A stretch of 61,001 bases of DNA from Flavobacteriaceae bacterium (GTDB taxonomy: Bacteria; Bacteroidota; Bacteroidia; Flavobacteriales; Flavobacteriaceae), in the NCBI GenBank assembly GCA_009693635.1, contig SHWW01000002.1, positions 1 to 61,001 of the forward strand. The letters run 5' to 3'. A program made the translations under genes and the position numbers. Within the stretch, counting starts at the first letter, position 1. The number at the start of each line of letters is the position of its first letter. The notes under the pieces are model-generated. The model saw nothing but the letters and a program-made list of their open reading frames with translations, searched no databases and had not been told where the DNA came from. Positions 1-61,001 of the stretch are shown piece after piece.

Positions 1-20
1 TTTTTTATAGTTTTATTATT

Positions 21-50
21 AAAAACACGTTCTGAAAAGAACGTGTTTTT
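21..50. terminator. Rho-independent terminator-like hairpin of the gene upstream of the window
   Basis: AAAAACACGTTCT-GAAA-AGAACGTGTTTTT, perfect stem with U tract. Confidence 0.8.
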
Positions 51-67
51 CGCTTTAAACCAATTTA

Positions 68-98
68 TTTGTCTTTTATAATTGTTTTAGTATCTTTA
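68..98 (+). promoter_or_regulatory. Bacteroidota sigma-A type promoter for the regulator gene
   Basis: TTTG (68-71), 19-nt spacer, TATCTTTA (91-98); close match to TTTG-N19-TAnnTTTG, 27 nt before the ATG at 126. Confidence 0.65.
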
Positions 99-125
99 TA
101 ACTGAATTTTTATAATCTATATTTA

Positions 126-2936
126 ATGTTAAAAATTAAATTTCTTCAATTTCTAGTAATTATTTTAAGCACCTTCTTCTCTTATTGTCAAGAGTTACCT
201 CCTATAGTAAAATACAATCCAACTACTTATGGCGCAGGAAATCAAAATTGGATGATTTCACAAGATAAAAACAATTTTATTTTCTTTGCGAATAATGAAG
301 GACTATTGGAGTTCAATGGTTCAAATTGGACTTTATATCCATCTCCTAATGAAACAATTATCCGTTCTGTAAAAGTAATTGACAATAAAATTTATACGGG
401 ATGTTACATGGAATTCGGATATTGGGTTCGTCAATCAAACGGTCAATTAAAGTATACGTCTCTAAGTAAAGTTATAAAAAGCAAAATTCAAGATGATGAG
501 CAATTTTGGAATATTTTGAATTATGATCAATGGGTTATTTTTCAATCTTTAAACAAAATCTTTATTTACGATACCAAATCAGAAAAATTTAATATTATTA
601 ATCCTAAAAATGGTATAGTAAAATCATTTAGAACTACTAATTCTATTTATTATCAATCTCCTGGAGAAGGGCTTTTTGAAATAGAAAATGGAAAAAGCAA
701 ATTAACATCAAACAATATTGTTTTTCAAAAAGGAAGAATAGTTTCTGTTTTTTCTTCAATTGAAGGCTTATTAATTCAAACACAATCAGATGGTTTGTAT
801 AAGTTGATTGCTGGAAATGTTTCTAAAACCACTATTATTTCAGACTCAGATATTGCTTCAAGCTCAATTTATAGTTGTAAAATTTTATCTGATGGGAGTT
901 TTGCTCTGGGCACTGTTTCTAATGGAATTTATATTTTATCAAAAGATGGAAAAGTTAAATACCATATAACTCAAAATAAGGGTTTAAGTAATAACACGGT
1001 TTTATCTCTTTTTGAGGATTCAGATAAAAATTTATGGCTTGGACTAGACAATGGTATTAATTGTATTAATATTCAATCCCCAGTAAGAAGTTTCTCGGAT
1101 AATACGGGTATTTTGGGAACGGTTTATGCCTCAATTGTTCACCAAGGAAAATTGTATATTGGTACCAACCAAGGTTTGTTTTTTAAGAGTTTTGGAACTA
1201 ATGATGATTTTCAGTTTGTTAATGGTACAAAAGGGCAAGTTTGGTCTTTATTTGAAAACCAAGGCACCCTTTTCTGCGGACATGATTCGGGAACCTTTAC
1301 AGTGAATTTAGGTCTTGCTAGTTGTATTTTCTCTCAATCTGGTACCTGGAAATTTTCAAAAGTTCCCAATAGAAGCAATTTATTACTTCAAGGAAATTAT
1401 TATGGGGTTTCAGTTTTAGAGAATATTAATAATAAGTGGGTTTTCAAAAATAAAATTGCAGGATTTGATTATTCTTCTCGCTATTTTGAAGTTACAAATT
1501 CTTTAGATGTTTATGTAAGCCATGAGTACAAAGGAGTATTCCGATTGAAGTTAGATTACAATTTATTGAAAACCGAAAAATTCATTTCCTACAAGTCACC
1601 AACTAAAGGTAAAAACTCGAGTTTGGTTAAATTCAACAATCAAATTTATTACGCTTATAAAGACGGAATATTAAAATTGAATATAAAATCTAAAGAATTT
1701 GAAAAAGACAAATTGTTGAGCTCTATTTTCGAAAATGACGAATATACATCAGGGAAAATGATTGTAGATAATTCTAATAGATTTTGGTTGTTTTCAAAAA
1801 ACTACATTCATTATTTTACTTTAAGCAAATTAAGTTCTGACTTAAAACAAAATACTATTCCAATTCCTTCCGCATTGACGAATTCAATGTCTGGATTTGA
1901 AAATATTACACAAATTTCAAATTATAACTATTTAATTGGAACCACTGATGGTTATTATACCATGAATATCAACGACTTGAGCTTTAAAAATTATAATGTT
2001 TCTATTTCAAATGTTAGCGTAAATAAATTAAATGAGCCTTCATTTTTTGCGCCAATAACAGAAGAGGGAGAATTTAAACATACTGAGAACAATGTTACAT
2101 TTTATTATACGGTACCTGAGTATAATAAATATATAAATGCTGAATACCAATACTTACTTGAGGGTGTTGAAGACGAATGGAGTGAATGGAATGCAAAATC
2201 AACGGTTAATTTCAAGAATTTATCTCCTGACGAATATACTTTTAAAGTTAGAGCTAAAATAGCTAATTCATCGCCTGAAAATATTGCAACTTTCACATTT
2301 GTTATTTTAAAACCCTGGTATGCAACTAATTTTGCAATTATTTTTTATTTTACAGTAATTATGGTTTTGGCTCATTTCATAAATAAAGCTTACAAAAACT
2401 ATTACCATACTCAAAGAGAAAAACTAATTGAGGAAAATAATTTATTACTTGAAATTAAAGAATTGGAGAATTCTCAAGAATTGATGAAGATTAGAAATGA
2501 AAAGCTTTCCCAAGATGTTGATACCAAAAACAAGGAAATAGCTATTTCTACTATGAGCTTAATAAATAAAAATGAACTTTTATCACTTATCAAAGAAGAT
2601 TTAAAAAACACTTCTGAAGAAAGTACCAATAGTATCAAATCGGTCATAAAAAATATAACAAAAAACATTTCCGAAGAGGACTCTTGGAATGTTTTCAAAG
2701 AAGCTTTTGACAATGCTGATAAAGACTTTTTAAAGAAAGTTAAATTGGCTCATCCTTCATTAACCCCCAATGATTTGAGACTTTGTGCCTACCTTAGATT
2801 GAACCTTTCTTCGAAGGAAGTTGCGCCTTTAATTAGTATTTCTGTTCGTAGTGTTGAAATAAAACGCTACCGTTTGCGTAAAAAAATGGAATTATCTCAC
2901 GAACAGGGGCTTGTGGAGTATATTTTGTCGATATAA
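126..2936 (+). CDS. Two-component-type propeller / Y_Y_Y domain membrane sensor with C-terminal LuxR-like HTH (PUL regulator)
   Basis: Signal peptide, repeated propeller blades, Y_Y_Y-like region, single TM (FAIIFYFTVIMVLAHFI), coiled coil, C-terminal LTPNDLRLCAYLRLNLSSKEVAPLISISVRSVEIKRYRLRKK HTH. Confidence 0.85.
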   Translation: MLKIKFLQFLVIILSTFFSYCQELPPIVKYNPTTYGAGNQNWMISQDKNNFIFFANNEGLLEFNGSNWTLYPSPNETIIRSVKVIDNKIYTGCYMEFGYWVRQSNGQLKYTSLSKVIKSKIQDDEQFWNILNYDQWVIFQSLNKIFIYDTKSEKFNIINPKNGIVKSFRTTNSIYYQSPGEGLFEIENGKSKLTSNNIVFQKGRIVSVFSSIEGLLIQTQSDGLYKLIAGNVSKTTIISDSDIASSSIYSCKILSDGSFALGTVSNGIYILSKDGKVKYHITQNKGLSNNTVLSLFEDSDKNLWLGLDNGINCINIQSPVRSFSDNTGILGTVYASIVHQGKLYIGTNQGLFFKSFGTNDDFQFVNGTKGQVWSLFENQGTLFCGHDSGTFTVNLGLASCIFSQSGTWKFSKVPNRSNLLLQGNYYGVSVLENINNKWVFKNKIAGFDYSSRYFEVTNSLDVYVSHEYKGVFRLKLDYNLLKTEKFISYKSPTKGKNSSLVKFNNQIYYAYKDGILKLNIKSKEFEKDKLLSSIFENDEYTSGKMIVDNSNRFWLFSKNYIHYFTLSKLSSDLKQNTIPIPSALTNSMSGFENITQISNYNYLIGTTDGYYTMNINDLSFKNYNVSISNVSVNKLNEPSFFAPITEEGEFKHTENNVTFYYTVPEYNKYINAEYQYLLEGVEDEWSEWNAKSTVNFKNLSPDEYTFKVRAKIANSSPENIATFTFVILKPWYATNFAIIFYFTVIMVLAHFINKAYKNYYHTQREKLIEENNLLLEIKELENSQELMKIRNEKLSQDVDTKNKEIAISTMSLINKNELLSLIKEDLKNTSEESTNSIKSVIKNITKNISEEDSWNVFKEAFDNADKDFLKKVKLAHPSLTPNDLRLCAYLRLNLSSKEVAPLISISVRSVEIKRYRLRKKMELSHEQGLVEYILSI

Positions 2937-3189
2937 TCAAACTGTTTAACTCTTGCTTTAACTATACATCACCACAACATTTTGTAATATCGTCATTGTA
3001 TTGAGGGTAAAAACATCTTTTATTTCTTCTTTAATAGTTTTATAAACGCCATTTATGATTGGTTAACTTACGGTATTATTAATTATTTTTAGTTTTTTTT
3101 CAATTGTATGTTTTTTGTTGTGGTTATTTTTAATTTTTTCTCATTCATTAACAATATTTTTATAGCTCTTATAAACAAACCAAATTATT

Positions 3190-6100
3190 ATGAAATCAAA
3201 ATTATTATTTATTGCTTTTGTGCTATTTTCTTCAATGGGGTATTCCCAGCTTATAGAAATTAGTGGAAAGGTAATTGATTCCAAAACAAATACACCTTTA
3301 GTTGGAGTAAATGTTGAAATCCAAAACACATCCCAATTTTTAATTACCGATGTTGAGGGTAACTTTAAATTTTCTAAAGTCCCTTCAGGTTCTAATTTAA
3401 TTTTTAGTTTTATAGGCTATAAAAATTATCAATTTAAAGCTAATAAATCTCAAAAAATTACCATAGAAATGCAAGTATCTTCAGAGACATTGGAAGAAAT
3501 TGTTGTGGTAGGTTACGGTTCTAAAAAGAAACGCAATATAACTGGTTCTGTATCGGTGGTTTCTAGTAAAACAATTGATGATTTAAGACCCATTAATGCG
3601 ACTCAAGCTTTGCAAGGAACAGTTGCCGGTGTTGTGGTGACTAGTGGTTCTGGTGCACCAGGTTCTGGATTTAATATTAGAATTAGAGGTATATCTTCTA
3701 ATTCAAGTAACGCTCCTTATACTTTAATTGATGGTTATGAGGGAGATATAAGTTTATTAAACCCCTCCGATATTGAATCAGTAACGGTATTAAAGGATGC
3801 TCAGGCATCTGTATATGGTTCAAAAGGTGCCAATGGTGTGATTTTAGTTACTACTAAAATGGGTAAGAAAAATACGAAAGCTAAAGTTTCTTTTAACTCT
3901 TATTTTGGCTTCCAAGAAACTACCAAAAAAATTAGAGTTTTAGATGCAACTGAATATGCCCTTTTACTTAATGAAAGTTATGGAAACGGAGGACAAGCGT
4001 TGCCTTATCCAATTGTTACTGGCTTAGGAAAAGGAACAGATTGGCAAGGTCAAGTTTTTCAAAAAGCAGGTATTTCAAATAAAGATTTTTCTGTAACTGG
4101 TGGATCTGATAAAATTACGTATTCCCTAAGTGCTTCAAAAATTGCCCAAGACGGTATTATTGGATTGGATAAATCAGGATTTGATAGAAGTAACGTCAGA
4201 GTTTCATTAGGAATTGATATTTCTCCAAAATTAAATTTCTCAACCAACTTAATTTATACTGATTACAATAGAAAAAGTTTGAATGAAAACGGAATTGGTT
4301 CGGTATTATTTAATGCAATTAATACGCCCGCTACACTATCCCCTTATAATTCTAATGGAACTTATACACTTGTTCCTGCAACTCCTGGTTTTGGAAATGA
4401 AGTGATCAATCCGTTGGCACAAATTGAAAATACCTACAATAGTTATAATCAACAAAGAATCAATGGAAATTTTGTATTTCAATACAAACCAACAAACGAT
4501 ATAAAAATTACCACTCGATATGGTTTTGATTCTGCTAACGATGTTGGAAAATCTTTCAGCAAAAGAATAGATTATGGTAATTCAAAAGTGTTTAATGTAA
4601 CTAATAATAGTGTTTCTCAAAAAGCGACACGATTTAGTAGTTTTACTTTTGATTTTTTTGGAGAATATGAAAAAACATTTTATGAGAATCACAAAATTAA
4701 ATTGACAGTTGGAGGAACTTTATTTGAAAATAAAGGAGAAGGTTTATTTGCAACCGGTTTTAACGTACCATATAATTCATGGGAATTTGCAGATATTGCT
4801 TTGGCAGGTGCACCTACTTTTGTAGATTTGGAAATTGACCCTAACTCATTACCTAGACCTGGTATTGTAACTAATGGATCTTATAAATCCACTCCTTATA
4901 AAAGACCATCTCTATTTTCTACTTTAGATTATAATTTTAAAGAAAAATATTTATTGTCTTTCATATTTAGAAGAGATCAATCAAGCAGCTTTTCTGAAAA
5001 CAATAGTGTGGCCTACTTCAAATCTATTTTAGGGGGTTGGTTAGTTTCTCAAGAAGATTTTTTCAATAAAAATGGAATTGTTAATTTCTTAAAATTAAAA
5101 GGTAGTTACGGTACTTTAGGAAATGACGTAGCACCTTCTAATGCCTACAGATCTCAATTATCTGGTGAAGGGGTTTATGTTTTTGATAATATTTTAACTA
5201 CAGGTGTAGCTGTTGGTACTATTCCAAACAAAGATTTAAAATGGGAATCTGATACCAAAATCGATTTAGGATTTGAAGCAAAGTTATTCGATAATAAATT
5301 AGAAGTTACAGCTGATTATTTTAATAACACAAGAACTGATTTAATTATTGGTGGTGTGCCAATTTCTGGAATTAATGGAGGTTATGCACCAGGTTCAGGT
5401 GCTCCATCTGTAAATGCGGGTAAAGTTAAAAATTCAGGATTTGAATTGGTTTTAAATTATAAAAACAACATCAATGACTTTAAATATGATTTGGGATTTA
5501 ATATTACGACTATAAAAAATGAAGTTTTAGAAGTTAATAATTCTACTCATTATATAGAAAGCGGTTCATTTGCAATTGGTCAATTGCCTCCAACAAGAAT
5601 GGAAGAAGGGCAGCCTATTGGAGTGTTTTACGGACTTCAAACCGATGGTATTTTCCAAAATCAAGCGGAAATTAATGCAGCACCAGTTCAAAATTTAGGA
5701 TCACCAACCTCTCCTGGAGATTTTAAATACAAAGATGTGAATGGTGATGGTGTAGTTGATTTTAAAGATAGAACCTATATTGGTAAATCAATAGCTGATT
5801 ATACTTTAGGTTTCAATATTAACTTGAATTACAAAAACTTCGATTTAATTACTTATGCGTATGCTTCTGTAGGAAATGATTTGATTAGAAATTATGAAAG
5901 AACAGAAAACAAGTTGAACAAACTTAATTATGTATTAGATCGTTGGACTGGAGAAGGAACAAGCAATTCAGTTCCTAGAGTTACTACTGGCGCTTCAAGT
6001 AATAATTTATTCTCAAGCTATTTTGTTGAAGACGCCTCTTTCTTAAGAATACAAAATATCCAATTGGGATATTCACTTCCTAAAAAAGTGATAGAAAAAG

Positions 6101-6273
6101 TAGGTATGTCTAAATTCAGATTATACGGATCGGTAAACAACGTATATACCTTCTCTAAATACAGAGGATTTGACGCAACTGCAAATTCTGGCGATCCTAT
6201 TGCTGGTGGTGTTGATGCTGGATTTTATCCAACCCCAAGAATATTTTCAATTGGTCTAAATGTTAATTTTTAA
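3190..6273 (+). CDS. susC-like: SusC/RagA family TonB-linked outer membrane protein
   Basis: N-terminal carboxypeptidase-like domain, VVVGYGSKKKRNITGSVS TonB box/plug, SusC C-terminus. Confidence 0.95.
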   Translation: MKSKLLFIAFVLFSSMGYSQLIEISGKVIDSKTNTPLVGVNVEIQNTSQFLITDVEGNFKFSKVPSGSNLIFSFIGYKNYQFKANKSQKITIEMQVSSETLEEIVVVGYGSKKKRNITGSVSVVSSKTIDDLRPINATQALQGTVAGVVVTSGSGAPGSGFNIRIRGISSNSSNAPYTLIDGYEGDISLLNPSDIESVTVLKDAQASVYGSKGANGVILVTTKMGKKNTKAKVSFNSYFGFQETTKKIRVLDATEYALLLNESYGNGGQALPYPIVTGLGKGTDWQGQVFQKAGISNKDFSVTGGSDKITYSLSASKIAQDGIIGLDKSGFDRSNVRVSLGIDISPKLNFSTNLIYTDYNRKSLNENGIGSVLFNAINTPATLSPYNSNGTYTLVPATPGFGNEVINPLAQIENTYNSYNQQRINGNFVFQYKPTNDIKITTRYGFDSANDVGKSFSKRIDYGNSKVFNVTNNSVSQKATRFSSFTFDFFGEYEKTFYENHKIKLTVGGTLFENKGEGLFATGFNVPYNSWEFADIALAGAPTFVDLEIDPNSLPRPGIVTNGSYKSTPYKRPSLFSTLDYNFKEKYLLSFIFRRDQSSSFSENNSVAYFKSILGGWLVSQEDFFNKNGIVNFLKLKGSYGTLGNDVAPSNAYRSQLSGEGVYVFDNILTTGVAVGTIPNKDLKWESDTKIDLGFEAKLFDNKLEVTADYFNNTRTDLIIGGVPISGINGGYAPGSGAPSVNAGKVKNSGFELVLNYKNNINDFKYDLGFNITTIKNEVLEVNNSTHYIESGSFAIGQLPPTRMEEGQPIGVFYGLQTDGIFQNQAEINAAPVQNLGSPTSPGDFKYKDVNGDGVVDFKDRTYIGKSIADYTLGFNINLNYKNFDLITYAYASVGNDLIRNYERTENKLNKLNYVLDRWTGEGTSNSVPRVTTGASSNNLFSSYFVEDASFLRIQNIQLGYSLPKKVIEKVGMSKFRLYGSVNNVYTFSKYRGFDATANSGDPIAGGVDAGFYPTPRIFSIGLNVNF

Positions 6274-6283
6274 TCTCTTTAAA

Positions 6284-7759
6284 ATGAAAAAATATACTAT
6301 ACTAGCCGCTTTATTGTTAGTAACAACCTCAGGTTTAACGGTTTCTTGTTCTAAGGAATTTATAAATGAAGAAGCACCTTACACAATCGATTCAGAAAGT
6401 TATTTCAACTCAGAAGCGGATTATAACAAAGCTTTAATCGGTGCTTATGATATGTTGCAATCTTCTTACATCAACGTTATGTTAGGAGAAATTGCTTCAG
6501 ATAATACTTTATCTGGTGGTGAAAGTGCTACCGACGTTATTGGTATTCAACAAATAGATGAAATGACGCAAACTGCTGTAAATCCTAACTTAAAAGACGT
6601 TTGGAATTGGATGTTTGCAGGAGTTCAACGTTGCAACTACATCATGGAATTTAAAGATAAAACTGATTTTGCAAATAAAAATCAAGTAATCGGTGAAACA
6701 AGATTCCTAAGAGCCTATTATCATTTTGAATTGGTTAAATTCTTCGGAGGAATTCCATTGAAAGGGGATAAAAGATTCAGTGTGAATGATGAAAAAACCA
6801 TACCTAGATCTTCAACAGCTGATGTTTATGCGTCTATTGAAGCCGATTTACAATTTGCTATTAGCAATTTAAATCCAATTGCTTCTAAAAAAGGTAGAGC
6901 GACTAAAGGTGCTGCTCAAGCGTTATTAGGGAAAGTTTATTTGTATCAAAATAAATTTGTAGAAAGTGCTGCGGTATTAGAAACTTTAATAACCTCAAAC
7001 TCGTATTCATTAGTAAGTAACTACAATAGTATTTTTGAAAATTCAGGAGAGAACAATTCCGAATCCGTATTCGAAGTACAATACACCGATGCTGAAGGAG
7101 CTAGTTTTGGATGTCTCCAATGTAGTGAAGGTAATGTAGCTGTAGGTTTCAATGGAATTAGAAATTATGTAGGACCACTTTTTGATTCTGGTTATAGTTT
7201 TAACGTTCCAACTCAAGAGGCTTATAATGCTTTTGAAGCAGGAGATAACAGAAGAGATGTGGCCATTTTAAATATCACTTCTTGGGCGGCTTTAAATACA
7301 GGAGTTTCTTATGGCATGGGTTACAAACACACTGGTTTCTTTAATAGAAAATATATTGCTCGTCAAGGTGATGCTAATATTGGAGATCAAAACTTAACTA
7401 ATCCCAATAATTACCGCTCAATTCGTTATGCGGATGTATTGTTAATGGCTGCTGAAGTAAATAGCCGCTCAGGAAATAATGCAAAAGGACAACAATATTT
7501 AAATGTTGTTAGAGATAGAGCATTTGGAGATGCCAACCATAGAATTACTCTTACAGGTCAATCATTAACTGACGCCATCTGGACAGAAAGAAGATTAGAG
7601 TTATTAGGAGAAGGTCACCGTTTCTTTGATCTAGTTCGTACCGGAAAAGCAGTTGGAAAAATTACGGGCTATGCAGCAAATAAAAACGAGTTATTCCCAA
7701 TACCTTTTGAAGAAATTCAATTTTCAAATGGTAATTGGCAACAAAACCCTGGATACTAA
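6284..7759 (+). CDS. susD-like: SusD/RagB family glycan-binding lipoprotein
   Basis: Lipobox VSCSK, RFLRAYYHFELVKFFGGIPL, TERRLELLGEGHRFFDLVRTGKA; ATG at 6284 preferred over the ORF-track start 6260. Confidence 0.95.
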   Translation: MKKYTILAALLLVTTSGLTVSCSKEFINEEAPYTIDSESYFNSEADYNKALIGAYDMLQSSYINVMLGEIASDNTLSGGESATDVIGIQQIDEMTQTAVNPNLKDVWNWMFAGVQRCNYIMEFKDKTDFANKNQVIGETRFLRAYYHFELVKFFGGIPLKGDKRFSVNDEKTIPRSSTADVYASIEADLQFAISNLNPIASKKGRATKGAAQALLGKVYLYQNKFVESAAVLETLITSNSYSLVSNYNSIFENSGENNSESVFEVQYTDAEGASFGCLQCSEGNVAVGFNGIRNYVGPLFDSGYSFNVPTQEAYNAFEAGDNRRDVAILNITSWAALNTGVSYGMGYKHTGFFNRKYIARQGDANIGDQNLTNPNNYRSIRYADVLLMAAEVNSRSGNNAKGQQYLNVVRDRAFGDANHRITLTGQSLTDAIWTERRLELLGEGHRFFDLVRTGKAVGKITGYAANKNELFPIPFEEIQFSNGNWQQNPGY

Positions 7760-7770
7760 AAATTAGAACT

Positions 7771-8862
7771 ATGAAAAATATTAAATTATTAATTAGCTTA
7801 TTTGTTTTGACCATTCTAATAGGATGTACAAAAGACATTGAAGAAATTAATTTAGATGCAATTGCTGCACCTTCAAACATTTCTGCAAAGATTTCTATCG
7901 CTCCCGATAATACTGGAACAGTAACCATTATTCCTATTGGAGAAGGGATTTCACAATTTGAAGTGTATTATGGTGACACTACCTTACAACCTGCTTTATT
8001 AGGTGCTGGTGTTCCAACAACACACCGATATAATGAGGGAAATTATACTCTTAGAATTGTAGGAATTACTTTAAATGGTAAAAGAACCGAAAAAACATTT
8101 CCTTTGGCGATTTCATTCTTCCCACCGACAAATTTATCAGTTAATGTAAACGTTTCGACTTTAAATACAATGGAAATTAATGTTACTGCAACAGCTGATT
8201 TTCAAACTAATTTCAGAATTTATTATGGTGAAAATCCTAACGAATTACCTGAAACATTTTTAGAAGGGGAAACAAAAACTCACGTTTATACCAATCCTGG
8301 AACCTACCAAATAAGAGTCTATGCTGTTAGTGGAAGTGCTCAATCTGCAGTTCCATTTACAAGAATGGTTACTGTTACAAGATCAGTGCTATTACTTTTA
8401 CCAGTTGATTTTGAATCGACTTCAATTAATTACTCGTTCTTGAATTTTGATGGTGGAAACGCTACTAGAGTTGCCAATCCATTTCCATCTGGAATAAACA
8501 CTTCGGCTTTTGTTGCTAAAATGATAAAAGGACCCGGACAAGTATGGGGAGGTAGTCTAATTGCACTTTCTTCTCCAATAGATTTTTCTGTGAATAAAAA
8601 GTTTAAAGTTAAAGTTTATTCTCCAAGAGTTGGAGCTAAATTATTATTGAAAGTTGAAAACTTAACCAATGGCGGAATAAATTTTGAAAGAGAAGCTACT
8701 TCTACAGTTGCAAATGCTTGGCAAGAACTCACTTTTGATTATACTTCAATATCAACTACTAATCAATATCAAAAGCTAGTTTTTATTTTTGATTTAGGAA
8801 CTCAAGGAGATGCATCTGCAAATTATACTTTCTATTTTGACTCTGTAATTTTGACTAACTAA
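7771..8862 (+). CDS. Surface glycan-binding-type lipoprotein (SusE/F position, PKD-like modules)
   Basis: Lipobox LIGCTK, beta-sandwich repeats, located after SusD. Confidence 0.7.
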   Translation: MKNIKLLISLFVLTILIGCTKDIEEINLDAIAAPSNISAKISIAPDNTGTVTIIPIGEGISQFEVYYGDTTLQPALLGAGVPTTHRYNEGNYTLRIVGITLNGKRTEKTFPLAISFFPPTNLSVNVNVSTLNTMEINVTATADFQTNFRIYYGENPNELPETFLEGETKTHVYTNPGTYQIRVYAVSGSAQSAVPFTRMVTVTRSVLLLLPVDFESTSINYSFLNFDGGNATRVANPFPSGINTSAFVAKMIKGPGQVWGGSLIALSSPIDFSVNKKFKVKVYSPRVGAKLLLKVENLTNGGINFEREATSTVANAWQELTFDYTSISTTNQYQKLVFIFDLGTQGDASANYTFYFDSVILTN

Positions 8863-8897
8863 TTATGATTAATTTTCATAAACTAAAAAACAATAAA

Positions 8898-10538
8898 ATG
8901 AAAAAATTAATAAATATTGTATCCTTAATTACGTTATTCTTTATGGCAAGTTGCCAAGAGGAAATTAAAACTTTTGGAGATATAGATACGCCATCAAATT
9001 TTATAGTTACCGCTCAAATTTTAGGTCAAAATGCTACTACTGCTCCAAATGGTGATGGAAGTGGAAAAGTAGTATTCACTGCAAAAGCAGATCATGCAAT
9101 TTCGTACCGATATATTTTTGGTGATGGGACTACAACAAATTCACCTTCTGGAATATTTGAAAAAAGATACAATCAAACCGGTTTAAATACTTTTATCGTA
9201 ACTGTTATTGCCACCGGAAAAGGTGGGGTTGCGGCAACTACAACAATTGATGTAACTATTTTAAGTAATTTTGAAGATCCTGAAGCTGTTCAATTTTTAA
9301 CTGGTGGAACTCAAAAAACTTGGTATTGGTCAGCTTCTGAACCAGGACATTTAGGTGTTGGTCCAAATAGTTCTGACGATACACAAAATTATTTTCCACT
9401 ATGGTATCAAGCGGCCCCTTGGGAAAAAGCAGCGTCCCCTGATAGCGCTTGTCTTTACGGAAATGAATTGATTTTTTCAAAAGTAGGAAACCAATTAAAA
9501 TTCAAATTAAATAATCAAGGACAAACATTCTTTAATAAAGATTTTCAAAGCGTAGCTGGAGGAACGGCTGGTTACGATTTTTGTTATAACTATAATGCTG
9601 GAGGTTTGAAAAATTTGAATCTTGGACCATCTGAATCAGTAGTTATGGCAAGTCCTAGTCATGCTACACGTACTCGTGGAACCATGATGAATTTCTCTGA
9701 CGGCGGTTTTATGGGTTACTATATTGGCCAAAGTTCCTATGAAATTTTATCAATTACTGAAACTAGAATGGTGGTTCGTGCGGTAATGGGAGGAAATCCA
9801 GCTTTAGCGTGGTACCATACTTTTACTACAGTTCAGCCAACTCAAGATGCAACAGACTACTCTAATTTGGTATTTTCAGATGAATTCTCAACTGACGGAG
9901 CTCCTAACCCAAACAAATGGGGTTATGATTTAGGTGCTGGAGGTTGGGGTAACGGTGAACTTCAAAGCTATACCAACACTCTAACAAATGCAGTGGTTCA
10001 AGGTGGAAATTTGGTACTTACTGCTGTAAAAACTGGAAATTCTTATACTTCTGCTAGATTAAAATCGGAAAATAAATTTGAATTCAAATACGGTAAAGTT
10101 GAATTTAATGCAAAATTACCTGCAGGTGCAGGAACTTGGCCAGCCTTGTGGATGTTAGGGCAAAATTATGCAACGAATACTTGGCCAGCTTGTGGTGAAA
10201 TTGATATTATGGAACACAAAGGCAATCAACCTAATGAAATTCTTGGATCGGTTCATTATACAGGACGTTCTGGTGGTAATTCAGTTACAAACCGAACTTC
10301 AGCTACTAGTGTTTCCACAACATTCCATAAATACAAAGTAATTTGGAGCCCACAATCTATTAGATTCTTTGTAGATAATGTATTGTTTCACTCTGTAATA
10401 AATACAAATTCACTACCATTCAATAGTGACTTTTTCTTGATTATGAATGTGGCTATGGGAGGAACTTTTGGTGGAACTGTTGATCCAGCTTTCACACAAT
10501 CATCAATGTTAGTTGATTACGTAAGAGTTTACCAATAA
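8898..10538 (+). CDS. PKD-domain lipoprotein with C-terminal GH16 beta-glucanase (laminarinase-like)
   Basis: MASCQEE lipobox, PKD-like YIFGDGTTTNS, GH16 motif WPACGEIDIMEHKG. Confidence 0.9.
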   Translation: MKKLINIVSLITLFFMASCQEEIKTFGDIDTPSNFIVTAQILGQNATTAPNGDGSGKVVFTAKADHAISYRYIFGDGTTTNSPSGIFEKRYNQTGLNTFIVTVIATGKGGVAATTTIDVTILSNFEDPEAVQFLTGGTQKTWYWSASEPGHLGVGPNSSDDTQNYFPLWYQAAPWEKAASPDSACLYGNELIFSKVGNQLKFKLNNQGQTFFNKDFQSVAGGTAGYDFCYNYNAGGLKNLNLGPSESVVMASPSHATRTRGTMMNFSDGGFMGYYIGQSSYEILSITETRMVVRAVMGGNPALAWYHTFTTVQPTQDATDYSNLVFSDEFSTDGAPNPNKWGYDLGAGGWGNGELQSYTNTLTNAVVQGGNLVLTAVKTGNSYTSARLKSENKFEFKYGKVEFNAKLPAGAGTWPALWMLGQNYATNTWPACGEIDIMEHKGNQPNEILGSVHYTGRSGGNSVTNRTSATSVSTTFHKYKVIWSPQSIRFFVDNVLFHSVINTNSLPFNSDFFLIMNVAMGGTFGGTVDPAFTQSSMLVDYVRVYQ

Positions 10539-10612
10539 AAAACAAGAAATTGATAACAACAAGTAGTTACCAACTGCTTATTGTTTTTTATGAATTATTG
10601 AATTATCATTTG

Positions 10613-12907
10613 ATGAAAAACCTATTAAAATCTCTAATAGTATTAATAACCTTATTCTTTTTAAGTTGCTCCGCTCCTAAGGCAGTGGTTGGTTATGGTA
10701 ATCCAATTAATCCAATTGATGTTAAAGTTGATTCTATTTTAAAACTAATGACTTTAGAAGAAAAAGTAGGTCAAATGAATCAGTACAATGGTTTTTGGGA
10801 TATAACTGGACCATCACCAAAAGACGGTCAAGCAGCAAAAAAATATGCAGATTTGAAAAATGGTTGTGTAGGTGCAATGCTTAATGTTAAAGGAGTTAAG
10901 GATGTTCGAGCCATTCAAAAAATTGCTGTAGAACAAACACGCCTAGGCATTCCATTGCTTTTTGGGTTTGATGTGATCCATGGATATAAAACAATAAGTC
11001 CAATCCCATTAGCTGAAGCTGCAAGTTGGGATTTACAAGCAATTAAAAACTCGGCTTCTATGGCTGCGGAAGAAGCTTCTTCAGTAGGAATAAATTGGAC
11101 ATTTGCACCAATGGTTGATATCGCTAGAGATGCTCGTTGGGGAAGAGTAATGGAAGGTGCTGGTGAAGATCCTTATTTAGGTAGTAAAATTGCAATTGCA
11201 AGAGTTCAAGGTTTTCAAGGGGATAATTTTAAATCTAATAAGTCAATTTTGGCTTGTGCCAAACATTTTGCTGGTTATGCTTTTGCAGAATCTGGTCGCG
11301 ATTATAATACGGTTGATATTGGTGAATCTACGTTACAAAACCTCATCTTACCTCCATTTAAAGCCGCTTCTGATGCTGGAGTGAGAACTTTTATGAATTC
11401 ATTCAATGAAATAAGTGGTATTCCTTCAACTGGAAATTCCTATTTACAAAGAAAAATACTTAAAGGAGAATGGAATTTTAACGGTTTTGTAGTTTCAGAT
11501 TGGGGTTCAATTGGGGAAATGATAAATCATGGTTATTCTAAAGATAAAAAACAAGCTTCTGAAATAGCTGTTAAAGCTGGATCGGATATGGATATGGAAT
11601 CGAATGCTTATGTTGAAAATTTAGTAAACCTTGTTCGTGAAGGTAAAGTAAGCGAAAGCCTTGTTGACGATGCCGCAGGACGTATTCTAAGAGTAAAATT
11701 TGAATTGGGATTATTTGAAAATCCTTATAAATATTGTGACGAAAACAATGAAAAACAAACCGTTGGAAAAAAAGCTTTTCAAGACGGTGTTTTAGATGTT
11801 GCTAAAAAGTCGATTGTGCTTTTGAAAAATGAAAACGAACTATTACCACTAAAAAAATCAGGTGTTAAAATTGGATTAATCGGTGCTCTTGCAAATGATA
11901 AAACAAGTCCTTTAGGAAGTTGGAGAATTGCTGCAGATGATAATTCTGCAGTTTCTGTTTTAGAAGGTTTACAAAAATACAAAGACAACCAACTTACCTA
12001 TTCAAAAGGTGCTGATGTAGCAATTGGAAGAACGCAATTTGTTTGGGAAACTAAAATAAATACTACAGATAAATCGGGATTTGCAGAAGCAATTGCTCTA
12101 GCCAAACAAGTGGATGTTGTCGTTATGGTTTTGGGAGAACACGGTTTGCAAACAGGCGAGGGCAGAAGCAGAACAGAAATAGGATTGCCTGGAGTACAGC
12201 AAGAATTATTGGAAGCAATTTATAATGTAAATTCTAATATTGTTTTGGTTTTAAATAATGGTCGTCCATTGACAATTCCTTGGGCAGATGCTCATATTCC
12301 TGCCATTTTAGAAGCTTGGCATTTGGGAACTCAAAGTGGAAATGCAATTGCGCAAGTACTTTATGGCGATTATAATCCAAGTGGAAAATTACCTATGACA
12401 TTCCCTAGAAATGTTGGTCAAGTGCCTATTTATTACAATTATAAAAATACTGGAAGACCAACAATGAACGAACCAGAAAGTGTATTTTGGTCGCATTATT
12501 CTGATGAAAAAAACACTCCGTTATATCCTTTTGGATATGGTTTGAGTTATTCCAAATTTGAGTATTCTAATATAAAATTAAGTGCTTATTCATTTTCAAA
12601 AAATGGTGAAATTAAAGTTAGTTTTACTCTTAAAAATACAGGAAAAGTTGCTGGAAAAGAAGTTACTCAATTGTATATTCGTGATTTAGTAGCTAGTTCT
12701 ACAAGACCTGTAAAAGAACTAAAAGGATTTGAAATGGTTGAATTGCAGCCTAACGAATCAAAGGATGTAACTTTTATTATTAACGAAAAAACAGTAGAGT
12801 TTTTCACTGCAAATTCAAAATGGGAAACAGAACCAGGTGATTTTAAAGTATTTATTGGCGGAAGCTCAATAACTACTCTTGAAGGTAGTTTTCAATTTAT
12901 AAATTAA
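10613..12907 (+). CDS. bglX-like: GH3 beta-glucosidase
   Basis: FAPMVDIARDARWGRVMEGAGEDPYLG, nucleophile region GFVVSDWGSI, FnIII-like C-terminus; ATG at 10613. Confidence 0.92.
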   Translation: MKNLLKSLIVLITLFFLSCSAPKAVVGYGNPINPIDVKVDSILKLMTLEEKVGQMNQYNGFWDITGPSPKDGQAAKKYADLKNGCVGAMLNVKGVKDVRAIQKIAVEQTRLGIPLLFGFDVIHGYKTISPIPLAEAASWDLQAIKNSASMAAEEASSVGINWTFAPMVDIARDARWGRVMEGAGEDPYLGSKIAIARVQGFQGDNFKSNKSILACAKHFAGYAFAESGRDYNTVDIGESTLQNLILPPFKAASDAGVRTFMNSFNEISGIPSTGNSYLQRKILKGEWNFNGFVVSDWGSIGEMINHGYSKDKKQASEIAVKAGSDMDMESNAYVENLVNLVREGKVSESLVDDAAGRILRVKFELGLFENPYKYCDENNEKQTVGKKAFQDGVLDVAKKSIVLLKNENELLPLKKSGVKIGLIGALANDKTSPLGSWRIAADDNSAVSVLEGLQKYKDNQLTYSKGADVAIGRTQFVWETKINTTDKSGFAEAIALAKQVDVVVMVLGEHGLQTGEGRSRTEIGLPGVQQELLEAIYNVNSNIVLVLNNGRPLTIPWADAHIPAILEAWHLGTQSGNAIAQVLYGDYNPSGKLPMTFPRNVGQVPIYYNYKNTGRPTMNEPESVFWSHYSDEKNTPLYPFGYGLSYSKFEYSNIKLSAYSFSKNGEIKVSFTLKNTGKVAGKEVTQLYIRDLVASSTRPVKELKGFEMVELQPNESKDVTFIINEKTVEFFTANSKWETEPGDFKVFIGGSSITTLEGSFQFIN

Positions 12908-12915
12908 TTAGCTTG

Positions 12916-13677
12916 ATGAAAAAGTATTTTATTGTTCTTTTAATTATTAGTAATCTTAATTTTGCTCAAACCCAAAAACGAAAATTGGTTTGGGAAGAAA
13001 ATTTCAATGCCAAAACTCTTGATATGTCTTTTTGGAATTTTGAATTGGGAAATGGATGTCCTGATTTATGTGGTTGGGGAAATAACGAACGCCAAATCTA
13101 TACCGAAAAAAATCATAATATAGTTGATGGAAATTTAGTAATCCAAGCGAAATTGGATTCAGATGTTTTTACTTCTACAAAAATAACAACTAAGAGTAAG
13201 AAACAGTTTCAATACGGACGTTTTGAAGCAAAAGCAAAATTGCCGGTTGGTCAAGGTCTGTGGCCTGCTTTCTGGATGTTAGGTTCTAATATTTCAAATA
13301 TTGGTTGGCCTAAATGTGGTGAAATTGATATTTTGGAATATGTAGGAAGAGAACCGCACATGGTTTTCACTTCTTTGCACACGCAAGACAGCCATGGCGA
13401 AACTATCAATACCAAGAAAACTAAAATTGAAAACATTGAGGAAGGGTTTCATGTTTATACAATGGATTGGACTAAAGAAAAAATTGAATTTTTTGTGGAT
13501 TCTAAATTAGTTTATACATTTCAACCAACGTTTAAAAACGATGATATTTGGCCGTTTAACCAACCTTTTTACATAATTGTCAACTTGGCTGTTGGTGGTA
13601 ATTTTGGTGGTCCAGAAGTCGATAATAAAGTATTTCCTCAAGAATTTAAGATTGATTACATAAAAGTCTACCAATAG
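12916..13677 (+). CDS. GH16 beta-glucanase
   Basis: Signal peptide; WPKCGEIDILEYVGREPH catalytic motif. Confidence 0.92.
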   Translation: MKKYFIVLLIISNLNFAQTQKRKLVWEENFNAKTLDMSFWNFELGNGCPDLCGWGNNERQIYTEKNHNIVDGNLVIQAKLDSDVFTSTKITTKSKKQFQYGRFEAKAKLPVGQGLWPAFWMLGSNISNIGWPKCGEIDILEYVGREPHMVFTSLHTQDSHGETINTKKTKIENIEEGFHVYTMDWTKEKIEFFVDSKLVYTFQPTFKNDDIWPFNQPFYIIVNLAVGGNFGGPEVDNKVFPQEFKIDYIKVYQ

Positions 13678-13899
13678 CTCTGATTATTATTCAACTTCTT
13701 TCGTGATTTATTAAAGATTTGTCACTATTTTTTAAATTTTATTGCATTATAAATGTTAAAATTTCTAAATAATTTTTTTTTAATAAATTTTATATTATAT
13801 TTGTTTAAATATTAATTCTAATTTAACATTTGCCTATACTAAAAACTACTTTTTAGAGATAATTCTCCAATTTTTATTTTAATAACTAAAAAGTATTTT

Positions 13900-14484
13900 A
13901 TGGCTATTGTACAAATCCCAGATTCACTATTGGTGAAAAATTACTTAGCAGGTGATGAAAACGCCTTGACTATTTTAATTAACAGACACCAATCTAAGAT
14001 TTACGGTTTTATCTATTCCAAATTATCGGATAGAGATATTTCAGACGATATATTTCAGGATACTTTTATTAAAGTTATTAAAACCCTGAAGTCTAATTCC
14101 TATAACGAAGAAGGAAAATTTTTATCATGGGTAATGCGAATTTCTCACAACCTTATCATAGATCATTACCGAAGAAATAAAAAAATGCCGATGTACAGAG
14201 AAACAGAGGAATTTTCTATTTTTTCCATTATGTCAGATAATGTACCCAACATTGAATCACAATTAATTACAACTCAAGTAGAAAACGATTTGAGAAAATT
14301 AATTGAGGAACTTCCTGCTGAACAAAAAGAAGTTCTTATGATGCGAATGTATCAAGACCTAAGTTTCAAAGAAATTTCAGAAACGACAGGCGTTAGCATC
14401 AATACGGCTCTTGGTAGAATGCGTTATGCAATTATGAACTTAAGAAAAGTTATTGACAAACATCAAATTATATTAACTAATTAA
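13900..14484 (+). CDS. RNA polymerase sigma factor, sigma-70/ECF type
   Basis: DISDDIFQDTFIKV region 2, LPAEQKEVLMMRMYQDLSFKEISETTGVSINTALGRMRYA region 4. Confidence 0.92.
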   Translation: MAIVQIPDSLLVKNYLAGDENALTILINRHQSKIYGFIYSKLSDRDISDDIFQDTFIKVIKTLKSNSYNEEGKFLSWVMRISHNLIIDHYRRNKKMPMYRETEEFSIFSIMSDNVPNIESQLITTQVENDLRKLIEELPAEQKEVLMMRMYQDLSFKEISETTGVSINTALGRMRYAIMNLRKVIDKHQIILTN

Positions 14485-14540
14485 TACTATTTGAAAATAT
14501 AATACGTTATGGTTAAATATAAATTAATTATTATTTAATT

Positions 14541-14684
14541 ATGGCGAAAATTTACCCTCAAGAGGCTTTAAAAGGTTCAAGAATTTTACCAAAAAAAGAA
14601 ACAATACTGTTCTTACTTAATTATTCAAAAGCATTGAATATTTTAAAAGTTGGTAAAATGTCAATTGAAATCTTAGCTAATTAA
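14541..14684 (+). CDS. 47-aa small protein
   Basis: ATGGCGAAA...GCTAATTAA encodes MAKIYPQEALKGSRILPKKETILFLLNYSKALNILKVGKMSIEILAN; follows the sigma factor and is followed by a terminator; absent from the ORF track. Confidence 0.65.
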   Translation: MAKIYPQEALKGSRILPKKETILFLLNYSKALNILKVGKMSIEILAN

Positions 14685-15359
14685 TCAAAATCCCGATATC
14701 TTATCGGGATTTTTTTTGTAGTATTCTTCCAAAACCGATTTCCGTCCTACAGTTTTTGTGATTACATCTAAATCTAAATTCCAACCTCTGGCAGGCGAAT
14801 ATTCTCGCCCATACCAGATGATTTGTAAGTGCAAATCATTCCAAATTTCCTCAGGAAAAATCCGTTTTGCGTCTTTCTCAGTTTGTGTTACATTTTTTCC
14901 ATTTGTCAAATTCCATCGGTACATTAAGCGGTGAATGTGCGTATCTACAGGAAAAGCAGGAACTCCAAAAGCTTGCGACATTACCACACTTGCGGTTTTA
15001 TGCCCTACGGCAGGAAGCTCTTCCAAGGCTTTAAAACTTTTCGGAACTTTTCCCTCGTGTTTGTCAATTAATATGTGTGACAATCCATGAATCCCTTTCG
15101 ATTTCATTGGAGACAATCCACAAGGTCTTATAATCGCTTTAATTTCCTCCACAGACATTTTAATCATATCATACGGATTATCCGCTTTTGCAAACAATAA
15201 AGGCGTAATTTTATTAACCCGAACATCAGTGCATTGCGCCGATAACAGCACAGCAATCAACAAAGTATAAGGATCTTTATGGTCTAATGGAATCGGAATA
15301 CTGGGATATTTTTCTTTTAACGAATTAATAACAAATGTTATTCGTTCTTGCTTATTCAT
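14685..15359 (-). CDS. nth: Endonuclease III
   Basis: LLSAQCTDVRVNK, LPAVGHKTASVVMSQAFGVPAFPVDTHIHR HhH-GPD. Confidence 0.93.
   Translation of the reverse strand: MNKQERITFVINSLKEKYPSIPIPLDHKDPYTLLIAVLLSAQCTDVRVNKITPLLFAKADNPYDMIKMSVEEIKAIIRPCGLSPMKSKGIHGLSHILIDKHEGKVPKSFKALEELPAVGHKTASVVMSQAFGVPAFPVDTHIHRLMYRWNLTNGKNVTQTEKDAKRIFPEEIWNDLHLQIIWYGREYSPARGWNLDLDVITKTVGRKSVLEEYYKKNPDKISGF
14687..14716. terminator. Rho-independent terminator after the small ORF, overlapping the nth 3' end
   Basis: AAAATCCCGAT-ATCTT-ATCGGGATTTTTTTT. Confidence 0.8.
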
Positions 15360-15447
15360 TTTTCATTAAATTTGGTTCGTAAATTTACTACAATAAATTC
15401 ACTAAAATTCATTTTCAAATAAGCAGTTTTAATTTAAAAAAGATACC

Positions 15448-15900
15448 ATGACAACATTAAAAAAAGGTGATAAATCGCCTCAATTTTCAGGAGTTGACCA
15501 AAACGGTAATACTCACAAATTAGCCGATTACAAAGGAAAAAAATTAGTTGTTTTCTTTTATCCAAAAGCAAATACGCCAGGTTGTACTGCAGAAGCATGT
15601 GATTTAAGTGATAATTTCGGACGTTTCCAATCTAACAATTATGCCATTTTAGGCGTAAGTGCCGATTCTCAAAAAGCGCAAGCCAAATTCAGAGATAAAT
15701 TTGATTTTCCCTTCCCTCTTTTGGCAGATGAAGACAAATTAGTGATTGAAGCGTTTGGAGTTTGGGGACCTAAAAAGTTCATGGGAAAAGAATATGATGG
15801 AATTTACAGAACCACTTTCATAATTGATGAAAATGGAATTATTGACGAAGTTATTTTGGATGTAAAAACCAAAGACCACGCCAACCAAATTCTAAAATAG
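15448..15900 (+). CDS. bcp: Thioredoxin-dependent peroxiredoxin (Bcp type)
   Basis: FFYPKANTPGCTAEACDLSDNF. Confidence 0.93.
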   Translation: MTTLKKGDKSPQFSGVDQNGNTHKLADYKGKKLVVFFYPKANTPGCTAEACDLSDNFGRFQSNNYAILGVSADSQKAQAKFRDKFDFPFPLLADEDKLVIEAFGVWGPKKFMGKEYDGIYRTTFIIDENGIIDEVILDVKTKDHANQILK

Positions 15901-16038
15901 TTTTAGGGTTTTTTATGAGCATAAATTTTAGTTTTTCCATACCATTCGTTAAACTATTCGCTGTATCTTTTGGAAAACCAACCCATAAAAAGATATTTCT
16001 TGTTTTTGCAACTCCTTGATGGCAGAAGTATTTTTTTA

Positions 16039-16599
16039 TTAGTTTTTCATAAAAATAATCCAATCCCAATCTGATGGATTTCCAATCCCAACACTTGGAG
16101 TGTAGAGAAAAATTTTAACTGTTGCATTTGGATTTGAGTTTAAATACTGCCTCACCTTTCTTAGACTTTGAACGGAATCCCAAATAGTGTTATAGTTATA
16201 TGTTAAGTTATTGGGATTAAATACATTCTCAAATCCTGCAATTGGAGTTGCAAAATCGGCTGTTTCAGTCCTGTCAAACTGATTTGCATTTAATAGATTT
16301 TGAGGATAATTAATTTGTCCAAGCCCCATCCAAAATATAGTTCCATCAAATATAGTTTCATTTAATTCTTGATATTTTAGTTTTATACTTCCAAAATCTC
16401 CGTTAGAAAGATATTGATTAGTTACGGTCATATTAGAAGTAATATTAGTAAAAGACAACTCTTTTCCTCCTTCAAATAGGTTTGTATTATAATCAACTTT
16501 CAATACCAAAACACTATTTTGATTTTTTTCATCATTTTCTTTTGAACAAGAAACTAAAGTCAAAATAAGTGTTGCAATTGCAAAGATTTTAGTTTTCAT
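16039..16599 (-). CDS. Hypothetical lipoprotein
   Basis: Lipobox LTLVSCSK; no recognised domain. Confidence 0.6.
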   Translation of the reverse strand: MKTKIFAIATLILTLVSCSKENDEKNQNSVLVLKVDYNTNLFEGGKELSFTNITSNMTVTNQYLSNGDFGSIKLKYQELNETIFDGTIFWMGLGQINYPQNLLNANQFDRTETADFATPIAGFENVFNPNNLTYNYNTIWDSVQSLRKVRQYLNSNPNATVKIFLYTPSVGIGNPSDWDWIIFMKN

Positions 16600-16906
16600 A
16601 ATTTTATTATTAGATTATTATTATATTAATTAAGTCAATAACAGTTATAATATACTATTTTTGGTTTAATTCAATTTTTAATATATATTATTTGTTATGA
16701 AGATTTTTTGTAAAGACACATTTTTATTCAATACATACTTTTTTTTCTTATTATTACTTCAAAATAAAAATTTCAAGTCCAAATAAAAAGGAATTATTGT
16801 TTTTTTTGATAGTGTTTACATAATATTTTTTAGCCTAAATATTTTAAAATAAAAAAGACAAAAAGCAGCATTAGTTCTTCTTGGCTTTATATATTTGTAT
16901 TTTGAA

Positions 16907-18367
16907 TTAGTTTTTGGCTTTCAAAACCTTATTAGGATCGAACCCAAAAAGGCGCTGTTTTTTGATGATTTCACTAATTCCTCCTGGTAGCATTTCTTCC
17001 CAACCGGATTTTCCATTGCTAATCATTTTCAAGACTTCACGTGAAAAAACTTCTAAATTTTGTGGGTCGAAATCTTCAATATCGATTACTTTCCCATTGA
17101 ATTTGAAGAATTTATACAACTCTTTCATTCTTGGATGTACTTTCAAATTATTTGAAGTTATTATTTCACTATTTTCCCCAAGCATTGGGTATAAAAATAC
17201 TTTTAAATCACGATAGAAAAGTTTTCCAAAGGCTTCTAAAATTCCACCACTCAAATGGCGGTAGTATTTTTCATCGAATATATCGATTAAATTATTTACT
17301 CCCATTGCTAATCCCATTCGAGCTTTAGTATAATTAGAGAAATATTCAACTACTCGATAATATTCTTGGAAGTTCGAAATCATTACTGTTTGCCCTAAGG
17401 AACAAAGCAATTTCGCTCGATCCATAAAATCACGTTCGTCAATTTCTCCGTCGGAACGTAAATTAGAAAGTGTGATTTCAAAAATCACCAAGGTATTTTC
17501 CCTATCAACTTTATTTTCGTTGAGAAACATTTTCAAGGAATGCTCGTACATATCCATATTTACTTTCGTAACTGGTCTGAAACTTCCCCTTAATGCCAGG
17601 ATATTTTTTTTGTAAAGAATGGCTGCTGGCAAAATGTTATTCCCATTTGGGTCAAACATAACCGCATCAGTCATTCCATTTTTTACCAATTGTAAACTCA
17701 TTAAGCGATTGTCAACATTAGCAAAACGAGGTCCTGAAAAGTTAATAGTGTCAATTTCTAATTGGTCTTTATCTAAATGGTCATATAAATAACGAAGCAA
17801 TTTTTTAGGGTCGTTGTATTTGTAATAAGCACCATAAATCAAATTTACTCCCAAAACACCTAAGGTTTCTTGTTGCAATTTTGCATCAGTTTCCTTAAAT
17901 CGCATATGAATAATAATTTCATTTACATCTTCATCAGGTTCAATTTGGTATCTAATTCCTACCCAACCGTGGCCTTTGAATTGTTTTGCGAAATCAATGG
18001 TTGCAACGGTATTAGCATAGCTAAAAAACATTTTATTTGGATGTTTAGCTCTGCTTAACCTTTTTTCAATCAAGTCGTATTCGTGAGATAGCATTTTTTT
18101 TAAGCGACTTTCGATTACATACCTGCCATCACCTTCATCTCCATAAATGGCATCACTAAAATCTTTATCGTAGGCTGACATTGCTTTCGCAATTGTTCCG
18201 GAAGAACCTCCCGATCTAAAAAAATGCCTAACGGTTTCTTGACCAGCACCAATTTCAGCAAAAGTGCCATAGATGTTTTCGTTCAAATTGATACGAAGCG
18301 CTTTGTCTTTTATAGAAGGAATTTGCTCGATGACTTTGTCACCTTTTAATTTTATTTCAGTCTCCAT
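16907..18367 (-). CDS. Conserved protein of unknown function (database names for such homologs should not be trusted)
   Basis: Full-length 486-aa ORF, no signal peptide; NIYGTFAEIGAGQETVRHFFR N-terminus recalled as conserved across bacteria. Confidence 0.75.
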   Translation of the reverse strand: METEIKLKGDKVIEQIPSIKDKALRINLNENIYGTFAEIGAGQETVRHFFRSGGSSGTIAKAMSAYDKDFSDAIYGDEGDGRYVIESRLKKMLSHEYDLIEKRLSRAKHPNKMFFSYANTVATIDFAKQFKGHGWVGIRYQIEPDEDVNEIIIHMRFKETDAKLQQETLGVLGVNLIYGAYYKYNDPKKLLRYLYDHLDKDQLEIDTINFSGPRFANVDNRLMSLQLVKNGMTDAVMFDPNGNNILPAAILYKKNILALRGSFRPVTKVNMDMYEHSLKMFLNENKVDRENTLVIFEITLSNLRSDGEIDERDFMDRAKLLCSLGQTVMISNFQEYYRVVEYFSNYTKARMGLAMGVNNLIDIFDEKYYRHLSGGILEAFGKLFYRDLKVFLYPMLGENSEIITSNNLKVHPRMKELYKFFKFNGKVIDIEDFDPQNLEVFSREVLKMISNGKSGWEEMLPGGISEIIKKQRLFGFDPNKVLKAKN

Positions 18368-18454
18368 TTTATGATGTAAAATAACTTGTTCACAAAGTTA
18401 ATAAAATAGGGCTTTAATAAAAGATTTTTAATCTTATTTTTGTAAAAAAGAAAT

Positions 18455-19222
18455 TTGTTGAAAGTATATTTTTTAGGCACCGGCACGTCGCAAGGAATTC
18501 CAGTTATAGGAAGTCATCATTCTGTATGCCAAAGTGAGAACCCTAAAGACAAGCGATTACGCGTTTCTGTATGGATTTCTTGGGAAGGATTTTCTTTCGT
18601 AATTGATTGCGGTCCGGATTTTAGACAACAAATGCTAACTTCAAAATGTCCTAAAGTAGAAGCTATTTTGTATACGCATGAGCATGCCGATCATACCGCC
18701 GGAATGGATGATATTCGTCCTTTTAATTTCAAGCAAGGAAATATTCCAATTTATGCACACCAACGCGTACTAGAAAATTTAAAAAGAAGATTCGATTATA
18801 TTTTTGAGACGGTGAATAAATATCCTGGTGCCCCAACCGTTTCTCCAATTGAAGTAATCAATAATCAGCCATTCATTTTGGGAGGAAAATTAGTAATTCC
18901 AATTAATGTTATGCACGGAAATCTTCAAGTATTTGGCTATAGAATTGATAATTTTGCATACCTTACGGATGTGAAAACTATTCAAAATTCAGAACTTGAA
19001 AAGTTAAAAAACCTTGATGTTCTGGTAGTAAATACCTTACGTGAAGAGCCACATAGTTCGCATTTTAATTTGCAAGAAGCCTTAAAATTTATAGCTTTGG
19101 TGCAACCAAAAAAAACCTATTTGACTCATATAAGTCATATTTTAGGTTTTCACGATGAAGTACAACAAAAACTTCCTAAAAACGTTTTTTTAGCATATGA
19201 TAATTTAGAAATTAATATTTAA
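18455..19222 (+). CDS. MBL-fold metallo-hydrolase (PhnP-like), TTG start
   Basis: FLGTGTSQGIP, THEHADHTAGMDD, LTHISH. Confidence 0.88.
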   Translation: MLKVYFLGTGTSQGIPVIGSHHSVCQSENPKDKRLRVSVWISWEGFSFVIDCGPDFRQQMLTSKCPKVEAILYTHEHADHTAGMDDIRPFNFKQGNIPIYAHQRVLENLKRRFDYIFETVNKYPGAPTVSPIEVINNQPFILGGKLVIPINVMHGNLQVFGYRIDNFAYLTDVKTIQNSELEKLKNLDVLVVNTLREEPHSSHFNLQEALKFIALVQPKKTYLTHISHILGFHDEVQQKLPKNVFLAYDNLEINI

Positions 19223-19225
19223 AAA

Positions 19226-19729
19226 ATGAAACAATCCCTTTTACTCTACCTATTTATTCTTGCATTAGTTTTCAATGTTTTCACTTATTCTTATTATTCA
19301 AAAGAAGTAGCTTTTCAAAAAGAACAGCTTGATAAATTGACAAAAAAAAACAAAGTTAATGAAGTGAAACTAAATGATAATTTGATTGATGCAAACTATT
19401 TTTCTATAGAAAACAACGAGAAAGCACAGAATTATTTTTACTCTGATGTACCAGAATTAAATATAGATTTTGCAACATTAATACCATTACTTAAAGATAA
19501 ATTAATGGACTTTAATGATATTCCAAATGGAAATCCTTACACAGGTCAAGAAAAATTAGGAGCAAATAAGTTTATTATCAATAAAATAAAAGTACTAAAT
19601 CACAGGTGGATTATTGCCGATTATTGTGATGGAGAATATTGGGGCGAAGTTTTATTGAAGTATTTTTTAAACGATGACAAAAGCATTTCTTTTGAAGTTA
19701 ATCAATCCTTATTGTACCAAAAACAGTAA
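19226..19729 (+). CDS. Hypothetical protein
   Basis: Starts 3 nt after the MBL gene; N-terminal hydrophobic segment. Confidence 0.65.
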   Translation: MKQSLLLYLFILALVFNVFTYSYYSKEVAFQKEQLDKLTKKNKVNEVKLNDNLIDANYFSIENNEKAQNYFYSDVPELNIDFATLIPLLKDKLMDFNDIPNGNPYTGQEKLGANKFIINKIKVLNHRWIIADYCDGEYWGEVLLKYFLNDDKSISFEVNQSLLYQKQ

Positions 19730-19744
19730 TTAGTGAGGTTTTAT

Positions 19745-20392
19745 TTATTTTTCTAGCAACCAATTTTTTAAATCATAAAAGTTCCGTGGGGAAACCCCGT
19801 GACCAATTGGGTATTCTTTAAAGGTTGTTTTAATACCTAAAGCTTCCAAAATAGCGGGTGTTTTTCTTGCCCAATCCACAGGAATTACTTGATCTACCGA
19901 TCCGTGGGAAGCAAATATTTTCAAGTTGCTAAAATCATTACTTTGATAGTTTTCTTGAATAATATCTAGGTTCAAATAACCGCTCATAGCTGCTACTTTT
20001 TGAACTTTTTTAGGATAAGACAGTGCAATTGAATAACTCAAAATAGAACCTTGGCTAAAGCCGATTAAAGTTACATTGGAACAATCAATTGGATAATTCG
20101 CAATCAATTCATCAATGAAATTAAGTGCTAAATCTCTTGAAATTATGGCTTGGTCGTGATCTGAAAACTTCTTCTGGTCTGCATCAAAGTTGATGGCGTA
20201 CCAAGCATAACTTTCATATTGTAAATAATAAGGTGCTCGTGCAGAAACCACATAATACTCGTCTGGGAGTTCTGAAGCAAAAGAAAATAAATCGGCTTCA
20301 TTGCTCCCGTAACCGTGCAATAATAGTAATAATGGGTTTTTATCTGCGTTTATTTTTGGTTCTCTTATTTGATAAACTAATGATAATTCCAT
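19745..20392 (-). CDS. Alpha/beta hydrolase (phospholipase/carboxylesterase family)
   Basis: LLLLHGYGSNEADLF, IGFSQGSILSY, SHGSVDQVIPV, GHGVSP. Confidence 0.85.
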   Translation of the reverse strand: MELSLVYQIREPKINADKNPLLLLLHGYGSNEADLFSFASELPDEYYVVSARAPYYLQYESYAWYAINFDADQKKFSDHDQAIISRDLALNFIDELIANYPIDCSNVTLIGFSQGSILSYSIALSYPKKVQKVAAMSGYLNLDIIQENYQSNDFSNLKIFASHGSVDQVIPVDWARKTPAILEALGIKTTFKEYPIGHGVSPRNFYDLKNWLLEK

Positions 20393-20394
20393 AT

Positions 20395-20721
20395 TTATGA
20401 GATGCTTTTAAACCATTTTTGAAAATAATTACCCAATAAAGGCATTGGTTTTGTAGTTCCATTTATGGCACTGAAAATACCATAACTCCATAATACAGAA
20501 ACAGAAATCCACATTGGTGCGGAGATAAGAAGGCTGTCAAAATTACTAATTATTAATCCTAAAGATATAAAAGTCAATGAAATTCCTAATGCTTGACGAA
20601 TGTGAAACGACACAAATGAATTTTTACTTTCACTATTCATTGACATAGCAATTAAAACGCCAACTACTAAAACGTAACTTGTTATTGCGGCTATTTTCCC
20701 TTCTTCTACTGAGTTTTCCAT
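20395..20721 (-). CDS. DUF4870-like small membrane protein
   Basis: Four hydrophobic segments; SFVSFHIRQALGISL motif. Confidence 0.65.
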   Translation of the reverse strand: MENSVEEGKIAAITSYVLVVGVLIAMSMNSESKNSFVSFHIRQALGISLTFISLGLIISNFDSLLISAPMWISVSVLWSYGIFSAINGTTKPMPLLGNYFQKWFKSIS

Positions 20722-20728
20722 ATTATTT

Positions 20729-21982
20729 TTAAGCTAAGACTAATTTTCCTTGACTGTAAATTCCGTACACTTTTCCTTTTAATTCGATTCCAATAAAAGC
20801 CGAGTTTTTCGATTTCGATAAGATGTTTTCTTTGTTGAATGTCCAATTTCCATTTGGATTGAAAAGAGTGATATTTGCTTTTAAACCTTCTTTTATTGAT
20901 GCGATTTCAACGCTAAACCTACTTTTTCCAGCGGTTAATTTTTCGATTACTTTTTCTAAAGGCAGTACTGATGTTAGCGCTCCAAAAGCAGTTTCCAAAC
21001 CAATTGTCCCGTTTTTGGCTCCGTCAAATTCCATTTTTTTATGTTCAATATCAATCGGATTATGATCTGAAGTAATCATATCGATGGTGTTGTCTAAAAT
21101 TCCTTCTAATAAAGCTTTTCGGTCTGCTTCTGTTCTCAAAGGCGGTGAAACTTTATATCGGGTGTCAAAACCATCTAATTTTTCGTCTGTTAAAAATAAA
21201 TTATGTACTGCAACACTACAAGTAACGTTCAATCCTTTGGCTTTTGCATTTTTAATTAATTCAACTGATTTTGCGGTTGAAATTGTTGGAATATGCATTT
21301 TTCCACCTGTATATTCTAATAAAAATAGGTTTCTTGACAGTTGAAGTTCTTCGGCTAAATTTGGAATTCCTTTCAATCCCAATCTCGTAGAAACAACGCC
21401 TTCATTAGCAACTCCATTTCCATTTATCGTTGTATCTTGACAAAATGCAAGAAGCAATCCGTCAAAATCTTGAACATATTGCAATCCAATTTTCAGTAAA
21501 TTGGCATTGTCAGTATTTTTATTATAATCTCCAAAAGCAACTGCTCCCGCATTTTTCATATCGAATAATTCTGCCATATCCTTCCCTTCGCTCTCTTTTG
21601 TGAAAGCACCAATAGGAAATAATTCTGTTGCAAAACCCATGGCTTTATTTCTTACAAAATTTATTTGCGATTGGTTGTCAATAATAGGGTAGGTGTTGGG
21701 TTGCAAAGCAATTGCGGTAAAACCACTTTTTGCAGCAACATTTAGTCCGTTTGGAATGGTTTCTCGGTCTTCAAAACCAGGTTCTCCAAGCGAAACGCTA
21801 CTGTCAAACCAGCCCTCAGAAATATGGAGGTTTTCAAGTTTTATTTCTTCAAAACCGGATTCTTTAGGAAGATTAGTTCCAATTTTTTCAATAGTTCCTT
21901 CTTTGATTTTTACATCCACAATTTTGTTGTGAAAAGGACTTTTTGAGTCAATAATTCTTGCTTCTCTGATGATTAGTTTCAT
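20729..21982 (-). CDS. Dihydroorotase homolog, probable catalytically degenerate form
   Basis: Amidohydrolase with EPGFEDRETIPNG...SGFTAIALQPNT and TSDHNP, but canonical DxHxH is DSSVS; ATG at 21982 (MKLIIREARII) preferred over the ORF-track start. Confidence 0.85.
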   Translation of the reverse strand: MKLIIREARIIDSKSPFHNKIVDVKIKEGTIEKIGTNLPKESGFEEIKLENLHISEGWFDSSVSLGEPGFEDRETIPNGLNVAAKSGFTAIALQPNTYPIIDNQSQINFVRNKAMGFATELFPIGAFTKESEGKDMAELFDMKNAGAVAFGDYNKNTDNANLLKIGLQYVQDFDGLLLAFCQDTTINGNGVANEGVVSTRLGLKGIPNLAEELQLSRNLFLLEYTGGKMHIPTISTAKSVELIKNAKAKGLNVTCSVAVHNLFLTDEKLDGFDTRYKVSPPLRTEADRKALLEGILDNTIDMITSDHNPIDIEHKKMEFDGAKNGTIGLETAFGALTSVLPLEKVIEKLTAGKSRFSVEIASIKEGLKANITLFNPNGNWTFNKENILSKSKNSAFIGIELKGKVYGIYSQGKLVLA

Positions 21983-23907
21983 TTTACAAATTTTTGAATT
22001 ACTACTTCTAAAGTTAAAAATAATAGTGTTAATAGGACAAACAATTTCCAAATTTCATAATTGCTTCGGTCTGAAAGCAAACTGTTAAATACAATGTCAA
22101 CTGAGTTTACGACTTTGTAATCTGATAATAAATTGCTATTGGCTAAAGCCAAATTACCTTCAGATCGATTGTAGTTAAAACTGATATTTTGTATAAAATC
22201 ATCTTGTTTGTAAACTCCAAAATTCCCCGCAAAAGTTGGGTAATCATTGAATAAAAGTTTGACTTTATTATTCAAGATTTGTTGAATTGGAATGAATTTT
22301 TCTGATGCATTTTTCACATTTACAATTTCGTCTTTTGATAGACTAGTTGCCACTAAAAAAGGGTGGTTTTCACCAATTATTTTCGCATTTACTCCAGTTT
22401 TATAAGCGTTTTGAGCCATATTATAAAATATAGGAACAATCAACGGAGAATTCTGAAAATTAGAATTTACTTTATTTATAGGTGCCGAAAATACATAAAC
22501 AGCTGAAATTTGGTTTTGCAAAGTGATTAAAAATACATTTTTGTCTTCAAAACTCAAAATTGGTGGATTTGGACTTGAAACTCCAAAAGATTGTTTGGTA
22601 TTTGGATACTGAAAATTGACTATTTTTTTCTCAAATACCGATTGGAATATAGGATGTTGAAAGGCAATTTTCGTAATTAACTTATTGGTATTTTGTAAAG
22701 CGCCAAATTGGATTTTTCCGAAAGTTCCCAAAAATCGATTCAAATCAGAAGTTGTATTTTCATTGGAAGGAATTACAACCAAATTACCCCCTTTTTCAAC
22801 AAACGATTTAAGGTTGGTTTTCAATGCTTGTGGAATTTTTTCTACTTCATTCAACACAATTACATCTTGCTTTTCAATGGCATTGTAGTCTAAAGTTTCT
22901 ATTGTTGAATTGGAATAATTGAATTCGGAAACGGTATAAATTCTTGATAAGAAGCTACTTTTTTCTGTTTTTCCAATGCTAATTACATTGGTTTTCTCTG
23001 GTTTTGAAATGCTGAAATAGAACGTATTATCATACGATAAACTTCCGTCATTTATAGAAACATAACCGTTAAAATCCTTTTTAGGAATTGTAAAGTTAAT
23101 CCTATTTTCTTGGGTTTCAAACTTTACTAAGGTTTTGGTAAAGAGCTTTTTCTCATTGTACAAAGCTATTGGAATAGCATTTTTTTGTTCACCGTAAGAA
23201 GTCAATTTTACGCCAATTTCATAAAAATCATTTAAGTTTTGTTTGATGAAAACACTGTCAATTGAAATATTGTTTTTTTGTTCTCCTTCAGGATTTATAA
23301 AATAAGTATTGAAGTTAGAATCAATACTTTTCAATTGTTTTTGTTCTAATCCTAATGCATCTGTAATAATAATAATGTCTTTATTGAAAGGTGTTTTGTG
23401 AGATTTTATTTTTGCCATAGCACTTTCAAGTTGAAATGGCAAAGCGCTGTAGGTAAGGTTTTGAACTTCTTTTTGAATCGATTTTATGTCGGTATTCCAA
23501 AACGTTTCCGAATTGGTAATCAATGTAAAAGTCTGTTTTTCGGTTGTGGTTTCTAATAATTCCTGAACAGCACGTTTCAAAAGTTCGCCTTTTTTACCTT
23601 TTGCTTGCATCGAAAACGAGTTGTCTAAAACAATATACATTTCATTGGTGGCATTTTTCCTGTCTTTAGGTAGGAAAAAAGGTTGTGCAAAGGCAATGAT
23701 GATTGACGCTAATAACAACGTTCGCGTAATTAAAAGCAACCATTTTTTGATTTTTGAACTCTTCCGAGTTTGAATTGAAAGCTCTTTAAGGAAGCGAACA
23801 TTAGTAAAATATTCTTTTTTAAAACGTCTTAATTGAAACAAATGAACCAGAATTGGAATTACCAATAATAAAAGGAAATAGAGTATTTCTGGATGTTTAA
23901 ATTGCAT
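21979..23907 (-). CDS. BatA/VWA domain membrane protein
   Basis: N-terminal FKHPEILYFLLLLVIPILVHLFQLRRFKKEYFTNVRFL, VWA MYIVLDNSFSM, C-terminal TM; 4-nt overlap with the downstream gene. Confidence 0.85.
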   Translation of the reverse strand: MQFKHPEILYFLLLLVIPILVHLFQLRRFKKEYFTNVRFLKELSIQTRKSSKIKKWLLLITRTLLLASIIIAFAQPFFLPKDRKNATNEMYIVLDNSFSMQAKGKKGELLKRAVQELLETTTEKQTFTLITNSETFWNTDIKSIQKEVQNLTYSALPFQLESAMAKIKSHKTPFNKDIIIITDALGLEQKQLKSIDSNFNTYFINPEGEQKNNISIDSVFIKQNLNDFYEIGVKLTSYGEQKNAIPIALYNEKKLFTKTLVKFETQENRINFTIPKKDFNGYVSINDGSLSYDNTFYFSISKPEKTNVISIGKTEKSSFLSRIYTVSEFNYSNSTIETLDYNAIEKQDVIVLNEVEKIPQALKTNLKSFVEKGGNLVVIPSNENTTSDLNRFLGTFGKIQFGALQNTNKLITKIAFQHPIFQSVFEKKIVNFQYPNTKQSFGVSSPNPPILSFEDKNVFLITLQNQISAVYVFSAPINKVNSNFQNSPLIVPIFYNMAQNAYKTGVNAKIIGENHPFLVATSLSKDEIVNVKNASEKFIPIQQILNNKVKLLFNDYPTFAGNFGVYKQDDFIQNISFNYNRSEGNLALANSNLLSDYKVVNSVDIVFNSLLSDRSNYEIWKLFVLLTLLFLTLEVVIQKFVK

Positions 23908-23967
23908 TCTAATTAGCGTTTGTCAAAAATAGCAATCAATTATCAATTTTCAAGTAACAAACAAGAT

Positions 23968-25320
23968 TTATTTCTTGTCTTTACGTTTTTTATCTCTCGT
24001 TTTAAGCATATTTCTATTCACAGAACCCGAAACTTTCTTCTTTGTTTTTGATGGTCCTCCAAGATTTACTTTTTTATTCTTTTTTGATTTCTCATGAAAA
24101 GCACCGTCACCATCTAATTTTGGTTTTTTAAGCAAAAACTTTATCGGTTGTTTGTCTTTTTCAGGCTCAATTAATTTGGTTGAAATTTCTACAACTTCAG
24201 GAAATTTAACTATTTCAAGCAATTGCCCCATCAATTCTTCAACTTCGGTTTTAAAATCGTCTTCCCGTGGCGTAATAAAACTAATGGCGGTTCCCGCGGC
24301 ATCGGCACGACCTGTTCTACCAATTCTGTGCATGTATAATTCAGGCATTTCGGGAGCTTCAAAGTTGATTACGTGCGAAATATTTGAAATATCCAAACCT
24401 CTTGCCATAATATCGGTGGTAATAATTCCTCTCAAATTTCCTTCTTGAAAAGAAGCCATCGTACTCAAACGATAATTTTGAGATTTATTTGAGTGAATTA
24501 CCCCAAATTGTCCTTCAAATTGTTCTTCAATTCGCTCGTGAACCATATCCGAAATTTTCTTATTGTTCACAAAAACCAAGATCCGTTCCATCGATTCATC
24601 GGTTTCGAGTAAATGAATTAAAAGGTTTAATTTAGTGTTAAAATTCGGAACATTATAGGTAATTTGTTTGATGTTTTCTAATGGAGTTCCCGATGCTGAA
24701 AGCGTAACTTCTTCAGGAAAATCGAAGAAATCATTCAAAATCGCATCCACTTCGTCGGTCATTGTAGCCGAAAAAAGAATATTTTGACGTTTGTTTCTTG
24801 ACATCATTGCCAAAATAGAAGTCAATTGAACTCGAAAACCCAAATTCAACATTTCGTCAAACTCGTCAATGACTAATTTTTGAGTATCATCAAATCGGAT
24901 TACGCTGTCCAAAGCCAAATCCATTACCCGTCCAGGGGTTCCCACCAAAATATCAATTCCTTGATATACTGATTTTTTTTGCGTGTTAATATTCACACCA
25001 CCAAAAATCCCGATGGTTCTCACCGACATATATTTTGTTAATTTCTCCACCTCTTCAACGACTTGTACTACCAATTCCCTTGTAGGAACCAAGATTACAA
25101 TTTTGGGAGTATCAGTTGGTGTAAATTTATATAATTTCAATAAAGGCAATAAGTACGCAAAAGTTTTCCCGGTACCCGTTTGTGCAATTCCCATCATATC
25201 GCGCCCTGACATAATTACAGAAAAAGATTTTTTCTGAATTGGAGTAGGCGTCACAAATCCTAAATCATCAATTGCTTTTTGAACGGATTTTGGAAGATTG
25301 AATTGCTCGAAAGTATTCAT
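23968..25320 (-). CDS. DEAD/DEAH box RNA helicase
   Basis: AQTGTGKTFAY, VIDEFDEML (DEFD variant), SAT, HRIGRTGR; start MNTFEQFNLP at 25320. Confidence 0.92.
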   Translation of the reverse strand: MNTFEQFNLPKSVQKAIDDLGFVTPTPIQKKSFSVIMSGRDMMGIAQTGTGKTFAYLLPLLKLYKFTPTDTPKIVILVPTRELVVQVVEEVEKLTKYMSVRTIGIFGGVNINTQKKSVYQGIDILVGTPGRVMDLALDSVIRFDDTQKLVIDEFDEMLNLGFRVQLTSILAMMSRNKRQNILFSATMTDEVDAILNDFFDFPEEVTLSASGTPLENIKQITYNVPNFNTKLNLLIHLLETDESMERILVFVNNKKISDMVHERIEEQFEGQFGVIHSNKSQNYRLSTMASFQEGNLRGIITTDIMARGLDISNISHVINFEAPEMPELYMHRIGRTGRADAAGTAISFITPREDDFKTEVEELMGQLLEIVKFPEVVEISTKLIEPEKDKQPIKFLLKKPKLDGDGAFHEKSKKNKKVNLGGPSKTKKKVSGSVNRNMLKTRDKKRKDKK

Positions 25321-25509
25321 AAAATCTAAATTTGCTGCAAATATACGTTTTTTAGACGGGTACAAAAAGTTTCTACATTTCAAAGGTGTAAATGCTAATT
25401 TGAAATTACAATTTGTAGATGAATCGCTTAAATTTATAACTAATTTAATGTAAAGGGTTTAGTCCAAATAATTTTAGACAAATTAGTCTTGGGGAATTTT
25501 TAGTATCAT

Positions 25510-26382
25510 TTATTTCTCTATTTTTTTTCGTAATCCAAAAAGATAGAATGAAAAAATTGAAAATAAAAAACCAATTAATATGATGATATAATTCATTGGT
25601 TTTTCGATGGTTAATGACATCCGTATTAAAATGGTTGTGATAATAAAACTCGCATTTCTGAAAATTGTGAAAAACGAAAAGTGATATGTAAATGATATAA
25701 TTAATAACAAAACATCTACAAAAATCATAATAGAGAAAAAATCTGAATAGAATACAGCGTTTGAATTAGGGAAATTTTTATCAGTTTGTAAAGCTATTAT
25801 CATTTCAAAACCCCATTTATAAAAGCTACTGATACTTAATAATAATAAGATTATAATCATCCCTAATGAGACCATTTTTTTAATATTTATAAAATTATTG
25901 AGTTCATTAAAGATTTCTGATTTACCATTATTTTGATATATTTTATAGTATAAAATCGTTAAACCAAGCATAACTAGTGCGGCACAGAGGTCGTACATTA
26001 AACTTATAAATTCTGGATTAGAGATGTTAATGGAGTTTTTTAAATCGAGTTCGGCAATATCGTGAAAGAAACTCCTCAGTGTAATTAAGGTTATTACTTC
26101 AAATTGTTTACCTATAAATTCAGAAATTGATTTGGGAATGATAATGACCAGTAGAAAAACTTCATATAGCAGAATGAAACTAAAAGGGGTATAAATGGCT
26201 CTTAGATAGCTGTGCTGTAAATTTTGGAAATATAAAAAATTGTTACCTAAAAATATAAGTAATAAATGCAGCAAGAATGAAAAAACGGCTAAACGAAGAA
26301 TGATTAGTTCTATTTTGCGAACGTTTATTGAACTGAAGTAAGTATCGAAATAATTTCCTGAACGAGCTAAAATGGTATTCAT
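25510..26382 (-). CDS. Conserved multi-spanning membrane protein of unknown function
   Basis: About seven to eight hydrophobic segments; YLRAIYTPFSFILLYEVFLLV. Confidence 0.7.
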   Translation of the reverse strand: MNTILARSGNYFDTYFSSINVRKIELIILRLAVFSFLLHLLLIFLGNNFLYFQNLQHSYLRAIYTPFSFILLYEVFLLVIIIPKSISEFIGKQFEVITLITLRSFFHDIAELDLKNSINISNPEFISLMYDLCAALVMLGLTILYYKIYQNNGKSEIFNELNNFINIKKMVSLGMIIILLLLSISSFYKWGFEMIIALQTDKNFPNSNAVFYSDFFSIMIFVDVLLLIISFTYHFSFFTIFRNASFIITTILIRMSLTIEKPMNYIIILIGFLFSIFSFYLFGLRKKIEK

Positions 26383-26607
26383 AAATTCTAATAGTTTAAT
26401 TGTTTATTATTACCTTTTGAATTTGTGGCGTTGAAACTAATTTTGTGGAATCAGCATTGAATGTTTAACCTTACAAATATAATTAAAATTTTTTTGTTTT
26501 GAATTAAAACAATTGTTTATACGCTGATTAATAATTATTTTGGCGCTATATATTGAGTTTTTAGAAATTATTTAGTAATCAAAAAAGTAGTTGTTTTATG
26601 TGGGTTT

Positions 26608-26722
26608 GAGCGAAGGATGGAAGTGGAAATCCTTTGTGGAGCAAAGATTGTAACGAACAGCTTGACCGAGTTTAGAACAGATTGTCTTGTATCCTGAAAT
26701 AATCTAAACGAGGGCGCGCCCA
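26608..26722. repeat. GC-richer intergenic element, candidate dispersed repeat
   Basis: GAGCGAAGGATGGAAGTGGAAATCCTTTGTGGAGCAAAGATTGTAACGAACAGC...GTTTAGA...TCTAAAC...GGGCGCGCCC; unlike surrounding AT-rich DNA. Confidence 0.5.
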
Positions 26723-26740
26723 AAGAATAATTAGTAAAAA

Positions 26741-26772
26741 AAAATCCGCTTTGCTTTCACAAAACGGATTTA
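26741..26772 (-). terminator. Terminator downstream of lpdA
   Basis: AAAATCCGctTTGctttcaCAAaaCGGATTT hairpin 23 nt after the lpdA stop, T tract on the minus strand. Confidence 0.7.
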
Positions 26773-26794
26773 TATTGAAATTTATTTTTGAGTA

Positions 26795-28183
26795 TTACAA
26801 GTGAATTACTTCGCCATAAGCTTCTGCAACTGCTTCCATAACGGCTTCGCTCATAGTTGGGTGCGGGTGAATGGATTTTAGGATTTGGTGTCCTGTAGTT
26901 TCCAATTTACGGGCTACTACTGCTTCGGCAATCATATCGGTTACGCCTGCGCCAATCATGTGGCAGCCTAACCATTCGCCATATTTGGCATCAAAAATCA
27001 CTTTTACAAATCCGTCTGGAGTTCCTGAAGCTTTTGCTTTTCCTGATGCGGTGAATGGGAATTTTCCAACTTTTATTTCGTATCCTTTTTCGATTGCTTG
27101 TTTTTCAGTTAGTCCTACAGAAGCAATTTCTGGACTAGCATAAGTACAACCTGGGATATTTCCATAATCGATTGAATCGACGTGTAATCCTGCGATTTTT
27201 TCTACACAAGTAATTCCTTCGGCTGAGGCAACGTGAGCCAATGCTGGTCCTGGAACGACATCGCCAATAGCATAGTAACCAGGAATGTTAGTTTGGTAGA
27301 AATCGTTTATCACTATTTTATCTCTGTCGGTAGCAATTCCAACTTCTTCTAATCCAATGTTTTCAAGGTTGGTTTTGATTCCCACAGCTGAAAGTAATAT
27401 GTCGGCTTCAAGAATTTCTTCTCCTTTTGCGGTTTTCACATACGCTTTTACTCCAGCACCTGAAGTGTCAATTCTTTCTACAGAAGAGTTGGTCATAATT
27501 TTTACGCCCGCTTTTTTCATAGAACGTTCCATTTGTTTTGAAATATCTTCGTCTTCTAAAGGAACAATATTTGGTAGGAATTCAACGATTGTTACATCGG
27601 TTCCCATTGCGTTATAAAAGTGTGCAAATTCAACTCCAATAGCTCCAGAACCAACAACTATCATAGATTTTGGTTGTTTTTCTAATGTCATTGCCAATCG
27701 GTATCCAATTACTTTTACACCGTCTTGAGGCAAGTTTGGCAATTCACGAGAGCGAGCTCCTGTTGCAATAATGATATGATCGGCATCGTAATCAGTTACT
27801 TTTCCATCGGCAGCGGTAACGGCAACTTTTTTTCCAGGTTTCATTTTTCCAAAACCATCTATTACATCGATTTTATTTTTTTTCATCAGGAATTCAACAC
27901 CTTTGCTCATTCCATCGGCAATTCCTCTGCTGCGTTCTACAACTGCCGTGAAATTTTTATCAAAAGATGAAACAGTCAAGCCATAATCGGAAGCGTGTTT
28001 CAGGTAATCAAAAACTTGTGCTGATTTCAGTAATGCTTTTGTTGGAATACAACCCCAATTTAAGCATACTCCGCCTAAGTTTTCTTTTTCGATAACTGCT
28101 ACTTTGAACCCTAATTGTGAGGCTCTAATTGCGGTTACATAACCACCAGGACCACTTCCTAAAACTATAATATCGTATTTCAT
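26795..28183 (-). CDS. lpdA: Dihydrolipoyl dehydrogenase
   Basis: [39 protein letters not shown]. Confidence 0.96.
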
Positions 28184-28344
28184 TTTTATGTGTTTAATTT
28201 TTTAGTTGTAAAAATGCAGTCGCAAAGGCTCGTGTCATGTTTGTATGTTTTCTATTTTAGAATTCTGATGCGAATTTATGAATTATTTTTTATTTGATAA
28301 TAGGAAAAGTACAATAAGTTGTCCTTAATTATACAAATCTGAAA

Positions 28345-30099
28345 TTAGGTATTAAGTATAAACTGAGAATCGTATAAATTTTTATAATATCCCGTTTTTT
28401 GGCTTAATAATTCTTGGTGTGTTCCTTGTTCTACAATTATTCCTTTGTCCATTACCACAATTTTATCTGCGTTAATGATCGTTGCCAAACGGTGTGCGAT
28501 GATAATTGATGTTCGTCCCGTAGTGATGGTTTTAGTTGCACCTTGAATTAATTCTTCTGAATACATATCGATTGATGATGTAGCTTCATCCAAAATCAAG
28601 ATGCTTGGATTGGTAACATACGCTCGTAAAAAAGCTATTAGTTGGCGCTGCCCCGAAGATAGCATTACGCCTCGTTCTTTTACATTATAATCATAGCCTT
28701 CGGGTAAACTCATAATAAAATCATGTACTCCAATTTTTTTGGCTGCGGCTAAGACTTGTTCTCTTGAAATATCAGGATTGTTAAGTGTAATGTTGTTCAA
28801 TATAGTATCAGCAAATAGGAAAACGTCTTGCAAAACCACTGCGATTTGTTTTCGAAGCGAATCCAAAGTATAATCGTGAATGTTTTGTTTGTCAACAAAA
28901 ATAGTTCCGCTATTGATTTCGTAAAATCGATTTAGTAGGTTTATAATCGTTGATTTTCCGGCGCCTGTAGCTCCCACAATAGCGATGGTTTGACCTGATT
29001 TTATTTTCAAATTAAATCCTTTTATGACTTCTTCATTCTCGATATAACTGAAACGAACCTCTTTGAATTCGATTGTGCCTTCAAAAATTGGGGCTTCAAT
29101 TGTTCCAATGTCTTGGATGTATTCTTTGGTATCTAAAATCTCAAAAACGCGGTTGGCAGAAATCATTCCCATCTGCATTTCGTTGAATTTATCTGCAATT
29201 TGGCGTAAGGGGTTGAATAGCATTCCAATAAACATTGTATATGAAAAAATATCTCCAAAAGAAGTTGAGTTGTCGCCGTTTATAATTTGAAAACCTCCAT
29301 AAAGTACAATAAAACCAAGTGTAAAAGAGGAAATAATATCGGCAATTGGAAAAAAAATAGAATTATAAAGTATGGTTTTTATCCAAGCTTTATTGTGTTT
29401 GGAATTGATTTCTTTAAATTTTTCTATCTCAATATCTTCTCTATTAAAAAGCTGTACGATTTTCATTCCCGTAACGCGTTCTTGAACAAACGTATTTAGG
29501 TTGGCAATTTGGTTACGAACTTCTTCAAAGGTAATTTGCATTTTTCGTTGAAATATTCTGGTGATATAAACTAAAATTGGCATTGCTACAAAAACGATAC
29601 AGGTTAATCGCCAGTTTTCTTTGAGCATAAAACCAAGAATTACGACCATTTTTAGTAAATCGCTACCAATCATAAAAAGACCTTGACTGAAAATTTTAGC
29701 GATAGATTCCATATCCGAAACCGAACGAGTAATTAGCTGACCAACTGGTGCTGTATCATAATATTTCATTCGGAAACTTAGCATGTGCTTAAAGAGTTTA
29801 ACACGTACATCTTTCACTATGTCTTGCCCCAACCAATTCGCCCAATAAACGAAGAAAAAGTTGGATAGTACTTCAAGAATAAGTACTATTCCCATTAAAG
29901 TTACATACCATAAAAGTCCATTTTTATCGTTGGTTTTTATGTAGTCATCAACAGTTAATTTCAAAAGATATGGGCGTAAAGCAGCAAATATCGAAAGTAA
30001 TATTGCAAATAGAATTACGCTATTGAACCTCATTTTATAAGGTTTTGCATATTCTAAAATCCGTTTAAAAATGGTGGTATCGAATGCGGTAGCTTTCAT
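28345..30099 (-). CDS. ABC exporter, fused permease/ATP-binding protein
   Basis: TM domain, Walker A GATGAGKST, LSSGQRQLIAFLRA signature, Walker B ILILDEATSSID. Confidence 0.94.
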   Translation of the reverse strand: MKATAFDTTIFKRILEYAKPYKMRFNSVILFAILLSIFAALRPYLLKLTVDDYIKTNDKNGLLWYVTLMGIVLILEVLSNFFFVYWANWLGQDIVKDVRVKLFKHMLSFRMKYYDTAPVGQLITRSVSDMESIAKIFSQGLFMIGSDLLKMVVILGFMLKENWRLTCIVFVAMPILVYITRIFQRKMQITFEEVRNQIANLNTFVQERVTGMKIVQLFNREDIEIEKFKEINSKHNKAWIKTILYNSIFFPIADIISSFTLGFIVLYGGFQIINGDNSTSFGDIFSYTMFIGMLFNPLRQIADKFNEMQMGMISANRVFEILDTKEYIQDIGTIEAPIFEGTIEFKEVRFSYIENEEVIKGFNLKIKSGQTIAIVGATGAGKSTIINLLNRFYEINSGTIFVDKQNIHDYTLDSLRKQIAVVLQDVFLFADTILNNITLNNPDISREQVLAAAKKIGVHDFIMSLPEGYDYNVKERGVMLSSGQRQLIAFLRAYVTNPSILILDEATSSIDMYSEELIQGATKTITTGRTSIIIAHRLATIINADKIVVMDKGIIVEQGTHQELLSQKTGYYKNLYDSQFILNT

Positions 30100-30135
30100 A
30101 ATATTGTTACTGCGATTTTGTAAGTTGCTATTCCG

Positions 30136-30897
30136 TTATACATAATCATATTCTATTTTTGTTAGGTATAAACCTTGTGCTGGAACAGAAAATCCTGCTT
30201 CGTTTCTATTTTTATTTTCTATAATTGTATTGAAATCTGATAAGGAAATTTTGTGTAAGCCAATATTTACAAGTGTTCCCACAATTGCCCGAACCATATT
30301 TCGAAGAAAGCGATCTGCAGAAATGGTAAAAATTAAACGATTGTTTTCTTGCTTCCAAGAGGCTTCAGATATAGTGCAATTGAATGTATTTACGTCGGTA
30401 TTTACCTTTGAAAAACATTGAAAATCGGTGTGATTCAATAGTAATTGCGATGCTTGATTCATCAAATCGACATCTAAATTTTGATGGTAATACCAACTTG
30501 CATCTTGAGAAAAGGGATCTTTACAGATTGAAATATAATATTGATAGGTTCTTTTTTTAGCGTCAAAACGCGCGTGAGCTTCATCAGAAACTCCAAAAAT
30601 TTTAAAAATCACGATATCTTTTGGGAGATAGGAATTGAGTTTATGAACTGTGCTTTCTGTTTCAAATTTAGGAACAAAATCAAAATGTGCAAACATTTCT
30701 TTTGCGTGAACGCCTGTGTCAGTTCTCCCTGCTCCCGTTACACTAATTTGCTTCGCCTGTTCGCTAACGCTCGAGTCTGAATTCAAAATAACAGAAAGTG
30801 CGCTGTTCAAGGTTTCTTGTATAGTGCGCGCATTCGGTTGAATTTGCCAGCCGTGGTAATTAGTTCCGTTATATGCCAATTTTATGAAGTAGCGCAA
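30136..30897 (-). CDS. truA: tRNA pseudouridine synthase A
   Basis: YNGTNYHGWQIQPNARTIQ, GAGRTDTGVHA, FLRNMVRAIVG. Confidence 0.95.
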   Translation of the reverse strand: MRYFIKLAYNGTNYHGWQIQPNARTIQETLNSALSVILNSDSSVSEQAKQISVTGAGRTDTGVHAKEMFAHFDFVPKFETESTVHKLNSYLPKDIVIFKIFGVSDEAHARFDAKKRTYQYYISICKDPFSQDASWYYHQNLDVDLMNQASQLLLNHTDFQCFSKVNTDVNTFNCTISEASWKQENNRLIFTISADRFLRNMVRAIVGTLVNIGLHKISLSDFNTIIENKNRNEAGFSVPAQGLYLTKIEYDYV

Positions 30898-31030
30898 GTG
30901 ATTTCTTTTGAAGTCACAAATATACTTATTAATTTTTTCGATACGAAATCAGAAGCCCTCTAAGTTTTATAAGTTTCAATTTGATTTTTTATTTGTAATT
31001 GGAATGATTATTTTTACCAAAAATCATAGT

Positions 31031-31051
31031 CCAGTTTGCATTGTAAACTGG
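31031..31051. other. Short perfect hairpin upstream of the metallophosphoesterase
   Basis: CCAGTTT-gcattgt-AAACTGG. Confidence 0.4.
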
Positions 31052-31074
31052 AAATAGCTCCAAAAAAAACAATT

Positions 31075-31569
31075 TTGAAAAAAATACTTTTGCTTTCCGA
31101 CACGCACAGTCACATTGATGAAACAATTTTGAAATACGTTCATCTTGCAGATGAGGTCTGGCATGCCGGAGATATTGGGGATTTGGTTGTTACGGATACC
31201 ATCAAAAAGTTGAAACCACTGCGTTGTGTATATGGAAATATTGACGATGATAAAGCCAGAATGGAATTTCCGTTACACAACCGATTTATATGTGAAGGTG
31301 TGGATGTTTGGATTACGCATATTGGAGGTTATCCTGGGAAATACAATCCGAATTTAAATGCAGAATTAGAGCAAAATCCACCTAAATTATTTATTTGTGG
31401 GCATTCTCATATATTGAAAGTTATCTTTGATAAGAAAAATAATTTGTTACATATGAATCCGGGAGCTTCTGGAATTAGTGGTTTTCACCAAATGCGAACC
31501 ATGCTTCGATTTGTTATTAATGGCGATAAAATTAAGGATTTGGAGATTGTAGAAATAGGGAAGAGGTGA
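31075..31569 (+). CDS. Metallophosphoesterase, YfcE family
   Basis: LLLSDTHSHID, VYGNIDD, ICGHSHILK; TTG start at 31075 (MKKILLLSDTHSH) more likely than 31036. Confidence 0.88.
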   Translation: MKKILLLSDTHSHIDETILKYVHLADEVWHAGDIGDLVVTDTIKKLKPLRCVYGNIDDDKARMEFPLHNRFICEGVDVWITHIGGYPGKYNPNLNAELEQNPPKLFICGHSHILKVIFDKKNNLLHMNPGASGISGFHQMRTMLRFVINGDKIKDLEIVEIGKR

Positions 31570-31655
31570 AGAATCAAGATGAAAGATGACAGAGATAGTA
31601 TCCACTGATTCACAGATTTTTCTTTGCGAACTTTTCTGTTTAAAATAATAAACGA

Positions 31656-31686
31656 AAAAAAACCCAAACTTTCGTTCAGGTTTTTC
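31656..31686. terminator. Terminator-like hairpin between convergent genes
   Basis: AAAAAACCCAAACTTTCGTTCAGGTTTTTC. Confidence 0.55.
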
Positions 31687-31714
31687 TTCGCATTAATAAA
31701 CTAAGTTTATAGGT

Positions 31715-32101
31715 TTATCTCAAACGGTCAGCAGATTTTACAAGATCTTCATCTTTCTTGATGGATTTATTGGCCAAAGCCAAAAAAACGATAGCAAAAA
31801 TAGGAAGAAACATCCCAATACCTTTCTCAGAAACTACTAGAGTTTCTCTAGATAAATTTAGCGAGCTATATAAAAATAATCCTAATAAAATTAAATTTAA
31901 TATTATAGACAATCTATTCAACACAAATTGGTGCTGTCTTTTTTTGAAATACATAATACTAACCAATGTAAATGAAGTGTTTAAACCAAAGAGAATCGTA
32001 TAAGTATAATCATTCAAAGTCTGCAAGTAAAACTCAAAAGGAAGAAATGCAGAAATTAATAAAGCAATCAATAAATAAATAGTTTGTATTCTTTGAATCA
32101 T
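31715..32101 (-). CDS. DUF4293 family membrane protein
   Basis: MIQRIQTIYLLIALLISAFLPF start and four TM segments, divergent from rho. Confidence 0.8.
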   Translation of the reverse strand: MIQRIQTIYLLIALLISAFLPFEFYLQTLNDYTYTILFGLNTSFTLVSIMYFKKRQHQFVLNRLSIILNLILLGLFLYSSLNLSRETLVVSEKGIGMFLPIFAIVFLALANKSIKKDEDLVKSADRLR

Positions 32102-32277
32102 AATTTTAAATATTAAAACAAAAATATTATTTTATTTATAAAAAATACTATGATTATTAAATATTATTTGTAATATTGCACAACAAATGTGTAAGTACTC
32201 CATCCTTTGGAGATTTCATTTAAACAAAATCACACAATTTTTATTATCCCACAACAACTAAATTCAAATAACATTTT

Positions 32278-34065
32278 ATGTTTGAAATTTCTATACTAAA
32301 AGAAATGAAGCTTTCTGAGCTTCAAGATATTGCGAAAGCAGCAAATATTATAAAAATTACTGGTGTAAAAAAAGAAACTTTAATCAATCAGATTATAGAT
32401 ATTCAAGCATCACTTTTAATGATTGATTCAGATGGCCCTGCAGACAATGCTAATGAGACAAAGCCAAAAAGAGCCAGAATGGTGGTAGAGAAAAAACCAG
32501 TTATTCAAAAATTGGAAACTATTTCATTATTTTCTGAACCTGCAGAAATGGCAATGGAAGAAAATAAAGAAGTTTCTCAACAAAAGTATAATAGAGCTAT
32601 TGTTTCAGCGGAACCTATCGAAATTGAGCAAAAAGATCGCAAAGTAATTAAGTTTAAAAAAGTAGATTTTGAAGCTAAAGTAGCAGCAAAAGCAGCTGCT
32701 GAAAGCAATTCTCAAGAAAATATTTCTGCGACAACTGACAACTCAATATCTAGTGAAGCTTCTGAAGAGCAATTGGTTGAAAAACCTAAAAATCCAAATC
32801 AGAAAGCCAATCCAAACCAAAATCCAAATCAAAAACAAAACTCGAATCAAAACCCCAATCAGAATCCTAATGCAAATCAAGGTCAAAATGGGAATGTAAA
32901 TCCAAATTTTAAAGCTAAGAAAAGTAATTTTAGTCATTCAGATTTTGAATTTGATGGAATTATTGAAAGTGAAGGAGTATTGGAAATGATGTCTGAAGGT
33001 TATGGTTTTTTGCGTTCCTCAGATTACAATTATTTGGCTTCTCCTGATGATATTTATTTATCAACTTCTCAAGTTCGATTATTTGGTTTAAAAACTGGAG
33101 ACACCGTAAAAGGTGTTGTTCGTCCACCAAAAGAGGGCGAAAAATTCTTTCCTTTAGTTCGTATATTAAAAATAAATGGTCATGATCCACAAGTTGTTCG
33201 AGACCGAGTTTCATTTGAGCATTTAACGCCAGTTTTTCCATCGGAAAAATTCAGATTAGCTGAAAAACAAAGTACAATTTCAACTCGAATCATTGATTTG
33301 TTCTCCCCAATTGGAAAAGGACAACGTGGAATGATTGTGGCACAACCCAAAACTGGTAAAACCATGTTGTTGAAAGATATTGCTAATGCAATTGCTGCCA
33401 ATCATCCAGAAGTATATTTAATAGTGCTTTTGATTGACGAACGTCCTGAAGAAGTAACCGATATGCAACGAAGTGTTCGCGGTGAAGTTATCGCATCTAC
33501 ATTTGATAGAGAACCACAAGAGCACGTTAAAATTGCAAATATTGTACTTGAAAAAGCAAAACGATTAGTAGAATGTGGTCATGATGTTGTAATTTTATTA
33601 GATTCAATTACCCGTTTGGCACGAGCGTATAATACGGTTCAACCTGCTTCTGGAAAAGTACTTAGTGGTGGGGTAGATGCCAATGCATTGCAAAAGCCAA
33701 AACGTTTCTTTGGAGCTGCTAGAAATGTTGAAAATGGAGGTTCTCTGAGTATTATTGCAACCGCATTAACAGAAACAGGATCTAAAATGGATGAGGTGAT
33801 TTTTGAAGAATTCAAAGGAACTGGTAATATGGAATTGCAATTGGATAGAAAAATTGCAAACAAACGTATTTTCCCTGCAATTGATTTAACTTCTTCAAGC
33901 ACGCGTCGTGACGATATGTTGTTGGATGAAAAAACATTACAACGTATGTGGATTATGAGAAAATACCTTTCTGATATGAATCCAGTTGAAGCGATGGATT
34001 TTATAAACGATCGTTTCAAGAAAACTAAAAACAATGAAGAATTTTTGATCTCTATGAACAATTAG
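32278..34065 (+). CDS. rho: Transcription termination factor Rho with N/P/Q-rich N-terminal insertion
   Basis: Rho_N-like start, RNA-binding domain [59 protein letters not shown]. Confidence 0.97.
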
Positions 34066-34084
34066 ATTCAAAAATAGCCGTAAT

Positions 34085-34120
34085 AAAAAACTCCGATGTA
34101 ATTACTATATCGGAGTTTTT
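34085..34120. terminator. Rho-independent terminator after rho
   Basis: AAAAAACTCCGATgtaattactATATCGGAGTTTTT. Confidence 0.75.
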
Positions 34121-34137
34121 ATTTGGAATTAGAAGTA

Positions 34138-35286
34138 TTAATTCACACTAATCTTTTTAGTAATTGTATTGTTATTTGAAGTTAACTTTAAAAAATAAAA
34201 TCCTTCAGGTATATTATCTAAATTATAAGTTTCATTTATTTTAGTTGGATTTTTTATTTCATTTATCAATTGCCCTTTAATAGAAATTAATTGGATATTA
34301 TCAATTGTAGAATTTGTATTGATAGAAATAGATCTATAATTTGTTGGATTTGGGTAAATTAAAATTGAATTTTCTAATAAAAATGAATTATTTCCTAAAA
34401 AACTATTCCAAATGACACCAACATATTCTGGATGATCAATATATGGATTTCTATTAGTTTGATGATTGTAATAAATATCGTTATTAATAGCAATTTCTTT
34501 TAGACTAACCGGGTCGTCTATATGCCATTTTACAAGAATATCTATAAAAGGGTTAATAAATACTCTTCCCGTTGAGCCATCAAACATATTTTTTGCTGGA
34601 CAGCTAGAGGCATTGGCAGTAGTATAAAAATTATTCATATAATCTTCATAACGTGTTGCAAAATATAAAAAAGCTCTCGAAATATCTCCTTTAAATTCAT
34701 CAATAGGTTCAAAAACAGTTCCTGAGTAACCTTGTGCATAACCTGAATTAACACCATTACCTCTTTTTGAACCATTCTGAGAAGTATAGGTGGCAGTTCC
34801 TACTTTTCCAAATGGAAAGTTACTTCTATCACCATTAACTTTTCCATCTGAAGGAACTACAAAAAACGGATCATTTTTCATAGGATCAATTGCATAACTA
34901 TCAAAATAAGATTGAGGAATTAAATGCTCTCTGTTATAACAATCCCCTTCGGCAGAATATGAACCACACTGTTGTGAAGTTGAAGTATAGGCGTAAGGAT
35001 CTGTTCCTGATGGATTTTCAGAATACATATCTAACAAACTGCCGTCATTTTCATAATAATTATCTCTAAAAGCAGAGTGCGTAAATAGAGTCCAAAGCGC
35101 ACCATATCCTTGATCAACATGTAAATGTTCAGAAGGTAAAACATCATTAACATTATCTATAATTTTTTTTAATTGTGTCTTTAAAGTTAAACCGGTTCCG
35201 GTAGCTGTATTATAATACCCTTGAGGTATTTGTGCGAAACTATTTAGACACAATAAAACTGTTAGGAAAGTAAAAAGTTGTTTCAT
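34138..35286 (-). CDS. Secreted endonuclease I family nuclease with T9SS type A sorting domain
   Basis: Signal peptide; CYNREHLIPQSYF, DRSNFPFG; C-terminal ILIYPNPTNYRSISI...GFYFLKLTSNNNTITKKISVN. Confidence 0.9.
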   Translation of the reverse strand: MKQLFTFLTVLLCLNSFAQIPQGYYNTATGTGLTLKTQLKKIIDNVNDVLPSEHLHVDQGYGALWTLFTHSAFRDNYYENDGSLLDMYSENPSGTDPYAYTSTSQQCGSYSAEGDCYNREHLIPQSYFDSYAIDPMKNDPFFVVPSDGKVNGDRSNFPFGKVGTATYTSQNGSKRGNGVNSGYAQGYSGTVFEPIDEFKGDISRAFLYFATRYEDYMNNFYTTANASSCPAKNMFDGSTGRVFINPFIDILVKWHIDDPVSLKEIAINNDIYYNHQTNRNPYIDHPEYVGVIWNSFLGNNSFLLENSILIYPNPTNYRSISINTNSTIDNIQLISIKGQLINEIKNPTKINETYNLDNIPEGFYFLKLTSNNNTITKKISVN

Positions 35287-35391
35287 AAATAATTATATAA
35301 GGAAAGCAAATTTAATCTAAAATTAAATAAAAATAAGGGATTTCTATATATTTAAATCCTAAGGGTTGCTTAAAGTGAGAAATTTAATAAC

Positions 35392-36609
35392 TTATAAATT
35401 TCGTTCTAGTAAAGCCATATAAAACCCATCAAAACCAGATTCTGAGGCTAAAATTTTAGTATCTTTTAGGAATTTAAAGTTTTTTCCCATTTCGGTATTT
35501 TTCAAAAAATTATTTACTTGCTCTTGGTTTTCAGAAGGTAAAACCGAGCATGTAGCATATACTAATTTACCGCCAGGTTTTACAATTCTGGAATAGCTTT
35601 CTAATACTTCAGCTTGAATTTTTTTAATATTTTCGATGAATTCAGGTTGTAATTTCCACTTCGCATCAGGATTTCTTTTTAGAACTCCCAAACCGCTACA
35701 CGGAGCATCAATTAAAACTCTATCGGCTTTTTCTTGAAGTTTTTTTATAACTTTAGTAGAATCAATAATCTTATATTCAATATTGAAAGCACCATTTCTT
35801 TTGGCACGTAATTTCAATTGTTTTAATTTGCTTTCATACAAATCCATTGCAATCAACTGCCCTTTGTTCTCCATCAAAGAAGCCAAATGCAAAGTTTTTC
35901 CTCCCGCACCAGCACAAGTATCTACTACTCTCATTCCAGGTTTTACATCTAAAAAAGCAGCAACTAATTGTGAATTGGCATCTTGAACTTCAAACATTCC
36001 CGCTTTAAATGCATCGGTCATAAAAACATTTGCTCTTTCTTTAAGAACCAACGCATCGGGTTGGTCTTTCAAAAAAGTAGTTTCAATATTTAAATCCATT
36101 AAAAGGGCATGTAACTTTTCGCGAGTTGTATTTAATGTATTGACTCTTAATATTACTTTTGCAGGTTGGTTTTGAGCAGCAATCTCTGTTGACCAAACTT
36201 TTTCACCCAATTCTTTCACACCTAATTCATCCATCCAATCTGGGATAGATTCTTTGAGGGCTCTAATTTTTGAAAGTTCGTCAAATCGTCCTTTTATTTT
36301 TCGTTCTGGTGTTCCTTCAAGTTGTCTCCAATCTGGAATTGGATATCCTCTCAAAATGGCCCAAACAGCAAACATTCGCCATAAATTATCACGTTCAAAT
36401 GGTTCTTTTACTTCGGCAATTTCGGCGTATAATCGTTTCCATCTTACGATTTCATAGATGGTTTCAGCAACAAATTTACGGTCGGAACTTCCCCAACGTT
36501 TATCTTTTTTTAGCGCTCTTGCAACTACCTTATCCGCATATTCTCCTTCATTAAAAATTGCATTTAACGAATCAATAGTAGTGTAAACTAAATTTCTGTG
36601 TAATCTCAT
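35392..36609 (-). CDS. rRNA cytosine-C5 methyltransferase (RsmB/NOL1/NOP2/Sun family)
   Basis: VVDTCAGAGGKTLHLASLM, DAPCSGLGVLKRNPDAKW, YATCSVLPSENQEQV. Confidence 0.92.
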   Translation of the reverse strand: MRLHRNLVYTTIDSLNAIFNEGEYADKVVARALKKDKRWGSSDRKFVAETIYEIVRWKRLYAEIAEVKEPFERDNLWRMFAVWAILRGYPIPDWRQLEGTPERKIKGRFDELSKIRALKESIPDWMDELGVKELGEKVWSTEIAAQNQPAKVILRVNTLNTTREKLHALLMDLNIETTFLKDQPDALVLKERANVFMTDAFKAGMFEVQDANSQLVAAFLDVKPGMRVVDTCAGAGGKTLHLASLMENKGQLIAMDLYESKLKQLKLRAKRNGAFNIEYKIIDSTKVIKKLQEKADRVLIDAPCSGLGVLKRNPDAKWKLQPEFIENIKKIQAEVLESYSRIVKPGGKLVYATCSVLPSENQEQVNNFLKNTEMGKNFKFLKDTKILASESGFDGFYMALLERNL

Positions 36610-36762
36610 TATTCATTATTAGGATGCAAAGGTACATTATTTTTTAAAAGCACCTGAAATACTTGTTTTAATTTCAAAGTAGAATCTTTAGGACTTTTTA
36701 AGTTTTAATTTCTTAAAAATGATTTAAATTTGTAATTCATCAATTATGAAATTGTTCTCGTT

Positions 36763-37440
36763 ATGAAAGCACTTTTTATTATATTTTTTCTTCTAAATCC
36801 GCTGATAAATTGTTTTTCACAATCAAGTATTGACGACTATCGAAAATGTGTTTCAGAAAATTATTACATTAATAATTATACAGAGTCTATTTATTATTTG
36901 GGTAAAATTATTGAAATTAATCCGAAAGATTCGAGTGCATATAATGATCGAGGATTTATTAAGGAATTATTAAATGATATTCCTGGAGCTATTGAAGATT
37001 ATACCCTTCAAATTAACATTGATACAACTTTTGCGGATAGTTATTTTTTTAGAGCTATGGCAAAAGGAAAAATTTTGGATTTTAAAGGGGCAATAATTGA
37101 TTATCAAAAAACCATATTATACGAACCAAATAATGCCGACGCTCACTTTTTTATGGGAGTTGCGAAGTTTCAATTGAATGATGTGAATGGTGCAATTTTA
37201 GATTATAATGATGCAATTTCTTTAAATAATAATAAACATGAATTATATTATAATAGGGCACAAGCGTATGAACAATTGAACAATTATAAAGTTGCCTTAG
37301 CCGATTATTCAAAAGCTATAGAAATTGATGCAACTATTGCCGATTATTTCTTAAAACGGAGCCAATTAAAAATGAAAATGCACAAAAAGAAAAGCGCTAA
37401 ACTGGATTTTGATACTTACAAAACTTTCCCAAAATCTTAA
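36763..37440 (+). CDS. Secreted TPR repeat protein
   Basis: Signal peptide; repeated DxxxAIxDYxxAI motifs. Confidence 0.82.
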   Translation: MKALFIIFFLLNPLINCFSQSSIDDYRKCVSENYYINNYTESIYYLGKIIEINPKDSSAYNDRGFIKELLNDIPGAIEDYTLQINIDTTFADSYFFRAMAKGKILDFKGAIIDYQKTILYEPNNADAHFFMGVAKFQLNDVNGAILDYNDAISLNNNKHELYYNRAQAYEQLNNYKVALADYSKAIEIDATIADYFLKRSQLKMKMHKKKSAKLDFDTYKTFPKS

Positions 37441-37446
37441 CTTCTT

Positions 37447-38454
37447 ATGAAAAATAATCTGATTCTTACTTTTTTTTGCTTGTTTTTTTCGTATCCAATT
37501 TTTTCGCAAGAGGAACCCATTCGAATTGCTGGAAATACACAAGGAACCACCTATCATATAACGTATTTTGATAAAAAAAACCGCAATTTTCAACCCAAAA
37601 TAGAAAAATTATTACACCAATTTGATTTGTCGGTTTCTACTTATATTCCAAATTCTATTATTTCTAGAATAAATTCCAACCAAAAAAATGTCAAAGTCGA
37701 TAAATACTTTACAACTTGTTTTAATAAAGCCAAAGAAGTTTGGAAAAACACCGATGGCGCCTTTGATCCAACGGTTTATTCGCTAGTTAATGCTTGGGGC
37801 TTTGGACCAGGAAAAAAGCAAACGATAGAAAAAGTCAAAATTGACAGTTTGTTAGAATTTGTTGGTTTTGAATTAATCGAATTAAAAGGAAACAAAATTT
37901 TCAAAAAAGACCCGCGAGTGGCGCTCGATTTTAATGCTTTCGCACAAGGATATTCGGTTGATGTGATTTCAGAGTTCTTAAATTCAAAAGGAATTACGAC
38001 TTACATTGTTGAAATTGGTGGCGAAGTTTATGCTAATGGTAGAAAACCAAATGGCGATAATTGGAAAGTGGGAATTGAGAAACCAATTGACAATAAGGAA
38101 TCGACTAATCCATTGAAAGCCATTGCAAAACTAGAAAATTTAGCCATTGCCACTTCTGGAAATTACCGAAGATATACAATTGAAAATGGAAAAAAATTCG
38201 CCCATCACATCGACCCGAAAACGGGATATCCGACCAAAAATAATTTATTAAGTGCTTCCATTTTTTCAAAACAATGCATTAGTTCGGATGCAAATGCGAC
38301 GGGTGTTTTGGTGTTAGGATTAGAAAAGGCGAAAATATTTTTGGAAGCGCATCACGAATTGCAAGCCTATTTAATTTATTCGGATGAAAACGGAGCATAT
38401 CAAATTTATGAAACCTTAGGGATAAAAGACATTATTTCAGAAGTGGAAGAATAA
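37447..38454 (+). CDS. apbE: FAD:protein FMN transferase
   Basis: Signal peptide; GTTYHITY, DGAFDPTVYSLVNAWGFGP, ALDFNAFAQGYSVDVI, HHIDPKTGYP. Confidence 0.93.
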   Translation: MKNNLILTFFCLFFSYPIFSQEEPIRIAGNTQGTTYHITYFDKKNRNFQPKIEKLLHQFDLSVSTYIPNSIISRINSNQKNVKVDKYFTTCFNKAKEVWKNTDGAFDPTVYSLVNAWGFGPGKKQTIEKVKIDSLLEFVGFELIELKGNKIFKKDPRVALDFNAFAQGYSVDVISEFLNSKGITTYIVEIGGEVYANGRKPNGDNWKVGIEKPIDNKESTNPLKAIAKLENLAIATSGNYRRYTIENGKKFAHHIDPKTGYPTKNNLLSASIFSKQCISSDANATGVLVLGLEKAKIFLEAHHELQAYLIYSDENGAYQIYETLGIKDIISEVEE

Positions 38455-38501
38455 AAAAAGCACCTTAAAAGAAGCGCTTTGGTTTTGTATAAAAAGTATT
38501 A

Positions 38502-39326
38502 TTATTTGTTTAATATCAATTTGTAGTTTGATGTTCCAAATGCATTTGAAACATTTACAAAATAAATTCCATTTGCAAAGTCAGTTAAATTAATACTTTT
38601 TGTAGTTCCAATTGCTGAAGCCGAAATATTTTCATTATAAATTATTTTTCCAAGAATATTAATTACTTTAATATTTTTTACTTCATTTTTCAAGTCGATA
38701 TTGAAAACCCCATTCGTTGGATTCGGATAAATCGTTATTTGAGGATTTTCTGAAAAATTTTCTACAGCAAGTGCCGTTGGCATCCATACAAGTGAAATTG
38801 CTGTAAAATTCGTATCAGCCGTTGGTGACTGATTGTCTGCAGCAACGCCTTTTATAAAAGGAAAATACCTTGTAGCAGTATTCAGACCATGGCCCCAAGT
38901 TTCTTGAACACAAACTCTAAAGTTTCCATCGGCAAGAGTAAATCCACCTTCATTTGTTCCGTTCCAATTGATAGATCTAGTCGTAAAAATGGTTGAAGTA
39001 GCACCTGATGTGGCATCTACAACGCTTCCTTGCGATTTATTAGCCCAAGTAGGTAAATGATCTCCAGTGTTGCTATTACTTCCGCCCCAATTGATTAATT
39101 TTGTTTTTACGAAGGAAGAAGTTCCCACTGTTGTACCACTTCCACAAGTCGCACAACTCTCAATCCAAATTGCAACTACATACCTTCCATCAGATACATA
39201 ATTTCCTGTAGTATGGTTTGGCATGGTTAATGAAAAAGTTAACGTACCAGCAGTTTGAGCATTTGTTTCAGTAATTGCTAATAAAAGCAAAAGCAAATTT
39301 AAGAATTTCAATAATTTGATTTTCAT
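38502..39326 (-). CDS. DUF2271-like secreted protein with T9SS type A sorting domain
   Basis: YVVAIWIESC, FVKTKLINWGG, LPTWANKSQGSVVDATSGAT, FRVCVQETWGHG; C-terminal ITIYPNPTNGVFNIDL...GIYFVNVSNAFGTSNYKLILNK. Confidence 0.78.
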   Translation of the reverse strand: MKIKLLKFLNLLLLLLAITETNAQTAGTLTFSLTMPNHTTGNYVSDGRYVVAIWIESCATCGSGTTVGTSSFVKTKLINWGGSNSNTGDHLPTWANKSQGSVVDATSGATSTIFTTRSINWNGTNEGGFTLADGNFRVCVQETWGHGLNTATRYFPFIKGVAADNQSPTADTNFTAISLVWMPTALAVENFSENPQITIYPNPTNGVFNIDLKNEVKNIKVINILGKIIYNENISASAIGTTKSINLTDFANGIYFVNVSNAFGTSNYKLILNK

Positions 39327-39508
39327 TATTTCTACTAGTTTAAAGTTTGATATGTAAATTTAATAAATATGTTGATACAATTGTTGCTTTTTTCATTTTA
39401 TTTTTATTTTTTTTTATTAATATAGACTTTCATCCTTTTATTATTTAGGATTCCGTTCTTTTTAATCAAATCTTAATTTTTGTAAGAAATTGCGCTGGAA
39501 AGAGATTT

Positions 39509-41476
39509 TTAGTTTATTCGATTTAAATGTATTTTTTCTGGCGGATGAAGCACCATTGGAAATTGTTCAATTTTTACAGAACTACTGTCTAGCCCAAATG
39601 CTTTTTCCTCAGACAAACTTAATTTTTTCATCAAAAAATAGGTATTCATAACAATTTTCTCAAAAAATGTTAAATCACTATCATTCGATAGGAATTTCTC
39701 AGAAAGGACAAATTTAAAATCACCTAAAATATTATTTTTGTTGAGTGATTCGTATCGACTTGTAATATCCACTTCACCATTACTTACCATATCTTTAATT
39801 ACTTCTTTAAACATTAAATTTATTTTAGTAGGTTCACGAAACCCTAAATAGAAATCAACTCTATAAATATCATCTTTTATAATTTCAGTTACTTTATATT
39901 CTTTTTTGTAAGGTTCACTCAATATATTTACATGGATAAACCAATATAAATCGGCTCGTTTCGGTCTTTTTTGTAAAATAGAATACATTACTTTATCTTC
40001 TATTTCATCACTGCGATTTGAATTAGTCATGTAAACCAAATGAGTTGCATATTTTGGAATTGATAAGTCCACACTTAATTCTTCTAGTACCTTTTTGTAA
40101 TCATTTATTTTTACAATTTTAGTATAACTTTTACTAATTTTCTTAGCTAAGAACCATGTTGACATGATCCCAATTAATATAGTTGCTATGAAAATAGTTA
40201 CATATCCACCTTCCATAAATTTAGTAATGTTGGCTATTAAAAAACTAACTTCAATTGTCAAATACAAAGTAATTATTGGAACAATAAAATACCATTTAAC
40301 CCTTTTCATTATTAAATAGAAATTCAATAATATAGTAGTCATCATCATTCCTAAAATTATTGATAAACCATAAGCATGTTCCATATACTTAGATTCTTTA
40401 AAATACAAAATGATGCCTACACAACCAACAAATAGTAGCCAATTAATCGAAGGAATGTACAACTGCCCTTTAACATCAGTTGGGTAGTTGATTTTTACTT
40501 TTGGCCAAAAATCCAATCGCATGGCTTCGTTTATCAACGTAAATGAGCCACTGATTAATGCTTGAGATGCAATAATTGTAGCTAATGTGGCAACGATTAT
40601 TCCAATTGGTTGAAACCAATCCGCCATAATTAAATAAAATGGATTTGGATTATAATTATTTAATTGAGATAAAGTACTTCCATTGTGTTGAATCAAGTAA
40701 GCGCCTTGTCCAAAATAATTTAAAACTAAAGTTGTTTTTACAAAAACCCAACTAATTCTTATGTTTTTACGACCACAATGTCCCATATCTGAATACAATG
40801 ATTCAGCACCAGTAGTACATAAGAAAACTGCTCCAAGAATAAAGAAACCGTGTCCTGAAACATCTGAAGTTAACAATTTGTATGCATAATAAGGATTGAT
40901 AGCTTTTAATACTTCAATGTTTTGACTTATTTGAATAATACCTAAAATTCCAAGCATTGAAAACCAAACTAACATTACTGGCGAAAAGAACTTCGTCACA
41001 ATCTTAGCTCCAAATTGTTGAATAGTGAACAAGAAAAATAAAATAATTATGACAATTGGAATTGTAGAAATATCAGGATTGAAGATTAAAAGTCCTTCAA
41101 CGGCTGATGATACAGAGATAGGGGGTGTGATTATGCCTTCTGCTAATAATAAACTTCCTCCAATAATAGCAGGAACAATCAACCACTTGACTTTTGTTTT
41201 TTTAACTAGAGAATATAAAGAAAAGATTCCGCCTTCTCCATGATTATCTGCATTTAAAGTAATTATTACATACTTAAGTGTAGTCTGTAAGGTCAAAGTC
41301 CAAAGAATACAAGATAATCCGCCTAAAATCAATTCATTATCTATGATGTTTGCTCCAATTAAGGATTTCATAACGTAAAGTGGGGAAGTTCCAATATCTC
41401 CGTATATAATTCCTAAGGTAATTAATAAACCACCCAATGATAATTTACTATGTAAATCTTTATGCTGCATACTCAT
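39509..41476 (-). CDS. kup: KUP-family potassium transporter
   Basis: LGIIYGDIGTSPLYVMKS, DNHGEGGIFSLYSLV, GAESLYSDMGHCGRKNIR. Confidence 0.95.
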   Translation of the reverse strand: MSMQHKDLHSKLSLGGLLITLGIIYGDIGTSPLYVMKSLIGANIIDNELILGGLSCILWTLTLQTTLKYVIITLNADNHGEGGIFSLYSLVKKTKVKWLIVPAIIGGSLLLAEGIITPPISVSSAVEGLLIFNPDISTIPIVIIILFFLFTIQQFGAKIVTKFFSPVMLVWFSMLGILGIIQISQNIEVLKAINPYYAYKLLTSDVSGHGFFILGAVFLCTTGAESLYSDMGHCGRKNIRISWVFVKTTLVLNYFGQGAYLIQHNGSTLSQLNNYNPNPFYLIMADWFQPIGIIVATLATIIASQALISGSFTLINEAMRLDFWPKVKINYPTDVKGQLYIPSINWLLFVGCVGIILYFKESKYMEHAYGLSIILGMMMTTILLNFYLIMKRVKWYFIVPIITLYLTIEVSFLIANITKFMEGGYVTIFIATILIGIMSTWFLAKKISKSYTKIVKINDYKKVLEELSVDLSIPKYATHLVYMTNSNRSDEIEDKVMYSILQKRPKRADLYWFIHVNILSEPYKKEYKVTEIIKDDIYRVDFYLGFREPTKINLMFKEVIKDMVSNGEVDITSRYESLNKNNILGDFKFVLSEKFLSNDSDLTFFEKIVMNTYFLMKKLSLSEEKAFGLDSSSVKIEQFPMVLHPPEKIHLNRIN

Positions 41477-41848
41477 GGTAAAATATTCTTAAAAAGTCCA
41501 CAAATTTATTACTATTAAATTTAATATTGATAAATCAGAGTGTTTTTTTTAATTTTAGATTTAAATATTTTGTTAAATAAAAAAGCACTGTCAATTGGCG
41601 GTGCTTTGTAGGAGTTTTATGTTAAAAATTATCTTCGATTGTTTCTATATTCAATATTTTCAATAAGTGTTTCCCTTTTTGTTTTATTTATAGTCGTTCC
41701 AATTGATTCTGAGTTTTTTCGGTGTTTGATATTTTAATTATTACTATTTAATGAATATTCAATTAATAAAACATCAATTTAAATAATAGGTTGGTTAAAT
41801 TTTCTTAGAAATAAATGGTGTAAATTAGCAATGTAAAATTGTAAAAAC

Positions 41849-42919
41849 ATGAAAAACAGTATCTCTTTTTTAATGCTAATAGTTTTAATTTTTTCTTGTA
41901 AATCAAAAGTTGTGAATTCTCAAAAAGAGAATGTAAATTATAATGTTACTGTTTCATTTGATACTATTTTCATAGATAAAATAAGTATTCGAGCCATTTT
42001 AATTGATAAAAATAAAGTTTGGTACGCAGCTGATAAAAATAGATTCGGCTATTATGATTTGAAGAAAAATAAGCGAGTAGAGCGTAAAATAAGCAAAGAT
42101 TCCTTACAATTAGAATTTAGAAGTATTGCACAAACCGAAATGGCTATTTTTGTTTTGAGTATTGGAAATCCTGCATTGTTGTATAAAATCAATAAGAAAG
42201 ATTTATCTGCAACATTGGTTTATAAAGAAAATCATGAGAAAGTATTTTACGACGCGATTCAATTTTGGAATAATAAGGAAGGAATTGCTATTGGCGATCC
42301 AACTCAAGATTGTTTCTCAATTTTAATTACTCGTGATGGTGGCAATTCGTGGAATAAAATTCCTTGCCAAAATTTACCTAAAATTGATGAAGGAGAAGCT
42401 TTTTTTGCAGCGAGTAATACCAATATTTGTATTAAAGGCTCAAAAACTTTTATAGTTTCTGGGGGTAATAAATCTAGGGTATTTGTTAGTGAAAACAAAG
42501 GGATCTCATGGGAAGTCTATGAAACTCCAATTAAACAAGGTCATGCAATGACAGGGATCTTTTCGGTAGATTTTTTCAATGAAAATAAAGGGATTGTTGT
42601 AGGAGGAAATTACGAAGAACAATTTAATAATTCTGCCAACAAAGCTATTACGAAAGACGGTGGAAAAACTTGGAAATTAATTGGTATAAATGAAGGTTTT
42701 GGATATGCTTCATGTGTTCAATTTATTCCGTATTCCAATGGGAATGGATTGGTTACTATCGGAACAACTGGTATTTATTTATCTAATGATCAAGGAAATA
42801 CATGGAAAAAATTGTCGGATGAAAAGAATCTTTTTACTATAAGTTTTAGAAACAATGCTTCGGCTATTGCAGCGGGTTTAGATAAATTAATACGTATTAG
42901 TTTTCATCATAAAAAGTAA
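41849..42919 (+). CDS. BNR/YCF48-like beta-propeller lipoprotein
   Basis: Lipobox LIFSCKSK; repeated SRDGGNSWNK / ENKGISWEV / TKDGGKTWKL / NDQGNTWKK. Confidence 0.82.
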   Translation: MKNSISFLMLIVLIFSCKSKVVNSQKENVNYNVTVSFDTIFIDKISIRAILIDKNKVWYAADKNRFGYYDLKKNKRVERKISKDSLQLEFRSIAQTEMAIFVLSIGNPALLYKINKKDLSATLVYKENHEKVFYDAIQFWNNKEGIAIGDPTQDCFSILITRDGGNSWNKIPCQNLPKIDEGEAFFAASNTNICIKGSKTFIVSGGNKSRVFVSENKGISWEVYETPIKQGHAMTGIFSVDFFNENKGIVVGGNYEEQFNNSANKAITKDGGKTWKLIGINEGFGYASCVQFIPYSNGNGLVTIGTTGIYLSNDQGNTWKKLSDEKNLFTISFRNNASAIAAGLDKLIRISFHHKK

Positions 42920-43230
42920 TATTTATTTACTATACAACGAACTCTATTTTTTGGGTCTTAACTTACTCAAAACTAAAATACATATCTTAAACAAAATAGT
43001 TCCAAATGTAGTTGCTATTTTGTTTTGAGAAAATTTATTGGAAAAGAATAATAAAACTGAATCTAATATCCCTAAATTTTAATAATTTTATGGGTATTCT
43101 GAAATTAATTTATCTTATAAATTTTGATTATTACCTAAAATTAATTGAATTAATGGGGCTCAATACGATACTTAAAGTTATGAATAATAAAATTAAATTA
43201 TTATTGCAATTTTATATTTTTTCATAAAAA

Positions 43231-43269
43231 AAGAGTTTAAAAATGCCCTTCAGTAATTTTTAAACTCTT
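43231..43269 (-). terminator. Terminator of the five-gene operon ending with folE
   Basis: AAGAGTTTAAAAAtgcccttcagtaatTTTTAAACTCTT hairpin 35 nt beyond the folE stop. Confidence 0.65.
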
Positions 43270-43303
43270 AATTATAGTTCAATAATAATAGTATTATTAT
43301 TTC

Positions 43304-43903
43304 TTAACTCAATTTATTTGAAATCAAGCTAATGAATTCTTTTCTAGTTTTATCACGTTCAAAAGCTCCTGTGAAAGAGGATGTTGTTGTAAAAGAGTTT
43401 TGTTTTTGAATTCCTCGCATTTGCATACACATGTGTTGAGCTTCAATTACAACGGCTACACCAAGTGGGCTAAGCGCTTCTTGAATGCAGTTTTTAATTT
43501 CATCTGTTAGTCGTTCTTGGACTTGCATTCTTCTTGCAAAAGCATCAACAATCCTTGGAATTTTACTCAATCCAACGATTTTCCCATTTGGTATATAGGC
43601 TACATGAGCTTTGCCAAAAAACGGCAACATGTGGTGCTCGCACATTGAATATATTTCAATGTCTTTTACAATAATCATTTGTTGGTGGTCTTCTGTGAAT
43701 AGAGCAGATTTTAATATTTCTAACGGGTTTAAATCGTAACCATGTGTCAAATATTGCATAGCTTTGGCAGTACGCTCAGGTGTTTTTTGAAGTCCCTCAC
43801 GGTTTACATCTTCTCCTAAATTTTCAATAATGGTTTTAAAACTTTTCGACATTGATGTTATTAAATCATTATCATAAATTTCTATTTTTTCGTAACTTTT
43901 CAT
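43304..43903 (-). CDS. folE: GTP cyclohydrolase I (paralog 1)
   Basis: [47 protein letters not shown]. Confidence 0.95.
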
Positions 43904-43925
43904 CTGCTATTTTTGGGGTTTCTAT

Positions 43926-44609
43926 TTATATTTTAAAACTAACGATGCCATAATCCATTTCAAAAACTTGTCCTGAAATTGATTTGGCATTTTCTGAAAT
44001 TAAGAATTGTGCCATTCCAGAAACTTCTTCAGGCTTCAAATATCCTTTCATTGGGTGTCGCTCAACCATATTTTCTTTCATTCTATCATTGCGAAGAATA
44101 TTTGCCGATAATGATGTTTCTGTAATTGTTGGGGCAATCGCATTCACTCTAATTGTTGGTGCTAATTCTGCTCCAAGTGATTTTACCAATCCTTCAACAC
44201 CTGATTTTGCAGTAGCAATACTTGCATGAAATGGCATTCCTAATTTTGCTGCAACAGTACTAAATAATAAAATAGAAGGGTTATTTCCTTTTTTTAATGT
44301 TGGTAAATACTTTTGAATAGATTTTACTGCACCGATTACATTAATTTCGAAATCATTTCTAAAATCATCAACACTCAAACTCATAATTGGTTTTAAGTTG
44401 ATAGAACCAGGGCAATAAATTAATACATCAATGTTTTCTAACTCTGGAAGTTCGTTTTCTAAAACATTCAATTCATAGTTCTTTAAATTTGAATGCGTGA
44501 AAGTTGGAGCACTTCTACTGATATTAACAACTTTATTTTCATTAACCATTTGGGATAAAATGGCATTTCCAATACCTTTGCTACCGCCTATAATTACTAT
44601 GTTTTTCAT
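43926..44609 (-). CDS. Short-chain dehydrogenase/reductase
   Basis: IIGGSKGIGNAI Rossmann motif, NVIGAVKSI, C-terminal GQVFEMDYG; the usual YxxxK region appears altered (FHASIATAKSG). Confidence 0.9.
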   Translation of the reverse strand: MKNIVIIGGSKGIGNAILSQMVNENKVVNISRSAPTFTHSNLKNYELNVLENELPELENIDVLIYCPGSINLKPIMSLSVDDFRNDFEINVIGAVKSIQKYLPTLKKGNNPSILLFSTVAAKLGMPFHASIATAKSGVEGLVKSLGAELAPTIRVNAIAPTITETSLSANILRNDRMKENMVERHPMKGYLKPEEVSGMAQFLISENAKSISGQVFEMDYGIVSFKI

Positions 44610-44626
44610 ATTATTTTACTTGTATA

Positions 44627-44905
44627 TTATCTTTTTGAAATTTTATTATTATTAATTTGTCTTTGCATTGTACATTTAAATCTGCCTTCTTTAAAATCTC
44701 TCAGTTTTTCGTGCTTCGTTTTACGACCCTGAACTCGAGCACGCCACATTCTAAAACTTGATGCCTTCATTTCCTTTCGCATCAATTCGATTACTTCTTG
44801 TTCTTTTATTCCAAATTGTAACAAAATAGAATCAAATGTGGTTCGGTCTTCCCAGGCCATTTCAATAATTCTGTCGATTTCTAATTCTGATAATTCTTTC
44901 GTCAT
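44627..44905 (-). CDS. TIGR03643 / DUF2805 family protein
   Basis: LSELEIDRIIEMAWEDRTTFDSILLQFGIKEQEVIELMRKEMKASSFRMWRARVQGRKTKH. Confidence 0.85.
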   Translation of the reverse strand: MTKELSELEIDRIIEMAWEDRTTFDSILLQFGIKEQEVIELMRKEMKASSFRMWRARVQGRKTKHEKLRDFKEGRFKCTMQRQINNNKISKR

Positions 44906-46212
44906 AATTTGTATTTTTGATACTGATTGACAACAATTGTTGCTTTTAAATCAAACATTAAGTTGTACAACCCAAAAAAAGTTCTGTTAATATAGATAAA
45001 ATGTTTGGAACCGCGATTGCCGTTCATTTTTCTAAGATTAGTATCTTTTGCGAATCTTTCTCCCAATTTTGCAATGTTTCCAAAAAAATCTGAATCTGAA
45101 AAATCAAATTTTTCATTTTGAAAGGGTAGAGTAAATAAGGACAATAAATCGTAAAACATATCAGTAAAATAGATTACTTCTTCTTTTGAATCGTCTATTC
45201 TCAAGATTTCTAATTCAAATAATTTATCACTAAATAGTTTCGGATTATTGATAACTTTTTTATCAATTAACTCAAAGTAAGGAATATAAAAATCATTTGG
45301 AATTTGTTTAACACAACCAAAATCCAAAGCTACAAGTTGATTTTCATTATTGACTAAAAAATTTCCTGGATGAGGATCGGCGTGTACTTTTTTTAAAACA
45401 TGAATCTGATACATATAAAAATTCCATAATGCTTGACCAATTTTATTTGCAACTTCCGGATTTGTATTTAAAGCAGTAAATTCTGAAAGGTGTTTTCCAG
45501 TCATCCAATCCATCGTGATTATTTTTTCAGATGAATACTCTGGATAATATTCTGGGAAAACTAAGTCTTCAATTTTTTTACACGCTTTAACTACTTCTTG
45601 GCTTTGTTTTAATTCCAATGAATAGTTGGTTTCTTCAATCAATTTATCTTCAACTTCCTTAAAATATTTATCAGAATCTTTCCCTTGAAGATTAAACATT
45701 CTAATAGCAATAGGTTTTACCATCGACAAATCCGATGAAATGCTGTTTGCAACTCCAGGATATTGAATTTTTACAGCCAATTTCTTTCCGTTTTTTAAAG
45801 CTTTGTGAACTTGACCAATACTTGCTGCATTAACAGAATTAGCATTGAATTCATCAAAAATATCAAACGGTGATTTACCAAAATTTGTTTTGAATGTTTT
45901 CAATACTAATGGAGCCGAAAGTGGTGGAACTGAAAATTGAGACAACGAGAATTTTTCTACAAATGCCTGCGGTAAAAAGCTCTTATCCATACTCAACATT
46001 TGAGCTACTTTAAGAGCACTACCCTTCAAGCTTTTTAAACCATCATAAATATCTTCTGCATTATTTTCATTCAGTTTGTCCTTATTTAATTCAGGATTAA
46101 CTATTTTTTCACCATAATATTTCAAATAATTAACACCAACTTTTGCTCCTGTTTGTACTAATTTTGTTGCTCTTTGAATTTTGGATGTAGGAATGTAATC
46201 AATGGTTTTCAT
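44902..46212 (-). CDS. AarF/UbiB (ABC1) family atypical kinase
   Basis: LKGSALKVAQMLSMD KxGQ-like motif, AASIGQVHKA, VHADPHPGNFLV, ALDFGCVKQIP. Confidence 0.93.
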   Translation of the reverse strand: MKTIDYIPTSKIQRATKLVQTGAKVGVNYLKYYGEKIVNPELNKDKLNENNAEDIYDGLKSLKGSALKVAQMLSMDKSFLPQAFVEKFSLSQFSVPPLSAPLVLKTFKTNFGKSPFDIFDEFNANSVNAASIGQVHKALKNGKKLAVKIQYPGVANSISSDLSMVKPIAIRMFNLQGKDSDKYFKEVEDKLIEETNYSLELKQSQEVVKACKKIEDLVFPEYYPEYSSEKIITMDWMTGKHLSEFTALNTNPEVANKIGQALWNFYMYQIHVLKKVHADPHPGNFLVNNENQLVALDFGCVKQIPNDFYIPYFELIDKKVINNPKLFSDKLFELEILRIDDSKEEVIYFTDMFYDLLSLFTLPFQNEKFDFSDSDFFGNIAKLGERFAKDTNLRKMNGNRGSKHFIYINRTFFGLYNLMFDLKATIVVNQYQKYKL

Positions 46213-46871
46213 TATTTCGAGTATATTTTTTCTTTGAAAATGAATTTTCCGAAATCAATTAGGCTATCAATTGGAGCAATATTCATCAATTCAAAGGTTG
46301 CTTTTATTGATTTTTCTATATAAATATCTGTCTTTTCAAATGCAGGAGAACTGTCATCCAACCAGAATTTTATTGTCAATAATAATTGAAACCAAGACGA
46401 TTCTTTAAATGCTTTTTCTTGAAAATTTTGAAATTGTTCTTGTTGTGTTCTGAAGTCATCTGTAATGATTTCTGAAACGAATTTCTTATAGTTCATTCTT
46501 AAACTTGTCAATTGATTCAAAGTTTTAAGCTGATTACCGTGCTCTTTTATAGTCATTACAACATAACTTCTATTGGCAGTTAATAGCTCAAAAAAAGTAA
46601 AATTGAATCCCAATAACTTGTTTCTCATATCGTAGGATTCGTATTCTTTGTTTTTATGCAGCAATTCAATTGTTTTGTCATAAAACATTTTGAAAATTTC
46701 CTTCTCAACACTTTCTATAGTTCCAAAAAAGTTATAAAATTCAGTTTCTGATATTTCATTTACTTTAGTGAATTTATAAACTGATTTAGGCTTTTCATTA
46801 TGATCCAAAGTATAAATCATATACATTGATACAATTTTTTCTTTTGTAAGTGTAGATTTTTTAGTTGCCAT
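46212..46871 (-). CDS. TetR-like transcriptional regulator
   Basis: TLTKEKIVSMYMIYTLDHNEKPKSVYKFTKVNEISETEFYNFFGTIESVEKEIF N-terminal HTH pattern; first gene of operon. Confidence 0.75.
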   Translation of the reverse strand: MATKKSTLTKEKIVSMYMIYTLDHNEKPKSVYKFTKVNEISETEFYNFFGTIESVEKEIFKMFYDKTIELLHKNKEYESYDMRNKLLGFNFTFFELLTANRSYVVMTIKEHGNQLKTLNQLTSLRMNYKKFVSEIITDDFRTQQEQFQNFQEKAFKESSWFQLLLTIKFWLDDSSPAFEKTDIYIEKSIKATFELMNIAPIDSLIDFGKFIFKEKIYSK

Positions 46872-46890
46872 AATTAGGTTTTTTAAAGTA

Positions 46891-46920
46891 CAAAGATATA
46901 TATTGTTTAACTATATTCAA
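46891..46920 (-). promoter_or_regulatory. Bacteroidota promoter of the TetR-UbiB-TIGR03643-SDR-FolE operon
   Basis: On the minus strand TTG (46920-46918), N19, TATCTTTG (46898-46891), matching TTG-N19-TAnnTTTG. Confidence 0.7.
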
Positions 46921-46934
46921 TATTTGTTAAACAA
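46903..46934. promoter_or_regulatory. Palindromic operator candidate for the TetR regulator
   Basis: TTGTTTAAC-t-ATATT-c-AATAT-tt-GTTAAACAA, overlaps the -33 and spacer of the operon promoter. Confidence 0.7.
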
Positions 46935-47046
46935 AATAATTTGTTAATTTTTATACTACAAAAAATCTAAATTCTAAGTTGGATTTAACTATGAATGAAA
47001 CTTTTTAAACGGTTTTTTAATTTACTATTATTTGCAACTAATTCAG

Positions 47047-48375
47047 CTACTCAAAATCTTCATTGTTAGCACTTTTTAAAATACTTTCTGGAAGCGCTTT
47101 TTTAGCTTTAGCACCCATCTTTTTCAATTTTTCAACACTAGTAATTAGGTTTCCTTTTCCTTCCACAAGTTTGTTCATTGCAGCACCGTATTCTGTTTTG
47201 CTTTCATCGATTTTCTTGCCTATTTTTATCAAATCTTCCACAAAACCTTGAAATTTATCATATAATGCACCCGCTTGTCTTGCAATTTCCATCGCATTTT
47301 CTTGTTGTTTTTGGTTTGCCCACATACTATCAATTGTTCGTAAAGTAGCCAACAAAGTTGACGGGGTTACTATTACGATATTTTTCTCGAATGCTTTATT
47401 ATACAATGAAGTGTCTTCATTTAACGCCATTGCAAATGCAGGCTCAATTGGTATAAACAACAACACAAAATCGGGACTCTCTATTTCGTATAAATCTTGA
47501 TAATTCTTCTCGCCCAATTGTTCAACATGACGTTTTATTGAACTTACATGTTCTTTTAAATAGCCAATTTTCAAAGATTCATCATCTACATTAATAAATT
47601 TTTCATACGCTGTTAAAGACACTTTTGAATCTACAATCATCTTTTTCCCATCAGGAAGATTGATTACAACATCGGGAAATACTCTATTTCCATCAACATC
47701 AGTATGGCTTTGTTGCACATAATACTCTCGGTCTTTTTCTAATCCTGATTTTTCTAAAACACGTTCCAAAACCAATTCGCCCCAGTTTCCCTGCATTTTA
47801 CTATCGCCTTTCAGCGCTTTTGTCAAATTCAAAGTTTCCTTACTCATTTGCGCATTCATTTCGCTTAATCCAATAATTTGTTGGCGTAAAGCGGCGTGAT
47901 AATCTATACTTTCTTTATGTGTGTCATCTACTTTTTTCTCGAACAATTGAATTTTTTCTTGCAATGGCGACAAGATATTCTTCATATTCTCTTTGTTTTG
48001 TTCCGTAAATTTTGATGATTTTTCTTCCAAGATTTTATTTGCTAAATTTTCAAATTCCTTAGTGAATTTTTCCTGCAATTTTTCAACTTCTTCCTTTTGT
48101 TCTTTGTTACGTTTCCAAAGATTTTCAAAATCATTTTCCTTTTTGGAAAGTTGAATATTTATAGCTTCTTTTTCAGTTCTAATGATTTCCTTTTCTGAAT
48201 TTGAAGCTAATAATTGAGTATTTAATTGTTCAATTTGAAAACTCAAACCATTATTTTTCTCTTCTAAAGCGGCTTGTTCCGATTTAGCATTGGCAGAAAA
48301 AAGCAGTTTTCCAATATAGATACCTATGACAAGTGCAATAACGAAAGCTGCTAATACTAAAAGAGTCTCTGACAT
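47047..48375 (-). CDS. rmuC: DNA recombination protein RmuC
   Basis: N-terminal TM plus coiled coil, GNWGELVLERVLEKSGL, DSKVSLTAYEKF. Confidence 0.93.
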   Translation of the reverse strand: MSETLLVLAAFVIALVIGIYIGKLLFSANAKSEQAALEEKNNGLSFQIEQLNTQLLASNSEKEIIRTEKEAINIQLSKKENDFENLWKRNKEQKEEVEKLQEKFTKEFENLANKILEEKSSKFTEQNKENMKNILSPLQEKIQLFEKKVDDTHKESIDYHAALRQQIIGLSEMNAQMSKETLNLTKALKGDSKMQGNWGELVLERVLEKSGLEKDREYYVQQSHTDVDGNRVFPDVVINLPDGKKMIVDSKVSLTAYEKFINVDDESLKIGYLKEHVSSIKRHVEQLGEKNYQDLYEIESPDFVLLFIPIEPAFAMALNEDTSLYNKAFEKNIVIVTPSTLLATLRTIDSMWANQKQQENAMEIARQAGALYDKFQGFVEDLIKIGKKIDESKTEYGAAMNKLVEGKGNLITSVEKLKKMGAKAKKALPESILKSANNEDFE

Positions 48376-48481
48376 GGTGTGTGATTTTTATTAATGTAAA
48401 AATAAACAATACTATTCTATTTAAAATTTTAAATAAAGATAATTTGAAAAATGTATTTTTACACCTTATTACAATCAAGTT

Positions 48482-49069
48482 ATGCACCAACATTTTATTC
48501 TTCATAAACCGCATGGTTTTTTAAGTCAATTTATTTACGAATTAAAAAGGAAGAAAAAACTTTTGGGTGAATTGTATAATTTCCCTGAAGGGACGATGGC
48601 AATTGGGCGTTTAGACGAAGATTCAGAAGGTTTATTACTTTTGACAACTGATGGAAAAGTGAGTGAACAGATTCGTAGCAAAAAAGTGGATAAAGAATAT
48701 TACGTTCAAGTGGATGGAATTATCACTCTTGAAGCGATTGAAAAATTGCAAAATGGTGTTGAAATTGGTTTTGAAGGAACTAAATATATGACTAAACCTT
48801 GCAATGCCTTTTTGGTTTCTGAAATTCCGAATTTTGGGGAACGAGGAAAAAAAATTCGTGATGAACGCCACGGACCAACTTCTTGGGCTTCGATAACGGT
48901 TAATGAAGGGAAATTTCGTCAAGTTAGAAAAATGACTGCCGGAGTTGGATTTCCTACTTTGCGATTGGTACGAATCCGAATAGGAAACTTACATTTGAAC
49001 GAATTAAAATCGGGTGAAGTTATTGAAGTTTCTGACTTCAATTTAACGAATAAACAAATTACCGAATAA
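48482..49069 (+). CDS. 23S rRNA pseudouridine synthase (RsuA/RluE type)
   Basis: HKPHGFLSQF, AIGRLDEDSEGLLLLTTDG, EGKFRQVRKM. Confidence 0.92.
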   Translation: MHQHFILHKPHGFLSQFIYELKRKKKLLGELYNFPEGTMAIGRLDEDSEGLLLLTTDGKVSEQIRSKKVDKEYYVQVDGIITLEAIEKLQNGVEIGFEGTKYMTKPCNAFLVSEIPNFGERGKKIRDERHGPTSWASITVNEGKFRQVRKMTAGVGFPTLRLVRIRIGNLHLNELKSGEVIEVSDFNLTNKQITE

Positions 49070-49080
49070 ACAAATTAACT

Positions 49081-49536
49081 ATGTTGAACATCGTTTTAGT
49101 AGAGCCAGAAATCCCAAATAATACTGGGAATATTGGCAGATTGTGTGTTGGAACAGGAAACAGATTGCATCTTATTCATCCGTTTGGATTTCAAATTACA
49201 GATAAAAATTTGAAACGTTCTGGATTGGATTATTGGGTACATTTGGATTGGAAGGAATATCCAAATACGGAAGAATGGATTGCCCAAATTTCTGATGTTT
49301 CTCGGGTATTTTTATTTAGTTCGCATGCTGAAAAATCATATTTAGCAGAAAATTTTCAGGATGGTGATTGGTTGATTTTTGGAAAAGAAAGTGTGGGTTT
49401 GAGTGAATTGGTATTGAATCAATTTCCTAATCATTTGATGATTCCAATTTCCCCTTTGGTTCGAAGTTATAATCTTGCCAATTCGGTAGCATTTGCTATT
49501 GGCGAAGCAAAAAGACAGATAGAAATTGTTAGATAA
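49081..49536 (+). CDS. trmL: tRNA (cytidine(34)-2'-O)-methyltransferase
   Basis: LVEPEIPNNTGNIGRLCVGTGNRLHLIHPFGF, FGKESVGL, PLVRSYNLANSVAFAIGEA. Confidence 0.93.
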   Translation: MLNIVLVEPEIPNNTGNIGRLCVGTGNRLHLIHPFGFQITDKNLKRSGLDYWVHLDWKEYPNTEEWIAQISDVSRVFLFSSHAEKSYLAENFQDGDWLIFGKESVGLSELVLNQFPNHLMIPISPLVRSYNLANSVAFAIGEAKRQIEIVR

Positions 49537-49554
49537 TCTAAATTATTTGAGATA

Positions 49555-50340
49555 TCAACGAATAATAAACTTTCCTTTTTCGCTATCAAAATTAATATGC
49601 TCGTCTTTGAATAAAGTATCAAAATTACCTTTCATAATAAAATTACACGGTTGGTCTTGAACCACGGTTTCTGGAGTCATAATAATCATTTCATCGCTAA
49701 TTTGTATCGCCATATCTATATCGTGCGTCGAAAAAAGGATGCATTTTTGGGTTTCGTGTGCTAATTTTTTCAAGAGTTTAAAAAGCGCCACTTTGTGCAA
49801 TAAATCCAAATGCGTTGTTGGTTCGTCCAAAATTATTAAAGGTGTATCTTGCGCTAAAGCCCTTGCTAACAATACATTTTGGAGTTGTCCATCACTAATT
49901 TCGTAATGTTTTTTTTTTGCTAAATAAGCGATTTGCGTGAGTTCTATTGCTTCATTGATTTTCTCAATATCAATGTTGGTTAATGTTCCAATCCAATTTG
50001 TATAAGGCTGTCTTCCTAAGGCAATAATTTCAAAAACTGTTAAATTACTTGGGGGTAATTTTTCGGTTAATACAATACTCAGATTTTGTGCAAATGAAAG
50101 CGAATCAAATTCAGAAATGCTTTTGCCATTTAGAAAAACGTCACCTGAAATTGGCTGTTGAATTCCTGTGAGTGTTCGTAAAAGAGTTGATTTTCCTATT
50201 CCATTTGCGCCAATTAAAGCGATTAATTTGCCTTTTTCTAATGACAAATTAATTGAAGATGCAATGGTGTTTACATCCTTTTTACAAGCATATCCAATGC
50301 TTAAATTTGAAGTAGTAAGGATTTTGTTTTTAGTAGTCAT
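49555..50340 (-). CDS. ABC transporter ATP-binding protein, iron-siderophore/heme type
   Basis: GANGIGKSTLLRTLTGIQQP, ISDGQLQNVLLARALAQDTPLIILDEPTTHLDL. Confidence 0.9.
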   Translation of the reverse strand: MTTKNKILTTSNLSIGYACKKDVNTIASSINLSLEKGKLIALIGANGIGKSTLLRTLTGIQQPISGDVFLNGKSISEFDSLSFAQNLSIVLTEKLPPSNLTVFEIIALGRQPYTNWIGTLTNIDIEKINEAIELTQIAYLAKKKHYEISDGQLQNVLLARALAQDTPLIILDEPTTHLDLLHKVALFKLLKKLAHETQKCILFSTHDIDMAIQISDEMIIMTPETVVQDQPCNFIMKGNFDTLFKDEHINFDSEKGKFIIR

Positions 50341-50394
50341 TTATTTTAAATAGCAACTTTAAAAGCACACATTGTACTTTAAATAATAGAATAG

Positions 50395-51165
50395 TTATCT
50401 CTTTTTCAGGATTTTATATTCTTCATAACATTCGCTAATGGCATCCATAATTTGCAAATCATTTGCAGTTCGTATGAATAATTCCGAATAATTACAACGT
50501 TCTAAAATTTCAGGAATTTCTTTTTTATCGATACCAAGAAGTACAGAAATAGTTTCTCTGTCAAATTTTGAGGCCAATAAATCCCGAACCGTTTCATCCT
50601 TTTTCATGCTTTTCAATCGTTTTAACTCTTTTGGCTTTTTACCAAAGAAATTATAGAGCATATCTGCCGGGTTAAATATTGAACCCATAACTTTACTGAA
50701 GGCACCCGGTGAATATTTTCCCGCTTCATATCCTTGTTCTAATCCAGAAATACTGTATCTGTAATTGTCTTTTGTTGGAATTAATTTGGAATCAATTTCT
50801 AAATAACCTGTTAAATCATATGGGCGGATTAATACTTCTTCTAAAGCAATGGCACTTTCCGTCATTTGAATTTCGGTAGTTTTATTTTTTACCCAGTCGT
50901 TTGTAACTCGAATTTTTATGGATTTAAATCCAATTAGGGAAAGGTGTAAAGTGTCAGTTACACCAACTTCAATTTCAAAATTACCTTTTGAATCGGATAC
51001 GGTTCCTCTTACTTTATTTATATTTATAATATTTACGTTAGACAACGGAAATTTGTTGTTGTCATTGACAATTGTACCATAAACTTTTTTATTTACTATT
51101 GTTTCTTGCGAAAAAACACTTGTTATGGCAAGTATGAATAAAAAGAAAACTACAAAATATTTCAT
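50395..51165 (-). CDS. Carboxypeptidase-like regulatory domain protein
   Basis: Signal peptide; VYGTIVNDNNKFPLSNVNIININKVRGTVSDSKGNFEIEV. Confidence 0.82.
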   Translation of the reverse strand: MKYFVVFFLFILAITSVFSQETIVNKKVYGTIVNDNNKFPLSNVNIININKVRGTVSDSKGNFEIEVGVTDTLHLSLIGFKSIKIRVTNDWVKNKTTEIQMTESAIALEEVLIRPYDLTGYLEIDSKLIPTKDNYRYSISGLEQGYEAGKYSPGAFSKVMGSIFNPADMLYNFFGKKPKELKRLKSMKKDETVRDLLASKFDRETISVLLGIDKKEIPEILERCNYSELFIRTANDLQIMDAISECYEEYKILKKR

Positions 51166-51252
51166 TTCAAGGTTTAAAACTTTAAAAGTAATAAAACGTG
51201 TAAGATATTTTGTAGTTTATTAGTATAATTATAAGAAAATTAACAAATAGTG

Positions 51253-53199
51253 TTAGCTTTTTCTTGGTCTTCTTTCTCTTGGGGCATCACTAAAACCCTC
51301 CGATCTTCTAGGTGCTCTGTCAGAAGAAAAACCACCCGTTCTTGGAGTAGCACTTCTTCCACCAAAACCACCTTCTCTAGGAGCTGAGTTTCTTCCTCCG
51401 AAACCGCCTTCGCGAGGAGCAGCACTTCTTTCGCCTCTATATCCGGCAGAACTTTCTCTTCTTGGCGCAAAACTTCCTTCTCTTCTTGGAGCAGAACTTC
51501 TTTCACTACCTGAGCGACCTCCGCCAAAACCACCACCAGAACTTCTTCCGTTGTGATCACGTCTTCCGCCACCATCATTTTTAGAAATTTCAACATTGAT
51601 TCTACGTCCTTCTAATTGAACGTTATTCAATACTTCCATTACTTTGTCTGAATGTTCAGGGTCAGTATTAAAGAAAGAGAAACCTTCTTTTACATCTACT
51701 TTGAAAACATCATCACGACCAAGGTCTAATGTTTCTTTCAAGTAATCTTTCAAAGACATCCAATCGAAATTGTCTCTAGATCCAATATTAACGAAATAAC
51801 GCACTGCGCCATTGTTGTTATTTTCTCTTGGAGCACCCTCTCTATCATCACGGTCACGTCTTTCAGAACCGGAAGATTGATTAGAAATATCTCTATTTTT
51901 TTTGTAATATGCGATGAAACGGTTGAATTCAACAGAAACCATTTTCTTGATTAGTTCTTCTTTCGATAAACCTTCAAGTACATTGTTAATCGCAGGAAGA
52001 TAGTTGTCAATTTCGTGATCAACTTCTGTTTCTTTAATTTTGTTTGCTAAGTGCAACAATTGAATTTCGCAAATTTCGATTCCTGAAGGAATTGTTTTTT
52101 CTTCAAATTTTTGTTTGATGATTCTTTCAATTGAAGAAATTTTACGCAATTCGCTTTTTGTTACAATTACGATAGAAGTTCCAAGTTTTCCTGCTCTTCC
52201 TGTTCGTCCTGAACGGTGATTGTAAGTTTCAATTTCATCAGGCAATTGATAATTTACAACGTGTGTAATATTATCAACGTCAATTCCGCGAGCAGCAACA
52301 TCAGTTGCTACAAGCATTTGGATTTGGCGACCACGGAACGATTTCATAACTCCATCTCGTTGTGCTTGAGATAAATCTCCGTGCAATGCGGCAGCACTAT
52401 AACCGTCTTCAATTAATTTTTCAGCAACTGCTTGTGTGTCACGTTTAGTTCTGCAAAAAACAACCGAAAAAATATCTGGATTAGCATCTGCTAAACGTTT
52501 TAAAGCTTCATAACGATCACGAGCATTTACAAGGTAAAATTCGTGTGAAACTGTTGCAGAACCTGAGTTTTTAGTACCAACAGTAATTTCCACTGGATTA
52601 TGCATGAATTGTTTTCCTATTCTTGCAACCTCAGCTGGCATAGTTGCTGAAAACAACCACGTGCTTTTGTCATCTGGAGTAGTCGAAAGGATGTTTACGA
52701 TATCTTCGTAAAAACCCATGTTTAACATTTCATCTGCTTCGTCAAGAATACAGTAATTAATTTGAGAAATGTTCACCAAACCTCTGTTAATCATATCTTG
52801 TATTCTTCCTGGAGTAGCCACAATAATTTGAGCTCCTCTTTTAATGTCTCTGGCTTGTTCTGTAATGCTAGCTCCACCGTAAACTGCTACCACATTAATA
52901 CCTTTTTCGTATTTAGAGTAGTTTTTAATCTCGTTGGTAATCTGCAAACATAATTCGCGTGTTGGAGATAAAATTAATGCTTGTGTATTTCTATTGTTGG
53001 CATCAATTTTCTGAATAACTGGAAAACCAAAAGCTGCCGTTTTCCCTGTCCCTGTCTGAGCCAACGCAACTAAATCTGTATCTTTTTCCAATAATAGGGG
53101 AATCGCTTTCTCCTGTACTTCGGTCGGATTCTCAAATCCTAGATCTAAAATCGCCTTCAGTAACGATTCACTCAATCCTAATTGTTCAAATTTATTCAT
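51253..53199 (-). CDS. DEAD-box RNA helicase with DbpA-type RNA-binding domain and RGG-rich tail
   Basis: AQTGTGKTAAF, LDEADEMLNMGF, HRSGRTGRAG, YFVNIGSRDNFDWMSLKDYL, low-complexity GGFGGR/APRR tail. Confidence 0.95.
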   Translation of the reverse strand: MNKFEQLGLSESLLKAILDLGFENPTEVQEKAIPLLLEKDTDLVALAQTGTGKTAAFGFPVIQKIDANNRNTQALILSPTRELCLQITNEIKNYSKYEKGINVVAVYGGASITEQARDIKRGAQIIVATPGRIQDMINRGLVNISQINYCILDEADEMLNMGFYEDIVNILSTTPDDKSTWLFSATMPAEVARIGKQFMHNPVEITVGTKNSGSATVSHEFYLVNARDRYEALKRLADANPDIFSVVFCRTKRDTQAVAEKLIEDGYSAAALHGDLSQAQRDGVMKSFRGRQIQMLVATDVAARGIDVDNITHVVNYQLPDEIETYNHRSGRTGRAGKLGTSIVIVTKSELRKISSIERIIKQKFEEKTIPSGIEICEIQLLHLANKIKETEVDHEIDNYLPAINNVLEGLSKEELIKKMVSVEFNRFIAYYKKNRDISNQSSGSERRDRDDREGAPRENNNNGAVRYFVNIGSRDNFDWMSLKDYLKETLDLGRDDVFKVDVKEGFSFFNTDPEHSDKVMEVLNNVQLEGRRINVEISKNDGGGRRDHNGRSSGGGFGGGRSGSERSSAPRREGSFAPRRESSAGYRGERSAAPREGGFGGRNSAPREGGFGGRSATPRTGGFSSDRAPRRSEGFSDAPRERRPRKS

Positions 53200-53363
53200 A
53201 TAGTATTTTAAATATTTTGCAAAAGTACGGCTTATATTTGTTAATAACTAATGGTTTTATTAGAATTGATGTTTTATTAATAATTGATAATCAGGTTTTT
53301 AGAATTAATAATGATAAAAATTGTTCATAATTACAACTTCGTTTTAAGAGAAAAGGTTGAAAA

Positions 53364-53939
53364 TTAAATATTTTGAAGAAAATCTAAAAGTGCTTTGGTC
53401 GCTTTTCCACGATGGCTAATTTCATTTTTCACTTCTAATGCTAGTTGAGCAAATGTTTTATCATAATTTGTTGGTTTAAATATTGGGTCATAACCAAAAC
53501 CTCCTTTTCCGATTTTTTTGGTTATGATTTCTCCTGAAGCAATTCCTGTGAATAGGTGTTGTTTTCCATTTAAATTCAATGCAATGACTGTTTTAAATTG
53601 AGCCGTTCTATTGGTTTTATCGGCTAATTCATCAAGTAATTTATTCATATTATCATCTGCATTTCTTTGTTCTCCAGCATATCGAGCAGAATAAACACCT
53701 GGTTCTCCATTTAAGGCTTCCACTTCCAACCCAGTATCATCGGCAAAACAATCAAAACCATATTTTTGAGTAATGTAATTGGCTTTCATAATCGAGTTTC
53801 CTTCAATAGTTTCAGAAGTTTCAGGGATTTCTTCCAAGCAACCGATGCTTTCCAAACTTAAAATTCGGATAGATTCAGGAAGCATACTCTGAATTTCAAG
53901 TATTTTATTTTTATTATTAGAAGCGAAAACTATTTTCAT
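53364..53939 (-). CDS. rdgB: RdgB/HAM1 non-canonical purine NTP pyrophosphatase
   Basis: FASNNKNKILEIQ, FADDTGLEVEALNGEPGVYSARYAGE, SHRGKAT. Confidence 0.95.
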   Translation of the reverse strand: MKIVFASNNKNKILEIQSMLPESIRILSLESIGCLEEIPETSETIEGNSIMKANYITQKYGFDCFADDTGLEVEALNGEPGVYSARYAGEQRNADDNMNKLLDELADKTNRTAQFKTVIALNLNGKQHLFTGIASGEIITKKIGKGGFGYDPIFKPTNYDKTFAQLALEVKNEISHRGKATKALLDFLQNI

Positions 53940-54064
53940 ATATCTTTTTAAGAGTTCAAAGATACTAAGGAATCTGAATTAAATAAAAACCTTACTGAAA
54001 ATGATTAGCCCCAGATAGTGTCTAACTTTTTTAGGACATGTTTAAATTCGAAGTGGTTTTTTTT

Positions 54065-54973
54065 TTAAACTAAATAAATTTTGTTTGATTTGAATATCAA
54101 GAAAAATCCAATAATAATAAAAGGAATACTTAGCCATTGTCCAGTTGAAAATACGCCTAAATCGCTTTCAAAACCACCTTGACTTTCTTTCATAAATTCA
54201 ACTACAAATCGAACGGACCACAACATTACTAGAAACATTCCCAATAAATATCCTTGTTTTTCTCTTGCATTTGTTTTCCAATACATAAAATATAAAACGG
54301 CAAATACAAAAATATAGCTGATGGATTCGTATAATTGTGTTGGGAGTTTTGCTGGTACTTGCGCTAATAAATCTGCAAACTGAGGATTGGTTGCAATGGC
54401 ATTATACGCTTCTTTTGGATTTGCTATTTTTGTGGCATTTACGGCTTCTCTTGAACTGAAATAATCCCTCACAAATTGAATCCCAAATGGTGAAGTGGTT
54501 TCGTGACCTACAATTTCAGAGTTGAAAAAATTACCAATTCTCACAAATACTGCTCCACTTGCCACAGGAATTACCACACGATCTAAAACCCATAAAAGCG
54601 GTTTTTTCATGATGTTTTTACTGAAGAAATACATCGCAAGGATAATTCCAATTGCCGCTCCGTGACTTGCCAATCCTAGAAAACCTGTAAATTCAAACTT
54701 TGGAGAAAAACGAAATGGCAATAAAATTTCAGCTAAATGATTTCTGAAATATTCCCAATCGTAGAAGAAAACGTGTCCCAATCTAGCACCCAATAATGTG
54801 GCTAAAACCGTCCAGATAAACAAAGAATCTAATTTTTCAATAGGCTCATTTTCACGATCAAATATTTTTTTCATAATGTACCAGCCCAAACCAAAGGCAA
54901 CTACAAACATTAAGCTGTAATATCGAACCATAAAAAAACCTAAATCGATACCTTCTGAAGGATTCCAAACCAT
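54065..54973 (-). CDS. lgt: Prolipoprotein diacylglyceryl transferase
   Basis: GARLGHVFFYDWEYF, VRIGNFFNSEIVG, PTQLYESI. Confidence 0.95.
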   Translation of the reverse strand: MVWNPSEGIDLGFFMVRYYSLMFVVAFGLGWYIMKKIFDRENEPIEKLDSLFIWTVLATLLGARLGHVFFYDWEYFRNHLAEILLPFRFSPKFEFTGFLGLASHGAAIGIILAMYFFSKNIMKKPLLWVLDRVVIPVASGAVFVRIGNFFNSEIVGHETTSPFGIQFVRDYFSSREAVNATKIANPKEAYNAIATNPQFADLLAQVPAKLPTQLYESISYIFVFAVLYFMYWKTNAREKQGYLLGMFLVMLWSVRFVVEFMKESQGGFESDLGVFSTGQWLSIPFIIIGFFLIFKSNKIYLV

Positions 54974-55047
54974 GATTGAAACGTTTTTAATTATTTAATT
55001 GTGGTAAAAATAGATAAAATACTATAAAGTGTCGGCACAAAATAAAG

Positions 55048-55299
55048 TTAATGTTTGTGTGAACACTTTTTATCGGGAACGGGATCAAAACCAGATTTGC
55101 CCCAAGGATGGCAACTGAAAATTCTTTTTATTCCGAGAAATCCACCATGAAACAAACCATGAATTTTAAATGCTTCTAGAAAATAGGAAGAACAAGTAGG
55201 TTCAAACCTGCAAACGGAAGGTGTAAACGGGGAAATTGCAGTTTGATAAAACCGAATAAGTAACACAAATGGAAAAATAAGTATTTTTGATAATGACAT
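55048..55299 (-). CDS. yidD: Membrane protein insertion efficiency factor
   Basis: [33 protein letters not shown]. Confidence 0.94.
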
Positions 55300-55320
55300 A
55301 TTTTTCTTTTAATCAATTAT

Positions 55321-56799
55321 TTAAATTGTAAACGAAGTACCGTCTTTTCCGTCTTTCAACTGAATTCCAATTTCTAATAATTGGTCTCTAATTTGGTCCG
55401 ACATAGCAAAATCTTTATTGGCACGAGCCTCATTTCTCATTTGAATTAGCATGTTCACAACGCCTTCTAATTTGTCATTGTTGTTTCCAATAGCTTTTTC
55501 ATCTTCCAACCCCAAAATATCAAAAACAAATCCTTTCATTAATGATGAAAATGAGGTTAAATCGGTTTCTGAAATTGTTTCTTTATTGTCTTTTAATAAA
55601 TTAATAAAGCGAACACCTTCAAAGAGTTGTGCTATTAAAATTGGACTGTTAAAATCATCATTCATGGCTTCATAACATGCGTTTTGCCAGTTCAAAATCG
55701 AAATTGAAGAAGTGGCATTTGCTGCAATATCTTTCAAACTAGCAACGGCTTCCATCAATCGGTAAAATCCTTTTTCTGCAGCCAGAATAGCATCATTGGT
55801 AAAGTCAAGATTGCTTCTGTAATGCGCTTGCAACATAAAAAAACGAGTTACACTTGGCGAAAAAGCCTTGCTTAGAATCGCATTTTCACCCGTAATAATT
55901 TCCATTGGGAGGATATTATTACCCGTTGATTTTGCCATTTTATTACCATTTAAGGTAAGCATATTGGCGTGCATCCAATAATTCACAGGCGTTTGTCCCG
56001 TGCATGCTTCATTTTGTGCAATTTCGCATTCGTGGTGTGGAAATTTCAAATCCATTCCACCTCCGTGAATATCAAAATGATTCCCCAAATATTTCGTACT
56101 CATTGCAGTACATTCCAAGTGCCAACCTGGAAATCCATCGCTCCAAGGCGAAGGCCAACGCATAATGTGCTGCGGTTCTGCTTTTTTCCAAAGTGCAAAA
56201 TCTTGCGGGTTTCTCTTATCCGATTGTCCATCAAGATCGCGAGTATTAGCAAGCATATCTTCTATATTTCGGCCGCTTAACTTCCCGTAATGATTGGTTT
56301 CATTGAATTTCACCACATCAAAATAGACCGAACCATTGGCAATATAACCAATTCCGTTATCAATAATTTTTTTAATTATGGCAATTTGTTCAATAATATG
56401 ACCCGTTGCCGTTGGCTCTATACTTGGTGATAAAAAATTATATAATTTCAAAACCTCGTGAAAATCAACCGTATAACGCTGCACAACTTCCATTGGTTCT
56501 AATTGTTCCAATCGTGCTTTCTTCGCAATTTTATCTTCTCCTTCATCAATATCATCTACAATATGCCCAACATCTGTAATATTTCGGACATAGCGAACAT
56601 TATATCCAATGTGTTTCAAATACCTAAATATCACATCAAAAGACATAAAAGTACGAACATTTCCAAGATGCACATTACTATAAACAGTAGGTCCACAAAC
56701 ATACATTCCCACATTTCCTTCGTTAATAGGTGTAAAAATTTCCTTCTCAGCAGAAAGAGAATTGTATATTTTTAAGGTTTGTGTTTTATATAATGGCAT
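55321..56799 (-). CDS. cysS: Cysteinyl-tRNA synthetase
   Basis: [20 protein letters not shown] (HIGH-like), [20 protein letters not shown] (KMSKS-like). Confidence 0.96.
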
Positions 56800-56846
56800 T
56801 GTTAAATGTTTATTTGGTTAATTGTTTAAAACAATTAAACTTTACT

Positions 56847-57557
56847 TCAAAATTTAGTGTCCAAACGAATATAATCCAAAAATTCTCTGCGTGTTTGTTC
56901 GGTTTTAAATTTTCCACCAAATTCAGACGTTACTGTGCTACTTTCTATATCTTTTATTCCTCTTGAATTCACGCACAAATGTTTGGCATCAATCACACAT
57001 GCTACATCTTCAGTTCCTAAAGCAATTTGCAATTCTTGAACAATTTGCATTGTCAATCGTTCTTGAACTTGAGGTCTTTTGGCATAATGATCCACTATTC
57101 TATTCATCTTTGAAAGTCCAATTACGCGACCATTTGAAATATAAGCCACATGAGCTTTACCAATAATAGGTAGCAAATGGTGTTCGCAAGTAGAATAAAG
57201 TGTGATGTTTTTTTCAACAAGCATTTCGCCATATTTATAATTATTTTCAAACGAAGAAGCTTTTGGTTTTTTTGTAGGATTCAATCCACCAAAAAGTTCT
57301 TTTACAAACATTTTTGCCACTCGATTTGGTGTGCCTTTCATGCTGTCATCCGTTAAATCTATTCCAAGTGTTGATAGAATATTTTCGACATCTTTTTTGA
57401 TACGTTCAATTTTCTCCTCGTCAGAAATTGCAAAAGCATCTTTTCTTATAGGGTTTTTAGCGTTAGTAGCAATATGGTTGTCTCCTATTTCATCTTGAAA
57501 TTCAGCCTTGTTTATCATTAATTTTAAGATATTATTTTTATATTTTTTAAAGTACAA
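56847..57557 (-). CDS. folE: GTP cyclohydrolase I (paralog 2); start may lie at MINKAEF (about 57518)
   Basis: [47 protein letters not shown]. Confidence 0.95.
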   Translation of the reverse strand: MYFKKYKNNILKLMINKAEFQDEIGDNHIATNAKNPIRKDAFAISDEEKIERIKKDVENILSTLGIDLTDDSMKGTPNRVAKMFVKELFGGLNPTKKPKASSFENNYKYGEMLVEKNITLYSTCEHHLLPIIGKAHVAYISNGRVIGLSKMNRIVDHYAKRPQVQERLTMQIVQELQIALGTEDVACVIDAKHLCVNSRGIKDIESSTVTSEFGGKFKTEQTRREFLDYIRLDTKF

Positions 57558-57674
57558 AGTTACTTAATTAATGTTAAAAAGTATTAAAGTCAAACTATTT
57601 TGAATTTATTTTTTAATTTAGACAAAATATTTCTTGAAAATATTTATATTTAGCCCTTATATCTAAATAATACG

Positions 57675-60600
57675 ATGAAAAAAAATTACGTTTTATTACT
57701 ACTATTTTTTGTTTTTATTGCTAATTCGTATGGACAGACTATTGCTCCTGGATGTTCCACTGCACTTCCATTTTGTGCGGGTACTTCTAGTCAGGGACTT
57801 TCTTTTCCAAATACTACAAATGTTGCTAATGTGGGGAGCTATTCTTGTTTAGGTTCTCAACCTAATCCTGCTTGGTATTATTTACAAATCAGTCAACCTG
57901 GTAATTTAATATTTACAATTAGTCAATTTAATACAGCTGGACAACCAAGAGATGTTGATTTTATTGCTTGGGGACCATTTGTTACTCCCACTTGTGGAGC
58001 TTCTAATTTAAATTTAACAACACAAGTCGGTTGTAGTTATTCTCCTGCTGCTACGGAAAATTTCACAATCAATAATGCTGTAGTTAATCAATATTACATG
58101 GTTCTACTAACCAATTTCTCCAACCAAGCGGGTACAATCACATTAGCACAAACAGGCGGAACAGGTGCAACGAGTTGTGATATTGTTTGTCCACTTACTG
58201 TTTCTGGTGGAGGAGTGTCTGATTGTATTTATACCAATCTAAGAGCAAATTATTTAAATTCATCAACTACGCTTTCAACTTTTCAATGGACTTTTAATGG
58301 GGTTAATATTCCTGCACCTGCTGGTACTTCAAATCCACTTGGTCCGCTCGGTACGAATGTATCTACTACGCAGACTTTTGCCGCAGGTTCTTATTGTGTT
58401 ACTGCAAGAAGTCCAGGTTGTAGTACTTCTCAAACTGCTGTTTGCGCACTCATAAATCTTGGTGTGCCTGTACCGGTTCTCCCTCCAAATGATTTATTAG
58501 CTTGCAACGGTTCAACTTTTAATTTAACTCAAAATACTAGTGTGCTTCTCCAGGGTTTACCTAATCAATCTAATTATGTAGTTAAATATAATGTAAGTGC
58601 TATTAATGCTCAAACAAATATTTCACCTATTTCACCGGCTTTACAAACTGTTTTTCCTGGTTCTCAAGGTCAGAGAATTTATGCAACAGTAACAGATAGA
58701 ACAGGTGTCTATTGTACTGCAGTTGTTTCATTTACATTGGGTTTCCAATTTTGTGCTTTTTCAACAACCAATTCAGGACCAATTTGTTCGGGAAGTACAT
58801 TTAATCTTACCGCCACTGATCCAGGTCAAGGTCCGGTTACTTATGCTTGGACTGGTCCAAATGGTTTTAGTGCTATAGGTTCTAATGTTAACAATATTCC
58901 TACTCCAACAGGAGCACCTCCTTTTAATTATGTTTGTACAGCTACTATTACTGCTGGTGGTGCTACCTTAATTTCAACCACAACGGTTAATGTTAATGCA
59001 ATTCCTGTTGCCACTGCTACTCCATTATCAAGTTCAATTTGTACCGGTCTAACAACTGATATTTCATTAGGCAGTAATGTTTCTGGAACTACATTCACTT
59101 GGACTGCAACTCAAACTAATGCCTTCGGATCTTCTGCTAATAACGGTCTAAATATCGCTCAAGCATTATCCACATCTGGTAATACAATAGGTACTGTAGC
59201 ATACACCATTACTCCAACAGCAAACGGGTGTATAGGGACTTCAATTCTTTCAACTATTACAGTAAAACCATTACCTGTTGCTATTGCAACACCCACACCA
59301 GTAACAATATGTTCGGGCTCTAACTCCAATATTATATTAACAAGTTCTCCAACAGGTGCTTCATTTGCATGGACTGCAGTTCAAACTGATACTTCAGGAG
59401 CCTCTGCAAGTAATGGTTCATCAATTGTTCAAGCATTGACTGCTTCAGGAAATTTTATTGGTTCTGTTGATTATTCTATTACACCTACATTAAATTCTTG
59501 TGTTGGACTTCCAATTCATTCTATAATTACCGTAAACCCTACTCCCGTTGCAGTTGCTACTCCTGTTTCAACTACAATATGTTCAGGTTCTGCAACAAAT
59601 ATCTTACTTTCAAGTTTAGTTACTGGAGCTACATTTGCATGGACTGTATCTCAAAATAATGTTTCAGGTGCAAGTGCGGGAAATGGAACTTCTATTCTAC
59701 AAACATTAACTTCTACTTCAGCCAATCCAGGTTCGGTAGTTTATTCAATAACACCAACTGCAAATGGATGTCTAGGAGCACCTATTACTATTACAATCAA
59801 TATTACAACAGTTCCAACAGCTGCCATCACCTATGCAGGAACCCCATTTTGCACAACATTAACAACAGGACAATCGGTTACCTTAACAGGAACAGCTGCT
59901 TACACAGGTGGAGTTTACAGTTCAACAGTAGGATTAACAATAGATGCTGTAACAGGAGCTATTACCCCAAGTACGAGTACTCCTGGAAGTTATTTAGTTA
60001 CGTATACCGTTCTTGCAAGTGCAGGATGTTCTGCAGTTCCAGTTACAACTAACATTGTAATCACTTCAACTCCTACAGCAACTATAATTTATTCAGGAAC
60101 TCCATTTTGCACAACATTAACAACAGGACAATCGGTTACCTTAACAGGAACAGCTGCTTACACAGGTGGAGTTTACAGTTCAACTGTTGGATTAACAATA
60201 GATGCTGTAACAGGAGCTATTATCCCAAGTACGAGTACCCCAGGGAATTATGTAGTAACCTACACGATTGTTTCAGGTGCAGGTTGTTCACAAGTAACTA
60301 CAACTACAAATCTTGTTATTACTAAATCTCCAACAGCTGCCATCACCTATGCAGGAACTCCATTTTGCACAACATTAACAACAGGACAATCGGCTACCTT
60401 AACAGGAACAGCTGCTTATACAGGTGGAGTTTACAGTTCAACAGTAGGATTAACAATAGATGCTGTAACAGGAGCTATTACCCCAAGTACGAGTACTCCT
60501 GGAAATTATGTAGTGACCTATACTATACCTGCAACTGCTGGATGTTCTGTTGTAACAACAACAGCTAATATTGTTATTACAAAAGCTCCTACAGCAACAA

Positions 60601-61001
60601 TAATTTATTCCGGAACGCCATTCTGTACTACCTTAACTACAGGACAAGCCGTTACTTTAAATGGAACAGATGCTTATACAGGTGGAACGTATAGCTCTAC
60701 GGCAGGATTAACGATAAACCCTACCACAGGTTCTGTTACCCCAAGTACGAGTACCCCAGGGAATTATGTAGTAACCTACACGATTGTTTCAGGTGCAGGT
60801 TGTTCACAAGTAACTACAACTACAAATCTTGTTATTACTAAATCTCCAACAGCGACCATTAGTTATTCAGGAACTCCATTTTGCACCACATTAAATTCAG
60901 GACAAGCCGTTACTTTAAATGGAACAGCTGCTTATACAGGTGGAACGTATAGCTCTACGGCAGGATTAACGATAAACCCTACCACAGGTTCTGTTACACC
61001 A
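57675..61001 (+). CDS. Large secreted PKD-like/Ig-like repeat protein (adhesin-like), truncated by window end
   Basis: ATG at 57675, signal peptide MKKNYVLLLLFFVFIANSYGQ, open frame of 1109 codons to 61001; absent from ORF track because no stop is in the window. Confidence 0.88.
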   Translation, partial: MKKNYVLLLLFFVFIANSYGQTIAPGCSTALPFCAGTSSQGLSFPNTTNVANVGSYSCLGSQPNPAWYYLQISQPGNLIFTISQFNTAGQPRDVDFIAWGPFVTPTCGASNLNLTTQVGCSYSPAATENFTINNAVVNQYYMVLLTNFSNQAGTITLAQTGGTGATSCDIVCPLTVSGGGVSDCIYTNLRANYLNSSTTLSTFQWTFNGVNIPAPAGTSNPLGPLGTNVSTTQTFAAGSYCVTARSPGCSTSQTAVCALINLGVPVPVLPPNDLLACNGSTFNLTQNTSVLLQGLPNQSNYVVKYNVSAINAQTNISPISPALQTVFPGSQGQRIYATVTDRTGVYCTAVVSFTLGFQFCAFSTTNSGPICSGSTFNLTATDPGQGPVTYAWTGPNGFSAIGSNVNNIPTPTGAPPFNYVCTATITAGGATLISTTTVNVNAIPVATATPLSSSICTGLTTDISLGSNVSGTTFTWTATQTNAFGSSANNGLNIAQALSTSGNTIGTVAYTITPTANGCIGTSILSTITVKPLPVAIATPTPVTICSGSNSNIILTSSPTGASFAWTAVQTDTSGASASNGSSIVQALTASGNFIGSVDYSITPTLNSCVGLPIHSIITVNPTPVAVATPVSTTICSGSATNILLSSLVTGATFAWTVSQNNVSGASAGNGTSILQTLTSTSANPGSVVYSITPTANGCLGAPITITINITTVPTAAITYAGTPFCTTLTTGQSVTLTGTAAYTGGVYSSTVGLTIDAVTGAITPSTSTPGSYLVTYTVLASAGCSAVPVTTNIVITSTPTATIIYSGTPFCTTLTTGQSVTLTGTAAYTGGVYSSTVGLTIDAVTGAIIPSTSTPGNYVVTYTIVSGAGCSQVTTTTNLVITKSPTAAITYAGTPFCTTLTTGQSATLTGTAAYTGGVYSSTVGLTIDAVTGAITPSTSTPGNYVVTYTIPATAGCSVVTTTANIVITKAPTATIIYSGTPFCTTLTTGQAVTLNGTDAYTGGTYSSTAGLTINPTTGSVTPSTSTPGNYVVTYTIVSGAGCSQVTTTTNLVITKSPTATISYSGTPFCTTLNSGQAVTLNGTAAYTGGTYSSTAGLTINPTTGSVTP
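59004..59813 (+). repeat. Three tandem 270-bp (90-aa) PKD-like modules
   Basis: PVATATPLSSSIC..., PVAIATPTPVTIC..., PVAVATPVSTTIC... starting at 59004, 59274, 59544. Confidence 0.8.
59814..61001 (+). repeat. Tandem 258-bp (86-aa) repeats, at least 4.6 copies
   Basis: Units start at 59814, 60072, 60330, 60588, 60846; P-T-A-x-I-x-Y-x-GTPFCTTL...GLTI...PSTSTPG in each. Confidence 0.9.

Follow-up and report, generated by a model that had tools for sequence, protein, structure and literature searches.

A T9SS-sorted DUF2271-like protein paired with ApbE as the proposed flavin carrier of an envelope redox module in Bacteroidota

Results

Gene content of the locus

The window analysed here is a 61,001 nt stretch of contig SHWW01000002.1 of a Flavobacteriaceae bacterium (assembly GCA_009693635.1). 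Within it, a TPR gene and apbE lie on the forward strand and converge with a gene for a secreted DUF2271-like protein that carries a type IX secretion system (T9SS) sorting domain (Table 1). The initial annotation had described this gene order, with gaps of 6 nt between the TPR gene and apbE and of 47 bp between the convergent genes, and the ORF coordinates bear out both the spacing and the overall observation. The position of the TPR gene 5′ of apbE is kept in relatives (loci L032, L033, L034, L036, L044, L108, L109, L110, L118, L120, L121 and L122). Near the pair, at 34138-35286 on the minus strand, is a gene assigned by eye to an Endonuclease-I-like secreted nuclease with a T9SS-type tail (IYPNPT...).

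Table 1. Features of the apbE/DUF2271-like locus, in window coordinates
Feature	Coordinates	Strand	Basis or remark
TPR gene, signal peptide	36763..37440	+	TPR family matches; directly upstream of apbE
apbE, secreted FAD:protein FMN transferase	37447..38454	+	PF02424, E 2e-80
Intergenic region, 47 bp, separating the convergent stop codons of apbE and the DUF2271-like gene	38455..38501	.	
DUF2271-like protein, T9SS-sorted, 274 aa, proposed ApbE substrate	38502..39326	-	
Sec-type signal peptide of the DUF2271-like protein, ~residues 1-24 (MKIKLLKFLNLLLLLLAITETNAQ)	39255..39326	-	by eye; N-terminal helix 3-18 in the model
DUF2271-like N-terminal domain, residues 26-182	38781..39251	-	profile A1
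Flavinylation-type motif DATSGATST	38991..39017	-	predicted FMN acceptor Thr110, codon 38997-38999
T9SS type A C-terminal sorting domain, residues 199-271	38514..38732	-	PF18962, TIGR04183; PDB 8glk_D / 8qb1_A / 7pq4 matches

ApbE and its probable substrate

Covalent flavinylation by ApbE is known from membranes, the periplasm and Gram-positive surfaces. The enzyme encoded in the window scores 270.6 bits against PF02424 (cut-off 25.6), which makes it a member by profile, and apbE gives a single match in the window's genome (G000, 79% complete). Its active-site blocks (DFNAFAQGYSVD, GGE, ATSGNYR, H.IDP.TG and SSDA.AT) are nearly invariant among 44 homologs adjoining the secreted protein. The FMN_bind domain (PF04205) has no match in the window protein or in its genome, so that an ApbE serving NqrC was rejected for this genome. 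FMN_bind is likewise absent from 29 of the 30 genomes of the genus that carry the secreted protein (hereafter carriers); ApbE must have some other substrate in those carriers, and the DUF2271-like protein is the likeliest one.

The NQR-type apbE forms a separate, well-supported clade. By eye, the apbE loci of the genus (L046-L075) fall into at least three types according to their neighbours: NQR-linked, thioredoxin/DUF3570-like-linked and DUF2271-T9SS. DUF3570 is also an ApbE substrate common in Bacteroidota that has its own apbE, and it is to such a system that the second type corresponds; the systems differ in substrate family, in the apbE that serves them and in the lack of a T9SS domain on the DUF3570 side.

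Linkage of the two genes among relatives

Of 300 genomes of the genus, 30 encode a homolog of the secreted protein, and homologs are found in other Bacteroidota as well; named strains with a homolog include Flavobacterium silvisoli, F. aquatile, F. alvei and Kaistella gelatinilytica. Among the 60 scoreable distinct homologs from Bacteroidota, 48 have an apbE gene no more than 2 kb away, usually convergent and at a distance of about 50 bp, in a set that came from pattern-seeded scans, over-represents one genus and counts loci of differing length. The enzyme-substrate pairing that the initial annotation had put forward is well supported by this linkage together with the exact motif described below, the absence of FMN_bind from nearly all carriers and the published chemistry of DUF2271 (PMC8238504).

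Gene order is conserved and the genomes come mostly from one genus, as would be expected if the neighbourhood were inherited synteny with no function for the secreted protein. We regard this as very improbable, however, given that the outer flanks of the pair differ among relatives (Kup, purA, SRP, aldehyde dehydrogenase and ArgS sides), that linkage extends to Kaistella, Chitinophaga and further bins of Bacteroidota, and that the carrier state is sparse and repeatedly changing.

One metagenome-assembled genome (CANGIF01) encodes five DUF2271-T9SS copies on separate contigs (L131, L156, L162, L163 and L173), with apbE in none of the stretches examined; SGAT is lost in four of the copies and DATSGAT is kept in L131. 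These copies are possibly a paralog expansion without flavinylation.

The flavinylation motif and its conservation

Residues 104-110 of the secreted protein read DATSGAT, an exact match to the ApbE consensus D-x-x-[ST]-G-A-[ST], in which FMN is attached to the last residue (PMC12052999); the acceptor expected from this rule is therefore Thr110. The initial annotation had placed the motif correctly and on the correct strand; the threonine to be expected is the one that ends SGAT rather than Thr112. We consider attachment of FMN to Thr110 likely. A degenerate DNA pattern of the motif occurs once in the window (expected 0.00), and among three DNA matches to D-x-x-[ST]-G-A-[ST] in the 1.8-Mb genome (79% complete) that of the window alone is in frame and correct. 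As for other DxxSGAT proteins in the genome, the match on contig C40 reads DKTTGAR and that on C81 has no such motif in an open frame; both were discarded, and no recurrent second motif-bearing protein was found inside the operon. The core chemistry is already known and thus not new: DUF2271 is flavinylated by ApbE, and a Thr-to-Ala change at the site abolishes modification (PMC8238504).

In our alignment of homologs (A3) the motif columns are conserved (D 23/27, G 27/27, A 24/27, T 27/27), with rows picked mainly from motif-bearing homologs and lower conservation in the full set. Among the 48 apbE-adjacent homologs, [ST]GA[ST] is present in 37 and in register in 35 (L032 and L155 being out of register), and the strict motif including Asp in 22. 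About 13 of the 48 have no in-register [ST]GA[ST], yet their ApbE active sites are intact, and at the site several Flavobacterium lineages read SGGT, TGTT or TGST, or show no recognisable motif. Lack of conservation beside apbE was one of two outcomes that the initial annotation had named as refuting its reading, and that outcome is seen in part: conservation is good (about 35 of 48) but not universal. Nor is the motif retained only beside apbE, as it is kept in 9 of 12 homologs with no adjacent apbE and shows no association with adjacency (Fisher p = 1 for [ST]GA[ST]; 0.11, in the opposite direction, for the strict form). In mutational work summarised in PMC12052999, Asp-to-Ala at an ApbE site reportedly had a minor effect and Ala-to-Val left about half of the activity, so some of the motif variants may still be modified; the remaining variants are probably unmodified.

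Relationship to DUF2271

The initial annotation had called the secreted protein DUF2271-like, and homology to that family holds, although the window protein itself stays below the Pfam gathering cut-off of PF10029 (18.7 against 27.3 bits). PF10029 matches 19 of 27 relatives at E <= 0.01 (best 8.8e-11). Profile A1, built from close homologs of the window protein, finds the DUF2271 part of ApbE-DUF2271 fusions (E 3e-9 to 3e-6) and, at E 2.9e-12, a DUF2271 lipoprotein, which points to common ancestry. The hhalign match to classic Flavobacterium DUF2271 is weak (E 0.1), though SGAT aligns in register with TGAT. On these sequence comparisons the protein is a diverged, T9SS-sorted branch, which we file as DUF2271-like rather than as a member of the family.

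The classic PepSY-like DUF2271 systems (PF10029; PMC8238504) share with the present branch the homologous domain, the [S/T]GA[S/T] site, linkage to apbE and a proposed extracytosolic redox role. They differ in that their members are short, reside in the periplasm and have PepSY and DUF4198 as partners. The present branch has a T9SS sorting domain and no PepSY, and the genes linked to it encode YceI, a CxxCH lipoprotein, DUF5777 and an OB-fold protein; neither PepSY nor DUF4198 was found among the cluster genes scanned or visible in the neighbourhoods examined, in a scan that was non-exhaustive. The single-chain fusions (RUL87804.1 type; L183, L184, L185 and L187) likewise pair the enzyme with the substrate domain, but on one chain, with no T9SS domain and often with SSATR or TSATR at the site. 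These four come from other families of the phylum and read SSATR, TSATR or AGATR there. In a further architecture, long proteins of ~500-1070 aa begin with the DUF2271-like domain (L142:6911-10120, L157:6929-9472 and L174:6875-8455), with PKD/Ig repeats and a T9SS tail recognised by Pfam in L142 and L157 and by eye in L174.

An AlphaFold2 model of the window protein has a pLDDT of 85.9. In structure searches its N-terminal half gave no distinctive fold match, only unspecific Ig-like ones; sequence searches of the PDB returned no credible relative with a classic DUF2271 profile and chiefly FlgD with profile A1. The resemblance to the FlgD Ig domain, together with the two homologs that are long PKD/Ig proteins, the loss of the motif in about 13 apbE-adjacent homologs with conserved ApbE active sites and its retention in most homologs away from apbE, would suit a reading in which the SGAT loop is merely part of the structure of a DUF2271 fold of the Ig/FlgD type, the T9SS surface protein stays unmodified and ApbE serves some other substrate. 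We think this unlikely: the genome has no other in-frame DxxSGAT and no FMN_bind, flavinylation of DUF2271 is published (PMC8238504), the linkage to apbE is stable while the flanks change, and the partner operon described below encodes redox proteins.

T9SS sorting and location

The C-terminal sorting domain reported in the initial annotation is borne out by profiles and by fold. Both PF18962 (E 5.6e-14) and TIGR04183 (E 3.8e-10) match above cut-off, and the modelled domain resembles the C-terminal domain of NucA in complex with GldL (PDB 8glk_D, target TM 0.82) and the T9SS cargo domains 8qb1_A and 7pq4. The domain is present in 26 of 27 homologs, and further sorting-domain proteins are encoded in the window's genome. 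Sequence and model thus support the T9SS export that had been proposed, and with good confidence we would place the secreted protein at the cell surface.

The periplasm is where classic DUF2271 proteins, which are linked with PepSY and ApbE, are located (PMC8238504), and where the partner cytochrome and YceI would be expected. The protein might by the same token be flavinylated but periplasmic, or cell-associated there, and its sorting domain might do no more than retain it or anchor it at the surface. The near-universal presence of the sorting domain, its occurrence in all ten replacement DOMON proteins analysed (see below) and the absence of any PepSY gene from the loci examined argue against this, and we judge it improbable.

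A proposed envelope redox module

Next to the gene for the secreted protein, most relatives have a series of four genes on one strand. They encode YceI (PF04264), a small lipoprotein with a CxxCH motif, an outer-membrane barrel of the DUF5777 family (PF19089) and an OB-fold protein with a membrane anchor (PF12869). The window's genome has the whole series, with a CTSCH lipoprotein, on another contig (C17) and not beside the apbE pair; the initial annotation had missed these remaining module genes. The DUF5777 operon is present in 27 of 30 carrier and 52 of 270 non-carrier genomes (Fisher p 1e-14, a value that overstates independence because the genomes are related), with presence scored by DUF5777 at 426 bits or more and genomes tallied by hand from tables. 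What is new here is the assignment, by gene linkage, of the secreted protein to this envelope redox module (OB-fold, DUF5777, CxxCH lipoprotein and YceI). No paper naming DUF5777 was found in the literature searched.

Proposed exchange of flavin for heme

Counting operon loci only, a gene for a protein with DOMON and T9SS domains lies beside the operon in 36 of 51 loci from genomes without the flavoprotein, as against 1 of 28 carrier loci (p 2e-9). Pfam found the sorting domain in all of ten such proteins and DOMON in nine. All 37 DOMON proteins share an invariant Met66 and contain a His in the C-terminal part of the domain; Met/His ligation of heme is expected in cytochrome-type DOMON domains. 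The sole locus with both the DOMON and the DUF2271 protein is L118, whose DUF2271 motif is lost. To fit the DUF5777 tree, the carrier label has to change 13 times, and supported branches force at least 6 of these changes. No DOMON remnant was found in the operon of the window's genome, which has a shortened ankyrin gene where close relatives carry ankyrin and DOMON. The pattern suggests that flavin and heme domains at the surface have been swapped repeatedly, and the extracellular redox module envisaged in the initial annotation gains support from both the linked operon and this replacement.

Flavinylated and cytochrome domains are known to interchange in respiratory systems (PMC8238504). As in the modular flavin/cytochrome substitution of fumarate reductases and alcohol oxidase (Meheust 2021), flavinylated and heme domains here replace each other in otherwise equal systems; the difference is that the alternatives are separate T9SS-sorted proteins (DUF2271 and DOMON) tied to one envelope operon, an arrangement not described in the literature searched. 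In that literature we found no paper that describes a T9SS-exported flavinylated protein or links DOMON to the T9SS in the present sense; ApbE and type IX secretion came up together in a single incidental paper.

Discussion

On balance we favour the reading that the secreted protein is a DUF2271-type flavoprotein to which the neighbouring ApbE adds FMN, and which the T9SS exports as the outermost carrier of an envelope redox module. The protein would cross the inner membrane via Sec, and periplasmic ApbE would then join FMN to Thr110, as motif, linkage and published DUF2271 chemistry suggest. The C-terminal domain, which is recognisable in sequence and model, would route the flavoprotein to the cell surface via the type IX system. 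There it would act as the outermost redox carrier, with the OB-fold protein, the DUF5777 barrel, the CxxCH lipoprotein cytochrome and YceI as the other parts; in genomes without the flavoprotein, the T9SS-sorted DOMON protein with its heme-type Met and His would usually substitute. Electrons might pass from the quinone pool through YceI and the cytochrome to the surface flavin or heme, although for the step from YceI and cytochrome to surface flavin our confidence falls somewhat short of even. More tentative still is the wider proposal of a Bacteroidota outer-membrane electron-exit module (YceI, CxxCH lipoprotein, DUF5777 and OB-fold) with interchangeable T9SS cargo, either ApbE-flavinylated DUF2271 or heme-binding DOMON, swapped many times in one genus.

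If this is correct, T9SS cargo would include redox cofactors, beyond enzymes and adhesins, and the flavin and heme versions of a Bacteroidota surface electron-transfer arm would be directly comparable. The swap would amount to a natural experiment on the preference of lineages for flavin or heme, for example under iron limitation.

The purpose of the module is perhaps reductive metal acquisition, which is the weakest step of the scheme. Of the 51 non-carrier operons, 21 have a FecR gene nearby, 22 a TonB-receptor gene and 15 an ECF gene, as against 3-4 of the 28 carrier operons, and these neighbours hint at metal acquisition; metal reduction as the purpose is nevertheless doubtful in our estimation.

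Secreted Rieske [2Fe-2S] proteins adjoin the operon in 9 of the 51 non-carrier loci (L271:3608-4027, L276:5880-6302 and similar), and MtrC-like CxxCH proteins lie beside other operons (L037, L038, L115, L273 and L316). By position, both would be further alternative redox partners.
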